A DNA stretch of 64,000 nt from Bacteroidota bacterium (GTDB lineage Bacteria; Bacteroidota; Bacteroidia; Chitinophagales; LD1). The stretch is taken from contig JAFDYQ010000002.1 of NCBI GenBank assembly GCA_018267365.1, positions 124,001 to 188,000 on the forward strand, read 5' to 3'. Below, piece after piece: positions 1-64,000 of this stretch. The notes beneath the pieces are model-generated. The model was not told where the DNA came from and did no database searches. It worked only from the letters and a program-made list of their open reading frames with translations. Each line of letters begins with the position of its first letter. The stretch's first letter is position 1. Position numbers and translations under genes: made by a program.

Positions 1-1372
1 GCGGATCGCCCTCTTCTATCATGCGGCGGTAGCGGCGGTACACAGCCTCCTCCATCGTAGCAAAGTCATCCGGACCCTCTACAGTTTTGACATTAAACCA
101 TCTATAGTCCTTCTTAGATGGCTTGGCATCGCGAAATACAACAATAGATGATACAGGATTTGTACCTTGCATATTAGAGTTGTCAAAGCATTCTATATGC
201 CGTGGCAGGTCTTTCAACCTCAGATCGTCTTTCAGTGTTTTCATGATACGGAAGGATGGGTTCTTTTCCTCCGATGTCATTTGCTGGTTTAGTCGCTCCT
301 GGCGTGCATAGAGCGCATTCTTGGTAGCCAGATCCACCAGTTTTTTCTTATCACCTATCACAGGCACAGCTACACTGACTCCATCTACCGGTATCTCTAT
401 CGCGAATGGCAACAGCAGGTCATCTATCTGGATATTGTCAGAGAAGCTGCACTCACGCACTGCTGCCTCCAGCATCTCTTCGCGTGTCTCATCCAGCACC
501 CGCTTCAGCTCCAGTGCCTTGGTCTGTATGATCACGCCATTGCCTATGCGCAGATAGTTGATAAAGGCTGTCGTCTCCGTCTCCGTATAGCCGTATACAT
601 CCACATTGTTCAGCTTCGGGTTTACGATAGTAGACTTGCTCTGATAGTCCGTGAGCAGGTCTATTTTCTCTTTAAACTCATTGGCCCGCTCAAACTCCAT
701 ATTCTCTGCATACTTCTGCATCTTGCCGCGCAGATAGTACATTACAGAGCCGAAGTTGCTCTTCAGGATATCCTTTACCTGACGGATAGACTCATCATAT
801 TCTTCTTTGCTCTGCAGCGCCTCGCATGGCCCCAGGCAGTTCTTGATATGGTACTGCAGGCATACTTTAAACTTCTTCGCCTCGATGTTCTTTGGCGAGA
901 GTGGCAGCGTACACGTGCGTAGTGGGAAAATCGTAGTGAGCAGATTTAGTATGATGCGTACCTGCCCCACTGATGTATAAGGCCCGAGGTATTCCGACCC
1001 ATCCTTTATGAGCTGCCGCGTCAGGAAGACGCGCGGGTACTCCTCATTCTTTATCACGATATACGGGTAGGATTTGTCATCCTTCAGGCTCACATTGTAG
1101 CGTGGCTGGTATTTCTTGATCAGGCTATTCTCCAGCAGAAAGGCATCCTGCTCCGTATCTACTATCGTAAACTCTATCTTATGGATCTTGCGCACCATGT
1201 GCGCTATACGAAAGGTATGGTCGTTTTTATTGAAATAAGATGATACGCGCTTTTTCAGGTCTTTGGCCTTGCCTATATACAGGATAGTCCCCTCCTCGTC
1301 ATAGTAGCGGTACACCCCCGGCTGATTAGGCAGGCTATCGCGGTATTGCGCAGCAAATTCTTCTAAGATCAC
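1..1372 (-). CDS. uvrC: Excinuclease ABC subunit C, 3' end outside window
   Basis: UvrC is the nuclease that makes the dual incisions in UvrABC nucleotide excision repair. Reading back from 1372 gives an N-terminal GIY-YIG nuclease domain (GVYRYYD, then LYIGKAKDLKKRV), a UvrB-binding UVR motif (MEFERANEFKEKI), and the start of the RNase H-like UvrC domain (FDNSNMQG followed by KKDYRWFNVKTVEGPDDF). About 457 codons are present and the C-terminus lies beyond base 1. The only sensible start in front of the GIY-YIG domain is a GTG at 1372 (GTG ATC TTA GAA GAA), with no Shine-Dalgarno. Adjacent and co-directional with the penicillin-binding protein gene. The family call is firm; the start is inferred. 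Confidence 0.93.
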   Translation of the reverse strand, partial: MILEEFAAQYRDSLPNQPGVYRYYDEEGTILYIGKAKDLKKRVSSYFNKNDHTFRIAHMVRKIHKIEFTIVDTEQDAFLLENSLIKKYQPRYNVSLKDDKSYPYIVIKNEEYPRVFLTRQLIKDGSEYLGPYTSVGQVRIILNLLTTIFPLRTCTLPLSPKNIEAKKFKVCLQYHIKNCLGPCEALQSKEEYDESIRQVKDILKSNFGSVMYYLRGKMQKYAENMEFERANEFKEKIDLLTDYQSKSTIVNPKLNNVDVYGYTETETTAFINYLRIGNGVIIQTKALELKRVLDETREEMLEAAVRECSFSDNIQIDDLLLPFAIEIPVDGVSVAVPVIGDKKKLVDLATKNALYARQERLNQQMTSEEKNPSFRIMKTLKDDLRLKDLPRHIECFDNSNMQGTNPVSSIVVFRDAKPSKKDYRWFNVKTVEGPDDFATMEEAVYRRYRRMIEEGDP

Positions 1373-1417
1373 GGTATAAAAGTAGGCAAAAGATCATTGC
1401 GCTGCCAGTGCAGTTCA

Positions 1418-3646
1418 CTACTCTCCAAACTCTGCCGACCTGTCCACCTTCTGCCCTGCGTAGGTCTTGCAGTTCAGATCTATGGTCAGCTTCTCTGGCC
1501 GCTCAAACTGCCGTGAGGGAGAGATACCCAGCGCCGTAGAGTCGGCAAAAACCTTTTGCAGAAATTTCGCACAGATAGGCAGCGCCGTGCTGGCACCCTG
1601 CCCATACTCCATACTGCGAAACCGTATGAACCTATCCTCACAGCCCACCCACGTGGCCGTCACCAGATCCGGCGTGCAGCCCATAAACCAGCCGTCAGAG
1701 TTATTCTGCGTCGTACCGGTTTTGCCTATGATATCTCCCGGCAGGTGGTAGCGGTAGCGCAGGCGCACGCCCGTGCCATAGCTCACTACTCCGCGCAGCA
1801 GGTCTACCATTACATAGGCAGTAGGCTCGTCCAGCACCTCGCGCTGCTCCGCAGCAAAGCTTGCTATGACCGTGCCGGTCCGGTCCTCTATACGTGTCAC
1901 AAAGATGGGATCCACATGCACTCCCTTATTAGCAAAGGTGGTATACGCACCCGCCATCTCTATCAATGATATATCTGCTGTACCGAGGCAGATAGATGGC
2001 TGGTCAGGTATCTCGCTGGTCACACCCATGTCGTGTACCAGCTTGACCACGGTAGCAGGGCTCATCTCATGCATGAGGTAGGCGGTGATGGTATTGACAG
2101 AGTTGGCCAGGCCCTGCTTGAGGTTTAGAGTTCCTCCATATTTATTGTCCGAGTTGTGAGGTGTCCAGTCATCCTGCAGGTGAAATCTCGGATCACCCGC
2201 CTCAAATGTCACGGGCTCATTTGGCACCTCATAGCAGGGTGAATAACCTTTTTCTCTGATGGCTGCCAGATAGACGAATGGCTTGAATGTAGACCCTATC
2301 TGCCGCTTGGTATTCACATTCACGTGGTCATATTGAAAGTACTTGTAGTTCACCCCGCCTACCCAGACGCGCACATTGCCCGATGCCGGGTCCAGCGCTA
2401 CAAATCCATTCTGGAGGATCATCCTGTGGTAGCGGATCGAGTCCCACGGGCTCATCAGCGTATCCTTATCTCCCTGCCAGCTGAAGATCCGCATCGCTAC
2501 CTTTGTACGCATCAGCGTATCTATCTCCTCACGTGTCTTACCCTCGGCCTGGTACTGCTTGTAGCGCGCACTCTGCGTATAGGTGCGCTCCCACTCCTCC
2601 GGGAACTCTTTCCACGGGTCTCTGGCGCTCATCTTAAAGAATAACTTCTGCCACTCCTCCAGATGCTCCCGCTGCGCCTCCTCGGCATAGCGCTGCATAC
2701 GAGAATCTATGGTCGTGTAGATCTTCAGGCCGTCCTTGTAGAGATCATAGGTAGTGCCGTCAGGCTTGGGGTGATTGTCCAGATAGCCGGCTATATAAAG
2801 GCGCAGATACTCACGAAAGTATGGTGCGAGCCCGTCCTCATGAGTCCCCGCATCAAAACGTAGCACAAGAGGCAACCTCGTGAGAGAATCATATTGATGG
2901 TCTGTCAGGAAGCCATAGTTGGCCATCTGAGACAGCACTACATCCCTTCGCTTGCGCGATGCTTCAGGATTCTGGTGCGGGTTATAGGCGGTAGAGGCTT
3001 TGAGCATGCCTACCAGCACGGCGGCCTCCTGTACATTCAGAGAGTCTACCGGCTTGCTGAAATAGGTTTCTGCGGCTGTACTGATACCGAAAGCATTATC
3101 GCTGAATGGTACCGTATTGAAATACAACGCCAGGATCTCTTCTTTGGTGAAAGTATGCTCCAGCCGTGCAGCTATCACCCACTCTTTAAATTTCTGCAGG
3201 GCCAGCTGTACTTTAGATATATGCCTCTTGCGCGGGAAGAGGTTTTTCGCCAGCTGCTGCGTGATGGTACTACCGCCCCCCTTGGAGTCGCGGATCACCA
3301 CACCGAGTACGGCCCGCCCTACAGCCTTGAGGTCTATACCCGTATGGTCGTAGAAGCGGACATCCTCAGTAGCCAGCAGTGCATCTACCAGACACTTAGG
3401 CAGGTGATCATAGGTCACATTAGTACGGTTTTCCCGAAAGTATTTGCCCAGTACTACACCATCTGCGCTGATCACTTCGGTAGCCGTATTAGACTTAGGG
3501 TCCTCCAGCTCATGTACCGATGGCAGCCGCCCCCACATACCGGTGGCGATGGCAAAAAAGAATAGCACCAAACTGGCAATACCGATCCAATACACCACCC
3601 AAAAATACCCCGCCGGCCGCCACACCTTATCTCTGAAAAAGCTCAT
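1418..3646 (-). CDS. Class A penicillin-binding protein (PBP1A-like)
   Basis: Bifunctional peptidoglycan synthase of 742 residues, polymerising glycan strands and cross-linking peptides on the outer face of the inner membrane. A single N-terminal membrane anchor (about residues 13-36) is followed by a GT51 transglycosylase domain (ATEDVRFYDHTGID, GGGSTITQQLAKNLF) and a transpeptidase domain with all three active-site motifs: STFK near residue 450, SVN about 65 residues later, and KTGTT near residue 640. The start at 3646 gives MSFFRDKVW, and the same start is partly repeated at 8745 (see repeats). The island operon ends 38 bp upstream with no visible terminator, so this gene may now be transcribed with the island. 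Length is normal for the family. Confidence 0.95.
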   Translation of the reverse strand: MSFFRDKVWRPAGYFWVVYWIGIASLVLFFFAIATGMWGRLPSVHELEDPKSNTATEVISADGVVLGKYFRENRTNVTYDHLPKCLVDALLATEDVRFYDHTGIDLKAVGRAVLGVVIRDSKGGGSTITQQLAKNLFPRKRHISKVQLALQKFKEWVIAARLEHTFTKEEILALYFNTVPFSDNAFGISTAAETYFSKPVDSLNVQEAAVLVGMLKASTAYNPHQNPEASRKRRDVVLSQMANYGFLTDHQYDSLTRLPLVLRFDAGTHEDGLAPYFREYLRLYIAGYLDNHPKPDGTTYDLYKDGLKIYTTIDSRMQRYAEEAQREHLEEWQKLFFKMSARDPWKEFPEEWERTYTQSARYKQYQAEGKTREEIDTLMRTKVAMRIFSWQGDKDTLMSPWDSIRYHRMILQNGFVALDPASGNVRVWVGGVNYKYFQYDHVNVNTKRQIGSTFKPFVYLAAIREKGYSPCYEVPNEPVTFEAGDPRFHLQDDWTPHNSDNKYGGTLNLKQGLANSVNTITAYLMHEMSPATVVKLVHDMGVTSEIPDQPSICLGTADISLIEMAGAYTTFANKGVHVDPIFVTRIEDRTGTVIASFAAEQREVLDEPTAYVMVDLLRGVVSYGTGVRLRYRYHLPGDIIGKTGTTQNNSDGWFMGCTPDLVTATWVGCEDRFIRFRSMEYGQGASTALPICAKFLQKVFADSTALGISPSRQFERPEKLTIDLNCKTYAGQKVDRSAEFGE

Positions 3647-3661
3647 GGGGTGAAGGTAGGG
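3602..3661 (-). repeat. Direct repeat copy A: 5' end of the PBP gene
   Basis: This 60-bp stretch covers the first 15 codons and 15 bp of upstream sequence of the penicillin-binding protein gene. It aligns without gaps to 8701-8760 at 50 of 60 positions, with an identical core reading (minus strand) ATGAGCTTTTTCAGAGATAA. It marks the left edge of the AT-rich island. Several mismatches inside the coding part are synonymous (GTG/GTA, CGG/AGG), so the copies look like diverged alleles rather than a fresh duplication. Confidence 0.85.
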
Positions 3662-3684
3662 TTATTGAGCTAATTGGGCAAAGC

Positions 3685-4179
3685 TTAGTGATAAATTGGA
3701 ATCTGAGGGTATGGAATCAAAATATCTAGAAAATGAGGAAGAGCTTCCTTTACAATTACGCCAAAAAGAATAAGTAATCCGCCAAATAGATAAATTGCTT
3801 CTCTTTCATCATTTGCCAATACAAATGAAAATTTAGTCTTTCTGTAAACTGCATTGAAAACAAGATAACTTAAAACGAACACTAGAATAATGGAAGTCAA
3901 AGCCGCAATCACGAACGCAACGTAATACTGCGAAAAAAAAGCAGGTGCTTGAGATTGTGTAGTAGATACAAGTCTTAAAAGGGTAGACATCGGAGTAAAT
4001 AACGTAGATAATATATAACCACAGAGAGCAACCAGAATGGCCTTAAGTAAAAGATATGGAGACTCAGTCCCTGTGTTGTTAGCAATTTTTGCTAAACGGT
4101 TCACTCCAATATTTATAGCTAAAGCAATAAATGCAGCAGGCAAAACAATGACGACAAGAATTAAAAATTGAATCTTCAT
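3685..4179 (-). CDS. Unknown small membrane protein, last gene of the island operon
   Basis: A 164-residue protein I do not recognise. It has about four hydrophobic segments: near residues 5-25 (with SP-I-like ALAINIGVNRLA), 45-65, 85-112 (VAFVIAALTSIILVFVLSYL) and 128-148. A short acidic loop (NDEREA) precedes the last one. Its ATG overlaps the stop of the preceding gene by 4 bp (ATGA), indicating translational coupling to the transglutaminase-like gene. The product is probably an inner-membrane partner of the other island proteins. No enzymatic motif is visible. Confidence 0.7.
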   Translation of the reverse strand: MKIQFLILVVIVLPAAFIALAINIGVNRLAKIANNTGTESPYLLLKAILVALCGYILSTLFTPMSTLLRLVSTTQSQAPAFFSQYYVAFVIAALTSIILVFVLSYLVFNAVYRKTKFSFVLANDEREAIYLFGGLLILFGVIVKEALPHFLDILIPYPQIPIYH

Positions 4180-5849
4180 ATAACAGTAATTGGTTTTGAT
4201 AGTAAGTTAACCTGCCAAAAGTTAGTATTGGATATTTCCAGCGGAATCTCACCGGGACGAATACCTTGTGATGTTGTCTCCCATAACACATATCTTTTGC
4301 CTTGAATCATTTTAAAGGTTCCAGAATAAGGTAAATTAACACCTATGAGGGAATGTTGATATGTAATACTTCCTAGCATTACAACATCATAATTAAAATG
4401 AGCCAGAACTGTATATAATAACAGTGCACGCGTATCACAATCCCCCTTTATGTTTGCTGCAAATTCTACTGGACTGAAAAGCCCATATTTTACATTACCC
4501 TCACAATTGCCTTCGGTTTGCAGATACTTCTTGATAAAGCCATCATTGTAAGATGTAGCTGAGCAGTCTTTATCTAACACCAAAACATAAGGAATATCCT
4601 GAATACATGAAACTATTACCTCCGCAAATTGAGTTTCAGATAGCTTATATTTTGTTCTTAAGGAATCAAACATGAAATATACTCTTTTCAATCCCTTATT
4701 GTCAAACCTGCTGAGGGAATCAACAATCAGATTATAGTCGCTAGTAGAATTTAGAGTAAACGGTAAAGTTGTTCTATCGCGTTGAGATGCAAGCAAATCA
4801 GATTTTAATATATCTATTGAAGCTTGGTAAAGCGTATCCCTGTAATCTTTCCATATTCTCATATGACTTATTAGAGAATCTGAATACCCTACTTCGTTTT
4901 TAGTTCTAATTTTTTCTTGGGAATCATCTTGTAAGAGTTGACTACGTTTTACAACCGGTAATGGTTTTTGTAATAGATTGATAAAACCCAATCCTAAATA
5001 TAAAACAAATGCGATAGAAAATAGACTTAATCCCCATCTGAAGAAATTAGTAAAAATAGATGGCAGCAGAGAAATCAATATGAAGATAAGCCAAACGATG
5101 GCAATAGGGATCAACACTTTCCAGGCTAAAAAAAACACAATCAAAAAAACAAAGAAAAAATAGACGTATCCTATTGCAGAAAAAATACCATCATACCAAT
5201 TACTAAAGTTTCCTTTCTCCAATTGCGCGGATCCTTTCACAGGAGTCCATTTCGACCATTCGAGACTGCCGGATTTAAGATTAGATATGACTCGACGTGT
5301 ATAACCGTTTACGGTTTGCACGGTCCCATATGCTGCAAAACCTCCAAAATCATAGCTGTCACTTATGACTATATGGTCTTCACTAATATTTTTTTCTTTT
5401 AAAATTTCGGTTGAATCTACCTCAATTTCCTCATAGTCAAAATGCCTGATATATCCAGATATTTCGCACTCAATCGTACCAAACATTCTGTCTCCCTCAT
5501 AGAGTTGATTATATAATTGAGGATTGAATATTTGCGGATTCAACAGTTCCAATCCAAAGTACTTTATAGAACCATCCGGGTATATTACACTACAGTTTAA
5601 AGGATTAGGAATACTTAAAAGAAAATCCTGAGGGGATTCTAAAGGAATAAATTCATTTTCTGTATCCCATCTTTTTAAGTCGATTTGGTTAACGATCACA
5701 TTGGCCTCATAGATTTCAATGCTGTAATGGTTTTCCCATTTTTGATCTGAGCGTGCATGATCAATATAAGCCCAATACTTACCTTTCAACTTACCTTTCA
5801 GGTAAGTCCGCCGCTCAATTGCCCTCTTTATGGTTATGGGTTCAGACAT
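4176..5849 (-). CDS. Membrane-anchored transglutaminase-like protein of the island
   Basis: About 557 residues from the start MSEPITIKRA, chosen because it overlaps the upstream stop by only 8 bp; an in-frame start at 5900 would lie deep inside the upstream gene. The N-terminal 215 residues are soluble and unknown (contains NCSVIYPDGSIKYFG). A cluster of about three hydrophobic segments lies near residues 225-310, followed by a C-terminal domain. There KGDCDTRALLLYTVL, YQHSLIGVN and VLWETT have the order and spacing of the Cys-His-acid triad of transglutaminase-like folds. The role (protease, amidase or inactive scaffold) is unknown. Fourth gene of the operon, overlapping both neighbours. The fold call comes from motif order only. 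Confidence 0.6.
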   Translation of the reverse strand: MSEPITIKRAIERRTYLKGKLKGKYWAYIDHARSDQKWENHYSIEIYEANVIVNQIDLKRWDTENEFIPLESPQDFLLSIPNPLNCSVIYPDGSIKYFGLELLNPQIFNPQLYNQLYEGDRMFGTIECEISGYIRHFDYEEIEVDSTEILKEKNISEDHIVISDSYDFGGFAAYGTVQTVNGYTRRVISNLKSGSLEWSKWTPVKGSAQLEKGNFSNWYDGIFSAIGYVYFFFVFLIVFFLAWKVLIPIAIVWLIFILISLLPSIFTNFFRWGLSLFSIAFVLYLGLGFINLLQKPLPVVKRSQLLQDDSQEKIRTKNEVGYSDSLISHMRIWKDYRDTLYQASIDILKSDLLASQRDRTTLPFTLNSTSDYNLIVDSLSRFDNKGLKRVYFMFDSLRTKYKLSETQFAEVIVSCIQDIPYVLVLDKDCSATSYNDGFIKKYLQTEGNCEGNVKYGLFSPVEFAANIKGDCDTRALLLYTVLAHFNYDVVMLGSITYQHSLIGVNLPYSGTFKMIQGKRYVLWETTSQGIRPGEIPLEISNTNFWQVNLLSKPITVI

Positions 5850-6828
5850 TATACAATTCGTCGAGAAGGATATCTTGCTCACCAAATTTCCGAGAATCAA
5901 TCTTTCTCATTGTCCTGAAAGGAGGATCATGATAGTCGACATCAAACTCGAAATTATTTCTTTGGATCTCAGCCATAACGAGATTTAATCTTGCAGTCCT
6001 TTCTATAGGAGCTTGATCCAATGCTTGAAAATATTTTTGCCATAGTTTAGTATAGCTGATTTCGAATGCCGCATATTCCTCTAACACTAAACGCGTTTCA
6101 ATCTCTCTTTTTAATTGATAAAAATCAGCCTGCTCTGGAAGAAAATATTTGATGTAAATAGGTGCTAAAAAAACGGCAATCATAAACAACGTAAAAACCC
6201 ACGTTATCAGATGCTTAGAGTTTAAGAGCCTAAGTTGTTGCACATAGAAGTCAGAATGATAGATTCGAAATTTAAGAGCCTTAACATCTGCATTTTTTTG
6301 AGAGAGTAGAATAGTTTTGGAGCTATTGCTATCTTTATCACCATGTTTTTCTAGCCAATCCATATCTTTAAAAGATTGCCCATACACTGATTCGATAGTC
6401 TTCATTCTCCGCGCATATTCTTCGTTCCTATATTCTTCGATATCACCCTCTAATACAGGTGACAATATCAATAATTCGAAAGGCTTAGCTACAATCAGCG
6501 CGAATACGCCAATCAAAAAAACTCTTAGAGTAATAGATACCCACTTTGCTCCTTTGCTAGCTACATATGGGAGCATGTTCTTTGATAAAGTATAAAGTAC
6601 CAGCAGATAAATATTGGCGGTAACTAAAGCAAAAAAAACTCCTACAGATATGCCTATAATATAACTATTAAAAAGTCTTGATAAGGCTGTAGTAAAGCTT
6701 ATAAAGCTGATGACAATGATACACGCGACTAAAGCTCCTATCCAAGCAAATCGATTCTGCACTTTTTTGTCGCACTGTCTGATTATACTAAGATCATCAC
6801 CCGATAAAACATGTAAAAGCCGTTTCAT
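5842..6828 (-). CDS. DUF4407-like membrane protein, shorter paralogue
   Basis: 328 residues, third gene of the island operon, starting 1 bp after its larger relative stops. The layout resembles the DUF4407 protein next door: an N-terminal SGDDLSIIRQCDK segment, two hydrophobic helices (about 30-50 and 55-85), a third ending in AKPFELLIL (compare SKPVEIRMF in the neighbour), a polar region rich in charged residues (about 130-200), a further helix near 208-228, and a soluble C-terminal tail. It looks like a diverged copy that has lost much of the long coiled-coil part. Function unknown. The similarity is judged by eye. Confidence 0.6.
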   Translation of the reverse strand: MKRLLHVLSGDDLSIIRQCDKKVQNRFAWIGALVACIIVISFISFTTALSRLFNSYIIGISVGVFFALVTANIYLLVLYTLSKNMLPYVASKGAKWVSITLRVFLIGVFALIVAKPFELLILSPVLEGDIEEYRNEEYARRMKTIESVYGQSFKDMDWLEKHGDKDSNSSKTILLSQKNADVKALKFRIYHSDFYVQQLRLLNSKHLITWVFTLFMIAVFLAPIYIKYFLPEQADFYQLKREIETRLVLEEYAAFEISYTKLWQKYFQALDQAPIERTARLNLVMAEIQRNNFEFDVDYHDPPFRTMRKIDSRKFGEQDILLDELYNV

Positions 6829-6829
6829 A

Positions 6830-8062
6830 TTAGTTTGCTGATGAATCTATCTTTATAAAATCATCAGGATTCTCATTTATACGATTAGTTATCTTCTCTT
6901 CGTATTTAGATAAAGCATGTTTAGTTAATCGCTTTTGGACATTTAGCAACTCTAATTTTTCATGGATCATCTTTTCGACATTCATGTGTGTTACTAAATC
7001 TCTTTCGAGGCCTTGTTTATCTTGATAATAGTTATGCTGAATATATATTCCTTCCTCAGCTTTCATAAGTTCCTTTATATTTTCTTCCATATAGTCATAT
7101 GGTGTCTTAACAAGCATGAGTTTGAAAAATATTGGGGTTAATTCTATAGTCAAAAAGAGTAAAGTAATGAATAGAGAAATCCAGAATCCAGCAATCTCAT
7201 GTGCTAGCTTTATTCGTTCAAGTAATCCATCTAGACCATTAGCTACTAATTTGTTCTTACTGAGCTCCACGTCCATCTCCTTAATGATTTTTTTCTTTTC
7301 CGTTGTCAGTTCTTCATAACGACTTTTATTCGAGTTATCGAATGAATTGAGTTGATCCTCCAAATTGGATTTTATACCACGAAGTGCATCAGAAAGCTTT
7401 CCATCTCCGGCTGGAGCTCCTGCCCGCCCCTGCAACTGATTTGTCAACTCCAGAGTAGCTTTATTTATCTTCTCGACAAATTCTTCTCTACCTGTTTCCA
7501 TCTTATTTAATTCATCGTCTATTAATTTAATTCTACCATCGAAGTTCGCTCTTGTACGTACCTCGTAGTCTTTTTGTAGCTTCAACTGTTCCTCATGCAA
7601 TGCGGTGTCAATTTCTGTCTTAAACATTCTAATTTCTACTGGTTTTGAAATTGTCATGGCAATAACAGCCCCCATTATTATTCGCGGGATTGCACCTTTA
7701 AACTCAGTCCAAGTTATTTCTTCGGTTCCATCTCCTTTGCCTGTGCTCGTCACTATGAATCGATCGATATTAAAAATCATTAATCCCCAAAAACAACCGA
7801 AAAGAAGAGAGCAGAATGCTGTAACTGGATGAAAAGATGAATCTAGAGCAGAACCTTTAGGCTCAAAAATGGTATAAAATGCATATCCTCCAGCAATACC
7901 GGCCATAACACCCGTAGCTAAGACGATTCCACCAAGACACATATACTTAATCTGGTCTGAATAAGTTGCCCTCTCCAAAATATATTCGTCTGCCCCAGCT
8001 ACATTCCAAAGCATTTTCATTATACGCGAAGGTTTCGGCGTTATGTAAAAATCTCTTTTCAT
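6830..8062 (-). CDS. DUF4407 domain-containing membrane protein
   Basis: 410 residues with the typical DUF4407 arrangement: a short N-terminus with WNVAGADEYILERA, two helices (about 45-68 and 85-105) followed by FNIDRFIV, a third helix at GAIPRIIMGAVIAMTISKP, a long charged segment of heptad-like character (about 155-285), a fourth helix (GFWISLFITLLFLTIELTPI, about 292-312), and a charged C-terminal tail. The family has no established activity. The form suggests a membrane-anchored coiled-coil scaffold. It lies 4 bp downstream of the first island gene and is followed 1 bp later by its short paralogue, so the two probably form a heteromer. Confidence 0.75.
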   Translation of the reverse strand: MKRDFYITPKPSRIMKMLWNVAGADEYILERATYSDQIKYMCLGGIVLATGVMAGIAGGYAFYTIFEPKGSALDSSFHPVTAFCSLLFGCFWGLMIFNIDRFIVTSTGKGDGTEEITWTEFKGAIPRIIMGAVIAMTISKPVEIRMFKTEIDTALHEEQLKLQKDYEVRTRANFDGRIKLIDDELNKMETGREEFVEKINKATLELTNQLQGRAGAPAGDGKLSDALRGIKSNLEDQLNSFDNSNKSRYEELTTEKKKIIKEMDVELSKNKLVANGLDGLLERIKLAHEIAGFWISLFITLLFLTIELTPIFFKLMLVKTPYDYMEENIKELMKAEEGIYIQHNYYQDKQGLERDLVTHMNVEKMIHEKLELLNVQKRLTKHALSKYEEKITNRINENPDDFIKIDSSAN

Positions 8063-8066
8063 TCTT

Positions 8067-8495
8067 TTATTGGTTTAGGTTATCAGTAAATTGAGATAGT
8101 GAAATTTTTATTTTTTTTGTTCTGACTTTTGGAGTTTCCAGAAGAATTTGAAGCTTGGGCATGGTAATATCCATGCCTAAGGCAACAGGAGTTAAATCTG
8201 GAACTCTATGAACAAGAGGATATAAATGATTCGTTGCTTCTACCGCAATATTTGCGGTAGAAACCGAGTCTTGATTAATTGGAATTACTTTTTCGACTAC
8301 TTCGTCGATACCATAAAATAATATTGCAAGCTTGGCTTGGTTATTATCAATTTTAATTGCACAAGCCCTGTCCCGTGGAGAGACTATGCTTCCATCAGGT
8401 AGTACAATTTTATAACAATACGTACAATCCCAGATAAGAGTAGTTAATGACGATATGACATATGGGTCCGCGAGTGTTACATAATATACAGACAT
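8067..8495 (-). CDS. Unknown 142-residue protein, first gene of the island operon
   Basis: Small, mainly soluble-looking protein that I do not recognise. I chose the ATG at 8495 (MSVYYVTLADPY) because a purine-rich GGGGAGGAAA lies directly before it, one of the few Shine-Dalgarno-like sites in the window. An in-frame ATG at 8636 would add 47 residues. The segment YCYKIVLPDGSIVS resembles CSVIYPDGSIKY in the transglutaminase-like protein of the same operon, which may reflect a shared small domain. It is separated from the DUF4407 gene by 4 bp. Role unknown. Confidence 0.6.
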   Translation of the reverse strand: MSVYYVTLADPYVISSLTTLIWDCTYCYKIVLPDGSIVSPRDRACAIKIDNNQAKLAILFYGIDEVVEKVIPINQDSVSTANIAVEATNHLYPLVHRVPDLTPVALGMDITMPKLQILLETPKVRTKKIKISLSQFTDNLNQ

Positions 8496-8625
8496 TTTCC
8501 TCCCCAAGAAACTTGCAAAGCGACATACTACCCACTGCCAAATAATACCTATTCTAATTAAATATTTTTGCGGAATCAAAATGGGCCATTTATAAGTTCT
8601 ATTATCATATTTCAAACACTGCAAA

Positions 8626-8745
8626 TTAAAATTCAAAATAAATTAAACAATACCCTAAAAGGGGTAGATCAATGAACGACGTGTATTTATGGAACAAGTT
8701 AGAATACCCCCCCGGCCTCCATACCTTATCTCTGAAAAAGCTCAT
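8626..8745 (-). pseudogene. Truncated duplicate of the PBP gene start
   Basis: From the ATG at 8745 the reading frame gives MSFFRDKVWRPGGY, matching the first 14 residues of the penicillin-binding protein with one change (A to G at residue 12). It then runs into unrelated island sequence and stops at 8626 after 39 codons. It is a remnant of the gene start left on the far side of the island. Upstream sequence beyond 8760 probably includes the ancestral promoter region of the penicillin-binding protein gene. Confidence 0.7.
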
Positions 8746-8760
8746 GCAGCTAAGGTAGTA
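8701..8760 (-). repeat. Direct repeat copy B at the right edge of the island
   Basis: Ungapped 50/60 match to 3602-3661, in the same orientation. To its right the intergenic stretch 8761-9005 contains no gene; it is AT-rich around 8825-8860 and probably carries regulatory sequence for the adhesin-like gene that follows and, formerly, for the penicillin-binding protein gene. Confidence 0.85.
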
Positions 8761-9005
8761 AAACACCGTCAGCTGAGATAGGCCGTACCTGTCACATCAG
8801 AGCCATATAGACTCATCGCTGATTTTTCGGTCAAAATAAATATATCTTAATCACAATCAGATGTTTAGCAAAATAGCAAATCCTTATGCAACTTTTGAGC
8901 CCATGATTGCTTCTCTTTGTATACATAAGCGAAAAGAAACATTAGGTTTTAAGGCACTTATGAAGCCCGGCCTGCCGCCTTTTCACATAAAAGTCATTAC
9001 GATAG

Positions 9006-11243
9006 ATGTTACAGTTTTATCCCTTTCCCTCCGTCCTGCGCCAAACGTTTCTGCTCATACTGTGCTGCTGCTCTATCAGTATGAGTCAGCTGTATGGCCA
9101 GACATGCCCCACCCTCACCATCACTCCTGACACCAGTATCTGCCCGGGTACCTTTGTTTTACACTCTGCCATCTCCTCCGGCACTATTATATCCCGCTCC
9201 TGGCAGCCGCGATACGGACTGAGTGATAGCACCGTAGCCAATCCCACCGCCACCGTCACGCATGATACAGCTTATACCTGCACCGTCAAAGTGAGCTCTA
9301 CTACCAATCTTATCAGCAATGGTGATTTCTCTGCAGGCAATACAGGATTCAGCAGCGGTTATACCTATCTCAGCGCCCCTCCGGCGCAGCCCTGCGGCTC
9401 TTATGGTATACTGGGCTGTGAGGCAGATTATACTATAAATACCAATCCGCGCAATACGCATACTCAGTTTGCCAACTATGGCGACCACACCTCCGGCTCC
9501 GGCCAGATGATGATCGTAAACGGTGCCACCAGCCCCAATATCAGCGTGTGGTGTCAGACCATCACCGTGCAGCCCAACACGGATTATCAGTTCTCCGCCT
9601 GGGTCTCTAATGTGGACCTCAACCCCCAGCCCCTGCCCAACCTTCGCTTTAATATCAATGGTGCTCCGGCGGGGCCTCCCTTTAGCCCTGTGATATCTTC
9701 AGGAGTATGGACGCAGTTTTATACCCTGTGGAACTCCGGCTCCAACACCAGTGTCAATATCTGCCTGACCGACTCCAGCACCGCCGGCGGCGGCAATGAC
9801 TTTGCACTGGACGATATCGCCTTTATACCTATCTGCACCCTCACTGATACGGTACACATCACCACTTTTGTCAAGCCTACTGTAGCCCTCCCCGCAGATA
9901 CGAGTTTCTGCGATAGCGTATACACCAGCATCACCCCGGTCGTGACAGGCACGGGCACGCTCAGCTACCTCTGGTCAGATGGCAGCACACAGACTCTAGA
10001 TACGGCACATCTGGCAGGCCTCTACTGGCTGCAGGTGAGCAATCAGTGCTCCTCCTCCGCTACGCGCGATAGCATCCGCATAGCGCTCAGCCAGACTCCT
10101 ACGGCAGACCTGGGCCCTGACTCTGTGATCTGCTCCGGCCGCGCTATGGTCATAGTACCGACTGTCACAGGTACCTCGCCCGTATCTTACTCCTGGCAGG
10201 ACGGCACCATAGATAGTACCTATACTGCCACGACCAGGGGCATCTACTGGCTGAGCGTGAGCAATAGCTGCGGCGCCTACACAGACTCTATCGCTATAGA
10301 TACACTCTCTGCTCCGGCGGCATTCTCTATAGGTAGCGATCAGGGCCTCTGCGCAGGCGCACAGCTCACACTCCGGGCGGTGCCTGTACCTGCTGCGGGG
10401 CTATCGCTGCTCTGGCAGGATGGCGTCACGCAGACGGATACTTTCCCCGTGACTGCGGCGGGCACCTATGCACTGACAGAGAGCAATCGCTGTGCGGCTA
10501 CTACTGCCACCGTCACTATTACTGCCCTGCAGCCGCCATCGGTCAGCCTGACGGCAGTGCCTGTATATTGCGATGTAGATAGCGTGCTGCTGGCACCTGT
10601 CGCTACAGCTGCGCAGAGCTATAGCTGGAGCACCGGATCGGCACAGCCATCTATCTATGCGCACAGCTCTGGCATCTATGCCGTGACCGTGACCAATACC
10701 TGCGCCACCGCAGCTGCATCTGCCGGCATACTGATGCTGACCACGCCTTCCCGCTTCTACTCCGGTGCCACCATAGATAGCTGCCTGCGCGCCGGTGTGA
10801 CGCTCGATGAGCAGGGCACGGGCCGCAACTTCCTCTGGTCCGGCGGTCAGACCACGCAGGCCATCACAGTGACAGACTCAGGCCAATACACGGTGATCAT
10901 CAGTGACTCTGCCGGCTTCTGTCCTACTACTGATACGGTGAATGTCATCTTCCACTCCTGCAGCGACTGCCCTACGGCTATCCCGACCGCCTTCACGCCC
11001 AATGGCGACGGCATCAATGACAAGTTTATGACCTACTCGCTCTGTACCAACGAGAGCTACCAGATCACGATCTACAACCGCTGGGGAGAGAAGGTCTACG
11101 ACTCACCTAGCCAGGCAGACGGTTGGGACGGCACCTATCGCGGCATAGCACAGCCCGCAGGCGTGTATGTCTACTATGTGCACTACCACACCACCGGCAA
11201 GCCCGACCAGTACCACACAGGGTCGCTGACATTGATCAGGTAG
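9006..11243 (+). CDS. Secreted multi-repeat protein with gliding-motility-type C-terminal domain
   Basis: 745 residues. A signal peptide (about 1-32, ending SQLYGQ) is followed by a region with NGDFSAGNTGFSSGY and an ALDDIAF-type jelly-roll segment (about 100-275). Next come four to five Ig/PKD-like repeats of roughly 80 residues, each with a YxWSDG/SWQDG-like core and GxYWLxVSN strand. The C-terminal domain (PTAFTPNGDGINDKF, YNRWGEKVYDS, GWDGTYRG, PAGVYVYYV) is the type B sorting signal recognised by the type IX secretion system. Expected to be displayed on or released from the cell surface, possibly in adhesion or matrix. It stands alone; PorP/SprF lies 43 kb away. Confidence 0.9.
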   Translation: MLQFYPFPSVLRQTFLLILCCCSISMSQLYGQTCPTLTITPDTSICPGTFVLHSAISSGTIISRSWQPRYGLSDSTVANPTATVTHDTAYTCTVKVSSTTNLISNGDFSAGNTGFSSGYTYLSAPPAQPCGSYGILGCEADYTINTNPRNTHTQFANYGDHTSGSGQMMIVNGATSPNISVWCQTITVQPNTDYQFSAWVSNVDLNPQPLPNLRFNINGAPAGPPFSPVISSGVWTQFYTLWNSGSNTSVNICLTDSSTAGGGNDFALDDIAFIPICTLTDTVHITTFVKPTVALPADTSFCDSVYTSITPVVTGTGTLSYLWSDGSTQTLDTAHLAGLYWLQVSNQCSSSATRDSIRIALSQTPTADLGPDSVICSGRAMVIVPTVTGTSPVSYSWQDGTIDSTYTATTRGIYWLSVSNSCGAYTDSIAIDTLSAPAAFSIGSDQGLCAGAQLTLRAVPVPAAGLSLLWQDGVTQTDTFPVTAAGTYALTESNRCAATTATVTITALQPPSVSLTAVPVYCDVDSVLLAPVATAAQSYSWSTGSAQPSIYAHSSGIYAVTVTNTCATAAASAGILMLTTPSRFYSGATIDSCLRAGVTLDEQGTGRNFLWSGGQTTQAITVTDSGQYTVIISDSAGFCPTTDTVNVIFHSCSDCPTAIPTAFTPNGDGINDKFMTYSLCTNESYQITIYNRWGEKVYDSPSQADGWDGTYRGIAQPAGVYVYYVHYHTTGKPDQYHTGSLTLIR

Positions 11244-11346
11244 CGGCGCGAAAAAATAATTGCTTACCATAATGTTGGCAGCGTCTCATAGCAAGGCTCC
11301 TGTTGTTTCAGGTTTAGCGCGGCGCTACTTGGGACTCTGTATAGAT

Positions 11347-11363
11347 TGAAGTCTCAGACTTCA
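11347..11363. repeat. Short palindrome between convergent genes
   Basis: TGAAGTCTCAGACTTCA, 8-bp arms around a single C, lies between the end of the adhesin-like gene and the convergent DUF1826 gene. It could form a small hairpin and act as a weak bidirectional terminator, although no T-run follows. Confidence 0.35.
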
Positions 11364-11381
11364 GGCCTCGTCAAAAGAGAG

Positions 11382-12080
11382 TCAGCAGATCAGCATCAGC
11401 CGCACCCTCCCATCTGCCTCCACCGGCGCCCGATGCACACAGGGCGGCACACCACTCTCCGCACAGTCCACCGCCAGCCGCCAGAGGTGGCCCTGGCCGA
11501 GGCTGACAGGCTGCGCCCCCCGCACCGCCCGGTAGTGCAGGTCATAGAAGTTATCACTCAGCCAGGTCTCAAAGTCTGCGTCATCAGCGCCGCCATATAG
11601 CTGTACTAGCTCCGCGCGTATCTCCGGCACCAGTATCTTTTGCTCGGCCTGTGCGTTGGGCAGTATATCACTCGTCGCACCGTGGTAGGTACACAGGATG
11701 GTATCCGTAGGCACCGGTGCGCGGTCCACATGCCAGGAATACACATCTGTAGGAAAGAACGGTACAGCCTCATCGCGCTCATAGCAGCGGATCAGGTTTA
11801 GCACCGGCGCGGCACCGTGTGCCGTGAGCAGTACCAGATCATTTAGTAGGATTTCGCGCGCCAGCTGCCCCTCCGCGCTCAGGTCCAGTGCCAGCAGCGC
11901 CTCAGGCTCCAGCACCATCATATTGCCCTCCAGCGGCACCTTCGCCACTATCTCGGCAAAGTCCCCGCGCAGCTCCCGCCGCCAGCAGATGGCATTCACC
12001 ATACCCTGATAGGGCCTGGATACCAGTTCCTCAAAGGTGGAAACGTATCCGATATGCTCAGTAGATGCTTGCTCTGTCAT
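11382..12080 (-). CDS. DUF1826 domain-containing protein
   Basis: 232 residues, soluble and without a signal peptide. Family-like features are the central WHVDRAPVPTDTILCTYHG segment with a following DILPN, and the C-terminal GQGHLWRLAVD and PCVHRAPVE. In other bacteria DUF1826 genes are often found near zinc-responsive COG0523 GTPases, but none is present here. The reaction is unknown; the conserved H, D and C residues would suit metal binding. Single-gene unit, convergent with the adhesin-like gene. Confidence 0.7.
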   Translation of the reverse strand: MTEQASTEHIGYVSTFEELVSRPYQGMVNAICWRRELRGDFAEIVAKVPLEGNMMVLEPEALLALDLSAEGQLAREILLNDLVLLTAHGAAPVLNLIRCYERDEAVPFFPTDVYSWHVDRAPVPTDTILCTYHGATSDILPNAQAEQKILVPEIRAELVQLYGGADDADFETWLSDNFYDLHYRAVRGAQPVSLGQGHLWRLAVDCAESGVPPCVHRAPVEADGRVRLMLIC

Positions 12081-12233
12081 AGCAGATAATGTTACGCATT
12101 ACTTAGGAATAGCTCAAATCACTGCGAAGAGAGCCGACACCTAAAAAATTTGGTTTTAACATTTGCAGTCCGTTCATTTACTGTATGAATTGTAGCATCC
12201 TATGATAAATCCGTCTTGTTTATCCCTGTACTT

Positions 12234-13040
12234 ATGAAGACTTATGTAATAGCAATTGCCCTATCGATTGTACTCGCGGTTATGTTTAGTTGTCGCAAGG
12301 ATCATACATGCCACGATCCCTCCAATATAAATTGTGACAACTATGACTCGTGTTTGCAGTATCATAATTTATCTGCAGATTTTACCATTCAGGAGAATTG
12401 GGGTAATGATTTTACCAATAGTGATACCTTATGGAGATACATTCCTACTGACACTATATATACCCAAGCCGCAGTTTTCACAGCAAAAGATACAACAGTA
12501 GATTCACTCAAGTGGCAAATAGGAGCTGGGGTCTATACGGACCGATCGGTATACATAGATTTCACCAATTATCAGCAGACTTCGCACGCGCCGATACCCA
12601 TCACACTCACGGTATACAGACATCGCGCTAAGTGCTATCCTCATGACGACACGGTCAAGATCTCCACACGCAATATTTATTTTGCGGATAGCTCTATTAT
12701 CTATGGCGTCTACGGGGGATATTATGATGGCACACCGACTGATACCGGCACTGTGAGTATACATTACGATGGAGCGCCAGCATATACTATCACTATGCGC
12801 GGACTTCCTCATGGTTGTACGGGAAATCAATACAACAATCTGTGGATACCACTCGGCCACCTGTATATACTGTACAGCTCTTTTTATTTTCAGAAAATGA
12901 CCGATACGATGGGATACACAGGTTTATGTAACCACGTCGTTGGTGCGGGCTACTATTCTGCTGGTCTGCGGTCTCTGTCAGTAAAGTATAGGACTATAGA
13001 TGACGGCGCTATTCATTCATTTACCGGTATAAGGCAATAA
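12234..13040 (+). CDS. Putative lipoprotein, unknown function
   Basis: 268 residues from the ATG at 12234 (MKTYVIAIALSIVLAVMFSC), which gives a clean lipoprotein signal with the lipobox cysteine in MFSCRKD. An ATG-less extension upstream adds only six residues. The mature part is rich in Thr, Tyr and Asp with several cysteines and looks like a beta-rich extracytoplasmic domain. The next gene starts 2 bp after the stop, so the two are probably co-transcribed. Specific to this lineage as far as I can tell. Confidence 0.65.
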   Translation: MKTYVIAIALSIVLAVMFSCRKDHTCHDPSNINCDNYDSCLQYHNLSADFTIQENWGNDFTNSDTLWRYIPTDTIYTQAAVFTAKDTTVDSLKWQIGAGVYTDRSVYIDFTNYQQTSHAPIPITLTVYRHRAKCYPHDDTVKISTRNIYFADSSIIYGVYGGYYDGTPTDTGTVSIHYDGAPAYTITMRGLPHGCTGNQYNNLWIPLGHLYILYSSFYFQKMTDTMGYTGLCNHVVGAGYYSAGLRSLSVKYRTIDDGAIHSFTGIRQ

Positions 13041-13042
13041 AT

Positions 13043-13387
13043 ATGAAAATACTCTTGTGGCTATTAATGATACCAGCTTTCTGCTACAGCCAGCAAAATG
13101 GCTCTAAAGGCATTAGTTATGCTTATGCCGAATATGTACACTATGGCTACGGCAAAAGTGATGTGCAGATACATTTCGCAGCAGATAGCATCCTCGACTA
13201 CATGGCCAATCGTAAAGAAAAACGCATCCCCGTAGAGGAGCAGCTAAATCATTCTTTTGAAGTGATAGATTATATGGCGACACAAGGCTATACAGTGGTA
13301 AACGTTAGCCAAAACTATGACCCGTCCAATCAGAACATGAATCACTATACTCTTTTAGTCTTTTTCCGAAAAGACTTTCATAAATAA
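13043..13387 (+). CDS. Small exported protein, unknown
   Basis: 114 residues with a signal peptide (MKILLWLLMIPAFCYSQ). The mature part ends in a segment (VIDYMATQGYTVVNVSQNYD, then HYTLLVFFRKDF) reminiscent of small periplasmic proteins of Bacteroidota with a DUF4177-like fold. Second gene of a likely two-gene operon. No function can be assigned. Confidence 0.65.
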   Translation: MKILLWLLMIPAFCYSQQNGSKGISYAYAEYVHYGYGKSDVQIHFAADSILDYMANRKEKRIPVEEQLNHSFEVIDYMATQGYTVVNVSQNYDPSNQNMNHYTLLVFFRKDFHK

Positions 13388-13491
13388 TTATTAATCCTAA
13401 AATATGATTAAAAATAATACCCCCTTTACGGCGCAAGCACCCCCAAAAAATAATGACATCAATAGAGTATTCGTCACTTTAAAACAAGACA

Positions 13492-13962
13492 ATGAACTAT
13501 ACAGTTTCTTCAATATTTATATTTCTTAGTCTCACATTCTTATCATGCAAAAAGCATGATACCGAAACTATGAATACAATTAAACTTGATATCCCATTTG
13601 ATGCATTGATAGATCAGGACTATTATCTATTCGACACCATATCAATCAATGGCAGCAACATTTATAACAAAATCCGGGTAAACGTCAGCCATGTTGTAGA
13701 TCATCGGTCTACTCAGTGCTCAGCCTCAACAGGAGGGGTAGCATATATATATTCCACGATCAGATTGAACTCGGATACATACCAAGATACTCTGAACATG
13801 CCTGGCTGTGTAGGCAATCAACAATGGGATACTATGAATGTAAATGCACCCAAATATCGTTTCGGGCAATACAGGATATTCTTGCTAAAACTCGATCCAT
13901 ACGATACCATCCCCAATTTACAGGACAGCTATAAAGTAAAATATGTTTTAAAACGAAACTAA
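13492..13962 (+). CDS. Putative lipoprotein, unknown
   Basis: 156 residues, lipoprotein signal MNYTVSSIFIFLSLTFLSCKKHD. The mature domain is short and beta-rich, with two cysteines (QCSAS and PGCVGNQ) that could form a disulphide. It sits among other small lipoproteins and 10 bp before a decayed T9SS cargo gene. Lower GC than the housekeeping genes nearby. Confidence 0.6.
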   Translation: MNYTVSSIFIFLSLTFLSCKKHDTETMNTIKLDIPFDALIDQDYYLFDTISINGSNIYNKIRVNVSHVVDHRSTQCSASTGGVAYIYSTIRLNSDTYQDTLNMPGCVGNQQWDTMNVNAPKYRFGQYRIFLLKLDPYDTIPNLQDSYKVKYVLKRN

Positions 13963-13972
13963 ATAAATTACC

Positions 13973-14571
13973 ATGAAACGAATTATTACTACACTGATAG
14001 TGTGCATTTCTGGTTTATTAGCTAGTGCTCAGCAAACATGCCTTTCAAAGTTGGATGTAGGTAGAGCAAAAGCAATAGCCTCTGTTTTGTCCTTAAACAA
14101 TAAGAAGATTTATTCTGGAACTCGCCCGATGGTGAGGTGGGCTATTCATCGAATTACACGAACTAATGGTACAGGTGGATTTACTTGGGCAGAAATCCAT
14201 CAATGAATTGGACCTTACCCGATGCTTATAACCCATTTGATATTTGTTTCACTGTTATAAGTGAAGACGATATTAGCGATGATAATACATTTAGCAATAT
14301 TTCTTTTAATGATGCTGACACAATTCGTACTAACACGATTAATAACCATTATGTTCCGTCCGCTATCAATATTTACTTTATCGCTGATGCCGACCAAGGG
14401 GGGGTACAAGGCAGATCTGTTCGTAAAATATGGACCAATAGAGAGCTAGAAAGTAAAGCCTATAAAGAAGATATATATCTTGGTATTAGCTTAGCTGATG
14501 GCATTTATTTTTTGAAGTTAAACAGCTCAAACTATTCCAAATCCATTCGTATTGTCAAATCATCATACTAA
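13973..14571 (+). pseudogene. Decayed T9SS-cargo gene
   Basis: The first frame gives a signal peptide (MKRIITTLIVCISGLLASAQ) and LDVGRAKAIASVLSLNN. The expected continuation, EDLFWNSPDGEVGYSSNY, is in another frame from 14104, so a frameshift lies near 14100; that frame then meets a stop at 14164. The same frame reopens and runs to 14571, ending in SLADGIYFLKLNSS...SIRIVK, a type A sorting-tail-like end. Signal peptide, N-GDLFW-like motif and sorting tail match large secreted Bacteroidota proteins, but the middle is far too short. Two separate small genes is the less likely alternative. Confidence 0.6.
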
Positions 14572-14577
14572 TTAATT

Positions 14578-14616
14578 AGGCGATGCGTTAACCATATTCT
14601 TTGACGCGTCGCCTTT
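14578..14616 (+). terminator. Hairpin before the first tandem lipoprotein
   Basis: AGGCGATGCGT (14578-14588) pairs with ACGCGTCGCCT (14604-14614) with one G-T pair and a 15-nt loop, followed by TT and AAAC. It can end the upstream transcript, but it lies 13 bp before the next ATG, and a similar hairpin precedes the paralogous gene, so a 5'-leader role is also possible. Confidence 0.55.
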
Positions 14617-14627
14617 AAACATTTCTT

Positions 14628-15119
14628 ATGAAGCTTTACATATCGATCTTGTTCAGTATCCTGATAATTTTTTGCGCAATAACATCTTGCAAAAAGGACA
14701 ATTCTCATGATAAAGCGTCTACTCCCCTAATTTTAAGAGATACCATCATCACACTAGAAAATGCTAATGCCACACCTGTCCGCATATCCTTTACAGACAG
14801 CAATTACTTGGATTTCACTTTTATAAGTAACATTGGAGAAAATCGCTGCCCTACTTGTATAGATGGACAGCATGATACTTGTTTCCATCCTGGTGTAACC
14901 TCTGTTTATTTCCAAGTCACTAACGAACTAGGACAACCGTCAACATTTAGTCCAATTTTTAATAGTTGTGAGACCTACATAGACACTGCCAGGAGATATT
15001 TCTATATACCTTTTCGAGGACATTACACTGTTTATCCTATCAGCCTGAATCCATATCCTACCTCAAATGGAGCGGCTACGTCACCCTATACACTTACACT
15101 ATATATCAAACAGAATTAA
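14628..15119 (+). CDS. Lipoprotein, first of a tandem pair
   Basis: 163 residues, lipoprotein signal ending ITSCKKD. The mature part holds [18 protein letters not shown], then CPTC-IDGQHDTC, and ends [12 protein letters not shown]. The CPTC plus DTC cysteines are conserved in the neighbouring paralogue and may bind metal or form disulphides. The predicted fold is beta-rich and the function unknown. Preceded by a hairpin 13 bp upstream. Confidence 0.65.
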   Translation: MKLYISILFSILIIFCAITSCKKDNSHDKASTPLILRDTIITLENANATPVRISFTDSNYLDFTFISNIGENRCPTCIDGQHDTCFHPGVTSVYFQVTNELGQPSTFSPIFNSCETYIDTARRYFYIPFRGHYTVYPISLNPYPTSNGAATSPYTLTLYIKQN

Positions 15120-15202
15120 TTACGATGCGTCCCCCCCGTTGGCTACCGTTGCGGATAGTTTGCGATATCTCTCAGAGCGATCAAATCTTCATACTAATTC
15201 AC

Positions 15203-15242
15203 AAGACGTAACGTTAAGGAAAATCTTTAACGCTACGTCTTT
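15203..15242 (+). terminator. Hairpin before the second tandem lipoprotein
   Basis: AAGACGTAACGTTAA (15203-15217) pairs with TTAACGCTACGTCTT with one mismatch, followed by TTAAACGTTTTT. The position relative to the next ATG (13 bp) and the following TTTAAAC match the hairpin at 14578, so the duplicated unit apparently included this leader. The stretch 15120-15202 has no gene. Confidence 0.55.
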
Positions 15243-15254
15243 AAACGTTTTTAT

Positions 15255-15743
15255 ATGAGAGATTACAAATGCATACTGATATTTTGCTGGGTGTTGTTAT
15301 CTATTGGGTCATGTAAAAAGAATAGTACGAAAAACACAACTTTAACTCCTACCATACTGAGAGATACCACCATTACGTTACAAAATGCTAATACCATACC
15401 TGTACGCATATCCTTTACAGAAGGTACTTATATGGATTTTACATTCATTAGTAATATTAATGAAGGACGCTGCCCGACTTGTGTCAATGGACAGCATGAT
15501 ACTTGCTATCATGCAGGTATCGCCGATGCCTATTTTCAGGTGAGCGATGAGGCGGGGCGTTCCACAGAATTCTCTGTAATCTTCAAAAGCTGTCAGTTAC
15601 AAAAGGACACCTCAGAGAATTATCGCTTTATACCATTCCATGATCATTATACTGTCTACCCTATCAGGTTGGACCCTTATCCTATAGATAACGGCCCTGC
15701 CACATCTCCATATACTTTGACATTATATATCAAACAGAATTGA
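15255..15743 (+). CDS. Lipoprotein, second of a tandem pair
   Basis: 162 residues, lipobox SIGSCKKN. Clearly homologous to the preceding gene along its whole length: [50 protein letters not shown] and the identical C-terminus [12 protein letters not shown]. Divergence is greatest in the signal peptide and around residues 95-125. A local gene duplication followed by divergence; function unknown. Confidence 0.65.
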
Positions 15744-15902
15744 TAATCAGCCAAGTGGTCCGATTCCCCCACTGTCACGGGACTTAATCCCACGCCATGT
15801 AAAAACCCTAAACGCAAGGGATGCCTTGTACTGGAACGTAGGCCCAACTCCACCCCTGCCTAAAAGGTCCCTACACCCCAAAAAACAAAAATCCACCCAC
15901 CT

Positions 15903-15933
15903 TTTGTTTATTTGCGGCAAAAGACTACATTTG
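15903..15933 (+). promoter_or_regulatory. Bacteroidota sigma-A promoter of rplU-rpmA
   Basis: TTTG at 15903-15906, a 19-bp spacer and TACATTTG at 15926-15933 match the TTTG/TAnnTTTG consensus perfectly. Transcription should start near 15939, giving a leader of about 15 nt before the ATG at 15955. This also rules out a longer rplU reading frame that starts at 15826. Confidence 0.85.
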
Positions 15934-15954
15934 CAGTCCCAAAATAGTAAAGTA

Positions 15955-16263
15955 ATGTACGCAATCGTAGAAATAGCAGGACAGCAGTTTAAGGCCGAAG
16001 CAGGCAAGAAGCTCTACGTCCACAGGCTCGAAGGCAACGAGGGAGACAAAGTGACCTTTGACAAGGTCCTCCTCACTGACAATGGCAGCGCAGTAAACGT
16101 AGGTGTCCCTACCGTAGCTGGTGCAGCTGTATCGGCCACTATCCTTAAGCACCTCAAGGGCGATAAGGTGATCATTTTCAAAAAGAAAAGGCGCAAGGGC
16201 TACAAGAAGCTGAACGGACACCGTCAGGCTCTGACCCAGATCAGTGTAGATAGCGTAGCATAA
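15955..16263 (+). CDS. rplU: 50S ribosomal protein L21
   Basis: 102 residues, [22 protein letters not shown] at the N-terminus and the basic [17 protein letters not shown] signature near the C-terminus. Binds 23S rRNA in the large subunit. The length is normal. The ATG at 15955 is fixed by family alignment and by the promoter 22 bp upstream. First gene of the rplU-rpmA operon, 33 bp before rpmA. Confidence 0.97.
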
Positions 16264-16296
16264 TTTAAACATTAAAGACAAAGGAGAAACCAAGTC

Positions 16297-16560
16297 ATGG
16301 CACATAAAAAAGGTGAAGGTAAAGTAAAGAATGGTCGCGAATCACATAGCAAGCGCCTCGGTATCAAGATCTACGGTGGTCAGGAGGCATACAGCGGCAA
16401 TATCATAGTGCGTCAGCGTGGTACAGCATACCACCCAGGCAATGGCGTAATGCTGGGCAAAGATCACACGATCTTCGCAGTAGTAGACGGCGTGGTCAAG
16501 TTCAGCAAGGGCGCAAACGACCGCCGCTTCGTACACGTAGTACCTACAGCAGAGGCATAA
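16297..16560 (+). CDS. rpmA: 50S ribosomal protein L27
   Basis: 87 residues: [20 protein letters not shown], then [17 protein letters not shown] and [16 protein letters not shown], all diagnostic. L27 reaches toward the peptidyl-transferase centre. It lacks the cleavable N-terminal extension found in Firmicutes. Follows rplU and ends at a strong terminator. Confidence 0.97.
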
Positions 16561-16588
16561 GCCGACCCTGTCTTAAAGATATTTTCAG

Positions 16589-16618
16589 ATCCCGGTCCCC
16601 TGAAGGCCGGGATTTTTA
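16589..16618 (+). terminator. Intrinsic terminator of rplU-rpmA
   Basis: ATCCCGG (16589-16595) pairs with CCGGGAT (16607-16613), followed by a T-run. It lies 29 bp after the rpmA stop. Confidence 0.85.
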
Positions 16619-16700
16619 TTGCCTTTTAAAAATCACAACTAATTGATAATCAATATTGTAAATTCCCTACGTCGGTTCAAAATCAATTCCTGGCATTACA

Positions 16701-16812
16701 CCCTCTTCAGTCGGAAAACTTGCTCCCTCAGGCCAATATCCTGTATTCCGTCCCCCGGCATTGGCCCTTCGTCCTTACCCCTCTATAGTCGGAAAACTTC
16801 CTCCCTCCGGCC
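16701..16812. repeat. Pair of 34-bp direct repeats
   Basis: Copies at 16701-16734 and 16779-16812 match at 30 of 34 positions around a shared TCGGAAAACTTNCTCCCTC core, with start points 78 bp apart. They lie in the gene-free stretch 16619-16892 between rpmA and psd. No reading frame or clear RNA fold explains them. Confidence 0.6.
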
Positions 16813-16892
16813 AGCCCCCCGCCAGAACAAGGCACGACACATCCAGGCAGAGTCACCTCCACTACACATATATCTGTTAAAATCTAAGGAAA

Positions 16893-17573
16893 TCAGGCCT
16901 TGTCAGGCAGGGTACCTATCACGGTGATGCCGCCCTTGACCTTCTGCTTGAGGTCCACATCTATGACCGTGCCCAGCGGCAGGAAGAGGTCCACCCGCGA
17001 CCCAAACTTGATGAACCCGAACTCATTGGCCTGGTCTATACTGTCACCCTCAGATACATAGTAGCGTATCTTGCGGGCCAGCTTGCCGGCTATCTGCCGG
17101 ATCAGTATCTCTATACCATCCTGGTGCTCTATCACCACGGTGTTGCGTTCGTTCTTCTCAGACGACTTGGGGTGCCAGGCCACCAGGTACTGGCCGGGGT
17201 GGTACTTCTGGTAGGTCACCACGCCGCTCACCGGGCTGCGGTTCACATGGACATTGGCCGGTGACATAAAGATAGACACCTGTATCCGCTTATCCTTAAA
17301 GTACTCCCCCTCCTCTACCTGCTCTATCACCACCACACGGCCGTCAGCAGGGGCTATGATCTTGTTATTCTCCAGGCGGAAGTCCCTATGAGGTATACGA
17401 AAGAAAGAGATAAAGGCCAGTATCACTACTGTAGACAGCAGCGCCACCATGACCGCTAGGAAGGTGCTCTTTGTGATGATAGCCAGAGGCAGGTTGATAG
17501 CTACTGCTATGAGGCCTGTGACGATTATGATCCCGTGACCTTCACGATGGATCGACATTTTCCGTGGACGCAT
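16893..17573 (-). CDS. psd: Phosphatidylserine decarboxylase
   Basis: 226 residues of the short proenzyme type; it decarboxylates phosphatidylserine to phosphatidylethanolamine at the inner membrane. Visible: N-terminal hydrophobic helices (about 12-60), APADGRVVVIE, a VHVNRSPVSGVV segment, and the autoproteolytic site in KFGSRVDLFLP, where Gly-Ser is cleaved to create the pyruvoyl group. An alternative start at 17558 (MSIHREGHG) is equally plausible. A TACATTTG box lies at 17596-17603 upstream. Downstream of and co-directional with cdsA, giving a phospholipid gene pair. Confidence 0.93.
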   Translation of the reverse strand: MRPRKMSIHREGHGIIIVTGLIAVAINLPLAIITKSTFLAVMVALLSTVVILAFISFFRIPHRDFRLENNKIIAPADGRVVVIEQVEEGEYFKDKRIQVSIFMSPANVHVNRSPVSGVVTYQKYHPGQYLVAWHPKSSEKNERNTVVIEHQDGIEILIRQIAGKLARKIRYYVSEGDSIDQANEFGFIKFGSRVDLFLPLGTVIDVDLKQKVKGGITVIGTLPDKA

Positions 17574-17595
17574 TGAGTCAGTTATAGACGAACTA

Positions 17596-17603
17596 CAAAT
17601 GTA
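17596..17603 (-). promoter_or_regulatory. -7 box upstream of psd
   Basis: TACATTTG on the minus strand, 22 bp before the upstream psd start, matches TAnnTTTG. No good TTTG -33 partner is seen at 19 bp, so the call is moderate. Confidence 0.5.
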
Positions 17604-17652
17604 TAAAAACTCTACGAATGGCGGAATTTTCGCTTACTGCTGTACTGACAGC

Positions 17653-18540
17653 CTAGCTCAGAAAGTCTATGAGCAGCCTGATCTCACCTATCCTGTCTGT
17701 AAACCAGATGACCAGTACGGCAAAAGGTATCGCTACCAGTATGGCATCCAGCCGATCCAGAAAGCCGCCATGACCCGGCATGATAGACCCGGAGTCCTTG
17801 ATGTTCAGGCTGCGCTTCAGCAGTGACTCTACCAGGTCGCCAAAGGTGGCAAAGACCAATGTCACCGCTCCGATGATCAGCCAGTTGATATTGGTATATG
17901 TATCCAGGGGGAGCTTCATCTGGTACTTGGCACCGAGAAATGCAAATATCTTATCAAAGAAGAAGACAAAGATGAGCCCCAGGATCATACCGCCTGCGAG
18001 GCCTTCTACCGTCTTCTTTGGGGAGATGCGCTCTATGAGTTTGGTCTTGCCAAACAGAGAGCCGCAGATGTAGCACATCGAGTCATAAAACCAGATGAGG
18101 AAAAGGATACTGAGCGCAAAGAGCGGCCCCTTGTCAAAGTAAAGCCAGTTCAGCAGCATGACCGGCAGCACTATATAGATGAAAGGCAGGATACTCCAGC
18201 CGATCTCCTGAAATGGATTCTCCGACTTCGTAAAAAGCTCTCTTACAAAGAAAAAGAATAGCACGGCTGGCAGTAGTATAGCTATATCAGCAAATATGAA
18301 GGGGCGCTTATTAAACAAAACGGAGAATAGCGTGACCACTACGGCCAGTGCCACACTCAGGCCGCGGCCCTTTGTATTGCCATGACGTGCAGGAGCAGAT
18401 ATACTGTAAAACTCATAGACCCCACCGGCTACAGCTATCATCACGATGATGCCATACGTCATCCAGCTATAGAGAGTGCCGGCTATAAATAGCGCAGCTA
18501 CTACCAGACCGGATGCGAGCCTTACCAAAAAAGTGTTCAT
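17653..18540 (-). CDS. cdsA: Phosphatidate cytidylyltransferase
   Basis: 295 residues; makes CDP-diacylglycerol from phosphatidate and CTP in the inner membrane. About eight hydrophobic segments are present, and the C-terminal family signature reads FGDLVESLLKRSLNIKDSGSIMPGHGGFLDRLD with the expected Asp and Lys residues. Starts 16 bp after the CPBP protease stop and is followed by psd, so the three genes probably form a membrane-lipid operon. Confidence 0.95.
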   Translation of the reverse strand: MNTFLVRLASGLVVAALFIAGTLYSWMTYGIIVMIAVAGGVYEFYSISAPARHGNTKGRGLSVALAVVVTLFSVLFNKRPFIFADIAILLPAVLFFFFVRELFTKSENPFQEIGWSILPFIYIVLPVMLLNWLYFDKGPLFALSILFLIWFYDSMCYICGSLFGKTKLIERISPKKTVEGLAGGMILGLIFVFFFDKIFAFLGAKYQMKLPLDTYTNINWLIIGAVTLVFATFGDLVESLLKRSLNIKDSGSIMPGHGGFLDRLDAILVAIPFAVLVIWFTDRIGEIRLLIDFLS

Positions 18541-18556
18541 GTGTATGGTTTAGATT

Positions 18557-19486
18557 TTAAATATAATCAAATCGCGGTGCCGTCAGCTTGCGTCCGCTCC
18601 AGCGGCTGAGCATGACGAGTCCTGCTACCATGATCAGCCCCGCAGGGATAGTGTAGTAAACGGGTAGTGCATCAGTGCTGACGAGGTCTTCTTTTATCAC
18701 GCCGGTCATGTGGTAGTACTTGAAGGCTACGATCATAAAGTTATTGAGAAAATGGGCAGTAATACAGACCCAGAGGCTATCTGTATAGTAGTATAGCAGG
18801 CCCAGCACGATACCCATGCACCAGATGCCGAGCGTATTGTCAAACTCCATGTGGATCACAGCAAAAGTAAAGCCGCTGATCAGGATAGCCCCAATAGGTG
18901 TAATGCCAAAGTCACGCAGGGTATTCTGAAGCGTGCCTCTAAAGAAGGCCTCCTCGGCTATAGCAGGCATGAGGGCCATGGCCAGTGTGAGTGCGAGAAA
19001 ATACTGCGGCGTATTGCCGGCAAAGAAGGCATCCAGCATCTTATTGATAGCCTCTCCTGCTGCACGCATGGACTGCAGTACTGGCGGCAGCGGGATCAGC
19101 TGCATGATCTGTACCAGCAGCTGTATGAATATGCCTGCCGCTATCATGGTCACGATAGCCACCAGCCAATACCGGAGAGGAGGCAGCGAAAGCCGTAGCC
19201 TGTCTGCCATGTCTGCACGAAACAACATCAGGCACATGACAGACGGGATCAGAAAAAGCCCCACGGAAGAAGTAATCACCTGCACATATAGAGTGGCCTG
19301 AGGATATGCCATCTGCGCAGGCTGCGAGGCCATGAAAGCAACAGGATCTGCTACCCCAAATAAGCCCGGCAATGTAACCTTGACCACCCAAAACGCAAGC
19401 GACAGGCTCACCAGCATAGATGCCACGATGGTGGCTGCTACCACCAAAGCGCGCAAGAGCTTATTCTCCGGGAAGGGGTACTTCAT
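18557..19486 (-). CDS. CPBP family intramembrane metalloprotease
   Basis: 309 residues from MKYPFPENK. About eight hydrophobic segments. The Abi/CPBP motifs are intact: AEEAFFRGTLQN (catalytic glutamates), FAVIHMEFDN and ITAHFLNNF (histidines). The family acts on membrane substrates such as prenylated or exported proteins. The ATG at 19486 is preferred over 19495 because a TACATTTG promoter box ends at 19493, which would place the transcription start essentially on this codon. First gene of the CPBP-cdsA-psd group. Confidence 0.88.
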   Translation of the reverse strand: MKYPFPENKLLRALVVAATIVASMLVSLSLAFWVVKVTLPGLFGVADPVAFMASQPAQMAYPQATLYVQVITSSVGLFLIPSVMCLMLFRADMADRLRLSLPPLRYWLVAIVTMIAAGIFIQLLVQIMQLIPLPPVLQSMRAAGEAINKMLDAFFAGNTPQYFLALTLAMALMPAIAEEAFFRGTLQNTLRDFGITPIGAILISGFTFAVIHMEFDNTLGIWCMGIVLGLLYYYTDSLWVCITAHFLNNFMIVAFKYYHMTGVIKEDLVSTDALPVYYTIPAGLIMVAGLVMLSRWSGRKLTAPRFDYI

Positions 19487-19492
19487 GTCGCA

Positions 19493-19525
19493 CAAATGTA
19501 AATATTACCACCACATACCGGCAAA
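19493..19525 (-). promoter_or_regulatory. Promoter giving a near-leaderless CPBP transcript
   Basis: Minus strand: TTTG at 19525-19522, a 21-bp spacer, TACATTTG at 19500-19493, then only 6 bp to the ATG at 19486. Confidence 0.6.
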
Positions 19526-19597
19526 ATTATCAGGTACGTAGGATTTAGTTTCAATGTATGTTGCTTGTTGCAGCATCATTGTCTACTTTCGCTACCG

Positions 19598-19966
19598 GTG
19601 AGGAAACTTGTATCCATAGTGTTGACCCTAGCTATATTGGCTCAAGGTATGGTGAGTCTGGGCCTATGTGCCTACTATGAGATCAATAAAAAAATGATAG
19701 CAGACAAGCTCTGCGTAAACAGGAACAACCCATCCCTCCACTGTAATGGCAAGTGCTACCTCTCCAAGCAGCTCAAAAAAGCAGAGGAGAACGAAAAGCG
19801 CCAATCCCGCTCTATGACAGAAAAAGACGAAGCGGTATCTGCATATGCCCAGGTCACACTTCCGGCTTTCATCCCTTGCTATACAGTAGTAAGTATCGCG
19901 CCTGTCTGTGAGGCCAGGCAGATGACTGCTCCTCATACTGTACTCACTCCGCCACCGTGCGCCTGA
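19598..19966 (+). CDS. Small exported cysteine-containing protein, possibly metal-related
   Basis: About 122 residues from a GTG at 19598 (MRKLVSIVLTLAILAQ). A TTG start at 19565 would add 11 residues ahead of the hydrophobic segment, which is less likely. A signal-like helix is followed by a CVNRNNPSLHCNGKCYLSKQL segment, typical of a small Bacteroidota family (C..NKP.L.CNGKC.L) whose Cys and His residues suggest metal handling. Then come a charged stretch and a His/Cys-containing C-terminus. Heads the cluster with the beta-barrel, MbnP-like and cytochrome-like genes. Confidence 0.7.
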   Translation: MRKLVSIVLTLAILAQGMVSLGLCAYYEINKKMIADKLCVNRNNPSLHCNGKCYLSKQLKKAEENEKRQSRSMTEKDEAVSAYAQVTLPAFIPCYTVVSIAPVCEARQMTAPHTVLTPPPCA

Positions 19967-20038
19967 CCTGACAGACCTATGCCAGATCCTCATCATCTGT
20001 GAGGGTCGCATTGTTTTTTCAGGTTAAAGCATTTATCA

Positions 20039-20947
20039 ATGAAATATAAGATGATGCTGTGCCTCTGCCTCTCGTGGCTGGGCATAGCAGAGAGCAAAGC
20101 ACAATCGTGCTGTGCTACGGGGTCAGGCTGCAACTATAGTGTGCTGCCCGATCTGGACCAGCACATGACAGGCCTGCGCTGGACATACAGCCAGTATGAG
20201 AACCATAATTTCAGCCTCGTGCCCGAGCAGAATGGTATCAAAAACCATGAAATGGTCAATACGCTGGAGGCCTATGGCAGATTCAATTTGCCGAAGAGGT
20301 TTCAGCTATCTGTCTTTGTACCTGTCACGTTTATCCATCAGTACTCTACTCTCTCAGATACGCATGACCGTGGCCTGGGTGACATGAGCCTGCTGGCTCA
20401 GTATCAGATACTTGATCCAAAGAAGTTTGGAGTAGGGCGCGTCAGGCACCAGCTCAGGGCTGGAGTAGGCGTCAAGCTCCCTACAGGCAAGTACAAAACC
20501 GGCAAGAATGATCTCTATAATACCAGCGTACAGCTCGGATCGGGTAGCACAGATGTGCTGCTGAGTGCGATCTACAGCCTGACGTACCGTAAGCTGATAA
20601 TGAATGCAAGGGCTTCGTACAAAATCAACACAGTGAATAGATACGGCTTTCGCTTTGGCGATAAAGCTGAGACCGGTGTTCGATTCTCATACGTCATCAA
20701 GGCTGGCAAGATCACCTTCATGCCTATGGTCGGCACAGCCTACATTTACACGCAGAACAACTATAACCACCACCAACCGGTATACGAATCATACGCACAC
20801 CTGCTCACAGCTACCTGTGGTATGGAGACCTACATCAGGCACTTTGCTTTTAGCATTGGAGTCACACCTGTACTTTATAATCATGTATTTACCATGGCCT
20901 ATAGGCAGCTTGTGTCTGCTGAGGTAGGTGCCTTTTATACATTCTGA
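20039..20947 (+). CDS. Outer-membrane beta-barrel protein of the metal-handling cluster
   Basis: 302 residues, signal peptide ending AESKAQ, then a cysteine-rich start of the mature protein (SCCATGSGC). The rest alternates polar and hydrophobic residues as in an outer-membrane barrel, with GLGDMSLLAQYQ, GVGVKLPTGKYKTG and a terminal aromatic residue (GAFYTF). The LPTGKY and GDM segments resemble transporter-like barrels of the phenol-degradation MetA family. Likely a channel or receptor for a metal or small molecule, judging from the neighbouring MbnP-like lipoprotein. Confidence 0.65.
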   Translation: MKYKMMLCLCLSWLGIAESKAQSCCATGSGCNYSVLPDLDQHMTGLRWTYSQYENHNFSLVPEQNGIKNHEMVNTLEAYGRFNLPKRFQLSVFVPVTFIHQYSTLSDTHDRGLGDMSLLAQYQILDPKKFGVGRVRHQLRAGVGVKLPTGKYKTGKNDLYNTSVQLGSGSTDVLLSAIYSLTYRKLIMNARASYKINTVNRYGFRFGDKAETGVRFSYVIKAGKITFMPMVGTAYIYTQNNYNHHQPVYESYAHLLTATCGMETYIRHFAFSIGVTPVLYNHVFTMAYRQLVSAEVGAFYTF

Positions 20948-20969
20948 AACCACTAACTCAAAAAATAAA

Positions 20970-21374
20970 ATGAAACACACATTGCTCTATCTCTTTCTCA
21001 TTATAGTCGTTATTCTGGCATCTTGCAAGAAAAAAGCTACGATCAGCGACTATCCATCTCTGATCATCACCTCTCCTACCAGTGGACAAAGCTTTGCAGG
21101 CGGTACGGTACTGCATATCACTGGTACTGCCACAGCCTCTGGTACCGACGATGCACACCTGCTGCATGAACTTTATGTTACTGTAAAGAATGCATCGGAT
21201 TCCACGCTGTGGCTGGCAGACCTTTCGGTACACGACGATGAGACCTATGCCATAGATACATCCTTCACACTGCCCACACCGTCTGCCAAAGACAGCCTGA
21301 TACTGGAAGCCGAGGTAGTAAACCACCTGCTAAACAACGCTACTCAGAAAGTAGGCTTCAACGTAAATCCGTAA
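20970..21374 (+). CDS. DUF4625-like lipoprotein
   Basis: 134 residues from MKHTLLYLFL, with lipobox LASCKKK. The mature domain has an Ig-like pattern (SLIITSPTSGQSFAGG, HLLHELYVTVKN, DDETYAIDTSFTLP) that fits DUF4625, a family common in Bacteroidota lipoproteins. Lies 22 bp after the barrel gene and 25 bp before the MbnP-like gene, so probably co-transcribed and located at the outer membrane. Confidence 0.65.
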   Translation: MKHTLLYLFLIIVVILASCKKKATISDYPSLIITSPTSGQSFAGGTVLHITGTATASGTDDAHLLHELYVTVKNASDSTLWLADLSVHDDETYAIDTSFTLPTPSAKDSLILEAEVVNHLLNNATQKVGFNVNP

Positions 21375-21399
21375 ATTTTATAACATAAAAAACAAAGCA

Positions 21400-22155
21400 A
21401 TGAAATCAACTATTAAAGTTTCGTTCCTGGTGCTTGTGGCAGTTGTCCTCTTTACTGGCTGCAAAAAGAAAACTGATACGCCGACAGCCATGCTGATGCT
21501 GCATATCCATACTAATATAGATACCGACGAAGTGGATCAGGGTAGCGTCTATACCAATGCTGCGGGACAAAGTATCTCGCTGAACCGTGCCGAATATTAC
21601 ATCTCCGGTATCAAACTGACCAAGACCGATGGGTCTACAGTAGACGTGAGTGGCACCACGCTGGTACAGCTAGGTATAGAGGAATACTCCGTAGGCAATG
21701 TACCCACCGGCAGCTACAAGAGTATCTCATTCAATGTGGGCGTACAGTCTGCTGACAATCACAAAGACCCCTCTACACAAACCGGAGCCCTCGCCGTACA
21801 AAATCCTGTCATGAATTACAGCACCACAGCCAATGGGTATATTTTCCTGGCTGTAGCCGGCCTGGTGGATAGCAACGCCTCTGGCACGCCAAATAAAGCT
21901 TTCAGCTATCAGATAGGTACAGATGCGCTACTGAAGAATGTGACCCTGGGCGACCACTCTGCAGCACCATACAATGCCCCATACGTGGCTACTGCCAATG
22001 GCAGCATCACTATTCATATCATAGGCGACTATGGCAAACTGTTTGGTAATACCGACATGATACAAAACAGCCAGACGAACAGCACAGATGTAAATGCTGC
22101 ACTTGGCTCTACCCTCGCCGGCAATATCCCGTCTATGTTTGACTACGAGGAGTAA
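21400..22155 (+). CDS. MbnP-like lipoprotein lacking tryptophan
   Basis: 251 residues, lipobox FTGCKKK. Family features: LMLHIHTNID, LNRAEYYISGIKL, the FNVGVQ segment, ADNHKDPS, NGYIFLAVAGLVD and a HIIGDYGKLF end. In MbnP proteins a conserved tryptophan is oxidised by the di-heme partner MbnH to help bind Cu(I). Here the segment that normally reads roughly NPMYW-W-GY is NPVMNYSTTANGY, and the whole protein contains no Trp. Function is therefore probably altered, but copper or metal binding through His and Met remains possible. Overlaps the next gene by 1 bp (TAATG). Confidence 0.75.
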   Translation: MKSTIKVSFLVLVAVVLFTGCKKKTDTPTAMLMLHIHTNIDTDEVDQGSVYTNAAGQSISLNRAEYYISGIKLTKTDGSTVDVSGTTLVQLGIEEYSVGNVPTGSYKSISFNVGVQSADNHKDPSTQTGALAVQNPVMNYSTTANGYIFLAVAGLVDSNASGTPNKAFSYQIGTDALLKNVTLGDHSAAPYNAPYVATANGSITIHIIGDYGKLFGNTDMIQNSQTNSTDVNAALGSTLAGNIPSMFDYEE

Positions 22156-22535
22156 TGAAGTCTGTCCGCTACATATTGCCCCTGCTGATCCTGCCATTGG
22201 TCCTGAGTGAGTGTGTGAAGCCGAAGGCTATCACCTGCAATGCTACTGTTTCCTTCCGTCAGGATATCATACCGATATTTCAAATGCACTGTGCCATATC
22301 AGGCTGTCATACCGGGCCTCATCCTACCGGATATCTGGCACTAGACTCAGCAGTGGCCTATAGGGAGCTACAGAGCGGCGGTTATGTCCACGCCGGTCAG
22401 TCGGCCTATAGCATACTGTACAATCAGGTGACCGGAGCAGGTGGCGTACCCATCATGCCACCGACGGGCAAACTACCCACCTCTCTGACGGATAAGATAT
22501 ACTGCTGGATAGAGCAAGGTGCTATAGATAATTGA
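22155..22535 (+). CDS. Small c-type cytochrome-like lipoprotein
   Basis: 126 residues, signal peptide with LSECVKP as a possible lipobox. Contains CAISGCH (C-x4-C-H, an atypical haem-attachment spacing seen in Bacteroidota proteins of this type), and later MPPTGKLP with a candidate Met ligand and a KIYCWIEQGAIDN end. It takes the place where a di-heme MbnH peroxidase would be expected next to an MbnP gene, but it is far too small to be one. A 1-bp overlap suggests translational coupling. Haem binding is inferred. Confidence 0.65.
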   Translation: MKSVRYILPLLILPLVLSECVKPKAITCNATVSFRQDIIPIFQMHCAISGCHTGPHPTGYLALDSAVAYRELQSGGYVHAGQSAYSILYNQVTGAGGVPIMPPTGKLPTSLTDKIYCWIEQGAIDN

Positions 22536-22559
22536 ACTCTTTCACGATTCAAAACCAAA

Positions 22560-22588
22560 GCAGTGGCTGGCCTCGCGCCGGCCACTGC
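22560..22588 (+). terminator. Strong hairpin ending the metal-handling cluster
   Basis: GCAGTGGC (22560-22567) pairs with GCCACTGC (22581-22588), with further inner pairing. The T-run is weak (GGTTT), so termination may be partial. Confidence 0.55.
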
Positions 22589-22616
22589 CGGTTTAGGGAG
22601 ATAGGGGCATTTTGAG

Positions 22617-22624
22617 TATCTTTG
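22617..22624 (+). promoter_or_regulatory. -7 box of dusB
   Basis: TATCTTTG matches TAnnTTTG and lies 10 bp before the ATG at 22634. The leader would be only a few nucleotides long. A weak TTTA lies about 21 bp upstream. Confidence 0.5.
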
Positions 22625-22633
22625 CACGCTCCG

Positions 22634-23671
22634 ATGGCCAAAATAGCACATATAGACCTGGGCAAAGATCCGCTGCTGCTCGCTCCTATGGAGGATGTGA
22701 GTGATCCGCCATTTCGCCGGCTGTGCCGCAAGCATGGCGCAGATATGCTGTATACGGAGTTCATCTCGTCAGATGGCCTCATCCGCGACGCAGATAAGAG
22801 TGTGAAGAAGCTGGACATTTATGACGATGAGCGCCCTGTAGGTATTCAGATATTTGGTGGTGAGGAGGAGGCTATGTCACTCAGCGCAAAGATCGTAGAG
22901 AGAGCTAACCCTGAGCTGCTGGATATCAACTACGGATGCCCGGTGAAGAATGTGGTCTGCAAGAATGCCGGCTCCGGCATCCTGCGCGACATAGATAAGA
23001 TGGTGCGCCTCACTGAGGTGATAGTCAAGTCTACCAACCTACCGGTGACAGTGAAAACACGCCTGGGCTGGGATGCCAACTCCATACGAGTGGTAGAAGT
23101 AGCTGAGCGCCTGCAAGACGTGGGTATCAAGGCCATCTCCATACACTGCCGCACCAAGCATCAGATGTATACCGGCAAGGCAGACTGGACCTGGATAGAA
23201 AAGGTGAAGAATAACCCGCGCCTGCATATACCAGTCTTCGGCAATGGAGATGTGGCCACTGGCGAGGATGCGCGAAAAATGATCAATACCTATGGTGCTG
23301 ACGGCGTGATGATAGGCCGTGCTTCTATCGGCTACCCGTGGGTATTTCGCGAGATCAGGCACTACCTGAATACGGGTGAACAGATGGCCATACCTACACT
23401 ATCAGAGCGGCTCGATGCTTGCAGAGAGCACGTGCAGCACTCCATAGAGTGGAAGGGCAATAACCTCGGCCTGCTGGAGATGCGCCGTCACTATGGCCCT
23501 TACTTCCGCGGTTTGGAGAATATCAAGACCTTCCGCTCGCGCCTGGTACAGACCATGAGCGCACAGGAGGTCTATGATATACTGGGCGAGATCGAGATCC
23601 ACTACTCTGGTCTGGAAAATATATGGGCCAAACCGAATACACCTGTGGAATACGCAGGGTTTGATGCCTGA
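22634..23671 (+). CDS. dusB: tRNA-dihydrouridine synthase (DusB type)
   Basis: 345 residues from MAKIAHIDLG; an in-frame TTG at 22622 adds only four residues and falls on the promoter box. FMN-dependent reduction of uridines in tRNA. Motifs: LLAPMEDVSDPPFRRLC (TIM-barrel start), DINYGCPVKNVVCKNAGSG with the catalytic Cys in VCKNAGS, VTVKTRLGWD, and GADGVMIGRASIG for phosphate binding. Normal length. Starts a plus-strand run with the following glycosyltransferase 41 bp downstream. Confidence 0.94.
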   Translation: MAKIAHIDLGKDPLLLAPMEDVSDPPFRRLCRKHGADMLYTEFISSDGLIRDADKSVKKLDIYDDERPVGIQIFGGEEEAMSLSAKIVERANPELLDINYGCPVKNVVCKNAGSGILRDIDKMVRLTEVIVKSTNLPVTVKTRLGWDANSIRVVEVAERLQDVGIKAISIHCRTKHQMYTGKADWTWIEKVKNNPRLHIPVFGNGDVATGEDARKMINTYGADGVMIGRASIGYPWVFREIRHYLNTGEQMAIPTLSERLDACREHVQHSIEWKGNNLGLLEMRRHYGPYFRGLENIKTFRSRLVQTMSAQEVYDILGEIEIHYSGLENIWAKPNTPVEYAGFDA

Positions 23672-23712
23672 TAGCTTGCGCTTTTATCCTTATCATTGTG
23701 CCACACTGACCC

Positions 23713-24846
23713 ATGCAGCCCTATACCCTCCACATACCTAGCTGGTATCCCAGTGACATGCACCAACTGAATGGCATCTTTGTGCGCAAGCACGCAGAGG
23801 CTGTATCCTCTTTCCGCAAGGTAGTAGTAATGTATGTGACGGGTAGCGACAGGGCCTACAGCAGCGAAACGCAAGTGAGTGACGATATGGTCGAGTTTAC
23901 ACTCTACTATAAGGAAAGCACCTCACGCGCGCTAAACCAGATCAAGTACATCCGCGCCCAGATGGACGCCTTCCATTATGTATTGAGCAGGTTTGGCTAT
24001 CCGGAGCTGATACACCTGCATGTTATCTTTCCGGCAGGTATGTTTGTCTGGCTCTTACTGTTATTCCGCCGCATACCGCTGCTCATCACGGAGCACTGGA
24101 CCGGCTATATGGATGAGGACGGGCGCTATCAAAAGCTGCCTGCTATAGCCCGCTATATATCTGAGTCTCTGCTGCGCCGTGCGCGCAAAATATCAGTGGT
24201 GTCGGCGTTCTTTAAAAAGGTGATAATCGGCAAAGGCCTGGTAGCGCCCGACAAGCTGGTGACGGTATACAATACCCTGAACAAGCCGGAGACCACCTAT
24301 CATTATACTGATGACAAGCGACTAAAGGCGCTATATGTAGGCAATATACTGGAGCTTCAAAAGAACATTTCGGCTCTGATAGGTGCGGCTGATATCGTAG
24401 CTCATACTTATCCGGCCTTTCAGCTCACACTGGTGGGAGGAGGTAGTGACCTGGAGCATTTCACAGAGCTATGCCGTGACAATGGGCTATTGGACAAGAC
24501 AGTTTTCTTCCGTGGCTTTGTGCCCAATGATGCGCTGGTGCCGGTCTATGAGGAGCATGGTTTCTTTGTGCTATCCAGCCGCTTTGAGACATTCAATATA
24601 GCCGCAGCAGAGGCTATGATGTCCGGGCTACCTGTAGTATCTACCCGCTGCGGGGGGCCATCAGAGTTTGTAAATGAAAAGACAGGCATCTGGATAGATG
24701 GCGACTCTGCAGAGGCCGTAGCTGCTGGCATACTGGAGATGATACGCCGCCGCGATGAATTTGACAGTCAGCAGATAGCGGCTGAGACACAGGCCAGATT
24801 TAGCGACGCTACTATCCTGACCCAGCTCAGAACGCTGTATGCCTGA
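23713..24846 (+). CDS. Glycosyltransferase, GT4-like (GT-B fold)
   Basis: 377 residues. The N-terminal domain has HIPSWYPSDMHQLNGIFVRKHAEAV and a LLITEHWTGYM segment. The C-terminal Rossmann domain has YVGNILELQKNI, LTLVGGGSD, VFFRGFVPNDALVPVY and the nucleotide-sugar-binding SRFETFNIAAAEAMMSGLPVVST with its conserved EAM-G glutamate region. Acceptor and donor are unknown. Neighbours (two FkbM-like methyltransferases and a flippase) point to a surface polysaccharide or glycoprotein glycan. Confidence 0.9.
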   Translation: MQPYTLHIPSWYPSDMHQLNGIFVRKHAEAVSSFRKVVVMYVTGSDRAYSSETQVSDDMVEFTLYYKESTSRALNQIKYIRAQMDAFHYVLSRFGYPELIHLHVIFPAGMFVWLLLLFRRIPLLITEHWTGYMDEDGRYQKLPAIARYISESLLRRARKISVVSAFFKKVIIGKGLVAPDKLVTVYNTLNKPETTYHYTDDKRLKALYVGNILELQKNISALIGAADIVAHTYPAFQLTLVGGGSDLEHFTELCRDNGLLDKTVFFRGFVPNDALVPVYEEHGFFVLSSRFETFNIAAAEAMMSGLPVVSTRCGGPSEFVNEKTGIWIDGDSAEAVAAGILEMIRRRDEFDSQQIAAETQARFSDATILTQLRTLYA

Positions 24847-24903
24847 TGATAAGCTACAATACCTTAGTTTTTATAAATTTGAACCTCCTGTAATCTCCAA
24901 AGA

Positions 24904-25773
24904 ATGATCGATACCATAGCGAATAGCCTCTCCTACATCACCCGCAGCCTGGCCTTTGTGCCAGGTATGTACTTTGTGACCAAACCGCTACACCAGATAT
25001 TTACCCGTCACTATGCACAGGATCAAGAACATGCATGGCGCGTGATCTCTCTGAATGGCTACCGTATGAAGGTAAATATGGCACATCGTATGGCATCACT
25101 GATCTACTGGCGCGGTGCACATGAGTGGGCTCCGATGTTTCTGATGCAAAAGGAGCTAAAAAAGGGAATGACCTATTATGATATCGGGGCCAATATCGGA
25201 GAGTTCACCCTTTTCGCTGCTAACCTATTGGGCGATAACGGCAAGGTCTGCTCCTTTGAGCCAATGAATGATACCTATCAAGTTTTGCTAGAAAATATTG
25301 CCCTCAATAAGTTTGAAAAGCGCGTAGCCGCCTTCCCTATTGCTCTATCGGATCATAATGGAGAAGCAGAGCTTTTCGCGGCTACAGAGTACACAGACCT
25401 GGGATCTACCGAGGATGGATTTCATACTATATACGCAAGGGATGACCGGAGTGTATTGCTTTACAAGATAAAGCTGGAGACTATGGATGGCAAACAGGGT
25501 GAAATACCCCCACCAGACTTTGTAAAAATAGATGTGGAGGGCGCAGAACTCAGCGTACTGAAAGGCGCACAGGAGACCTTGAAGAAACATCATCCTAAAA
25601 TCCTGATGGAGTTCAGCTCTGTGAATGCTACTGCTGCAGGATATAAGCAAAGTGACCTGCTGGATATACTGCGTCCTATGGGGTATAAATTTTATACCAT
25701 AGAAAACCGAGGCAAACTGCTACCGCTGGATGAGAGTACCCTCCCCGAGTTTGCTAATCTCTATTGTATCTAA
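24904..25773 (+). CDS. FkbM family methyltransferase
   Basis: 289 residues. The SAM-binding motif is YYDIGANIGEFTLFAANLL, then VCSFEPMNDTYQVLLENIALN, PDFVKIDVEGAELSVLKGA and LMEFS, all typical of FkbM enzymes, which O-methylate sugars or other hydroxyls. A TAAATTTG box at 24874-24881 may be its own promoter. It sits between a glycosyltransferase and a second methyltransferase on the other strand. Confidence 0.9.
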   Translation: MIDTIANSLSYITRSLAFVPGMYFVTKPLHQIFTRHYAQDQEHAWRVISLNGYRMKVNMAHRMASLIYWRGAHEWAPMFLMQKELKKGMTYYDIGANIGEFTLFAANLLGDNGKVCSFEPMNDTYQVLLENIALNKFEKRVAAFPIALSDHNGEAELFAATEYTDLGSTEDGFHTIYARDDRSVLLYKIKLETMDGKQGEIPPPDFVKIDVEGAELSVLKGAQETLKKHHPKILMEFSSVNATAAGYKQSDLLDILRPMGYKFYTIENRGKLLPLDESTLPEFANLYCI

Positions 25774-25779
25774 AAAATA

Positions 25780-26556
25780 CTATCCTTTTGGCCGGATGAC
25801 AGCCCAATCCATGGTTGTATTGCGGTCTGATACAAACTTGTTGTCCTTATACTCTACGGGAAGGTCTGCCAACAGCGGATAATCCTTTTGAGACTTGAGC
25901 CTGCTGGATACGTATGTCACAATATGCGTATCACGGAATGCGCGCTCCACGCGCTGCTTGATATCTGGTACGACATGATCGTGCAGCTCTATGATCACAT
26001 CTGCATTTTTCAAGGCGCGCGCAGTTTCCTCATCAAAGATCTCCTTTTCATATCCCTCGCAGTCACAAAGTACAAGCGTACGACCGGTATATTTAAAATT
26101 GATCAGAGTGGCCTTCTCACCTTTTGTGCCATATACCATGCGCTCACTGACACCGTTGGCGCTGGCCATAGCTTTGCAGCGGCTGAGCGCCACCGGATCT
26201 ATGTCAAAAGCATGCACACGTGCCTCCGGATGCATCATAGCCAGCCCTACTGCGTAGTAGCCCTCGGCACAGCCTATGTCTATAATATCCGCATACTTAA
26301 TGGTACGGCTCTCGAGCAGAAACGGATTGAGCTCATCCTCATAGCTACCCAGCATTTTAGTGAAAAGCGGGCTACCGGAAGACTCGTAAGCAGGATACTT
26401 CATACCCTGAAAAATACCTCCACGCACCACCCGCTGTGGTGAAAAAAGTTCTGTCAACTCTGCATCCTGCAGCTTTTGGTATTCATAATAAACCTTCCTG
26501 CCTATATTGCGGATGAATCCTATATCCAAAAGTCTTTGTGCGAGGGGCTTGCTCAT
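25780..26556 (-). CDS. SAM-dependent methyltransferase, FkbM-like
   Basis: 258 residues from MSKPLAQRLLD. I prefer this ATG to one at 26631 because a TACCTTTG promoter box lies at 26578-26585. Motif I reads IIDIGCAEGYYAVGLAMMHP; then VHAFDIDPVALSRCKAMA, TLVLCDCEGYEKEIFD and DVIIELHDH. It resembles methyltransferases acting on glycans. Convergent with the FkbM gene (6-bp gap) and divergent from the flippase gene. Confidence 0.82.
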   Translation of the reverse strand: MSKPLAQRLLDIGFIRNIGRKVYYEYQKLQDAELTELFSPQRVVRGGIFQGMKYPAYESSGSPLFTKMLGSYEDELNPFLLESRTIKYADIIDIGCAEGYYAVGLAMMHPEARVHAFDIDPVALSRCKAMASANGVSERMVYGTKGEKATLINFKYTGRTLVLCDCEGYEKEIFDEETARALKNADVIIELHDHVVPDIKQRVERAFRDTHIVTYVSSRLKSQKDYPLLADLPVEYKDNKFVSDRNTTMDWAVIRPKG

Positions 26557-26667
26557 TATTCTATGATGATTGAGGCGCAAAGGTAAGATATATAGCCAAA
26601 TATTGAGAAACCAGTACAGTACGAAGGCCAACAGTCAGCAAACTGGACTTATCTTTTTATTATTGTA

Positions 26668-28182
26668 TTGAAAAAAGGATTTTCATTGGGCATTATCCAG
26701 CGTCAGGGCATCCGCAATAGCATCATTACGTACACAGGCATCCTGATAGGCGCTGTGAGCCTTATCATCATACAGCCGCGGTTCCTTAGCAAAGAGGAGA
26801 TCGGACTTACGCGTATATTACTGGCCTTTTCTGCTTTCATAGCCAATTTTGCCCCGCTGGGCGTCAATGCCACAGTGACCAGGTTCTTCCCATATTTCCG
26901 CAATAGAGAGGAGCGTCATCATGGTTTTTTCGGATTCATGCTGATCTTCCCATTGCTAGGATACATTTTGGTAGCCGGATTGATTTATATTTTCCGGGAA
27001 CAGATTATCTCTCATTACATAGGTCAGTCAAAGCTCTTTACGGATTATTTCACTTATGTATTTCCCTTTATTTTCTTCCTATCCTTTATCAGTGTCCTCA
27101 CCTCTTATTCTTACTCCATCTTCCGCACCTCAGTACCGTTATTGATCAATGACATCCTGATCCGCCTGGGATCTATCATGGTCTTTACACTCTACTTTAT
27201 CCATGTGATAGACAGAGACCTACTGATCTTTTACTATGTTTTGGTTTATGGCATTCAGCTTGTCTTGCTCATAGCCTATTTGTTTTATGAAGACCGGCCG
27301 TCACTGCGGATCAAATGGAACCAATATCGCGAGCATACCCCATTGATCATGTTTAAATATGGCCTGGTAGTCAGTCTGAGTGGCATCTCCTCTATCGGAT
27401 TGCGCTATATGGATACGCTCATGCTGGGTATGTATAAACCGCACCAGGCTAACTTAAATGCGCTGGATATAGTAGGCATCTACTCTATAGCGGCATTCAT
27501 AGCTGTATTTGTAGAAGCTCCGATGAATGCTATAGATAAGATCATAGTACCCAAATATGCTGATGGCTGGAAGAATAACGACTACGCAGATATCAGACAG
27601 ATCTATTATAAATCTGCCAAATACCTCCTTCTGATAGGAGGGCTCCTCTTCCTGTTGATCAATCTAAATATTGACTCTCTCTTTCAACTGATCCCTGATC
27701 ATGACTACTCGCTGGCCAAAGGGGTGGTCCTTATCATCAGCATCGGTACACTGATCAATATGGGTACAGGTAATACAGATGGCTATCTGCTCACCTCAAG
27801 TAAGTACAAACTACTCACCTGGCTGCTGGTGGGCTTGCTAGGTATAGCTTATATCAACTATAGGATCCTGATCCCGCTCTTTGGCATGTACGGGGCGGCA
27901 CTTGCTACTGCGACCTCTGCCACCGTATATAACTTTGCTAAGTACTTCATCATCTGGCGATATTATAAAATGCAGCCATTTAGCATGGATACCCTCAAGA
28001 TCCTTGTAGTCATCCTCATCACCGGAGCCATTGGCTACTTCATTCCTTCGCTCGGCAATCCGTTCCTGGATATTACACTAAAAGGATCAGTGATAGCTGT
28101 GCTTTTTGCCGGGTTGGTGTACGCACTGCGCATTGTACCCGAGTTTCACCACCTGATACCGATCATAGGCAAGAGAAAATAA
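26668..28182 (+). CDS. Oligosaccharide flippase / polysaccharide biosynthesis membrane protein
   Basis: 504 residues with about 14 hydrophobic segments, MATE/Wzx-like: GIIQRQGIRNSIITYTGILIG at the N-terminus, PRFLSKEEIGLTRILLAF, and paired helices throughout. The TTG at 26668 is taken as the start because it precedes the conserved N-terminus and there is no in-frame ATG nearby; TATCTTTT at 26650-26657 could be its -7 box. It probably moves a lipid-linked glycan made by the neighbouring enzymes across the inner membrane. Confidence 0.85.
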   Translation: MKKGFSLGIIQRQGIRNSIITYTGILIGAVSLIIIQPRFLSKEEIGLTRILLAFSAFIANFAPLGVNATVTRFFPYFRNREERHHGFFGFMLIFPLLGYILVAGLIYIFREQIISHYIGQSKLFTDYFTYVFPFIFFLSFISVLTSYSYSIFRTSVPLLINDILIRLGSIMVFTLYFIHVIDRDLLIFYYVLVYGIQLVLLIAYLFYEDRPSLRIKWNQYREHTPLIMFKYGLVVSLSGISSIGLRYMDTLMLGMYKPHQANLNALDIVGIYSIAAFIAVFVEAPMNAIDKIIVPKYADGWKNNDYADIRQIYYKSAKYLLLIGGLLFLLINLNIDSLFQLIPDHDYSLAKGVVLIISIGTLINMGTGNTDGYLLTSSKYKLLTWLLVGLLGIAYINYRILIPLFGMYGAALATATSATVYNFAKYFIIWRYYKMQPFSMDTLKILVVILITGAIGYFIPSLGNPFLDITLKGSVIAVLFAGLVYALRIVPEFHHLIPIIGKRK

Positions 28183-28183
28183 A

Positions 28184-28207
28184 AAAGAACAACCGTAGTT
28201 GTTCTTT
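28184..28207. terminator. Terminator after the flippase gene
   Basis: AAAGAACAAC and GTTGTTCTTT form a perfect 10-bp stem with a CGTA loop directly after the stop. It can serve both convergent transcripts. Confidence 0.85.
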
Positions 28208-28255
28208 CATTGACTGATGTCACTGCTTAGCGCAATGGCAGTATTCTTTTAAACT

Positions 28256-29782
28256 TTACAACTCAAACTTGATACCCTGTGCCAGTGGCAGCTTGGTGCC
28301 GTAGTTGATCGTATTGGTCTGGCGACGCATGTAGGCCTTCCATGCATCAGATCCGGACTCACGGCCGCCACCTGTCTCCTTCTCCCCTCCAAATGCCCCC
28401 CCTATCTCCGCACCCGAGGTACCGATATTGACATTGGCTATGCCGCAGTCAGACCCGGCAGCAGAGAGGAATGCCTCCGCCTCGCGCATATTGGTAGTCA
28501 TAATAGATGACGAGAGACCTTGTACCACGCCGTTCTGCATGGCGATCGCCTCGTCCAGCGTCTTATACTTCATGATATAAAGTATCGGTGCAAAGGTCTC
28601 ATGCTGTACGATAGGCATACTATTTTTAGCCTCTATCACAGCAGGCCTTACATAGCAGCCGCTGGTGTAGTTCTTGCCTTTCAGCACGCCACCTTCTACC
28701 CATACCTTGCCCCCTTGCTTTACCGCCTCAGAAATGGCGTGTTCATACATGGCTACAGCATCTTTATCTATCAGCGGGCCTACGTGGTTGCGCTGATCCA
28801 GAGGGTCGCCTATCTTGAGCTGTGCATATGCTTTCTTGATACGGTTCTTCACCTCCTCATACTTAGACTCATGTATAATGAGCCTGCGCGTAGTGGTGCA
28901 GCGCTGGCCGGCAGTGCCCACTGCACCAAAAACTACAGCCACCATAGCCATATCCAGGTCCGCATCCGGTGTGATAATGATTGCATTATTGCCACCGAGC
29001 TCCAGCAGGCTACGGCCCAGACGGCCCGCTACTGCCTGTGCTACCAGCTTGCCCATGCGGGTAGAGCCGGTGGCAGATATGAGTGGTACATTCGGGTCGT
29101 GAGACATCAGTTCTCCCACTTTATAGTCACCTATTATCAGGTTTGAAATGCCTTCCGGCAGGCCATTGCGTTTGAATACTTTGGCCACGATATTCTGGCA
29201 GGCTACACCACAGAGAGGTGTTTTCTCAGAGGGCTTCCAGATACATACATCACCGCAGACCCAGGCCAGCATAGAGTTCCAACTCCATACTGCTACCGGG
29301 AAATTGAACGCAGAGATGATACCCACTATCCCCAGCGGATGATACTGCTCATACATACGGTGGAGGGGCCGCTCAGAATGCATGGTAAGTCCATGCAGCT
29401 GGCGTGACAGACCTACCGCAAAATCGCAGATATCTATCATCTCCTGCACCTCGCCGAAACCTTCCTGCAGAGATTTGCCCATCTCGTAGGATACCAGCTC
29501 ACCAAGGGCTTCCTTGTGCTTGCGCAGCTCGTCGCCTATCTGGCGTACTATCTCGCCACGCTTGGGGGCTGGTACACCGCGCCATACTTCAAATGCCTTT
29601 TGGGCCGTCTCGACGATCACTTTATATTCCTTCTCAGTACCGGCCACTACTGAGCCTATTTCTTTGCCATCTACGGGAGAGTAGCTCTTTATGACCTGGC
29701 CTTTTGATTTCAGCCATTTATTGCCCGTAGAGGCACCGCCATTTTCTTTACTCAATCCGAGTTCTTTCAGGAAACTTTTCAT
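28256..29782 (-). CDS. ALDH7-type aldehyde dehydrogenase
   Basis: 508 residues, NAD-dependent aldehyde oxidation. Motifs of the antiquitin/ALDH7 branch: [35 protein letters not shown] (general-base Glu), [13 protein letters not shown] (catalytic Cys), and a HETFAPILY segment. ALDH7 enzymes act on alpha-aminoadipate semialdehyde / piperideine-6-carboxylate in lysine breakdown, the likely but unproven substrate here. Single-gene unit. Confidence 0.9.
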
Positions 29783-29908
29783 TGCACTTTGTATTTGGAT
29801 AACGAAATTACACTAATGCGGCAATATGCCAATGTTTGTCAACAGTCCACAATCTACGGTCAGTAGCTGTGACAGGTAATGATAGCTTTTAGGTAAATTT
29901 GTGTCATA

Positions 29909-30523
29909 ATGTCTGCTATGGATACAGCGCCGCTCCCGGTCATGGAGCATTTTTACACCATACAGGGCGAGGGATACTATCAGGGCCGTGCAGCCTATTT
30001 CGTAAGGCTGGGTGGCTGTGATGTGGGCTGCCCGTGGTGTGACGTGAAGGAGAGCTGGGACGCAGACGCACATCCCCAAATGTCGGTGCAACAAATAGTA
30101 GACGCGGTGGAAGAAGCCGGAGCGAAAATATGCGTGATCACCGGCGGTGAGCCGCTGATGTACGATCTCACCGCGCTTACTTCGGCGCTACGTGACAAAG
30201 GTATCCGGTCTCATATCGAAACGTCCGGTGCCTATCCTGCGCGGGGTACATTTGACTGGATCACCGTATCCCCTAAGAGATATAAGCCTCCGGTAGAGAG
30301 TATACTGCCACTGGCCAGCGAACTAAAAATAGTGATCAATCACCGCAATGACTTCCGGTGGGCGGAGCAGTATGCCGCTAAAGTTAGTGCTTCGTGTAAA
30401 CTCTTTCTCTCGCCGGAGTGGGAGCAGGAAGAGGAGATGGTACCTATGGTGATAGAGTACGTGAAAGAACACCAGCAGTGGGAGATATCGCTGCAGATAC
30501 ACAAGTACCTGAATGTACCTTGA
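29909..30523 (+). CDS. queE: 7-carboxy-7-deazaguanine synthase
   Basis: 204 residues. Radical SAM enzyme of the queuosine/7-deazapurine pathway. The [4Fe-4S] motif is CDVGCPWC in GGCDVGCPWCDVKESWDAD, preceded by FYTIQGEGYYQGRAAYFVRL. ITGGEPLMYDL and HIETSGAYPARG follow. A TAAATTTG promoter box at 29894-29901 lies 7 bp before the ATG, so the leader is very short. Other queuosine genes are not in the window. Confidence 0.93.
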   Translation: MSAMDTAPLPVMEHFYTIQGEGYYQGRAAYFVRLGGCDVGCPWCDVKESWDADAHPQMSVQQIVDAVEEAGAKICVITGGEPLMYDLTALTSALRDKGIRSHIETSGAYPARGTFDWITVSPKRYKPPVESILPLASELKIVINHRNDFRWAEQYAAKVSASCKLFLSPEWEQEEEMVPMVIEYVKEHQQWEISLQIHKYLNVP

Positions 30524-30567
30524 CGGATATTTAGTAGATAGTATAAAGTATTAAGACCAAAACATTG

Positions 30568-32487
30568 ATGAATAAATCCATTCTTTTTCTGCTGGCTAGC
30601 CTGATAGCAGTACATTTTTCATTTGGACAGGGAGTGACCTATGAGCATGCTAAAAAGCGTGCTCAAAACTACTATGATGCGGGTAATATGGCTTATGCCT
30701 ACGGCAGGTATATACAGGCCGACTCTCTGCTGCATATAGCTATAGAGAGCGAGAAGAATTTCGTAGATGCGCACTGGCTGCTGGGTATAATGTATCTGGA
30801 GAATCAGCGCAACTATACCGGCGCGGTAGAAGAGCTGAAACTGGTAGCGCAGCTCAAGCCTGACTACCAGCCGGATGTAAACTGGCAACTAGGTATGGCA
30901 CTGTTCAATAAAGGAGACTTCGATGAAGCAAAGAAGGCATTTCAGGCATATAGGGCCCAGCGGCTCACTCCTGATCGTGAAAAAGCTGCAGACAACATGA
31001 TCCGCAATTGTGATTTTGCTAAAGATGCGATAAAGCATCCCGTAGCCTTCAAACCGATCAACCTGGGCAGCGGTGTCAATAGTAGTGAGGACGATCTCAT
31101 GCCTGCGCTCACAGCAGATGAACACTGGCTGTATTTCACCCGACTGGAGCGCATAGGCAGGGCGCATGACGAGAATATATTTGTGTCGGAAAATCGCAAC
31201 GGCCAATGGAGCGAAGCGATACCTGTATCAGAAAGGGTCAATACACTAGAATTCAACGAAGGAGCGCACTGTATCTCGCCTAGCGGAAAATATTTGTTTT
31301 TCACCTCGTGCGACAGACCCAATAGTATAGGCGGCTGTGATATTTATTTCTCCAAAAGAGATGGTAATGAGTGGGAGCCGGGCAAAAACCTGGGTCCTGT
31401 GATCAATACCCGCGCCAAAGAAACACAACCATATATCACAGGTGATGGCCGTACACTCTATTTCGTCAGTGCGCGTAATGGTGGCTATGGCGGTGGTGAT
31501 ATTTACTCCTCTACACTGGGAGACGATGGCCGCTGGAGCGAGCCCAAGAACCTTGGCCCCGAGATCAATACAGATCAGGAGGAGGAGCGGCCCTTTATCC
31601 ATCCCGATGGCTATACGCTATACTTCACCTCGCGCGGTCATGAGGGCATGGGTGGGGCGGATCTCTTTATGTCGCGCCGGCAGGCCGATGGCACCTGGGG
31701 CAAAGCGATCAACGTGGGTTATCCCATCAATACTCCCGGAGATGAGATAGGTATCTATGTGACTACTGACGGGCACTGGGCCTACTTTGCGTCGGAACAG
31801 CCGGATACAAAAGGGGGTATGGACATCTATAAATTTGAAATGCCGGAAAACCTGAAGCCATATCCTGTGAGCTATGTGAAGGGCGTAGTGACGGACAAAG
31901 AGAATGGCCGCCCGCTGGCTACAAAGATCCAGTTCTTTGACCTCGCATCAGGTGTGATCTACTCTACAGCCTCTTCTGATGGCAAGACAGGTGAGTATCT
32001 CGCCACACTACCCACGGGAAAGAACTACGCCTGCCAGATATTTAAGGAGGGCTATCTCTTCTATTCGGCTAATTTCTCTCTGAAAGATGTAAAACAGGGA
32101 GGCGCATACATCATGGATATACAGCTGGAAAAGATCAAGGTAGGCAGTGCAGTCGTGCTGAACAATGTATTCTTTGAGAGCAATAGCTTTGAACTGAAGC
32201 AAGAGTCACGCACGGAACTCAATACCCTAATAGATCTGATGACAAAAAATCCTACGCTCAAGATCGAGATAGGAGGCCATACAGACAACTCCGGCATAGA
32301 AAAAGATAACGAAGCACTCTCTACCAATAGGGCCAAAGCCGTCAATGACTATCTCGTGTCAAAGGGTATCTCTCAGGACCGCCTGACCTATAAAGGCTAT
32401 GCTGCCACAAAGCCAATAGCTGACAATAAAACTGCGGAGGGTAAAGCTAAAAACAGGCGTACAGAGTTTATCGTGACGGGGATATGA
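30568..32487 (+). CDS. OmpA family protein with TPR and PD40 repeats
   Basis: 639 residues, signal peptide ending HFSFGQ. Order: TPR-like region (about 25-140, NYYDAGNMAYAYGRYIQA), a six-bladed PD40/WD40-like propeller (about 160-420, repeating LYFTS/DIYxS motifs), a carboxypeptidase-regulatory-like domain (about 435-520, VKGVVTDKENGRPLATKI), and a C-terminal OmpA peptidoglycan-binding domain with GGHTDNSG and AKNRRTEFIV. Periplasmic or outer-membrane linked; similar proteins are associated with T9SS/PorE-like functions, but the specific role is open. The start at 30568 is preferred over a TTG 3 bp earlier. Confidence 0.9.
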   Translation: MNKSILFLLASLIAVHFSFGQGVTYEHAKKRAQNYYDAGNMAYAYGRYIQADSLLHIAIESEKNFVDAHWLLGIMYLENQRNYTGAVEELKLVAQLKPDYQPDVNWQLGMALFNKGDFDEAKKAFQAYRAQRLTPDREKAADNMIRNCDFAKDAIKHPVAFKPINLGSGVNSSEDDLMPALTADEHWLYFTRLERIGRAHDENIFVSENRNGQWSEAIPVSERVNTLEFNEGAHCISPSGKYLFFTSCDRPNSIGGCDIYFSKRDGNEWEPGKNLGPVINTRAKETQPYITGDGRTLYFVSARNGGYGGGDIYSSTLGDDGRWSEPKNLGPEINTDQEEERPFIHPDGYTLYFTSRGHEGMGGADLFMSRRQADGTWGKAINVGYPINTPGDEIGIYVTTDGHWAYFASEQPDTKGGMDIYKFEMPENLKPYPVSYVKGVVTDKENGRPLATKIQFFDLASGVIYSTASSDGKTGEYLATLPTGKNYACQIFKEGYLFYSANFSLKDVKQGGAYIMDIQLEKIKVGSAVVLNNVFFESNSFELKQESRTELNTLIDLMTKNPTLKIEIGGHTDNSGIEKDNEALSTNRAKAVNDYLVSKGISQDRLTYKGYAATKPIADNKTAEGKAKNRRTEFIVTGI

Positions 32488-32490
32488 TGG

Positions 32491-33141
32491 TCATGGTCTA
32501 AGGCGGAAAGTATAGATATACATCTGCGGGCTCTCTGCGTTAGACTGGTATGTAAAACCCTCTCCCGTCACTACCGAGATCAGTTCATGACTACTCAGCA
32601 GGTTACAGTTTTTAAATTCCTTCTGATTGCGCGGTTCTATTATTTTCAACTCAGCATCTTTTGCCATCAGTCGCTTGATCTCCTGCAGCATGCTAGGCTT
32701 GTCCGAAAAATGATGAAAAGTTTCACGGACAAAAACTCTGTCAAATAAAACTCCGGAAACGGGCAATGTAGTAGCAGTTCCTGTCACGGTAAATATTTTG
32801 ACGGACAGCTTTGGATTGATCTTTTGCCTGACGAAATCTGCAGTGAGTGGCGCGAGGAAAAAGAATTTGTCCTGCATATCCTCCAGATAGTATTCAAATG
32901 TATCGACCACAGTAGATAGGGGTATGATCAGCGAACCATCATTACCTCCCACATCCAGGACCTTCATCCCGTTGCGAAGATCATAGTGTACAGCCTCCTG
33001 AAGAAAGGTTGCTTTGACCCGTTCTGGCCCCTGCTTTTTGTATAGGGCGAGATATGTGCCCCTCTCATCCCTTTGCGCCTTGGCCAAATGTAAAGCGCTC
33101 ACCAGGAGCATGAAAGAGATCCATATGGCTCTCTTCGTCAT
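32491..33141 (-). CDS. Class I methyltransferase with an N-terminal signal peptide
   Basis: 216 residues. Motif I is MKVLDVGGNDGSLIIPLS; later VFDRVFVRETFHHFSDKP and LKIIEP are typical of class I SAM methyltransferases. Oddly, it begins MTKRAIWISFMLLVSALHLAKAQ, a convincing Sec signal peptide, although SAM is cytoplasmic. Either the segment is a membrane anchor, the domain has lost SAM binding, or it acts after export in an unknown way. It follows the GT-C-like gene with no gap, so the pair is co-expressed. Confidence 0.75.
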   Translation of the reverse strand: MTKRAIWISFMLLVSALHLAKAQRDERGTYLALYKKQGPERVKATFLQEAVHYDLRNGMKVLDVGGNDGSLIIPLSTVVDTFEYYLEDMQDKFFFLAPLTADFVRQKINPKLSVKIFTVTGTATTLPVSGVLFDRVFVRETFHHFSDKPSMLQEIKRLMAKDAELKIIEPRNQKEFKNCNLLSSHELISVVTGEGFTYQSNAESPQMYIYTFRLRP

Positions 33142-34656
33142 CTAGTCAGCTGCCTTTCGTGAAGTGATGATAGCAGCCAGAATGAGGACAGGCACAGCCT
33201 GCACAGCGTAGATGATCGGCATGATATATCGGAAGTTATTGATCGGTGCAGCTATCGTACTCACAGCGCAAAAGGCCCCTACAAACAAGCCCAGCGCAGT
33301 GATGACTAGCTTCTGCTCCAGCGTCAGGTTTAGCCTGCGTATCATGACCAGGCCTGCTACCACCGATAGGAAAAATAATATCCATAGCCCCGTGTCACAT
33401 ACCTGGCGGATGGTAGTGAGCGGTTTGAACACCTGCTTCTTGAATCCATAGCGGTCACGATCTGTGTTGAATAGTTGCTTGAGATTGGCATCGGCGCGGA
33501 AGGAGTCAGTCTCCCCGATCGGATGCGCCTTAAAGATTAGTTTGAAATTTGGAATAATATAGTGCTTGATGTACTCGCCGCGATAATTTGACTGTAGAAA
33601 GTCGCCATACTTCTGCATCTCTGTCCCCATGATAGCCCACGCCTGTAGATATGGCGTGCGAGTTTGTTGTATGTACTGCGCCAGGCAGGCTTTGCCCGGA
33701 TAGGTGCGTGTCCACATAAAGCTGGTCGCTATGATCGCATCTTCATTGAAAAATGAATCAGGAAACTGCCTCACGATCTGATGGATAGACTTTGTCATCG
33801 GATCCGTCATCAGGCTTGTATCCACCTTCACGTATGGCAATACAGATACACCGTTATTAGCCGCCTGCCAGCCGCCAAAAGATGAAAAAGTATCTACGCC
33901 CAGCTCTTCCTTCATTTGATCTTTGGCCGAGGAATAGTAGAAGAAAAGCATCAGTAAGGGTATAGCGCCACCCACGATAGCCACCCAGCGGAAACGTCTC
34001 CATAGCGCCCAGGCCATCGCCGCAGCGCTTAGTACCGGATAAAACAAACCTATATACCTGGTATCCATGCACCACCAGAGCAGTAGCAGGTTTGAGAATA
34101 GCGCTACATAGCTACCGCTGTAGATGATCCAGATCAGTGTAGTGAGAAACAATAGCGTAAGGCTCACGAAAAGGCTATCACTCATCAGGTAGGAATCCAT
34201 ATAGATCACAGATGGATTGAGAATAGCCATGACGCAAAGCAGGTAAAACGTCCAGCGCGGAAGGGTGCGGAAAATATATTTGATCGTAAAAAGGAAAAAC
34301 GTGACGGAGAAAGCAGTCATAAACCACTGCCAGGTCACTACAAACCTGACATCGCTGGAGATACCTGTAAAGAATTTAAGGAACCCGGAATAACCATAGG
34401 GACGATAGCCGTTGATCTTGCCTGTGATAGCAGAGAGAATATAGTTGCCCGAGTCAGTCTCATATCCCGGATAGGGGTAGTAGACTTTGAGAAAAATCAG
34501 AATGGCTATCAGCAGCCCTCCTATCAAGCCCCAGTCTGCCCACTGCTCACGTGCTATCAGAAATTGAACAAAGCCTGGCCCGGATGGTGCAGTTTTTTGT
34601 TTGGCCTTAGGTTTTGCTGTTTCTTTCGACGCAGGTTTAGGTTGCTGTTTAGCCAT
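33142..34656 (-). CDS. GT-C-like multi-spanning membrane protein, putative glycosyltransferase
   Basis: 504 residues. After a basic, Lys/Pro-rich cytoplasmic N-terminus (about 1-35) come about ten to twelve hydrophobic helices. The first extracytoplasmic loop has YETDSGNYIL, with acidic residues as in GT-C enzymes, and later NPSVIYMDSYLMSDSLF recalls the ArnT/PMT-type architecture. This fits transfer of a sugar from a polyprenyl-phosphate donor, but the family is not certain. Followed immediately by the signal-peptide methyltransferase gene. Confidence 0.65.
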   Translation of the reverse strand: MAKQQPKPASKETAKPKAKQKTAPSGPGFVQFLIAREQWADWGLIGGLLIAILIFLKVYYPYPGYETDSGNYILSAITGKINGYRPYGYSGFLKFFTGISSDVRFVVTWQWFMTAFSVTFFLFTIKYIFRTLPRWTFYLLCVMAILNPSVIYMDSYLMSDSLFVSLTLLFLTTLIWIIYSGSYVALFSNLLLLWWCMDTRYIGLFYPVLSAAAMAWALWRRFRWVAIVGGAIPLLMLFFYYSSAKDQMKEELGVDTFSSFGGWQAANNGVSVLPYVKVDTSLMTDPMTKSIHQIVRQFPDSFFNEDAIIATSFMWTRTYPGKACLAQYIQQTRTPYLQAWAIMGTEMQKYGDFLQSNYRGEYIKHYIIPNFKLIFKAHPIGETDSFRADANLKQLFNTDRDRYGFKKQVFKPLTTIRQVCDTGLWILFFLSVVAGLVMIRRLNLTLEQKLVITALGLFVGAFCAVSTIAAPINNFRYIMPIIYAVQAVPVLILAAIITSRKAAD

Positions 34657-34719
34657 GAGCAGTGACTGGTTTTATAAAGCAAAATAGGAAATAAATGGCA
34701 ATGAATGTGACGCAGAAGA

Positions 34720-35091
34720 TCACATAGACAGCTCCAGAAACTTCTTGCGAAACTCAACCGGGTGGGCGATAGTATTAAAGACCTCACTGGTCCCTCCGGT
34801 ACCTACTATACGGATGGTGCCATAACCCAGTATGCGACCCAATATACCCTGGTCCACATTTACTGTTTCTACTTTGTTAAGATTCATCTCCAGTGTATGG
34901 CGGCTGATAAGGCCGGTCTTGATGATGATACGATGATTAGTAATGGCAAACTCATCGGACCAGCGCAGTAGCACAGGGCGGATAAAAAGCGTAAGAATAG
35001 ACTTCCAGTGCAAGAATATGATCCAATGATAAGTAGTCTCAAAAGCGACAGTTTCCCCTTTGATCAGATTATTATTGACGTAGCTCCCCAT
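34720..35091 (-). CDS. bPH2 (bacterial PH domain) protein
   Basis: 123 residues, single hydrophobic region near 25-48, then FAITNHRIIIKTGLISRHTLEMNLNKVETVNVDQGILGRILGYGTIRIVGTGG, which matches the YdbS/YdbT-type bPH2 fold. Small membrane-associated protein of unknown role. Precedes the GT-C-like gene by 63 bp on the same strand. Confidence 0.82.
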   Translation of the reverse strand: MGSYVNNNLIKGETVAFETTYHWIIFLHWKSILTLFIRPVLLRWSDEFAITNHRIIIKTGLISRHTLEMNLNKVETVNVDQGILGRILGYGTIRIVGTGGTSEVFNTIAHPVEFRKKFLELSM

Positions 35092-35201
35092 GAGTGCTTT
35101 TAAGCAAATATAATGCTACTTAGCTCTGAATCAGGATAAACAATAATTTTGTGTCCTGTCCGACCTATATATCAGTATATCCCAAAGCATAAATTTAAAC
35201 G

Positions 35202-36287
35202 ATGTCCTTTTTTGAAAATATAGCTCCGTTATCCTCCTGGGGCGGAGATAAAAAGCCTTTGATAATAGCTGGTCCCTGCAGCGCAGAAACCGAAGATCAG
35301 GTGATGCAGACTGTACGCCGCATGGTAGCGGCCTCAGAGCACATCGGCCTGATACGCGCCGGTGTGTGGAAGCCCCGCACGCGACCAAACTCCTTTGAGG
35401 GGGTGGGTGCCATAGGGCTGCCATGGGTCAAGGCTGCCGGCAATGCCGTGGGCCTGCCTGTGTCCGTGGAGGTGGCCAACTCCGGCCACGTAGAGCTGGC
35501 ACTGAAGAATGAGATAGACGTGCTATGGATCGGGGCGCGCAGTACCGTATCGCCATTCATAGTGCAGGAGATAGCTGATGCGCTGCGGGGTATAGACATA
35601 CCCGTCATGATCAAAAACCCTGTCAATCCGGATCTGGAGCTCTGGCTGGGAGCGATAGAGCGTTTCACACAAGTGGGCATCACCAAGATTGCAGTCATAC
35701 ACAGAGGCTTCTCTACATATGAGAAGTCCTCCTATCGCAATCCCCCTATGTGGGAAATACCCATAGAGCTACGTCGGAGGCATCCTCAGATCCCCATCAT
35801 AGTGGATCCATCTCACATGGGTGGTACCCGTGACCAGATCTATCCACTGTCACAGCAGGCTATGGACATGGGATTTGATGGCCTGATGATAGAGACGCAT
35901 ATCAACCCTGACAAGGCCTGGAGCGATGCCAAACAGCAGGTGACACCCGAGGTGCTGGGAGATATACTGCGCGATCTGGTGGTGCGTCAGCCACATCTGG
36001 AAGATAATGAGTTTCACACATTGCATGAGCTTCGCGCCAAGGTGGACCGGATAGACGACTACATCATAGAGATGCTGGCAGAGCGCATGGGCATCAGTGA
36101 GCAGATAGGCCAGTTTAAAAAAGACCACGACCTGGCTATACACCAGAGCGAGCGCTGGGCCGACATAGTAAAACGAGCACTGGCAAATGGGAAAACCGGA
36201 GGACTGACTGAGGATTTCATCCTCAAGCTATTCCAACAGATACATAACGAAAGCATTGTACATCAGGGCAAGGTAATGGGGAAATAG
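35202..36287 (+). CDS. Bifunctional DAHP synthase / chorismate mutase
   Basis: 361 residues. The N-terminal DAHP synthase domain (about 15-250) shows IIAGPCSAET, RAGVWKPRTRPNSFEG, VMIKNPVNPDLELWLGA, AVIHRGFSTYEKS and IIVDPSHMGGTRD; it condenses PEP and erythrose-4-phosphate. The C-terminal AroQ-type chorismate mutase (about 262-355) has LRAKVDRIDDYIIEMLAERM and ISEQIGQFKKDHDL. Joins entry to the shikimate pathway with the branch to Phe/Tyr, so the mutase may act as a feedback sensor. A DAHPS-N, CM-C order is common in Bacteroidota. Confidence 0.94.
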   Translation: MSFFENIAPLSSWGGDKKPLIIAGPCSAETEDQVMQTVRRMVAASEHIGLIRAGVWKPRTRPNSFEGVGAIGLPWVKAAGNAVGLPVSVEVANSGHVELALKNEIDVLWIGARSTVSPFIVQEIADALRGIDIPVMIKNPVNPDLELWLGAIERFTQVGITKIAVIHRGFSTYEKSSYRNPPMWEIPIELRRRHPQIPIIVDPSHMGGTRDQIYPLSQQAMDMGFDGLMIETHINPDKAWSDAKQQVTPEVLGDILRDLVVRQPHLEDNEFHTLHELRAKVDRIDDYIIEMLAERMGISEQIGQFKKDHDLAIHQSERWADIVKRALANGKTGGLTEDFILKLFQQIHNESIVHQGKVMGK

Positions 36288-36373
36288 AATACTTTTTTCT
36301 GCTCATCTCCACGGCATAGAGTTTGAGTGTATTTATGCGAGGAAATATTTGTAACGCATAAAAAACTGAAATC

Positions 36374-36721
36374 ATGTCTAAGACAAAAAAACAGGCCCCT
36401 CATAACAAGAAAAGTGAGACCACTCCCGCTCACAAATCGCCCAAAAGCAACCCTAAAGGAGATAAAAAATACGCATCTCTGGAGCCATACCCGGCCAGTG
36501 AAGATATCTATAACAAAGGTGAGATAGATAGTAATGTAGATCCCGATGACACTCACCGCCGCAAAAGCCGCAATGAAGATCCGGATGCACCGAATGAAAA
36601 AAGTTTCAGGGATGATATGACCGGAGAGGATCTGGATGTACCGGGCAATGGGGAAGATGAGCATAGCCGTGCAAACGGTGATGAAGACGAGGAAAACAAT
36701 TACTACAGCCTCGGTAGTTAA
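36374..36721 (+). CDS. Small acidic conserved protein, unknown
   Basis: 115 residues: a Lys-rich start (MSKTKKQAPHNKK), then a hydrophilic, strongly acidic second half with GEDLDVPG and DEDEENNYYSLGS. The DVPG and EENNYYSLG pieces recall a small family that I associate with Bacteroidota. Intrinsically disordered by composition. TTTG near 36320 and AATATTTG about 18 bp later may be its promoter. Function unknown. Confidence 0.65.
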   Translation: MSKTKKQAPHNKKSETTPAHKSPKSNPKGDKKYASLEPYPASEDIYNKGEIDSNVDPDDTHRRKSRNEDPDAPNEKSFRDDMTGEDLDVPGNGEDEHSRANGDEDEENNYYSLGS

Positions 36722-36724
36722 ATT

Positions 36725-37648
36725 TTAGCCGGAATGATTGATGTAAAGTAGGGCACTGAAACATACAATCATACAACAGGATGAAAGCAAGGTCATACGC
36801 GCAGCATGCGCGAAATCGGTCTTGCTTTTATCTTTTATAGTGATAGCAAACCAGTATAAAAAGTATAAAGTGACCGGCAGCAGGCAGCTATTGAATATTA
36901 CAAACTGCTGAAAGGTATAGAGTGTAGTAAAGTAATAGAAGGCCACGGCATTTCCGGCCAGGAATAGTAAGGCAGTGAAAACAAATGTGCCGATTACCCC
37001 AAGGCGATAGCTGATAGTGATATCTCCGCGCGCGCTATCCTCATCATGCTGAAAGATCTGAGTGAGCGGATAGAAAGCTCCTATGAGCAGCGTGGCGATG
37101 GCCATGCAGAGCAGATGAGGTGTATTAAACCAACCCGCAGTAAAATTCCCAAGAGCCGTCATATTCACCATCATAAATGTAAACGCTCCCTGGAAGACTA
37201 CTACCACCAGCCATGCCAGAATACCATACTTCTTCAGGCGGATGCCATGCCAGCTATACGCCTTTGATACGGCGATATAGAGAGCGATCATAGCAAACAA
37301 CTGCAAGCTGATCAGTAGGCTCAGAGCGAGACCCATACTATCCATGATCATACTAGCCCGGTAGAGATTTCGCGTGGCTTTGGGCGGTCTGGCCAGGCCA
37401 CCTATACTACCTTCATCCTGATCCATGTAGCTATTGTAGGCATTGCTGCCGGGATAAATAAACAGGTGAAGGATAAAAAACAGGATAGTAGTATGGAGTA
37501 CATCTATCACTGCGGCCTGGCTCAGTCCGAATACATAGATAGGCATTAGGAAAAATGAAAATGGAATACGCAGCAGAACTATCGTATCTCTATCAAAAAT
37601 GCCTAAAAACGGTCTGGTGGCCTGTGAGGTGGAGAGTGTTTCTGCCAT
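36725..37648 (-). CDS. UbiA-superfamily membrane protein of the PKS cluster
   Basis: 307 residues with eight to nine hydrophobic helices. The first aspartate-rich motif is NAYNSYMDQDEG (a variant of NDxxDxxxD) and the second is HDEDSARGD, at the two expected loops. UbiA proteins transfer prenyl groups onto aromatic rings; with a type III PKS divergent from it, the acceptor may be the polyketide-derived ring. The altered first motif leaves open a different substrate or reduced metal binding. Divergent from the PKS gene with a 74-bp shared intergenic region. Confidence 0.75.
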   Translation of the reverse strand: MAETLSTSQATRPFLGIFDRDTIVLLRIPFSFFLMPIYVFGLSQAAVIDVLHTTILFFILHLFIYPGSNAYNSYMDQDEGSIGGLARPPKATRNLYRASMIMDSMGLALSLLISLQLFAMIALYIAVSKAYSWHGIRLKKYGILAWLVVVVFQGAFTFMMVNMTALGNFTAGWFNTPHLLCMAIATLLIGAFYPLTQIFQHDEDSARGDITISYRLGVIGTFVFTALLFLAGNAVAFYYFTTLYTFQQFVIFNSCLLPVTLYFLYWFAITIKDKSKTDFAHAARMTLLSSCCMIVCFSALLYINHSG

Positions 37649-37672
37649 GGCAGTGGGGAATGGTGTAATAAT

Positions 37673-37688
37673 TGATTTACAAAAATCA
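37673..37688. promoter_or_regulatory. Inverted repeat between divergent UbiA and PKS genes
   Basis: TGATTT-ACAA-AAATCA, 6-bp arms in the 74-bp intergenic region. It is positioned like an operator that could control both directions. Short enough to arise by chance in AT-rich sequence. Confidence 0.3.
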
Positions 37689-37722
37689 GACCCCCGTCAA
37701 TCATATAAAACAATCAGTCTCC

Positions 37723-38895
37723 ATGTCACGCCCACATATCTACAGCATAGGTACTGCCCTTCCCCTCTTTAAAATAGCTCAAACTACGCACCACGACCTG
37801 CTGCAGGCATCTCCCGTGATAGGCAGAAAGCAAAAGCTGCAGATAAGGAAAGTGTATGGGCGCACGGGTATAGACTATCGCCACAGTGTGCTGGAGGAGT
37901 TTGGTAAACCTGAAAGTGGGGAAAATATTCTATTCTTCCCGTCAGATCAGGAGCGGATGACCCCAGTATCTACCCGTATGAAAATCTTTGAAGAGCAGGC
38001 TCCCGACCTGTGCATGAAGGCAGTCAATGAGTGCCTGTCTCAGGTGGACGAGTTTGATATAGCCAGGATCAGTCACATTGTCACCTTTAGCTGTACAGGC
38101 ATGTATGCACCCGGCCTGGATATACAGCTGGTAGAGCGCCTGGCCCTTAATAAAAATGTAGAGCGGACCTGTGTCAACTTTATGGGCTGCTATGCAGCGA
38201 TCAATGCCATCAAGTCTGCCTACTACATAGCTAAGGCGGAACCGGATGCTGTAGTACTGATAGTAGGAATAGAACTTTGTACGCTGCACTATCAGAAAAA
38301 CGAGACCGAAGATCAGATCGTGGCCAATGCGCTCTTTGCAGATGGTGCTGCTGCCGCCATCATCTCTTCTGCATCCATACAACGATCTGATGAAGCCCCG
38401 GTGTTGGCCCTGGATAGTTTCTATGCAGAGTTTGAGTCTGCCGGCAAGGAGGAGATGGCCTGGCGCATAGGCGATCATGGTTTTGACCTGAAGCTGAGCG
38501 CCTATGTACCCGATCTGATAGAGCGCAATATCAGAACGATCATGGAAAAAATATTTGACCGTGCGGGACTGACACAAGAGGATATAAGCTTCTATGCCTT
38601 GCACCCGGGAGGAGTCAGCATACTAGAGGCCTGTGAGAAAGCGTTAGGTATCAATAAGGAGCAAAATAAATATTCCTACGACGTGCTGCGCAATCACGGC
38701 AATATGTCTTCTGTGACCATCCTCTTTGTCCTCAAGGAATATATGAAGAACCTCAGGCGTACCGACACAGGCCGCAAGATGCTGGCGTACGCTTTTGGCC
38801 CCGGACTGACCATGGAGTCTATGATAGCGGAAGTATCGATCACCCACAAAAAAAATAAAGTATGCCAAACCTCACCATTAGAGCACACGATATAG
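37723..38895 (+). CDS. Type III polyketide synthase
   Basis: 390 residues from MSRPHIYSIG; a TTG 51 bp upstream lies in the regulatory region. Chalcone/stilbene-synthase fold with the catalytic triad visible: Cys in NFMGCYAAINAIK, His in FYALHPGGVSILE and Asn in RNHGNMSSVT. Such enzymes extend an acyl-CoA with malonyl-CoA and cyclise it to an alkylresorcinol or alkylpyrone. The following methyltransferase and flavoprotein are the tailoring pair expected for phenolic lipids or quinones. Overlaps the methyltransferase gene by 34 bp. Confidence 0.93.
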   Translation: MSRPHIYSIGTALPLFKIAQTTHHDLLQASPVIGRKQKLQIRKVYGRTGIDYRHSVLEEFGKPESGENILFFPSDQERMTPVSTRMKIFEEQAPDLCMKAVNECLSQVDEFDIARISHIVTFSCTGMYAPGLDIQLVERLALNKNVERTCVNFMGCYAAINAIKSAYYIAKAEPDAVVLIVGIELCTLHYQKNETEDQIVANALFADGAAAAIISSASIQRSDEAPVLALDSFYAEFESAGKEEMAWRIGDHGFDLKLSAYVPDLIERNIRTIMEKIFDRAGLTQEDISFYALHPGGVSILEACEKALGINKEQNKYSYDVLRNHGNMSSVTILFVLKEYMKNLRRTDTGRKMLAYAFGPGLTMESMIAEVSITHKKNKVCQTSPLEHTI

Positions 38896-39560
38896 AGCTG
38901 ATGGACCTGCCTAGCGCAGGAGAGATAGAGACCCGTCATGCACTGCGCGAGATAGATGCTATCAATCGCCTGCTGGGCGGATACAATGTGATCTTTGACG
39001 CGCTGGAGAAACTGCCATGGACAGATAAAACCCTGACGATAGTAGATCTGGGCTGTGGCGGAGGAGATATGCTACGCGCTATAGCCGACTGGGCGCTCCA
39101 CCATAAAAGGCATGTGAACCTGATAGGCATAGACTACAATCCCGTAATGACTGCTTTTGCCCGCGAGGAATCCTTAGTATTTCCCAATATTCATTTCCGC
39201 ACTATGAATGTACTGGATGACCGGCTCATGGATGAGCGTGCAGATGTGATCATCAATTCTCTCTTCTGTCATCACTTTGACCAGGAGCAGCTGGTCACAC
39301 TCGTGAGCCGTATGCATGCACTGGCCTCGCAGGCTGTCATTATCAATGATATTCACAGGCATTGGTTTGCATACTATTCTATCAAGGCGCTGACCTGGCT
39401 CTTCTCGCGCAATGCACTGGTACGCTATGATGCAGCGCTATCTGTAGCCCGCTCACTCACCCGCAGAGAGTGGCAGTCTGTATTGAAAGAAGCAGGCATC
39501 CAAAACTACAGCCTGCGCTGGATGTGGGCATTCCGCTGGCAGATCATCTTCAGAAAATAA
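38862..39560 (+). CDS. Methyltransferase of the type III PKS cluster
   Basis: 232 residues. SAM-binding motif IVDLGCGGGDMLRAIADWA, then LIGIDYNPVMTAFARE and VIINSLFCHHF. Predicted to O- or C-methylate the PKS product. The ATG at 38862 overlaps the PKS by 34 bp; a later ATG at 38901 would remove the overlap, but family-like residues (IRAHDIELMDLP) start before it. Tight coupling with PKS and oxidoreductase supports a single pathway. Confidence 0.88.
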   Translation: MPNLTIRAHDIELMDLPSAGEIETRHALREIDAINRLLGGYNVIFDALEKLPWTDKTLTIVDLGCGGGDMLRAIADWALHHKRHVNLIGIDYNPVMTAFAREESLVFPNIHFRTMNVLDDRLMDERADVIINSLFCHHFDQEQLVTLVSRMHALASQAVIINDIHRHWFAYYSIKALTWLFSRNALVRYDAALSVARSLTRREWQSVLKEAGIQNYSLRWMWAFRWQIIFRK

Positions 39561-39564
39561 CCAC

Positions 39565-40707
39565 GTGGCACTGCGCTCTGACAGAGATGTGATCATCATA
39601 GGTGGTGGCCTGGCAGGTCTGACGGCGGGCATCATGCTATCGCGTGCAGGACTCGACATACTCATCCTGGAGAAAGGCACCTATCCATCTCACAAGGTCT
39701 GTGGCGAATATATCAGCAACGAGGTGCTGCCTTTTTTGAAATCCCTTGGACTTGACCCGTTTCGTCTCGGCGCCAGCCGTATCTCCCGCCTCAGGGTGTC
39801 GACTCCCTCGGGCAAAAGTATTTATGCTCCCCTGGATCTTGGCGCCTTTGGCCTAAGCAGGTACGTGCTGGATCAGGCTATGTGCGACCTGGCCATGAAT
39901 AGCGGAGCGGAAGTACTCACAAGAAGAAAAGTGACTGAAGTAATTTTTGAGCAAAATGGTTTTTCGGTAAAAACGAACACGGAAGAAGCTTTCACGGCGC
40001 CACTGGTCATAGGCAGCTATGGCAAAAGAGACACCCTTGACAAACAACTTGAACGCGACTTTATACAGGAACGTACGGGTTACCTGGGCGTAAAGTACCA
40101 CATTCGTACTGACTATCCAGTAGACGAGATCGGACTGGATAATTTTGAAGGAGGCTACTGCGGCATATCGCGCATAGAAGATGAGAAATACAATCTGTGC
40201 TATCTGTACCGGAGGCCTCGCAGTGCAGTGCATAAGACTATCCCAGACATACAAGAGCATATTATGTTTCAGAATCCTGTGATCAGGAATATTTTTAGTC
40301 ATTCCGACTTTCTCTTTGCCAAGCCCGAAGTAATTCAGGATTTTTCCTTTGAAGCGAAAAGTGCTGTGGAAGACCATATACTGATGTGTGGAGATGCTGC
40401 AGGGCTGATCACGCCGCTCTGCGGCAACGGTATGTCTATGGCTATACATGGTGCAAAAATATTGAGCGAGCTTCTGATCGCTGCAGGAGTGACGGAGCTG
40501 ACCCCGGAGAAAAGAAGGAAACTGGAGTCCGAGTACACGCGGCAGTGGCAAAAGCACTTTCGTCAGCGCCTATTCTGGGGAAGGACGATACAAGGACTCT
40601 TTGGCAATGAAACAGTATCTGAGATAGCGATACGCGCACTCCATGCCATACCAGCTGTAGAGCGTGCGCTGATAGCCGCTACTCACGGCAGTCCGATCGG
40701 AGCCTGA
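39565..40707 (+). CDS. FAD-dependent oxidoreductase of the type III PKS cluster
   Basis: 380 residues from a GTG at 39565, 4 bp after the methyltransferase stop. Dinucleotide-binding IIIGGGLAGLTAGIMLSRAG at the N-terminus, HKVCGEYIS near residue 50, and the second FAD motif ILMCGDAAGLITPLCGNGM. It belongs to the geranylgeranyl-reductase/aromatic-hydroxylase group. Likely hydroxylates or oxidises the polyketide ring, in parallel with the flavoprotein of phenolic-lipid clusters; reduction of a side chain is an alternative. Confidence 0.88.
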   Translation: MALRSDRDVIIIGGGLAGLTAGIMLSRAGLDILILEKGTYPSHKVCGEYISNEVLPFLKSLGLDPFRLGASRISRLRVSTPSGKSIYAPLDLGAFGLSRYVLDQAMCDLAMNSGAEVLTRRKVTEVIFEQNGFSVKTNTEEAFTAPLVIGSYGKRDTLDKQLERDFIQERTGYLGVKYHIRTDYPVDEIGLDNFEGGYCGISRIEDEKYNLCYLYRRPRSAVHKTIPDIQEHIMFQNPVIRNIFSHSDFLFAKPEVIQDFSFEAKSAVEDHILMCGDAAGLITPLCGNGMSMAIHGAKILSELLIAAGVTELTPEKRRKLESEYTRQWQKHFRQRLFWGRTIQGLFGNETVSEIAIRALHAIPAVERALIAATHGSPIGA

Positions 40708-40708
40708 G

Positions 40709-42979
40709 CTAAACAGGGAAATATAAATAGAATGTCGCGCCCTCGCCCGGCACACCACGCGCGGTGATGAAACCATTGTGGGTTTCCATGATCTTTTTGC
40801 AAAGTGCCAGGCCTACACCTGTGCCAGCGAATGCGGCATGTGCATGCAGACGGCTGAATACTTTAAAAATAGACTCGCTGTATTTATCTTCAAAGCCGAT
40901 ACCGTTGTCAGCTATAGAAATGAGGTGATACAGCTTTAGTGGCAGGTGCTCTATGGGCGTGTATTCTTTCATTCCGTCATAGCGGATATCGATGTGTGGT
41001 GTGATGCCTTCCCGCGTAAATTTCATAGAGTTGCGGATCAGATTACTGAAAAGCTGAGCGAGCAGAAAGGATACACCTTGCACTTCCGGTAGCTCATCAT
41101 AGTCTATGGTGGCTTGGTGAGTAGCTATCTCATCATCCAGATCATAGAGTACACTTTGTACTATTTTATCCAACGATACGGTACTCAGACTGTCCTCACT
41201 ATTGCGCAAACGCGAATAGGTCAAGACATCATTGATCAGTGTCTGCATGCGGCTGGCAGAGCCTTGTATTTTTAGCAGCGACGCCTGGATATTATCCGGC
41301 AGCTCCACTGCCTCTGTATCCATGATTCGCGAGGCAAATACCTGGATCTTTCTGAGTGGTTCTTTGAGGTCATGCGTACTGATCCAGTTTAGATTTTCCA
41401 ACTCCTGATAGGCCTCTGTCAGACGCGCGCTCAGTAGCCTATACTTTGTTTCCTCCTCCCGCAGGAAGAGCGTATTGATATACTTTTGTAGTGAATGTGC
41501 ATAGTTGGCTGCTGCGAGTAGCTCTGGTTTTTCCCATTCCTTACTCTGGCATTTGACTATCTGCTTCCATGCTTGAAAAGATTTGCGCGGAGAGAGCTGG
41601 CTTCTGTCTTTCTCTATAGTCTTGGCCGGATCTCCCGCCCAGTGCACCTCATGGATAGTCTCTGGCCTAAACCAGATGATGCAGTTCTGCTGCATTTTAT
41701 CCAGAGCATGATAGATGATACCCGCTGCTGTCTGGCAGGCCTCTTCAGCATCCTGATCCGGTCCATGTAGCTGCGATGTGCTGAGGTAGCCGTTTGTCGC
41801 ATTTTCGGCAGCCCATAAGGCCAGTCTCCTTATCTCTGTATCATCCGGTGCCAGGCCGCCCCGGTAGATCACATCGTCTATCACTATAGCCACTCCTCTG
41901 GCGCGGCACAGGTCCAGCAGGTCAGGCTCAGTAGCTATCGTATAAAAGGCACTTCTATCCAGGTCAAAGTTTTTGGCCAGTAGGCTATCGAGTGACTGAT
42001 TGACAAGTTTTGAAGTTTCGTATTCCTCAGCTATCTGGCGCACACCGATCTGAGAGGCCATGAAGTGACCCTGCAGTCGAGCCGCAATACGCGCATGGCT
42101 ATTGATAGGCCGCGGGCCGTGATAATGATGACAGGCTATAAGGCCCCACAGCCGCCCCTCATGTATCAGCGAGATACTGGTAGAGGCGCTCACACCCATA
42201 TTGTGCAGATACTGCACATGGATAGGTGATACGCTACGCAGTATAGAATAAGTGAGGTCAAGATCCTTATTGGTCTTGCTGCCCAGGGCGTAGATAGGCA
42301 CAGGCTTATAATCTATATCCCCTATGACACGGATGAGATTTTTGCGGTATAGCTCACGGGCCTGTGGCGGGATATCAGTATGCGGATAGTGCAAGCCCAG
42401 AAACGATTCGAGCTCATCTATCTTGCTCTCAGCTATTACTTCCCCGTTATAGTCCGCATCAAAGCGGTAGACCATCACCCTGTCATAGCCTATGATATGG
42501 CGGGTGCCGTCAGCCACAGCCTGGCACAGCATCCGGAGGCTGGTGGCCTGCTCCATATAGCCCACGAAGCGACGGGTCTGCTCATAGAGTGCTGTGAGGT
42601 CCGGCACCTCTGCGATGGCAGGCTCAAACTCGAGGACCCATATATGATCGGTTCTATGAACGGTAGCTTCAAAGTCCTTCACTCCGAACCTTAAAGCCAG
42701 CGGCGCTGTAAATACACTACTGAGCGTCTCCAGGTATTTCTGCAAAGTAGCTAATTGGTCAGCGCCGATGGTCCGGCCTATCTCCTGGCCCAATAGCGTC
42801 TCAAGGGGGATACCTGTATGCTCTGCTATATTGCCGCTGCAAAATTCTATCTGCAGCGTATCAGCACGTATACCTATCAGAAATCCATAGGGCTGTATGG
42901 ACCCTGGTATATGTATGGGTTCACTTTCGCAGTTCTTCAGGTTTACCAGATCACGATTGACTATGTCTTTAATGCTCAT
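40709..42979 (-). CDS. bphP: Bacteriophytochrome histidine kinase
   Basis: 756 residues from MSIKDIVNRD. Photosensory core: PAS with the biliverdin-attaching Cys in NCESEPIHIPGSIQPYG, GAF with LHYPHTDIPPQAR (PASDIP-like) and GLIACHHYHG (pyrrole-water His), then PHY. Output: HisKA with STHDLKEPLRKIQ and HATPase with FSNLIRNSMKF, DNGIGF and GTGVGLALCKKI. All key residues are present, so it should bind biliverdin and respond to red/far-red light. Its start overlaps the stop of the heme-oxygenase gene by 11 bp. An in-frame start at 43033 would add 18 residues inside that gene. Confidence 0.93.
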   Translation of the reverse strand: MSIKDIVNRDLVNLKNCESEPIHIPGSIQPYGFLIGIRADTLQIEFCSGNIAEHTGIPLETLLGQEIGRTIGADQLATLQKYLETLSSVFTAPLALRFGVKDFEATVHRTDHIWVLEFEPAIAEVPDLTALYEQTRRFVGYMEQATSLRMLCQAVADGTRHIIGYDRVMVYRFDADYNGEVIAESKIDELESFLGLHYPHTDIPPQARELYRKNLIRVIGDIDYKPVPIYALGSKTNKDLDLTYSILRSVSPIHVQYLHNMGVSASTSISLIHEGRLWGLIACHHYHGPRPINSHARIAARLQGHFMASQIGVRQIAEEYETSKLVNQSLDSLLAKNFDLDRSAFYTIATEPDLLDLCRARGVAIVIDDVIYRGGLAPDDTEIRRLALWAAENATNGYLSTSQLHGPDQDAEEACQTAAGIIYHALDKMQQNCIIWFRPETIHEVHWAGDPAKTIEKDRSQLSPRKSFQAWKQIVKCQSKEWEKPELLAAANYAHSLQKYINTLFLREEETKYRLLSARLTEAYQELENLNWISTHDLKEPLRKIQVFASRIMDTEAVELPDNIQASLLKIQGSASRMQTLINDVLTYSRLRNSEDSLSTVSLDKIVQSVLYDLDDEIATHQATIDYDELPEVQGVSFLLAQLFSNLIRNSMKFTREGITPHIDIRYDGMKEYTPIEHLPLKLYHLISIADNGIGFEDKYSESIFKVFSRLHAHAAFAGTGVGLALCKKIMETHNGFITARGVPGEGATFYLYFPV

Positions 42980-43595
42980 GCTCACTATTAGCCGCAAAAT
43001 AGCGGTCAATAGCTGCAAAGGCGTGCACAGCACCCTTTATGATCTCATCGCCATTGCCACTGCGCTCTGCGTATATGGTTAGGTTTGATAAAAAGTTTTT
43101 CCACTTAGCGCCGGTCTCTGCACCATATCCCGCAAAAAAATTCGCGCCATTATTTTCATCCAGGTGCAGCCTTTCCTGCACGTGCTTTAGTATGATCCTG
43201 CCGCCGAGGGTTGACCCTTCTATCACATACATGTATCCCAAAGCAAACGGGAGGCTGAATGACTGCTCATCAGGGTGAAAAAGTACAGGATCATTGAAAG
43301 AATCCTTTCCCACTACTGCCAGGTCAGCATGGATGTGAGGCAGCTTGCGACGCTGCTCAAGATCAGGGATGATATCACTCACGGCGGGAAAGATTGTCTT
43401 CTCTGTAAAAGAGATCACCTCAGCCATCAGTGCCAGATAGCGCCTGTAGGACTTCAGATCCAGATCTGGCGACATGAGCGAAGCTGAGATGGGATTGGCC
43501 TCCAGTGCAGCATGCATCGGGCCGGTGGCAGAGCGCAGCTGCTTGAGAAATATTTCGGAATTTGTATCAGGATGGATGGAAGGAGTGGTGGTCAT
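42969..43595 (-). CDS. bphO: Heme oxygenase supplying biliverdin
   Basis: 208 residues from MTTTPSIHPD. BphO-like: an N-terminal LRSATGPMHAALEANP with the proximal haem-ligand His, and LGYMYVIEGSTLGGRIILKHV, typical of the distal helix. Opens haem to biliverdin, the chromophore of the phytochrome encoded next. Lies 4 bp after the response regulator gene and overlaps bphP by 11 bp, so the three are made together. Confidence 0.9.
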   Translation of the reverse strand: MTTTPSIHPDTNSEIFLKQLRSATGPMHAALEANPISASLMSPDLDLKSYRRYLALMAEVISFTEKTIFPAVSDIIPDLEQRRKLPHIHADLAVVGKDSFNDPVLFHPDEQSFSLPFALGYMYVIEGSTLGGRIILKHVQERLHLDENNGANFFAGYGAETGAKWKNFLSNLTIYAERSGNGDEIIKGAVHAFAAIDRYFAANSEHEH

Positions 43596-43599
43596 AAAC

Positions 43600-44037
43600 T
43601 CAGGATGCTCTAAACACAAAATTTTCTTCGCTGGTATCAAATGTTTTCCAGTCTATAGCAAGACTATGGCGCAGCACGTTCTTGATCGCCTTATAGCTGG
43701 TCGGCTTTGGTACATACAAATTTGCGCCCAATTCGCGGGAGCGATTGATCGTCTTCTGATCATCAGATGTAGAAAAGATAACCACAGGTATATTGCGCGT
43801 CTTGCTGTCTTTGCGTATTTCTGTGAGGGCCTGGTAGCCATTCATCAGGGGCATATTCAGATCGAGAAAGATCACATCCGGTGCAGGAGGTGGGCTCTGT
43901 ATCAGGTTCAATAGTTGGCGACCATCGCTGCGCATATGCAGGTCAAAGGAACCGCCGATTTCTTCTACCGCCTCTCTGAAAAGTTCCTGATCATCCAGGT
44001 CATCGTCGGCGTAAAAGATGTGCTTATTATTATTCAT
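43600..44037 (-). CDS. Single-domain response regulator of the phytochrome operon
   Basis: 145 residues, REC domain only: acidic pocket YADDDLDDQE, phospho-acceptor Asp in VIFLDLNMPLMNGY, Ser/Thr in VVIFSTSDD and Lys in LYVPKPTS. A BphR/Rcp1-like CheY-type partner expected to receive phosphate from the phytochrome; its own output is unknown. First gene of the operon. The 44038-44216 intergenic region to the divergent hutU holds a CCCCA-gca-TGGGG hairpin at 44121-44133. Confidence 0.92.
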   Translation of the reverse strand: MNNNKHIFYADDDLDDQELFREAVEEIGGSFDLHMRSDGRQLLNLIQSPPPAPDVIFLDLNMPLMNGYQALTEIRKDSKTRNIPVVIFSTSDDQKTINRSRELGANLYVPKPTSYKAIKNVLRHSLAIDWKTFDTSEENFVFRAS

Positions 44038-44216
44038 GATGTAATTTACTCATAATCACTCCAAAACATCCATACATTTGATTATTTGTAGTTTTTTTTC
44101 GGTTAATAAAAATTGCCTTGCCCCAGCATGGGGAATTAATTGCTTTTAAAGCCAACAATGCCACGCGCAGACGGTTTATTTAAGTTTTATAATTTGCAGC
44201 AATAAAACAATAAGTG

Positions 44217-45872
44217 ATGTCTGCTACTACAGATAAAAGAGTGATCACTGCACCACGTGGGACCCAATTGTCATGCAAAGGATGGGTACAAGAAGCGGCG
44301 CTGCGCATGCTGTGCAATAACCTGGATCCGGAGGTGGCAGAAAGGCCTGAGGACCTGATCGTCTATGGCGGTATAGGCAAGGCTGCGCGCAACTGGGAGT
44401 CATTTGATAAGATCATCTCCTGCCTGCAAAACCTGGAGGAAGATGAGACGCTGATGATACAAAGCGGTAAACCTGTAGGTGTGCTGCGCTCTCACAAGGA
44501 TGCACCGCGTATGCTCATAGCCAATTCTAACCTGGTAGGTAAGTGGGCTACATGGGAGCATTTTCGCGAGCTGGAAAAGAAGGGCCTCATCATGTACGGC
44601 CAGATGACCGCAGGCTCATGGATCTATATCGGCACGCAAGGAATCGTGCAAGGCACCTATGAGACATACCTCTCGCTCGCCGCGCAGCACTACAATAATT
44701 CCCTGAAAGGTACGCTGAATGTCACAGCGGGCCTCGGCGGTATGGGCGGTGCTCAGCCACTCGCCATCACTATGAATGAAGGTGTAGCCCTGATAGCAGA
44801 GATGGAGGAGTGGCGTATCAAAAAGCGTATAGAAACGCGCTACCTGGATGAATATTACAGTGACATAGACCAGTCCATAGATCGCGCCCTTGAGGCCAGG
44901 AAAAATAACGAAGCTGTATCCATAGGCGTGCTATGCAATGTGGTAGACCTGCTGCAAAGGCTGCTGGATAGAAATATCACGCCTGATACACTCACAGATC
45001 AGACATCTGCCCATGATGAGCTGATAGGCTATTTCCCGGAGGGGCTGAGTGCAGAGCAGGCGCGGACCCTGCGTGAAAGCAATCCCGAAGAGTACAAAAA
45101 TAGATCACTGGATACGATGGCACGCCACGTGCGCCAGATGCTGGAGCTGCAGCAGCGCGGTGCCATTACCTTTGACTATGGCAATAACCTGCGCGGACAG
45201 GCCAAAGATAAACGTGGCGTGCAAAATGCTTTCGACTTTCCGGGCTTTGTACCTGCCTACATCCGTCCGCTCTTTTGTGAAGGCAAGGGACCTTTTCGCT
45301 TTGTAGCGCTCAGTGGTGATCCGTCAGATATAGCAGTGTGCGATGAAAAATTAAAAGAGCTTTTCCCTGATAATACCGGCCTCCTTCGCTGGCTCGGGAT
45401 GGCTAAAGAGAAGATTGCCTTTCAGGGATTGCCGGCGCGCATCTGCTGGCTGGGCATGGGTGATAGGGAGAAGGCGGGCCTCGCCTTTAATCAACTCGTG
45501 AAAGAAGGTAAAGTAAAGGCTCCGATCGTGATAGGCCGTGACCACCTGGACACCGGCTCTGTGGCCTCTCCCAACCGCGAGACCGAAGCAATGATGGACG
45601 GCTCTGACGCCATAGCCGATTGGCCCATACTGAATGCGCTGATCAATACAGCAGGTGGTGCGAGTTGGGTCAGCTTTCATCACGGTGGAGGGGTAGGCAT
45701 GGGCTACTCGCTGCACGCAGGTATGGTGATCGTGGCAGATGGTACTGAGGATGCCGCGCGCCGTCTGGGCCGCGTACTGCACAACGATCCTGCTATGGGT
45801 GTGATACGCCACGCTGATGCAGGCTACGAGATAGCCAAGGCTACCTCAAAGAAATACGGGCTTGATATTTGA
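44217..45872 (+). CDS. hutU: Urocanate hydratase
   Basis: 551 residues. NAD-dependent second step of histidine degradation, converting urocanate to imidazolonepropionate. Family segments: [12 protein letters not shown]-like [83 protein letters not shown] and the C-terminal [24 protein letters not shown] at 44217 chosen over GTG 3 bp earlier. No other hut genes are in the window; the pathway must be completed elsewhere. Confidence 0.96.
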
Positions 45873-45900
45873 TTATATCCGGCCAAATATTCTCACGCTT

Positions 45901-46719
45901 ATGTACGAAACAAAAATAGAACCGTATCTGATTTCCTTGGGAAACCGTTTTTTGCATTATACCCCGAGACTGATTGGCGCGATCATATTTTTTATAATAG
46001 GACTTTGGGTAGTAAACCGCCTGTCAAAATTGATAGCCAAAGCTATGCATCGTGAGAAGCTTGATTCTTCGTTGCAATCTTTTCTATCCAGCCTCATTAG
46101 TATCGGCCTGAAAGTATTTCTGGTGATCACCATAGCCGAGATACTCGGCATACAGACCACCTCTCTCGTGGCAGTGATGGGTGCGGCAGGTCTGGCGGTA
46201 GGTCTGGCGCTGCAAGGCTCACTGAGCAATTTTGCCGGAGGCGTGCTCATACTGATCTTCAAGCCATACAAAGTAGGTGATACCATAGAGGCTCAAGGAC
46301 AGGTAGGCACTGTACAGGAGATACAGATATTCAATACCATCCTGCTGATGGGAAATAATAAGACTGTGATACTGCCCAATGGTGCAGTGTCTAATGGCAC
46401 CATAGTCAATCAGACCCGGTACGGCACGCTACAGGGAGAATTTTTTGTGACCATAGCGGGAGATAGTGACCTGGCGCAGGCCAAAGCTATAATTCTGCAG
46501 ACAGTCAATGCAAATCCGCGCGTACTGAAAAATCCTGCCGCTGCGGTAGATGTGACGCAGATCAATAACGGCATCACCCTGGTCATACATCCCTTTGCGC
46601 GAACTGCTGACCTGGGCCCTATGATGTCAGAACTCCAAGAGGCGGTGAATAATGCATTACTCAAAAACAACATAAAGAGGGCTATACCGACCACTATCAG
46701 CATCACAAAAACCGGCTGA
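45901..46719 (+). CDS. Small-conductance mechanosensitive channel (MscS family)
   Basis: 272 residues from MYETKIEPYL; a TTG at 45862 would overlap hutU. Three N-terminal helices, with the pore-lining TM3 reading MGAAGLAVGLALQGSLSNFAGG, then the beta domain (FKPYKVGDTIEAQGQVGTVQEIQIFNT) and the C-terminal cytoplasmic cage. A minimal MscS-like channel releasing osmolytes on hypo-osmotic shock. Stops 2 bp before the convergent sulfotransferase stop. Confidence 0.93.
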   Translation: MYETKIEPYLISLGNRFLHYTPRLIGAIIFFIIGLWVVNRLSKLIAKAMHREKLDSSLQSFLSSLISIGLKVFLVITIAEILGIQTTSLVAVMGAAGLAVGLALQGSLSNFAGGVLILIFKPYKVGDTIEAQGQVGTVQEIQIFNTILLMGNNKTVILPNGAVSNGTIVNQTRYGTLQGEFFVTIAGDSDLAQAKAIILQTVNANPRVLKNPAAAVDVTQINNGITLVIHPFARTADLGPMMSELQEAVNNALLKNNIKRAIPTTISITKTG

Positions 46720-46721
46720 TA

Positions 46722-47861
46722 TTATTTCTCAAATCCAAACTCATGGAATACTTCAAATAGCTGCTCATATATATACTCTTTGCTCAGGCTGTATTTCTCC
46801 AGGCTATAGTCGTGATTGGATTGATAGTTCTTCTGACGTCTTTCTTCCTTCTCCAGCGCGGCGAGGAAATCATCAGACACCTGCCAGTTGAAATGATCGT
46901 AGACTTTTAGCACTGTATCCTTAGGATGCTCTACGAGGTCATCGTATTTCAGCGCAATAAACTGAGATGGCGGTATCACCTTGCGCATCTCAGCCAGGTA
47001 TAGGTAAAACTGTATACCCAGCTCGGCAAATGCCAGACGGCGGGGATCATTATCAGGAATGGACTTGCCGTACATCACAGAGAACATGCTCGTCATAGAC
47101 GGGAGCGCCTCATATGGGTGCCGGGCTATGTAGATAATCTTGGCATCGGGAAAGCGCTCCAGCAGCGACTGAAAGCGCCCCGTACTCATGACGTTTTTAG
47201 CCAGATAGGTGCGATCCTTTCCCGCCGCGTGCATGAAGCGTTTCACACTGCTCTCATAGAAGTCCATGGCGTTCTTGCGCACGTGCTTAGGCTCGTGATC
47301 CAAAAACTTATTGCCATGGATTACATCGTAGTAGGGAAAGGGTATAAAAGCACCTATGCTCATCATCATTTGTGCAAAGACAAGTTCATCCTCTTCGGCC
47401 TTATTGAAGCCCATAGCATGAATGTCATCCCATCCACCCCAAAATACCTCATCAAGTTTATTGAGCGTACGGCTGATGAAACGCCCTGCATGACGGTCTA
47501 TCCATTGTACCAGATTGGCCATTTTGGTAAATGACACTGTCATGAAAAAGGTATGGGCAAATTTGGTATAAGCAAAGTGCCTGTCATCCATACTGATCAG
47601 CCGGTGCAGGTAGGTGGTACCACTACGGGGATTGGCGATGATAAATACCGGCTGCTTGATCTGAACTTTATGAAAACCACTGTAAAACACTTCATCAATC
47701 AGCCGAAAGATCAGATGTGCCAGCTGATTGAGAAAGAACATGAATATAAAAAATATAGAAAGCAGCCAGACCTTCAGGCTAAACTTGCGATAGGTATAGG
47801 CTATGATCTGCCCGAGGATACGGTAGCGCACATAGTAAAATCCTGCGGAGAAATATTTCAT
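46722..47861 (-). CDS. Sulfotransferase family protein, membrane-anchored
   Basis: 379 residues from MKYFSAGFYYVRYR; a start at 47951 adds 30 unlikely residues. A hydrophobic segment (VWLLSIFFIFMFFLNQLAHL, about 30-50) anchors it. The PAPS 5'-phosphosulfate loop is FIIANPRSGTTYLHRLIS; the 3'-phosphate-binding segment is IIYIARHPYEALPSM. Transfers sulfate to an unidentified acceptor, possibly a lipid or glycan. It stands alone. Confidence 0.85.
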   Translation of the reverse strand: MKYFSAGFYYVRYRILGQIIAYTYRKFSLKVWLLSIFFIFMFFLNQLAHLIFRLIDEVFYSGFHKVQIKQPVFIIANPRSGTTYLHRLISMDDRHFAYTKFAHTFFMTVSFTKMANLVQWIDRHAGRFISRTLNKLDEVFWGGWDDIHAMGFNKAEEDELVFAQMMMSIGAFIPFPYYDVIHGNKFLDHEPKHVRKNAMDFYESSVKRFMHAAGKDRTYLAKNVMSTGRFQSLLERFPDAKIIYIARHPYEALPSMTSMFSVMYGKSIPDNDPRRLAFAELGIQFYLYLAEMRKVIPPSQFIALKYDDLVEHPKDTVLKVYDHFNWQVSDDFLAALEKEERRQKNYQSNHDYSLEKYSLSKEYIYEQLFEVFHEFGFEK

Positions 47862-48002
47862 ACAGTAAGTGGACGATACAAAACAAGGAAAATTTGGCCA
47901 CCCATGAAATGGATACTTCAACCTTGTGGAAATTTTAAAGATAAAGCACACTAAATAAGTATCGAAACGTCTATTTGCGTCAGGTCTTTCTATATTTATC
48001 TA

Positions 48003-49187
48003 ATGCTTACGCCCAGACAGATATTCCAGCAGTATGTGGCCCAGACCAGCACTACGCCCCTCATGATAGAGGTAGAGCGGGCAGAAGGTGTATATATGTA
48101 CGGTCCTCAGGGCAAAAAATACCTCGATCTCATATCTGGTATCAGTGTGAGCAGCCTCGGCCACTCCCATCCGCATATAGTCAGGGCCGTGCAGGATCAG
48201 GCAGCAAAATATATGCACCTGATGGTATATGGTGAGTTTGTAGCTGCGCCGCAGACTGCACTGGCGGAGGCTCTGATACGTATCTTGCCGGAAACCCTGA
48301 ACTCAGTTTATTTTACCAACTCCGGTGCCGAAGCTGTAGAAGGTGCCATGAAGCTAGCAAAGAGGCATACAGGCAAAACACAGTTCGTGCACTTCAGAGG
48401 CTCTTACCATGGCTCTACACAGGGGGCACTCAGCCTCATAGGCGATGAATACTTTAAGAGAGCATTTCGGCCTCTGCTACCAGATATATTAGAGCTGGAA
48501 TATGGAAGCACCGATGATCTGATGCAAATCACCACACAGACAGCGGCCGTAGTCATTGATCCCGTACAAGCAGAGTCGGGTGTGACGATTCCTACGGCTG
48601 ACTATATGCGGGCACTTCGCCAGCGCTGCATCGCTACAGGCACGCTGCTTATCATGGACGAGATACAGACAGCCTTTGGTCGCTGCGGGTCCATGTTTAC
48701 ATTTGAGCAATATGGTATCGTACCGGATATCTTGCTTTTGGCAAAGGCTTTTGGTGGCGGCATGCCATTAGGAGCATTTATAGCTGACAGGCGCATCATG
48801 CAGGACCTCACAGACAATCCTGTGCTTGGGCATATCACCACCTTTGGCGGCCATCCGGTCAGCTGCGCTGCAGGATTGGCTGCACTGCAGGTTTTGCAAG
48901 AAAATAATCTGATAGCAGATGTAGAGCGCAAAGGACAATTATTTGAATCGAAGCTCAGGCACCCAAAGATCAGGTCCGTCCATCGCAAAGGCCTGATGAT
49001 GGCGCTGGAGTTTGCGAGCTTTGAGCAGAATAAACGAATCATAGACACCTGCCTCTCTGAAGGGGTATTGACGGATTGGTTTCTCTTTGCACCGCAGTCT
49101 CTGCGTATAGGTCCGCCACTCATCATCACAGATGCCGAGATAGATCGTGCCTGCGGTATCATACTAAATGCTGTAGAGAGGTGCTAA
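48003..49187 (+). CDS. Class III PLP-dependent aminotransferase
   Basis: 394 residues. Ornithine/acetylornithine/GABA aminotransferase fold: LDLISGISVSSLGHSHPHIV, YFTNSGAEAVEGAMKLAKRHTG, GSYHGSTQGALS, LLIMDEIQTAFGRCG and the PLP lysine in LLLAKAFGGGMPLGAF. The exact substrate cannot be told; not in an arginine or proline operon. Its stop overlaps the next gene's GTG start by 7 bp. Confidence 0.9.
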   Translation: MLTPRQIFQQYVAQTSTTPLMIEVERAEGVYMYGPQGKKYLDLISGISVSSLGHSHPHIVRAVQDQAAKYMHLMVYGEFVAAPQTALAEALIRILPETLNSVYFTNSGAEAVEGAMKLAKRHTGKTQFVHFRGSYHGSTQGALSLIGDEYFKRAFRPLLPDILELEYGSTDDLMQITTQTAAVVIDPVQAESGVTIPTADYMRALRQRCIATGTLLIMDEIQTAFGRCGSMFTFEQYGIVPDILLLAKAFGGGMPLGAFIADRRIMQDLTDNPVLGHITTFGGHPVSCAAGLAALQVLQENNLIADVERKGQLFESKLRHPKIRSVHRKGLMMALEFASFEQNKRIIDTCLSEGVLTDWFLFAPQSLRIGPPLIITDAEIDRACGIILNAVERC

Positions 49188-50146
49188 AACTATCCGTCTA
49201 TATCAGCATCGCCTTGACCCTCCTGTGCAGTACGTCATGCCACAAGGGTGAGATGAGCCTACATACGCAGCGTATTGATGCACATACTGCTTATGATCTC
49301 AATGATGTCAAATTTGTGAATGACTCTGTGGGATATATTTGCGGTGGCCCACGCTATGAGTCCGGCATTTTCATGCGTACAATGGATGGAGGTCATACAT
49401 GGTCTATACCTGACTCGGTCATGACTTCCACTTTGTATTCGATGCACTTTTTCTCAACCGGTGAAGGATTGATTGGTGGATTTTATGGTCATGCCACGTA
49501 CACTGCGGATAGCGGACATACTTTTAGTAATGTTTCATTTAGCAGCATAGCTATCAACCAGCTTTCTTTTTATGGCCGGCAGCGAGGCGTAGCAGCCTGT
49601 GGCTGGGGATACAAAGGAGGTCCTATTTATAATACTACTGACGGGGGAACCACCTGGCACCAGGCATATTTTGACTCACTACATTCCTTTATAGGCTGTG
49701 CCTATCTGGATGATAGTACGGTAGTAGTCTGCGGCTATGGTACTGTAGTGCGCTCTACTGATGGAGGGCTGTCGTATCGGGTAGTGAAGGAAAACGGTGA
49801 TTTCTATCAAAACATGAAGTTTGTAAATGCTACCACGGGCTACGCGGTAGGATATCAGGGCGAGATCATCAAAAGCACTGATGCCGGTCAGAGCTGGCGA
49901 ATAGTAAAAGGAGGTAATGGCCTGTTTGGTAAAGTAGACCACCTCATGGGCGTAGACTTCATAGATGAAAACAATGGCTATGCGGTGGGTGAATCCGGTC
50001 TGATGGTACACACATCTGACGGCGGTTTGACCTGGAAGACGGTAAAATCATTTACAAGTGAGCGACTGCGCGGAGTTTATATGTTTACAGCGGTCTCAGG
50101 TATAGTCGTAGGCGGGGGCGGATCGGTTTACCTTTTTCAGGAGTGA
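49181..50146 (+). CDS. YCF48-like beta-propeller lipoprotein
   Basis: 321 residues from the GTG at 49181 (MLKLSVYISIALTLLCSTSCHKG), a good lipobox; the longer frame from 49076 lies inside the aminotransferase gene. The body is a propeller of about six repeats with MDGGHTW, TDGGTTW, TDGGLSY, TDAGQSW and SDGGLTW motifs, as in YCF48/BNR-type proteins. Some members act in photosystem II assembly, but in this setting it is a surface or periplasmic protein of unknown role, translationally coupled to the aminotransferase. Confidence 0.85.
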   Translation: MLKLSVYISIALTLLCSTSCHKGEMSLHTQRIDAHTAYDLNDVKFVNDSVGYICGGPRYESGIFMRTMDGGHTWSIPDSVMTSTLYSMHFFSTGEGLIGGFYGHATYTADSGHTFSNVSFSSIAINQLSFYGRQRGVAACGWGYKGGPIYNTTDGGTTWHQAYFDSLHSFIGCAYLDDSTVVVCGYGTVVRSTDGGLSYRVVKENGDFYQNMKFVNATTGYAVGYQGEIIKSTDAGQSWRIVKGGNGLFGKVDHLMGVDFIDENNGYAVGESGLMVHTSDGGLTWKTVKSFTSERLRGVYMFTAVSGIVVGGGGSVYLFQE

Positions 50147-51490
50147 TCACCTTAGGAGCATATCCCTTTCTATAACCTGCATAGGTATATTGCCATAGCT
50201 GAGAAACCTGGAGTGAAATTTCCTGATATCAAAGTTCCTGCCTTGCCTGGCCTGCATAGAATCGCGTAGTTCCATAATTTTTTGTGCACCTACTTTATAA
50301 CTCAGCGCCTGGGCCGGCCAGTTGGTACAACGTGTCACCTCTCTCTCGGCTATATCATCTTGTCCGGTTATGTTTTGCATCCAGCACTGCAGCGCCTGCT
50401 CATGTGTCCAGCCTTTGTGATGTATACCTACATCTATCAGTACACGCACGGATCGGACCAGGTCCCATTCCCACTTGCCCAGTTCCGAATATGGATCGCG
50501 ATAAAGTCCCATCTCTTTGCCATAGTATTCTATGTAGGCTGCCCAGCCCTCCGCATTGCCCGGATAAAAGAATAATTGCTTGAATGGTGCGGACTGAGGC
50601 AGCTTCGCACGGATACTCCACTGATAGTGGTGTCCCGGCACGCCCTCGTGCATGTATAGCCAATCCATAGCGCGTATATTATGGCGGCCATTATAAAAAT
50701 TGAAAAAGAAAACCGGCTTGCCATATTTATTGTCCCCGGCAGGACTATAGTAACCCGGTGGCGTATATTTATTTGCACCCGGCCACTCCATAAAAGTGAG
50801 CTTGGCAATATCCGTATCACAGAAAAGCAAACTCAAATGACGTAATACAGTCTGGCTGATCTCTTGGTAGCGTGTCATGATCCCTAGGCTATCGGCAAGG
50901 TAGAAGCTGTCTGCCTCGAGCATTTTATAAAAGGCCCCGGTCTGCTGCGCATAGCCCATCTGCGCTTGTATGCGCTCTATCTCCGCTTTGACACGGGCTA
51001 CTTCTTTTTCACCAAAGGCATAAAGCTGATCCGGTGTGATATCTGTACTGGTGTAAAATCTTACATAATAATCATACCATCGGCTATCCAGGGGGTACAG
51101 CCCTGCCGGAGGGATATCCATATGCTGCTCGCGAAATGCCTTCTCAAGGGTTATTCTCTGCTCATTCAGCCCCACCTCATAGGCTATCTGATCATAATCT
51201 ATCTGGTCAGCGCTTTCCAGTTTTGAGCGATCTATATCCTGTAGCTGCTGACGTATGGTAGTAAAGAAACGCATTTGCAGATCGAGCGTATCCATAGTCT
51301 GTATCTGCGCCAGGTTTTCTTTATAGTCAAAGTTCATCCCTGCTATACCGATAGATTGAGAGCCCTTATCAAAAAAAGACTTCAGCGCATCAAACTTTGC
51401 GCGATGCCTGGAGCCGGCGGCAGAGCAGGACAAACCATTCATAGCTAGTATGATCAATATAAACAGGGATGTAGAATAACTATATCTCAT
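50147..51490 (-). CDS. DUF885 family peptidase-like lipoprotein
   Basis: 447 residues, lipobox GLSCSAA. The zinc-metallopeptidase-like motif HEGVPGHHYQ sits near residue 280 and matches the HExxxH of DUF885. A further YFYPGNAEGWAAYIEYYGKEMGL segment provides the downstream glutamate. Probably a periplasmic or surface-exposed peptidase; the substrate is unknown. Convergent with the YCF48-like gene, stops almost touching. Confidence 0.87.
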   Translation of the reverse strand: MRYSYSTSLFILIILAMNGLSCSAAGSRHRAKFDALKSFFDKGSQSIGIAGMNFDYKENLAQIQTMDTLDLQMRFFTTIRQQLQDIDRSKLESADQIDYDQIAYEVGLNEQRITLEKAFREQHMDIPPAGLYPLDSRWYDYYVRFYTSTDITPDQLYAFGEKEVARVKAEIERIQAQMGYAQQTGAFYKMLEADSFYLADSLGIMTRYQEISQTVLRHLSLLFCDTDIAKLTFMEWPGANKYTPPGYYSPAGDNKYGKPVFFFNFYNGRHNIRAMDWLYMHEGVPGHHYQWSIRAKLPQSAPFKQLFFYPGNAEGWAAYIEYYGKEMGLYRDPYSELGKWEWDLVRSVRVLIDVGIHHKGWTHEQALQCWMQNITGQDDIAEREVTRCTNWPAQALSYKVGAQKIMELRDSMQARQGRNFDIRKFHSRFLSYGNIPMQVIERDMLLR

Positions 51491-51504
51491 AAGAATAGAA
51501 AAAA

Positions 51505-52494
51505 TTAGAAGTCTGACCGGTCTAATGACCGGCCTCTAAATGACATCGGCGTGAGATTATAGGAGTTTCGGAAAAGGCGTATAAACGAGGATGTATTTTC
51601 AAATCCGATTTCTCCGCATATGTTGCGTACCGGCATATCAGATTGTATGAGCAGGGTTCTGGCTTTTTCCAGCCTGCGCTGTATGATATACTGATGCGGA
51701 GTGATATGAAAATATTCCTTGAAAAGACGCTTGAGGTGGCTCACCGATAGGCAGCAGTTTTGCGCGATATCTTCCAGCAGGATATCCCTTGTATAATTTG
51801 AATCTATGTAGTCCCTGGCCATGCTGATGCGCTTGTAAAGCTCGATACCGGTCGAGGGCTTCACATATCCGCGTGTGCGGATATCACTATATATATCAAA
51901 GTGTATCTCCATCAGGCGCTCCAGCAGGTCTGTATATTTATCCTCCAGGTCATACCCTTCAGCATCATTGCCACTGCATACTACCTCCCTGAGATCCTGA
52001 AATACATGGGTGATCACAGGATCAGCTTTGTAGGTCTTCTCAAAAAAACGTAGTGGCTCATTAGGTTTAAAAACCGGATTGTCCAGCAGCCATTCTTCTG
52101 TATTTGTCAGGCTTTGAAAGATACCCTCTGCAAAACCCGGCCTAAAACCTACAGTCATCATCTCGGCATCCTCTCTGCCCTCAAAGGAGGTCTTGTAAGT
52201 TTGCCCCTGATTGATGACCAGAAAATTATCAGATGTCACGGTACACTCCCGGTCGCCTACTCTGTAGTGTGCTACACCGTTTAGCATACGATTGACAGAC
52301 AGGCGCGATACGTGCCAGTCTGTCTCGTCCATTTTCGGAGTCTTGATCAGCAGCGTACCGGTATCAGGCTTCTCCATGCCCTCACCGCTGCGCGAGCAGT
52401 ATACATCGCCCGCCATAGCAGAATAGACGCTGTGACAATACGGACAGTAAGATGCCATAGTCACATTATTAAAAGTTAAAAACACATCCTGCAT
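51505..52494 (-). CDS. AraC family regulator with N-terminal cysteine cluster
   Basis: 329 residues. The C-terminal 100 residues are a two-helix-turn-helix AraC domain (ARDYIDSNYTRDILLEDIAQ, LKRLFKEYFHITPHQYI, ICGEIGFENTSSFIRLFRNSY). The middle is a cupin-like sensor. The first 40 residues contain CPYCHSVYSAMAGDVYC, a CxxC plus C arrangement reminiscent of a zinc ribbon, which is unusual in this family. An alternative start at 52458 (MASYCPYCH) keeps the cysteines. Ligand unknown. Separated from DUF885 by 14 bp. Confidence 0.85.
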   Translation of the reverse strand: MQDVFLTFNNVTMASYCPYCHSVYSAMAGDVYCSRSGEGMEKPDTGTLLIKTPKMDETDWHVSRLSVNRMLNGVAHYRVGDRECTVTSDNFLVINQGQTYKTSFEGREDAEMMTVGFRPGFAEGIFQSLTNTEEWLLDNPVFKPNEPLRFFEKTYKADPVITHVFQDLREVVCSGNDAEGYDLEDKYTDLLERLMEIHFDIYSDIRTRGYVKPSTGIELYKRISMARDYIDSNYTRDILLEDIAQNCCLSVSHLKRLFKEYFHITPHQYIIQRRLEKARTLLIQSDMPVRNICGEIGFENTSSFIRLFRNSYNLTPMSFRGRSLDRSDF

Positions 52495-52569
52495 CCATCA
52501 GCCATAGGAGAGTAGGCAGATCATGCGGAGCAGGATATATGATACGAGCGGCCTTAGCCGCCCCGATCA

Positions 52570-53610
52570 TCAGAACTTAGGACAATACATCGGGTATTGT
52601 ATCCACTCGTCTTTCTGACGCTTGAATATATACACGATAGATGCTTCGAGTGCACCCTGAGATTTGCTCGCGCCACTCAGACCTGAGATATTGATATCGT
52701 ATGCTAAACCTATACGTGCACTGTATACGTCCACACCTACATTCAAGATAGCTGCATCAAACGCTGCTTTGCTATTGGCACGACCAAATGCGCCGCCAAA
52801 TACCCCCAGGTGCTCATTGGTAGTCTGATAGTTGATGCCCAGGCCAAAGTTGTACTGCTGTGCCTGTCCCTGCATCATGAAGAGTAGTGTAGGTACGAAG
52901 GTCCACTGATTGTCGTAGCCGGCATTGATCTCCAGGCTACCATGCACATTAAACCTGCGGTTTATCCTGCTGCTCTCATCACCCAGAAAGCTTTGGCGGG
53001 GTGCAGCTATATGGTTTACAGATGCACCAAAATTATAAGCAAACTTTTCCGTAGGGCGGGAGGCAAAAGCGACGCCTACATTGACATCAGGATAGATGAT
53101 GGGTTTGCCTGTAAATGCTTCACCACTATTGATATTCCTATTCCATCCGAATCCGTCCAGCTGAGATTCAAATATCAGATTCTGATATTGCACCTGTTTC
53201 ATCACAAAGCCAGCCTGCAATCCAAATGAGAGGTGTGACTTGCCATAGCGATCTACTGCCTGATGGTAGGCCAATGAGGCCATTGCCGAGTTAGTAGTCA
53301 GAGAGCCGTCACCTGCCTTATCATTAAAGAACATGAGGCCTACCCCGAACTTATTATTATTGAGGCGCTCGGATGCTATAGAAGCATCTACTGAAGCCTG
53401 CATCGTCTGATAAGGAGAAGTCTGATTTAATGTTGGGATCAGAAACCATTGATTGCGATAGGCAAATGTAGCCCTGATGAGACCGTTGAATTTGCCCGTC
53501 AGGGCAGGGTTCATAGCTACCGGCGTGGCCCACCACTCAGAAAAGTGGATATCCTGTGCGAACACACCACTACTCATGAGCAGAAAAATAGCTGCGTACA
53601 GTTTCTTCAT
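52570..53610 (-). CDS. PorP/SprF family type IX secretion outer-membrane protein
   Basis: 346 residues from MKKLYAAIFLLMSSGVFAQ, a clean signal peptide. The long upstream frame (to 53934) is out of the question because the promoter lies inside it. Family features: HFSEWWATPVAMNPALTGKFNG, RATFAYRNQWF, LMFFNDKAGDGSLTT, and alternating barrel strands. PorP/SprF proteins help deliver or anchor specific T9SS cargo such as SprB-type adhesins. No SprB-like partner adjoins it. Confidence 0.92.
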   Translation of the reverse strand: MKKLYAAIFLLMSSGVFAQDIHFSEWWATPVAMNPALTGKFNGLIRATFAYRNQWFLIPTLNQTSPYQTMQASVDASIASERLNNNKFGVGLMFFNDKAGDGSLTTNSAMASLAYHQAVDRYGKSHLSFGLQAGFVMKQVQYQNLIFESQLDGFGWNRNINSGEAFTGKPIIYPDVNVGVAFASRPTEKFAYNFGASVNHIAAPRQSFLGDESSRINRRFNVHGSLEINAGYDNQWTFVPTLLFMMQGQAQQYNFGLGINYQTTNEHLGVFGGAFGRANSKAAFDAAILNVGVDVYSARIGLAYDINISGLSGASKSQGALEASIVYIFKRQKDEWIQYPMYCPKF

Positions 53611-53628
53611 ATCAGGCATATTGAAATT

Positions 53629-53658
53629 GAAATTTAGGCTTTTTCCGCGAAGTTCAAA
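53629..53658 (-). promoter_or_regulatory. Promoter of the PorP/SprF gene
   Basis: Minus strand: TTTG at 53658-53655, 18-bp spacer, TAAATTTC at 53636-53629 (one mismatch to TAnnTTTG). The predicted start of transcription near 53623 supports translation from 53610. Confidence 0.6.
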
Positions 53659-53755
53659 AAACTGCTTCGTGGAAAAATTAACATCACACATAAGACGTTG
53701 ATACGTGTCAGCAGGTGGTATGGACGCTGACACTATTTCAATATCTTTGACCACC

Positions 53756-54685
53756 ATGGAGGGTGTAGTGATCAAATCTACCGGTAGCTGGTACGACGTA
53801 CGGACGCAGGCGGGTGAAACTGTGCCCTGCCGGCTCAAGGGAGTATTCCGTCTGGACGAGTCAAAGGATACCAATCCCCTGACGGTCGGTGACCGCGTGA
53901 CCGTGGAAAATGAAGACGGCGACTGGATGATCACACAGATAGCTGAGCGGCAAAACTATATAGTCCGGGCCTCGCCCAAGCACAAAGGTGCCCGACAACT
54001 GCTCGCTGCCAATGTGGACCAGTGCCTGCTCATAGTGACCATGGCCAGCCCGAGGACTTCTACGGGTTTTATAGACCGGTTTCTGCTCACCGCTGAGGCC
54101 TATCATATACCCACATATCTCGTTTTTAACAAGCAGGATATCCTGGATCCAAAGGGACTGAAAAAACAGCAATACGTCACTGATATGTATGCGCGGATCG
54201 GCTACCCCGTTCATCTTGTTTCCACATATACAGATCAGGGTATAGATGAGCTTAAAGATCTGCTACGCAATAAAACAACGCTTGTCGCGGGTCACTCGGG
54301 GGTAGGAAAATCATCGCTGCTCAATAAATTGGACCCAAGGCTGGAACTTCGTACTACAGATATATCACGCATCACAGGCAAGGGTATGCATACCACGACA
54401 TTTGCTGAGATGCACTTTACGGATTTTGGAGCTCAGATCATAGATACTCCAGGTGTGCGAGAGTTTGGGCTCATGCACTTTCTACCGGAGGAGATCAGCC
54501 ACTATTATGTAGAGATGCGGCAGTATATACCCCTATGCCGGTTTAATAACTGTATGCATGACAATGAACCCGGCTGCGCCGTAAGGCAGGCCTACCTCGA
54601 TGGCAAAATAGCCGAAGACCGATATATAAACTACCTGACCATCATGGCAGACTATAAGGCTAACTATAAACACTGGGAGGAATAG
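53756..54685 (+). CDS. rsgA: Ribosome small subunit-dependent GTPase A
   Basis: 309 residues from MEGVVIKSTGSWYDV. N-terminal OB fold, then a circularly permuted GTPase: NKQD (G4), AGHSGVGKSSLLN (G1), TTDISRITGKGMHTTT (G2 region) and IDTPGVREFG (G3). The C-terminal zinc knuckle is CRFNNCMHDNEPGC. Checks late 30S assembly. A start at 53705 adds 17 residues before the OB fold. Divergent from PorP/SprF; dtd follows 34 bp downstream. Confidence 0.95.
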   Translation: MEGVVIKSTGSWYDVRTQAGETVPCRLKGVFRLDESKDTNPLTVGDRVTVENEDGDWMITQIAERQNYIVRASPKHKGARQLLAANVDQCLLIVTMASPRTSTGFIDRFLLTAEAYHIPTYLVFNKQDILDPKGLKKQQYVTDMYARIGYPVHLVSTYTDQGIDELKDLLRNKTTLVAGHSGVGKSSLLNKLDPRLELRTTDISRITGKGMHTTTFAEMHFTDFGAQIIDTPGVREFGLMHFLPEEISHYYVEMRQYIPLCRFNNCMHDNEPGCAVRQAYLDGKIAEDRYINYLTIMADYKANYKHWEE

Positions 54686-54719
54686 ACTTCTCGATTTTCA
54701 TATTACTACTTTAAAAACT

Positions 54720-55172
54720 ATGCGTCTTATCATACAAAGAGTATCTGAGGCTAGCGTCACTGTAGATGGCCACGTCAAATCCGCAATAGGTAGGGGCCTA
54801 TTGGTGCTGGCAGGATTTGAAGAATCTGACTCAGTAGATGATCTGGAGTGGACAGCAGCAAAACTGGTCAACCTCCGCATTTTCACTGACAGCGAGGGAC
54901 TGATGAATCTCGCTGTGAAGGACGTACAAGGAGATATCATCGTGGTATCCCAGTTTACGCTATACGCTCAAACTAAAAAAGGCAACAGGCCGTCCTTTAT
55001 CCGAGCTGCCAAACCCGATATCGCGATCCCTTTATATGAGAAATTTGTATTCCTAGTATCAAAGGAACTGGGCAAAAGTGTCGGCACGGGAGAGTTTGGG
55101 GCGGATATGAAAGTAGCCTTGACCAACGATGGGCCCGTGACGATACATATAGATTCTAAAAACCGCGAGTGA
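54720..55172 (+). CDS. dtd: D-aminoacyl-tRNA deacylase
   Basis: 150 residues, RLIIQRVSEASVTVDG at the start and the cross-subunit active-site motifs SQFTLYAQTKKGNRPSF and NDGPVTIHID. Removes D-amino acids (and glycine from tRNA-Ala) from mischarged tRNAs. Normal length. In a plus-strand run with rsgA upstream. The 55173-55390 gap downstream shows no gene. Confidence 0.95.
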   Translation: MRLIIQRVSEASVTVDGHVKSAIGRGLLVLAGFEESDSVDDLEWTAAKLVNLRIFTDSEGLMNLAVKDVQGDIIVVSQFTLYAQTKKGNRPSFIRAAKPDIAIPLYEKFVFLVSKELGKSVGTGEFGADMKVALTNDGPVTIHIDSKNRE

Positions 55173-55390
55173 TTTGTATATCGAACCACTTTGAAGAAAA
55201 TATATGACTGCAGAAGCCTTGGTGCGTAGCGGCCTGGTAGGATTCGAGATCAAGGGCGCAGTATAGTGGCTGTGAGCAAACAAAATAGAAAGATGTAAGC
55301 TATACCAGTGGGATAAATCATCTGAAGAATGAAGGAATATAATTCTGCCCCTATAGCAGGGGAAATGCAAAAGCGAAAAAATAAATAACT

Positions 55391-55717
55391 ATGACTATCA
55401 AAGAAGCTCAAAAAACAGTAGACAAGTGGATCACGACTACAGGCGTCCGCTACTTCAATGAACTGACCAATACTGCTATCCTGATGGAGGAGGTAGGAGA
55501 GGTAGCGCGTATCATGGCACGTAAGTATGGTGAACAGTCATTCAAAGAATCTGACAAGAATGCAGACCTGGGAGATGAGATGGCAGATGTGCTCTGGATA
55601 CTCCTCTGCCTGGCCAATCAGACCGGTGTAGACCTGACAGAAGCACTGGAGAAGAACATAGACAAAAAGACAAGACGAGACAGCGACCGCCATCGCAACA
55701 ATGAGAAACTGAAATAA
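55391..55717 (+). CDS. MazG-like nucleotide pyrophosphohydrolase
   Basis: 108 residues, all-alpha NTP-PPase fold with the Mg-binding glutamate motif in NTAILMEEVGEVARIMA and the second acidic motif LGDEMADVLWIL. Cleaves the alpha-beta bond of nucleoside triphosphates, probably for housecleaning. Ends in a strong terminator. Confidence 0.88.
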   Translation: MTIKEAQKTVDKWITTTGVRYFNELTNTAILMEEVGEVARIMARKYGEQSFKESDKNADLGDEMADVLWILLCLANQTGVDLTEALEKNIDKKTRRDSDRHRNNEKLK

Positions 55718-55743
55718 CAAAGCCCTCTTTGGAGGGCTTTGTT
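55716..55743. terminator. Bidirectional terminator after the MazG-like gene
   Basis: AACAAAGCCCTC and GAGGGCTTTGTT pair perfectly (12 bp) around TTTG. It overlaps the end of the MazG-like stop codon and also suits the convergent esterase gene. Confidence 0.88.
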
Positions 55744-55750
55744 GTAGTTT

Positions 55751-57022
55751 CTATTCAAAAACGATCTTGTCCGATCGGAGCTTCACAGTCCCCGTGTGAT
55801 CGTAGTATTGCAGGATATACATACCTGAGCTGAGTTCGCCCTTGCGGATATAGTGGCGGCCATTGGCAGCCAGCCCAAATGATTGCATCTGTTTACCATC
55901 TATACTGTACACATTTACCAGTAGCTCCTCCGCCTCGTGGGAGTAGATGGTCAGTATGTCATCAGCCGGATTGGGTAGCGCTGAGACCGATATCTGATAG
56001 TCCGGATCTAATATGCCTGTCTGCCCGACTCGTGTAGAGTCGCAGTCGGTATGAGCATAGAGAAAGTCCTGTAAAACCTGTATGGTGGTATCCATGTACT
56101 TGGAGGCAGGTGGTACCAGCGGTATAGGCAGTACAAATGGAGCGTGGTCTGCACCGTAAAAAGGATAAATGTATCCCGTGAATCCGCTGCCAAGATGATT
56201 CATCCTATTAATGATGTCACCGCCGCCAAAGAATCTCTTCTTGATATCCTGCGCTCCCAAGGCACTATCATAGTAGAATGAAACAGTATTATCTGCTGTA
56301 CCATGCACACCCACCAGCATAGGGCTGCCATGCTGTAGCCAAACAGTGTCAAACACTGCCCCACAGAGGTCTATCACCCCTTTCACATTTGAGTTATATC
56401 CGAGATTATTGGTCCCGTCGCTACCATTCATTGCTGCAAAGGCCAGGAGAAAATCAGCCGGCACCGGTCGTGAGTAGACGAAAAGATTCTGATATGCCTT
56501 ATTGAGACCAATAAAAGCCCCAGCTGAGGTGCCCCCGATGTAGATCTGATTAGTATCTATGCGATAGTGGTTATTGGTATAGACGTCCTTATAGAAGTAA
56601 CGTATAGCACCGTTCATATCCTGTATACCGCGCAGTACTGCCTTGTACATAGATGTATCGTCGCCATTTTCCTTACCTATACGGTAGTCTATCGTAGCGG
56701 TCACAAAACCTCTTTTTGCAAAATCATTGCAGAGCTGGAGGATGTCTGGGCTCTGGCGCACGCCGGAGGTGAAGCTGCCACCAAAAGCCAGAATGATCAG
56801 CGGACGACGTGCAAAGTTGTCGCCAGAGGGCTGAAAGATGTCCATATACAGGTCCTGGTTACTCCCGTCATATTTAGGAGCGGATCCATACTGCTGCTGG
56901 ACATTAGTAGAGACGCCAAAAATTTTATCTCTGTAGCGGCCATTATTGCATTGGCCGGAAGATTGAAATGAGAAAAGAGAAAAAGTCAAAAGACAAATAC
57001 AAACGAGGTAGGCTTGTTTCAT
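55751..57022 (-). CDS. Secreted esterase-like alpha/beta hydrolase with T9SS sorting tail
   Basis: 423 residues. Signal peptide ending SFQSSGQ, then an alpha/beta-hydrolase domain: LIILAFGGSFTSG (oxyanion), IYIGGTSAGAFIGLN (nucleophile Ser), VGVHGTADNTVSF (Asp region), GADHAPF (His). The last 80 residues (SALPNPADDILTIYS, VNVYSIDGKQM, LSSGMYILQYYD, LRSDKIVFE) form a type A T9SS C-terminal signal. Expected at the cell surface or secreted. The ester substrate is unknown. Confidence 0.9.
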   Translation of the reverse strand: MKQAYLVCICLLTFSLFSFQSSGQCNNGRYRDKIFGVSTNVQQQYGSAPKYDGSNQDLYMDIFQPSGDNFARRPLIILAFGGSFTSGVRQSPDILQLCNDFAKRGFVTATIDYRIGKENGDDTSMYKAVLRGIQDMNGAIRYFYKDVYTNNHYRIDTNQIYIGGTSAGAFIGLNKAYQNLFVYSRPVPADFLLAFAAMNGSDGTNNLGYNSNVKGVIDLCGAVFDTVWLQHGSPMLVGVHGTADNTVSFYYDSALGAQDIKKRFFGGGDIINRMNHLGSGFTGYIYPFYGADHAPFVLPIPLVPPASKYMDTTIQVLQDFLYAHTDCDSTRVGQTGILDPDYQISVSALPNPADDILTIYSHEAEELLVNVYSIDGKQMQSFGLAANGRHYIRKGELSSGMYILQYYDHTGTVKLRSDKIVFE

Positions 57023-57135
57023 GAGCTTTAAATTTTTGTGCGTACTAAAGCTAAGAAAAATTTAATATGACCAATAGGTTAAGCCATTAAAAATATCTTT
57101 TAACATCCGGGGCGATTCCGTACATCTTGCAGATA

Positions 57136-57924
57136 TTATTTATCCAATACACCCATGCCAAATAGCGCAAAGTCGTACTTGACGGGATCGGCAGGATCGA
57201 AACCGCGCAGACTCTCTGTCAGCTCCAGCACAGCCTGCCAGTCAGTCTGTGCACGCCTGAGCAAACCCAATCTACGTGCATGACGGTCTACGTGTACATC
57301 CAATGGTATGAGCAGTTGTGACGGGCGGATAGTATGCCAGATACCAAAGTCCACTCCTCTCCTGTCTTTCCTCACCATCCAGCGCAGATACATATTGAGA
57401 CGCTTGCAGGTCGATTTGCGGGCCGGCGAGGAGATGTGCTTTCTGGTGCGTTGCGGGTGATCTTCCAAAGAAAAAAACAATTGCTGGAAGCCGGTCAGGG
57501 CTGTTTCCGTATGGACGGCAGCAGGAGCCATACCTTGGGTAAACGCCTGCTCCAGCGAATCATGGTCAGTATAAAACGAGCGGAAGAACTCAATGAAATA
57601 AAGGAGGTCAGTATCGCTGAATGTGCGGTGTACAAAACCCAGAAAACGCTTCAGGTCAGTGTCCTGGTGATGCAGGATAAAGTCATGGGGACTATTGTCC
57701 ATCAGGTCTAGTATCCTGGTCGCGCTCCTGATGATAGTCACCCGCTGGCCCCAGGCTAGTGTAGCAGCAAAGAAGCCGGCTATCTCGATATCCTGCTTTT
57801 TTGAGAACCGATGTGGTATCTGCACAGGATCATCAGCTATGAAGGACAGCTTGTTGTACTCCTTGTATTTTTTCTCAAGTAGCTCATAGACCTCTTCGCG
57901 TGATGGCCTTTTCTCCTTTGCCAT
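57136..57924 (-). CDS. DUF2400 / TIGR02757 family protein
   Basis: 262 residues, soluble. Family-like segments: DPVQIPHRFSKKQDIEIAGFFAATLAWGQR, MYLRWMVRKDRRGVDFGIW and LIPLDVHVDRHARRLGLL. Its TAATG overlap (1 bp) with the upstream cystathionine gamma-synthase-type gene shows translational coupling. The family is common in Bacteroidota but has no assigned activity; some helix-hairpin-helix-like flavour near the C-terminus (DVHVDRHARRLGLL) recalls DNA glycosylases. Confidence 0.88.
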   Translation of the reverse strand: MAKEKRPSREEVYELLEKKYKEYNKLSFIADDPVQIPHRFSKKQDIEIAGFFAATLAWGQRVTIIRSATRILDLMDNSPHDFILHHQDTDLKRFLGFVHRTFSDTDLLYFIEFFRSFYTDHDSLEQAFTQGMAPAAVHTETALTGFQQLFFSLEDHPQRTRKHISSPARKSTCKRLNMYLRWMVRKDRRGVDFGIWHTIRPSQLLIPLDVHVDRHARRLGLLRRAQTDWQAVLELTESLRGFDPADPVKYDFALFGMGVLDK

Positions 57925-59069
57925 TACCTGGTCTCCAGTGCTTGCTTCAGATCCTCTATCAGATCTTCTACATCCTCCACACCCACTGAGAGGCGGAGCA
58001 GATTGTCTACTACGCCTACCCGTTCCCTTTCTTCTTTAGGTATAGAGGCATGAGTCATCGTGACCGGATGATTGATGAGAGACTCTACGCCGCCCAGTGA
58101 CTCAGCCAGTGAGAATACATGAAAGGAAGAAGAGACGCGGAAGGTCTCCTCCAGAGACGCTCCCCTCAGCACTATCGATATCATGCCACCAAAGTCTCGC
58201 ATCTGCTTCTTTGCGATCGCATGATTAGGATGATCTTCAAAGCCGGGCCAGTATATCTTTTCTATGCGGGGGTGGTTTTTCAGAAACTCCGCGATCTTGC
58301 GGCCATTGTAGCAGTGACGTTCCATACGCAGGTGCAGTGTTTTGACACCCCGCATCACGAGAAAGGAATCCATCGGCCCCGGATTTGCGCCGCAGGAGTT
58401 GAGTATAAAGGCAAGGTCTGTGTAGAGTTTGTCATCATTGGTCATGAGCGCCCCCATCACTACATCGCTATGGCCACCCAGATACTTGGTCACAGAGTGC
58501 ATCACGATGTCAGCTCCCAGCGCCAGAGGATTTTGCAGGTAGGGAGAGGCAAACGTATTGTCTACGCAGAGTGTCAGCTTATTCTCTTTGGCAATAGCGG
58601 AGCACGCGGCTATATCTACTATCTGCATGGTAGGATTAGTAGGCGTCTCTACCCAGATCAGTTTGGTATTGCCGTTGATAAACTTCTTTATGTTATTGGC
58701 ATCGGTCAGATTGATGAAGTGGAATTTGATACCATAGTTGGCAAAGACCTTGGTAAATATCCTGTAAGAACCTCCATACAGATCGTCTCCTGTGATCACC
58801 TCATCTCCGGGACGTAGCAGCTTAATGACCGCATCCGTGGCTCCCATACCTGATGAGAAGCACAGGCAATGTTTCGCATCCTCGAGTGCTGCCAGGTTTT
58901 TTTCCAATGCTACACGAGTAGGATTTTTGCCGCGGGCGTACGCATATCCCTTGTGCGTGCCGGGGCTCTCCTGTACATAGGTGGATGTCTGATAGATAGG
59001 CGTCATGATGGCCCCCGTAGATGGATCCGGTTCAGCGCCGGCATGTATAGCTTTAGTACCAAATTTCAT
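57924..59069 (-). CDS. metB: Cystathionine gamma-synthase-type PLP enzyme
   Basis: 381 residues of the Cys/Met metabolism family. MKFGTKAIHAGAEPDPSTGA at the N-terminus, YAYARGKNPTRVALEKNLAALE, ETPTNPTMQIVDI, and the PLP lysine in MHSVTKYLGGHSDVVMG. Transsulfuration enzyme; cystathionine gamma-synthase or gamma-lyase cannot be separated from sequence alone, hence the gene symbol is provisional. First gene of a pair with DUF2400. Confidence 0.9.
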   Translation of the reverse strand: MKFGTKAIHAGAEPDPSTGAIMTPIYQTSTYVQESPGTHKGYAYARGKNPTRVALEKNLAALEDAKHCLCFSSGMGATDAVIKLLRPGDEVITGDDLYGGSYRIFTKVFANYGIKFHFINLTDANNIKKFINGNTKLIWVETPTNPTMQIVDIAACSAIAKENKLTLCVDNTFASPYLQNPLALGADIVMHSVTKYLGGHSDVVMGALMTNDDKLYTDLAFILNSCGANPGPMDSFLVMRGVKTLHLRMERHCYNGRKIAEFLKNHPRIEKIYWPGFEDHPNHAIAKKQMRDFGGMISIVLRGASLEETFRVSSSFHVFSLAESLGGVESLINHPVTMTHASIPKEERERVGVVDNLLRLSVGVEDVEDLIEDLKQALETR

Positions 59070-59216
59070 ATACAGTCTGATTTTCAGAGAGCTAATGTAG
59101 TTTTATTTTATTAGCCCCAAACCCATACTAAAACCCATACATCCTGCGTTTAGATATTATACCGAAAACGAGCGTATTGCCACTTCAAATCCATTAAACT
59201 ATTGACATCTCTACAC

Positions 59217-59311
59217 CAGGTGATCTGTGCTATCGTTTGTCAGGTCTGTCTCTCCGCGGCGGGAAGTAGTAAGCCCTGAGCCAGAGCGCTCGTCACCCCA
59301 CTAATTTTTTT
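59217..59311 (+). ncRNA. Candidate small structured RNA, about 95 nt
   Basis: In the gene-free stretch 59070-59455. GGTGA (59219-59223) pairs with TCACC (59293-59297), then GTGC (59227-59230) with GCGC (59286-59289), then TCAGG (59240-59244) with CCTGA (59275-59279), and a GC-rich apical hairpin lies around 59250-59265. The rod-like fold is followed by a T7 run at 59305-59311, as in an intrinsic terminator. Length, shape and the GTCAGGTC...GGAAGTAG sequence recall a small SRP RNA, but the usual GGAA tetraloop context is not matched, so the identity is open. Confidence 0.4.
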
Positions 59312-59331
59312 ACGATCACATCATGATGTAT

Positions 59332-59356
59332 AGCCATCCCCGTAAGGATGGCTTTT
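59332..59356 (+). terminator. Second plus-strand terminator in the 59.1-59.4 kb intergenic region
   Basis: AGCCATCC (59332-59339), loop CCGTAA, GGATGGCT (59346-59353), then TTT. No annotated plus-strand gene lies upstream for 1.8 kb or more except the candidate RNA, which supports a transcript in this region. Confidence 0.6.
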
Positions 59357-59455
59357 GCGCAGGTGTAGACCGCACTGTGCCCCCACACGGATCAGGAGTG
59401 AGACTGACGTCGGTCACCTAGCTGTGATAAATATTTATGATATTAGTGTATCAGA

Positions 59456-60196
59456 ATGAATATCATCCTTTTTACACTACTGGCCCTGATCGCTGAGGTC
59501 ATTGGCACCATTGGCGGTTTTGGCTCATCTATGTTTTTCGTGCCGCTGGCCAGTTTCTTTTTTGATATGAAGTCAGTACTAGGCATTACTGCTATCTTCC
59601 ACGTCTTTAGTAATATCAGTAAGCTGGTCCTCTTTCGTGCGACCATAGATTGGCGCGTCGCACTCGCCTTCGGCATACCCAGCGTTATCTTTGTGATATT
59701 AGGTGCATGGCTCACTACGGTTATCTCCTTCCGGTTTGATCAGTTAGTGCTAGGTATCTTTCTGATAGTTTTCAGTTCTATATTACTGGCGCGGCCGGCC
59801 TTTCGGCTCCGGCCATCTTTGGCCACCAGTACTGTGGGCGGCGGATTAGCGGGATTTCTTGCGGGCTTTGTAGGTACGGGAGGTGCCGTACGTGGCCTCT
59901 GCATGGCAGCATATGACCTGGAGAAAAACCTCTTCGTAGGCACCTCGGCAGCCATAGACCTCGGCGTAGACGTGAGTAGGGCAGTGATTTATACAGAGAG
60001 CGGCTATGTGAGTGGCACAGGCTATCAGCTCATCATAGCGCTCATAGTGGTATCTGCATTGGGATCTTACATCGGCAAACTCTTACTCCAAAAGATAGAT
60101 CAGGAGAATTTCCGCCGGATAGTCCTCTTGCTCATTCTGGCTGTGGGGCTGACAGTACTAGGCAAGGCCGTCTGGCCCCTCATCACAACCAGTTAG
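59456..60196 (+). CDS. TauE/SafE family membrane transporter
   Basis: 246 residues, about eight hydrophobic segments in two halves, with the family's glycine-rich starts IGTIGGFGSSMFFVPL and GGGLAGFLAGFVGTGGAVRG. Members export sulfite, organosulfonates or related anions. The adjacent minus-strand metB-type gene is only a loose hint at sulfur metabolism. Convergent with the small membrane protein gene. Confidence 0.87.
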   Translation: MNIILFTLLALIAEVIGTIGGFGSSMFFVPLASFFFDMKSVLGITAIFHVFSNISKLVLFRATIDWRVALAFGIPSVIFVILGAWLTTVISFRFDQLVLGIFLIVFSSILLARPAFRLRPSLATSTVGGGLAGFLAGFVGTGGAVRGLCMAAYDLEKNLFVGTSAAIDLGVDVSRAVIYTESGYVSGTGYQLIIALIVVSALGSYIGKLLLQKIDQENFRRIVLLLILAVGLTVLGKAVWPLITTS

Positions 60197-60200
60197 TTTC

Positions 60201-60593
60201 CTACGACTCTTTCTCGAGTTTCTTTTCCTCGAGTTTGGCCTCCAGGCCTTCCGCCTTGAGGCTAGTGCGGATCAGCGCATGCAGGCTCATGTAGAGATTG
60301 GCGATCCAAACCAGCGCAAAGCCCGCTATAAAGTAGCCGCGCCAGTCATCCAGCAGCAGCTTATACCCGGTGATCGCCACTGCTGCTATAGTCACATAGT
60401 GACTGAAGCAATACTCGCAGGTGAAGAGGTAGAAGAACTTCCTGGCCCAGATAGTCTTGCAATTGTGAGAACGCTCGATACAATATTCCCGCGGCTCACG
60501 AAATATTTCTTCGTGTGTCACGGTCCATGCCACGCAGGCTATGGGTATAGCGAGGAGAAAAAGCCAGGCGGTCTGTGTGAGAAGGGATGGCAT
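60201..60593 (-). CDS. Small membrane protein with four cysteines, unknown
   Basis: 130 residues. Two or three hydrophobic segments (about 5-25, 55-80 and 85-110) and a charged C-terminal helix (KAEGLEAKLEEKKLEKES). Four cysteines are spaced EYCIERSHNC ... FTCEYCFSHYV just before the second helix, resembling the CxxC of DUF1360-type proteins; they could form disulphides or bind metal. Function unknown. Followed upstream by the desaturase gene on the same strand. Confidence 0.7.
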   Translation of the reverse strand: MPSLLTQTAWLFLLAIPIACVAWTVTHEEIFREPREYCIERSHNCKTIWARKFFYLFTCEYCFSHYVTIAAVAITGYKLLLDDWRGYFIAGFALVWIANLYMSLHALIRTSLKAEGLEAKLEEKKLEKES

Positions 60594-60646
60594 ATCTATG
60601 TGGCAACACTTTCTATGCCAAAAGGCTTCCGCCCCAGCAGCCAGGA

Positions 60647-61684
60647 CTAGCGTCCGTCCCTGCGCCGCCTGTTCTCACTAAAGGAGATCATACGCATCTC
60701 CGCCTCATCCCAGAGGTTTGCATTGACCGTTTTGAGGCTCTGCCAGAAGTTGAGGGCATTCACATGCTTTTCAAATACCGGCATGTTCTTGTGGCAGGAG
60801 CGCAGGTGATAGTTGGGGATAGTAGGGCACAAATGATGGATATGATGATAGCCGATATTGCCTGTGAGCCAGTGGCCTACATACGGCAGCTTATAGTAGG
60901 TACTGCCCTTGATAGCCGATAGCACATAGTTCCAGTTTTCTTTGCTGTTTTTGTAGATATTCTCATACTGGTGCTGTATGTAGAAGAACCACAAGGCATA
61001 AGTACCAAAGAAGAAAAGATTAGCAAACTGCACCAGCAGAAACTTTTTGAACCCCAGGAAATAGCCCAGTGCGAGGTAAAGCACCACAAAAGCGACATTG
61101 CTGATCGTCACACTTTTCTTCACTTTGGCAAAGCCACCTTCACGAAGGAAGGCAAACCTATTGTACAAGACTACATACACAAAGCCACCGACAGTGAAAA
61201 GATAGAACGGACTGCGATATATCCTATAGCGCACTTTACCCCAGATAGTGAGGGCGTTATACTGCTCCGTAGTGAGCACCTCTACATCACCTATGTCGCT
61301 CACCTCTAGCTGCCCGTTGTGCGCATGGTGAAAGTCATGCGACTTCGCCCAGTACTTATACGGTATCACTGTAAAGGCACTCGACACAGTGCCGATGATA
61401 TCATTGGCCAGTTTGCTACGTGTAAAAGAGCGGTGGCCGCAGTCATGCTGTATGATAAAGATCCTACCAAGTAGAAAGCCATTCAGTGCAGCGATAAGGA
61501 TGGTAAATAGCCATGATTTATCATACAGCCAGAACTGGAGTATCCAGAGGCCGATATAAAAAGAGAAACTATTGAGTAGCTGTATCACTGCCTTGCGTGT
61601 ATTAGGCACTTGATACTTCTTGAGTTGTTGATTCCAATTTTTGAAATCTGCGAGCACTTGCTCAGCGTTGAAAGATTGAGACAT
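60647..61684 (-). CDS. Fatty acid desaturase
   Basis: 345 residues. Three His boxes of the membrane di-iron desaturases are present: QHDCGHRS, HDFHHAHNG and HIHHLCPTIPNYHL. About four helices. Introduces a double bond into membrane acyl chains, typically with cold adaptation, although regioselectivity is not readable. Single gene between the small membrane protein and the transglycosylase fusion. Confidence 0.93.
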   Translation of the reverse strand: MSQSFNAEQVLADFKNWNQQLKKYQVPNTRKAVIQLLNSFSFYIGLWILQFWLYDKSWLFTILIAALNGFLLGRIFIIQHDCGHRSFTRSKLANDIIGTVSSAFTVIPYKYWAKSHDFHHAHNGQLEVSDIGDVEVLTTEQYNALTIWGKVRYRIYRSPFYLFTVGGFVYVVLYNRFAFLREGGFAKVKKSVTISNVAFVVLYLALGYFLGFKKFLLVQFANLFFFGTYALWFFYIQHQYENIYKNSKENWNYVLSAIKGSTYYKLPYVGHWLTGNIGYHHIHHLCPTIPNYHLRSCHKNMPVFEKHVNALNFWQSLKTVNANLWDEAEMRMISFSENRRRRDGR

Positions 61685-61794
61685 TACTTCAGGTGGATTA
61701 AGGCTGCAAAGCTAAGCATTAATCCACGGTTGCGATAAGCTTTAGCACTGTTTATGATTCACCATTTGTAAGGCATTCTTTCTCAATCCCAGCC

Positions 61795-63717
61795 CTACTC
61801 GTCATCCGGTGTATCTTGCGGCAGGCTATCTGCCGGCATGACCATGCGCATAGCCGGCCCGCGCAGGGTCACCTCTGCTTTCAGGCCTACGGTATCTTCT
61901 GGGGCCAGTACATTGCGTATCACCATGCGCTCGGTCAGTATTTTAAAGTAGTTGCTAAGAGAGAATCTCAGCTGACCCTGCCTATCAAACTGCCAGGCAA
62001 ATGACTTGGGCCGGGGGATGATGCTGGCCAGAAAAAGGCTCTCCTGCAGCGTCAATTGCGATGGCCGCTTATTGAAATAAAAGTGCGCCGCCTCACCTAT
62101 GCCATACACATTGGGTCCCCACTCTATCACATTGAGGTATACCTCCAGCATACGCTCCTTTGGCACCAGGCCGAGGTTCTCTATCAGATAAACTATGAGT
62201 GCCTCTTCTGCCTTTCGCGATATGGTCTTATCACGACTCAGGTAGACATTCTTCACCAGCTGCATACTGATCGTGCTGCCTCCCCGGGCGAAGCGATGCT
62301 CCTTATAGTTTTTGGCTATAGACTCCCGAAACGACTCCTGCAGGAAGCCGCGATGATGTATAAAGAAGGGATCCTCTGCCTGCAGCACTGCCTGAGGCAG
62401 GTAGGGCGATATCTGATCGAGCCGCGTAAAGAAAGGATTGTCAGGCCCTACGGTGATACGCCTCACCAGTCTGTCCTTATCATATGCTTCATAGACGAAG
62501 TCGCCGTTGATCCGCGCATAGTTCTCCGCGCCATAATGAACGATCTGCAGGTCTTTCTTATTGAGGGCCGAATTGAAAACCAGCGAGTCCGGGTTATTGG
62601 TATGTATCAGAAAGTCGAGGTCGTACCGCAGCGAACCTTTACATGAAATTCCTTGCAGCGTACCAAACATCCCTCCCGGCAAAGACTGAAAGAAGCTATC
62701 TGCCGGCGTCTCCGCCATACGTACGTGCAATGCAAAAGTAGTGTCAGGCTTTACGTCATAACGAGCGAAAAGACCGCACTGAGTGTGGGAGAGCCGTATG
62801 GTGGAGGCAGAATCCAGCTCTATGGCATCACCACTGACCCTGAGCATACCGGAAAGTGAGGCCTCAGGCAAAACCACATCATCATTGGCCAAGCGCCAGT
62901 GATGGAGATGAAAGCCCCTCGCAGAAGCCAGCACCGATACGCGGGCATCATCTTCCTTTTCATCAAAGGTGATATGGGCCTTCAGATACTGAAACCTGCA
63001 CCTGAGGCCGCGATCGCGATCGAGAAATGGTAGATAGGCAGTATCATTACCCACATGCGTGACCTCCACCTCGTATTCCTTTTTACTACGGATCACAGTA
63101 CCTGCCACTATCAGCGTATCTGCATGCATCTGGTCTATGACCACTCCCGTGAGGTCACGCGGCGTGAGAAAAAAGTGTGGTATCTCGACAAGCTCTTTGC
63201 GTAGCGTATCCTCATAGCTGATCCTGACATTATCCGCCAGGAAGGATGTACCCAGTATGCGAAAAAGCCTGGACTCCAGCCTCTCCAGCCGATCGCGAAA
63301 ACCTGTGCTGATGACCGGGCCGATGTGGGTTGTATCGCGGCTTATATCTAGCATTGCCAGATTGTCACGATCAGGCGTGCGATAGATAGTCAGTCTGACG
63401 CCATTCACTTTGAGCCCTGCCAGATCGGTGCGGCCACGGAGCAGCGGCAGTAGTGCCACGTCTACATCAGCCTCACTGACCGAGAGTAGTGTATCTTGAC
63501 CTTCGGGCAAAAGCACTATATGCCTTGCTGTAATATGGTTGAACCCCGTAAACTCTGCAGAAGATAGTACAAGAGTAGTATGATAACGATCCTGCATACG
63601 CTGCTGCGCCTTGCTCACTGCCAGCTGTAGCAGCCGCCCCCGGAATAGGAAAAAACCTGAGAACAGAATAATGATAATGACGGCAAGAGCACTGCCTATC
63701 CTCTTCAGGTACTTCAT
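61795..63717 (-). CDS. AsmA-like protein fused to a GT51 transglycosylase domain
   Basis: 640 residues. N-terminal anchor (about 7-27), then a large AsmA-like beta-rich region (about 30-450; LAGLKVNGVRLTIYRT). The C-terminal glycosyltransferase-51 domain (about 455-600) shows EDPFFIHHRGF, FARGGSTISMQLVKNVYLSRDKTISRKAEEA, and LEVYLNVIEWGPNVYGIGEAAHFYF, with catalytic glutamates retained. No transpeptidase domain follows. It probably polymerises glycan in the periplasm while the AsmA-like part may bridge to the outer membrane. A monofunctional transglycosylase with so long an N-terminus is unusual but occurs in Bacteroidota. Confidence 0.85.
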   Translation of the reverse strand: MKYLKRIGSALAVIIIILFSGFFLFRGRLLQLAVSKAQQRMQDRYHTTLVLSSAEFTGFNHITARHIVLLPEGQDTLLSVSEADVDVALLPLLRGRTDLAGLKVNGVRLTIYRTPDRDNLAMLDISRDTTHIGPVISTGFRDRLERLESRLFRILGTSFLADNVRISYEDTLRKELVEIPHFFLTPRDLTGVVIDQMHADTLIVAGTVIRSKKEYEVEVTHVGNDTAYLPFLDRDRGLRCRFQYLKAHITFDEKEDDARVSVLASARGFHLHHWRLANDDVVLPEASLSGMLRVSGDAIELDSASTIRLSHTQCGLFARYDVKPDTTFALHVRMAETPADSFFQSLPGGMFGTLQGISCKGSLRYDLDFLIHTNNPDSLVFNSALNKKDLQIVHYGAENYARINGDFVYEAYDKDRLVRRITVGPDNPFFTRLDQISPYLPQAVLQAEDPFFIHHRGFLQESFRESIAKNYKEHRFARGGSTISMQLVKNVYLSRDKTISRKAEEALIVYLIENLGLVPKERMLEVYLNVIEWGPNVYGIGEAAHFYFNKRPSQLTLQESLFLASIIPRPKSFAWQFDRQGQLRFSLSNYFKILTERMVIRNVLAPEDTVGLKAEVTLRGPAMRMVMPADSLPQDTPDDE

Positions 63718-63747
63718 ATCGTAAAGGTAGGTCTAATGCGCGGCTAT

Positions 63748-64000
63748 TCAAACCACTTTTCGGTCAGTACCGGCAAAGAACTCCAGCAACTTCGCATTGA
63801 CTAGCTCCGGATTGTCTGCGGTGATAAAGTGGCCGCTGGTGGAATCGTAGACTATCTCAAAGTCATTGCAATACTGCTTCGTTTGGTAAGTTAGTTCTTT
63901 GCCCAGTGCCTTGTCCTGCTCGCCCCATATCATCAGCACCGGCATAGGCAGGACAGCTGAGGCATCCAGCGCATGGGGATAGCGCATAGCTGCGCGATAA
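63748..64000 (-). CDS. Alpha/beta hydrolase, C-terminal part only
   Basis: The final 84 or so residues of an alpha/beta hydrolase whose start lies beyond the window. PVLMIWGEQDKALGKEL carries the typical acid residue (WGEQDKAL) and SGHFITADNPELVNAKLLEFF the catalytic His. Often annotated as epoxide or haloalkane dehalogenase-like; the substrate cannot be told from the fragment. The upstream frame remains open to base 64000. Confidence 0.8.
   Translation of the reverse strand, partial: YRAAMRYPHALDASAVLPMPVLMIWGEQDKALGKELTYQTKQYCNDFEIVYDSTSGHFITADNPELVNAKLLEFFAGTDRKVV

What the first reader, a model, noticed from the sequence alone, without database searches (positions are those of the whole stretch)
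3685..8495. Five-gene DUF4407/transglutaminase-like membrane operon, possibly an undescribed system
Gaps of 8 bp overlap to 4 bp show a single unit. It encodes an unknown soluble protein, a full DUF4407 protein, a short DUF4407-like paralogue, a membrane-anchored protein with a Cys-His-acid transglutaminase-like end and a small four-helix membrane protein. Coiled-coil membrane scaffolds plus a protease-like effector on a mobile-looking island is the kind of layout seen in defence or conflict modules, but no known system of this composition comes to mind.
Basis: inference. Interest (0 to 1): 0.75.

Follow-up and report, generated by a model that had tools for sequence, protein, structure and literature searches.

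The report
Mobile five-gene membrane protease operon
A set of five genes that always travel together in Bacteroidota builds an inner-membrane complex ending in a protease-like domain outside the cytoplasm; it hops between genomes next to anti-virus genes and matches no system described in the databases and papers searched, so it may be an unknown bacterial defence system.

Summary
Five overlapping or abutting minus-strand genes (3685-8495; gene A probably starts further upstream, up to 8636) form one operon. Relatives show the same order in 36 non-redundant loci from three Bacteroidota orders. In 299 genomes of the same order, the operon-type DUF4407 gene and the full-length transglutaminase-like (TG) gene occur in exactly the same 15, always adjacent. 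Gene D's C-terminal domain models at high confidence (pLDDT about 95) as a TG-like cysteine peptidase, closest to LapG and other TG-fold enzymes, with an invariant Cys471-His499-Glu524. Odd membrane-span counts and N-terminal J-domains in relatives place it in the periplasm. E is DUF350-like; B and C are DUF4407. The 5-kb unit is an insertion: a 56-bp piece of the neighbouring PBP1A gene start flanks it, and a sister genome has the empty site. Relatives lie near type I restriction genes, thermonuclease and a STING-TIR gene, far more often than random loci of the same genomes. No gene matches PADLOC models, and no paper found describes the set. A conflict (anti-phage) role is likely but untested; envelope stress is the main rival. 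D-E alone is a core pair in many Flavobacteriaceae.

The parts
8067..8636 (-). gene A: hydrophobic/amphipathic N-terminus plus beta-rich domain, 142 aa from ATG 8495 or up to 189 aa from TTG 8636
   Evidence: ORF; relatives 160-230 aa with a matching N-terminal stretch and motif; no Pfam/NCBIfam/PADLOC hit
6830..8062 (-). gene B: DUF4407 protein, 4 predicted TM helices, long coiled-coil hairpin (about residues 148-275), 410 aa
   Evidence: Pfam PF14362 E=4e-63; AF2 model pLDDT 82; distinct clade from stand-alone DUF4407, 100/100
5842..6828 (-). gene C: short DUF4407-like membrane paralogue, 328 aa
   Evidence: PF14362 E=1.6e-15, over cut-off; conserved position in the operon
4176..5849 (-). 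gene D: beta-rich N-domain (cytosolic, J-domain in some relatives), 3 predicted TM, periplasmic TG-like cysteine peptidase, 557 aa
   Evidence: invariant residues, AF2 model, VIA-align Z 9.5 to LapG, DnaJ in 3 relatives, topology
4179..4877 (-). TG-like domain of D (residues 325-557), Cys471 (4437-4439), His499 (4353-4355), Glu524 (4278-4280)
   Evidence: pLDDT about 95; Cys, His, Glu invariant in 18 of 18
3685..4179 (-). gene E: four-TM protein, DUF350-like, C-terminal IPYPxxP tail, 164 aa
   Evidence: relatives in the same slot exceed the Pfam DUF350 cut-off; conserved C-terminal tail in many relatives
3604..3659 (.). right 56-bp direct repeat: intact PBP1A gene start plus 13 bp upstream
8703..8758 (.). 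left 56-bp direct repeat: orphan copy of the PBP1A gene start, 88% identical
   Evidence: single copy at the empty site of the sister genome L173
1418..3646 (-). PBP1A-like transglycosylase/transpeptidase, the target gene whose 5' end is duplicated
   Evidence: Pfam Transgly and Transpeptidase; homologues in 6 same-genus genomes, all without the operon

Best explanation
A mobile membrane surveillance-and-effector system, most likely anti-phage. Shown: a five-gene operon inserted at the PBP1A start; TG-like peptidase fold with an invariant triad; co-occurrence of the parts; defence-gene neighbourhood of relatives. Inferred: A and the N-domain of D sense or transmit a cytoplasmic cue; B and C (DUF4407) form a coiled-coil frame that carries the signal across the inner membrane; E (DUF350) holds or gates D in the membrane; on activation D's periplasmic Cys-His-Glu domain cleaves (or transamidates) an envelope protein or peptide cross-link, blocking phage entry or release or killing the infected cell. 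It works like inside-out periplasmic proteolysis (LapD-LapG) but with different parts.
For: Operon conserved in 36 loci with perfect B-D co-occurrence in 15 of 299 genomes. Patchy: absent from 6 same-genus genomes. Insertion flanked by 56-bp repeats, with an empty site in a sister genome; other cargo at or near the same site in sister genomes, including an AAA_15/AAA_21 ATPase gene and an HD-domain gene. Orders intermingle in the B tree, at least 4 changes forced. Flanks: 204 and 208 PADLOC families hit per about 115 proteins versus 36 per 119 control proteins; HsdM in 7/36 loci versus 0/17 random and 0/41 D-E-only loci; within the same genomes 2 HsdM genes within 10 kb where 0.1 is expected; STING-TIR gene next to one copy. 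TG fold and triad. Periplasmic placement.
Against: No functional test. No PADLOC or NCBIfam family match. The window copy itself has no classical defence gene beside it. D-E alone is a fixed core pair in many Flavobacteriaceae, which suggests an ancestral housekeeping role for the protease pair. Genes on islands can have other roles. The cysteine's activity and substrate are unknown. Topology rests on hydropathy counts.
Confidence: 0.5

Rival explanations
1. An envelope-stress or membrane-maintenance system: DUF350 and coiled-coil proteins stabilise the inner membrane, and D trims misfolded or cross-linked envelope proteins. It spreads as an accessory fitness trait, not as immunity.
For: DUF350 (YjfL) occurs in PspA/CesT-Tir envelope-stress operons (PMC11237479); D-E alone is a core pair in Flavobacteriaceae next to a response regulator/kinase pair, a surface-protein gene and a 326-aa gene; J-domain fusions suggest chaperone links; histidine kinase and response regulator genes directly upstream of many copies.
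Against: Very patchy (15/299 genomes), horizontally moved and enriched near restriction genes; none of the recurrent neighbour families in the 36 loci is PspA-like.
Confidence: 0.27
2. A surface-modification or adhesin-release switch like LapD-LapG or HvyA: D cuts or cross-links a surface protein or capsule factor, changing the cell surface (and phage receptor access) in response to an internal signal.
For: The nearest solved folds include LapG (Z 9.5), a periplasmic inside-out protease; the TG homologue HvyA controls Caulobacter capsule and phage sensitivity through its catalytic residues (PMC4241560).
Against: No LapD-like, adhesin or capsule gene recurs beside the operon.
Confidence: 0.15
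3. An offensive or toxin-type unit: D is a toxin domain and E its immunity partner, part of competition between bacteria.
For: A protease-like domain followed by a small membrane protein resembles toxin-immunity order; thermonuclease genes recur nearby.
Against: D has cytosolic domains and membrane anchors rather than an export route; D and E are also present as core chromosomal pairs; no secretion genes recur.
Confidence: 0.05

Closest known systems
LapG / bacterial TG-like cysteine peptidases (also HvyA)
   Same: Periplasmic TG-like fold with Cys-His-acid; an internal signal may control an outside protease
   Different: D is membrane-anchored with a cytosolic N-domain, uses Glu as the acid, has extra conserved cysteines, and has no LapD-like partner or adhesin substrate
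DUF4407 (PF14362)
   Same: B and C are members
   Different: Most DUF4407 proteins in the sampled genomes are single chromosomal genes; the operon type is a separate clade
DUF350 / YjfL and PSP-linked operons
   Same: E is DUF350-like; membrane-envelope context
   Different: No PspA, CesT/Tir, ATP-grasp or spermidine-synthase genes recur; paired with a TG protease
FtsZl1 (Tubulin_2) / vWA operons (PMC2875224)
   Same: D-like TG membrane proteins occur in two operons with Tubulin_2 proteins (L043, L248)
   Different: No tubulin-like or vWA protein in the five-gene operon
Zorya
   Same: Membrane proteins with long coiled coils; defence-island setting (comparison from general knowledge)
   Different: No match to any PADLOC model, Zorya included; the effector here is protease-like, not a nuclease or helicase

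Membership tests
Transglutaminase-like cysteine peptidase fold | papain/TG-like fold | tested here: met
   AF2 pLDDT about 95 over 325-557; VIA-align Z 9.6-7.2 to 3kd4, LapG, PNGase, TG2/3, PeiW
Transglutaminase-like cysteine peptidase fold | Cys-His-acid catalytic triad | tested here: met
   Cys471, His499 and acid 524 invariant in 18/18, but the acid is Glu, not the usual Asp
Transglutaminase-like cysteine peptidase fold | Pfam Transglut_core match | tested here: inconclusive
   none in the window protein (E<=1); weak matches in a few distant relatives
Transglutaminase-like cysteine peptidase fold | peptidase or transamidase activity | not testable with these tools
   needs biochemistry
DUF4407 | Pfam PF14362 over cut-off | tested here: met
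   B 213.8 bits, C 57.6 bits, cut-off 31.3
DUF350 | Pfam PF03994 over cut-off | tested here: inconclusive
   not reached by the window E, reached by E of L034, L038, L040 and L043 in the same slot
LapD-LapG system | LapD receptor and adhesin substrate encoded nearby | tested here: not met
   no such recurrent neighbour in 36 loci; a distant genomic location was not searched
Known anti-phage system (PADLOC-DB 2.0.0) | match to a system model | tested here: not met
   0 families at E<=1 for all five proteins
Anti-phage defence system in general | enrichment in defence islands | tested here: met
Anti-phage defence system in general | protection against phage | not testable with these tools
   needs a plaque assay
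PSP envelope-stress operon | PspA homologue in the operon | tested here: not met
   conserved operon consists of A-E only (plus X in split variants) and no recurrent neighbour family is PspA-like

The most novel reading that the evidence does not exclude
A previously undescribed anti-phage system in which a DUF4407/DUF350 inner-membrane complex relays a cytoplasmic infection signal outward to a periplasmic transglutaminase-like protease, so that the immune effector acts in the envelope rather than on nucleic acids.
Probability: 0.35. Interest if true: 0.85.

Novelty: categorically new. Interest (0 to 1): 0.62.

Why it matters
DUF4407 and DUF350 are widespread families without known function; DUF4407 is mentioned in only three papers of the library searched. 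This operon gives both a concrete, mobile and clonable context with a predicted active-site residue to mutate. If it defends cells, it adds an envelope-acting, protease-type effector and explains a recurrent unit in Bacteroidota defence islands.

Tried and rejected
Sequence search of PDB with the D (TG) and B profiles: nothing for D, only generic coiled coils for B. Foldseek with the whole D model: weak; the TG fold showed clearly only with VIA-align. Foldseek with B: only unrelated long-helix ABC transporters, rejected as common arrangement. Viral contigs and plasmids: no relative of the TG domain in either, and none of B in plasmids, so no phage or plasmid vehicle was found. No integrase lies in the 5-kb insert, so site-specific integration in trans and recombination via a carried PBP1A fragment cannot be told apart. 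Considered and dropped: a functional link with PBP1A, because relatives' neighbours do not include it as a recurrent family; the Mg-chelatase, PhoX, aminotransferase and 2OG-oxygenase neighbours of D-E-only or TG-only loci, treated as coincidental; the TG protein of L046, which lacks the family's motifs. The full 18-row D alignment was too diverse for the contig scan, so the TG domain alone was used.

Full report
What is there. Window 3685-8495 holds five minus-strand genes with gaps of 4 and 1 bp and overlaps of 8 and 4 bp, called A to E in transcription order. The operon has 34-38% G+C, its surroundings mostly 46-60% (0.353 against 0.496 by direct comparison). B (410 aa) and C (328 aa) are DUF4407 proteins over the Pfam cut-off; A, D and E have no convincing family and none of the five matches any PADLOC defence model at E<=1.

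The unit is real. In 299 genomes of the same order the D protein found 23 genomes; 15 of them (the own genome included) hold D next to A, B, C and E in the same order. The B protein at E<=1e-50 found exactly the same 15 genomes; such an overlap by random draw has probability about 1e-25. A scan of GTDB species genomes with the TG domain gave 166 relatives, of which the best 80, all Bacteroidota, were examined. In all, 36 non-redundant loci from Chitinophagales, Flavobacteriales and Cytophagales carry the operon, gaps mostly within 20 bp. In a subset D is split in two genes, X plus a shorter D. Two further copies were found in other genomes of the same class.

What the proteins are. AlphaFold2 models the last 233 residues of D at pLDDT about 95. 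VIA-align places them with TG-like enzymes: a Parabacteroides protease 3kd4 (Z 9.6), LapG (9.5), PNGase (9.0), transglutaminases 2 and 3 (8.6) and pseudomurein endoisopeptidases (7.5 and 7.2); values below about 8 alone would not be decisive, but the top rows all share one fold. Cys471, His499 and Glu524 are invariant in 18 relatives. Three relatives have an N-terminal DnaJ domain, which puts the N-domain in the cytosol. Hydropathy counts give three membrane spans in most operon-type D proteins and one or three in the short ones, which puts the TG domain in the periplasm, in line with two further cysteines conserved upstream of the active site. This topology is an inference. E is a DUF350-type protein: the gene in the same slot exceeds the Pfam cut-off in L034, L038, L040 and L043, though the window E does not. 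B models as four membrane helices with a long coiled-coil hairpin between the third and fourth; no solved relative was found.

It is mobile. A 56-bp segment covering the start of the neighbouring PBP1A gene is present on both sides of the operon (3604-3659 and 8703-8758, 88% identical); its 23-bp core occurs nowhere else in the genome within 3 mismatches. In a same-genus genome with 95% identical PBP1A, window 8703-11243 and 1411-3659 are joined with one copy of the repeat, that is, the empty site. Another sister genome carries different small genes at that place, a third is close to empty, and an AAA_15/AAA_21 ATPase gene or an HD-domain gene lies near in others. No recombinase lies in the insert. 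The B tree mixes the orders (Chitinophagales need 7 label changes, at least 4 forced by well-supported branches) and separates operon-type B from stand-alone DUF4407 with full support, although several long branches make details unsure.

It sits among defence genes. Flanking proteins of the 36 loci hit 204 (115 proteins) and 208 (112 proteins) PADLOC families at E<=1e-10, against 36 in 119 control proteins from random loci of the same genomes. These are counts of families, inflated by redundant methyltransferase models, so the locus counts matter more: HsdM in 7/36, HsdS in 6/36, a lone HsdR N-domain in 4/36 and a thermonuclease in 7/36 loci, each 0/17 in random and 0/41 in D-E-only loci (the family models were built from the operon loci themselves, which favours finding them there). 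As an independent check, in 15 operon genomes 2 of 22 strong HsdM genes (Pfam N6_Mtase) lie within 10 kb of the operon, 0.1 expected (p about 0.004). One copy has a STING-TIR gene nearby. A histidine kinase/response regulator pair, often with a divergent gene of unknown family, stands near the operon, mostly directly upstream, in about a third of the loci. The window's own copy has no classical defence gene next to it.

Two modules. D-E occurs alone at a fixed chromosomal place in many Flavobacteriaceae, between a response regulator/kinase pair, a surface-protein gene and tyrS (those names are read from sequence, not tested with profiles), and D-like proteins occur in two operons with Tubulin_2 proteins, the FtsZl1 group that Makarova and Koonin linked to membrane remodelling (PMC2875224). 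Stand-alone DUF4407 genes are common single chromosomal genes. So the mobile operon joins a DUF4407 module (A-B-C) to a protease pair (D-E).

How it probably works. The best-supported reading is a membrane system that passes a cytoplasmic cue outward to a periplasmic cysteine peptidase. The logic resembles LapD-LapG, and the TG homologue HvyA shows that such a domain can change phage sensitivity through its catalytic residues (PMC4241560). Because the operon is patchy, transferred, inserted at a hotspot and placed among restriction and CBASS-type genes, an anti-phage role is the most likely single reading, but nothing here tests function. Envelope-stress maintenance is the main rival, given DUF350's place in PSP-linked operons (PMC11237479).

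Novelty. DUF4407 is named in three papers of the library; in the two opened it appears only as a table entry without a function. DUF350 plus transglutaminase gives one unrelated survey. No described system with this composition was found. 'Categorically new' is chosen because every known system tested fails on composition; if the function turns out to be defence, it would be a new system within that broad class. PADLOC-DB used here dates from 2023, so a later description under other names cannot be excluded.

Noticed in passing
window 3604-3659 and 8703-8758; L173, L174, L175: The start of the PBP1A gene is an insertion hotspot in this genus: different cargo in sister genomes, with copies of the gene start left at the borders and no recombinase inside.
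   Followed up: partly
L087 (also L036, L037, L083, L088, L090, L108, L124): A repeated island unit: an unknown gene of about 307 aa with no Pfam hit, divergent from a TPR histidine kinase and a response regulator, followed by variable cargo such as the five-gene operon; L087 carries two such units in tandem.
   Followed up: partly
L234:5953-7248 (Lak megaphage MK250016) and 14 other Lak records: All 15 phage records that matched B are Prevotella Lak megaphages; they carry a DUF4407 gene of the stand-alone type (read with TAG=Q), next to a 689-aa gene that looks like a TonB-dependent receptor.
   Followed up: partly
L043:3571-10550 and L248:8135-15958: D-like TG membrane proteins in operons with Tubulin_2 (FtsZl1) proteins and large unknown proteins: a link between this protease family and the FtsZl1 system.
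   Followed up: partly
L214:4786-10171: A PLD-nuclease domain fused to an A-like domain directly upstream of a DUF4407 gene, followed by a small HTH-like gene and a 775-aa HATPase protein: A and B may pair with other effectors.
   Followed up: partly
L247:2961-8104: A distant D-like TG membrane protein encoded directly after Cas6 and two unknown genes (one ending in a vWA-like motif) in a CRISPR locus with RAMP and Cas3-like genes.
   Followed up: partly
L099-L157 (Flavobacteriaceae), e.g. L107:8661-11225: D-E pair at a fixed core locus between a response regulator/kinase pair, a surface-protein gene, a 326-aa gene and tyrS: an uncharacterised housekeeping protease pair.
   Followed up: partly
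L108:4962-5177 and eight other loci: A secreted protein of about 71 aa with a conserved YHY...CRGLS.C...TLC.W pattern recurs near the operon in 9 of 36 loci; no Pfam family above its cut-off.
   Followed up: no
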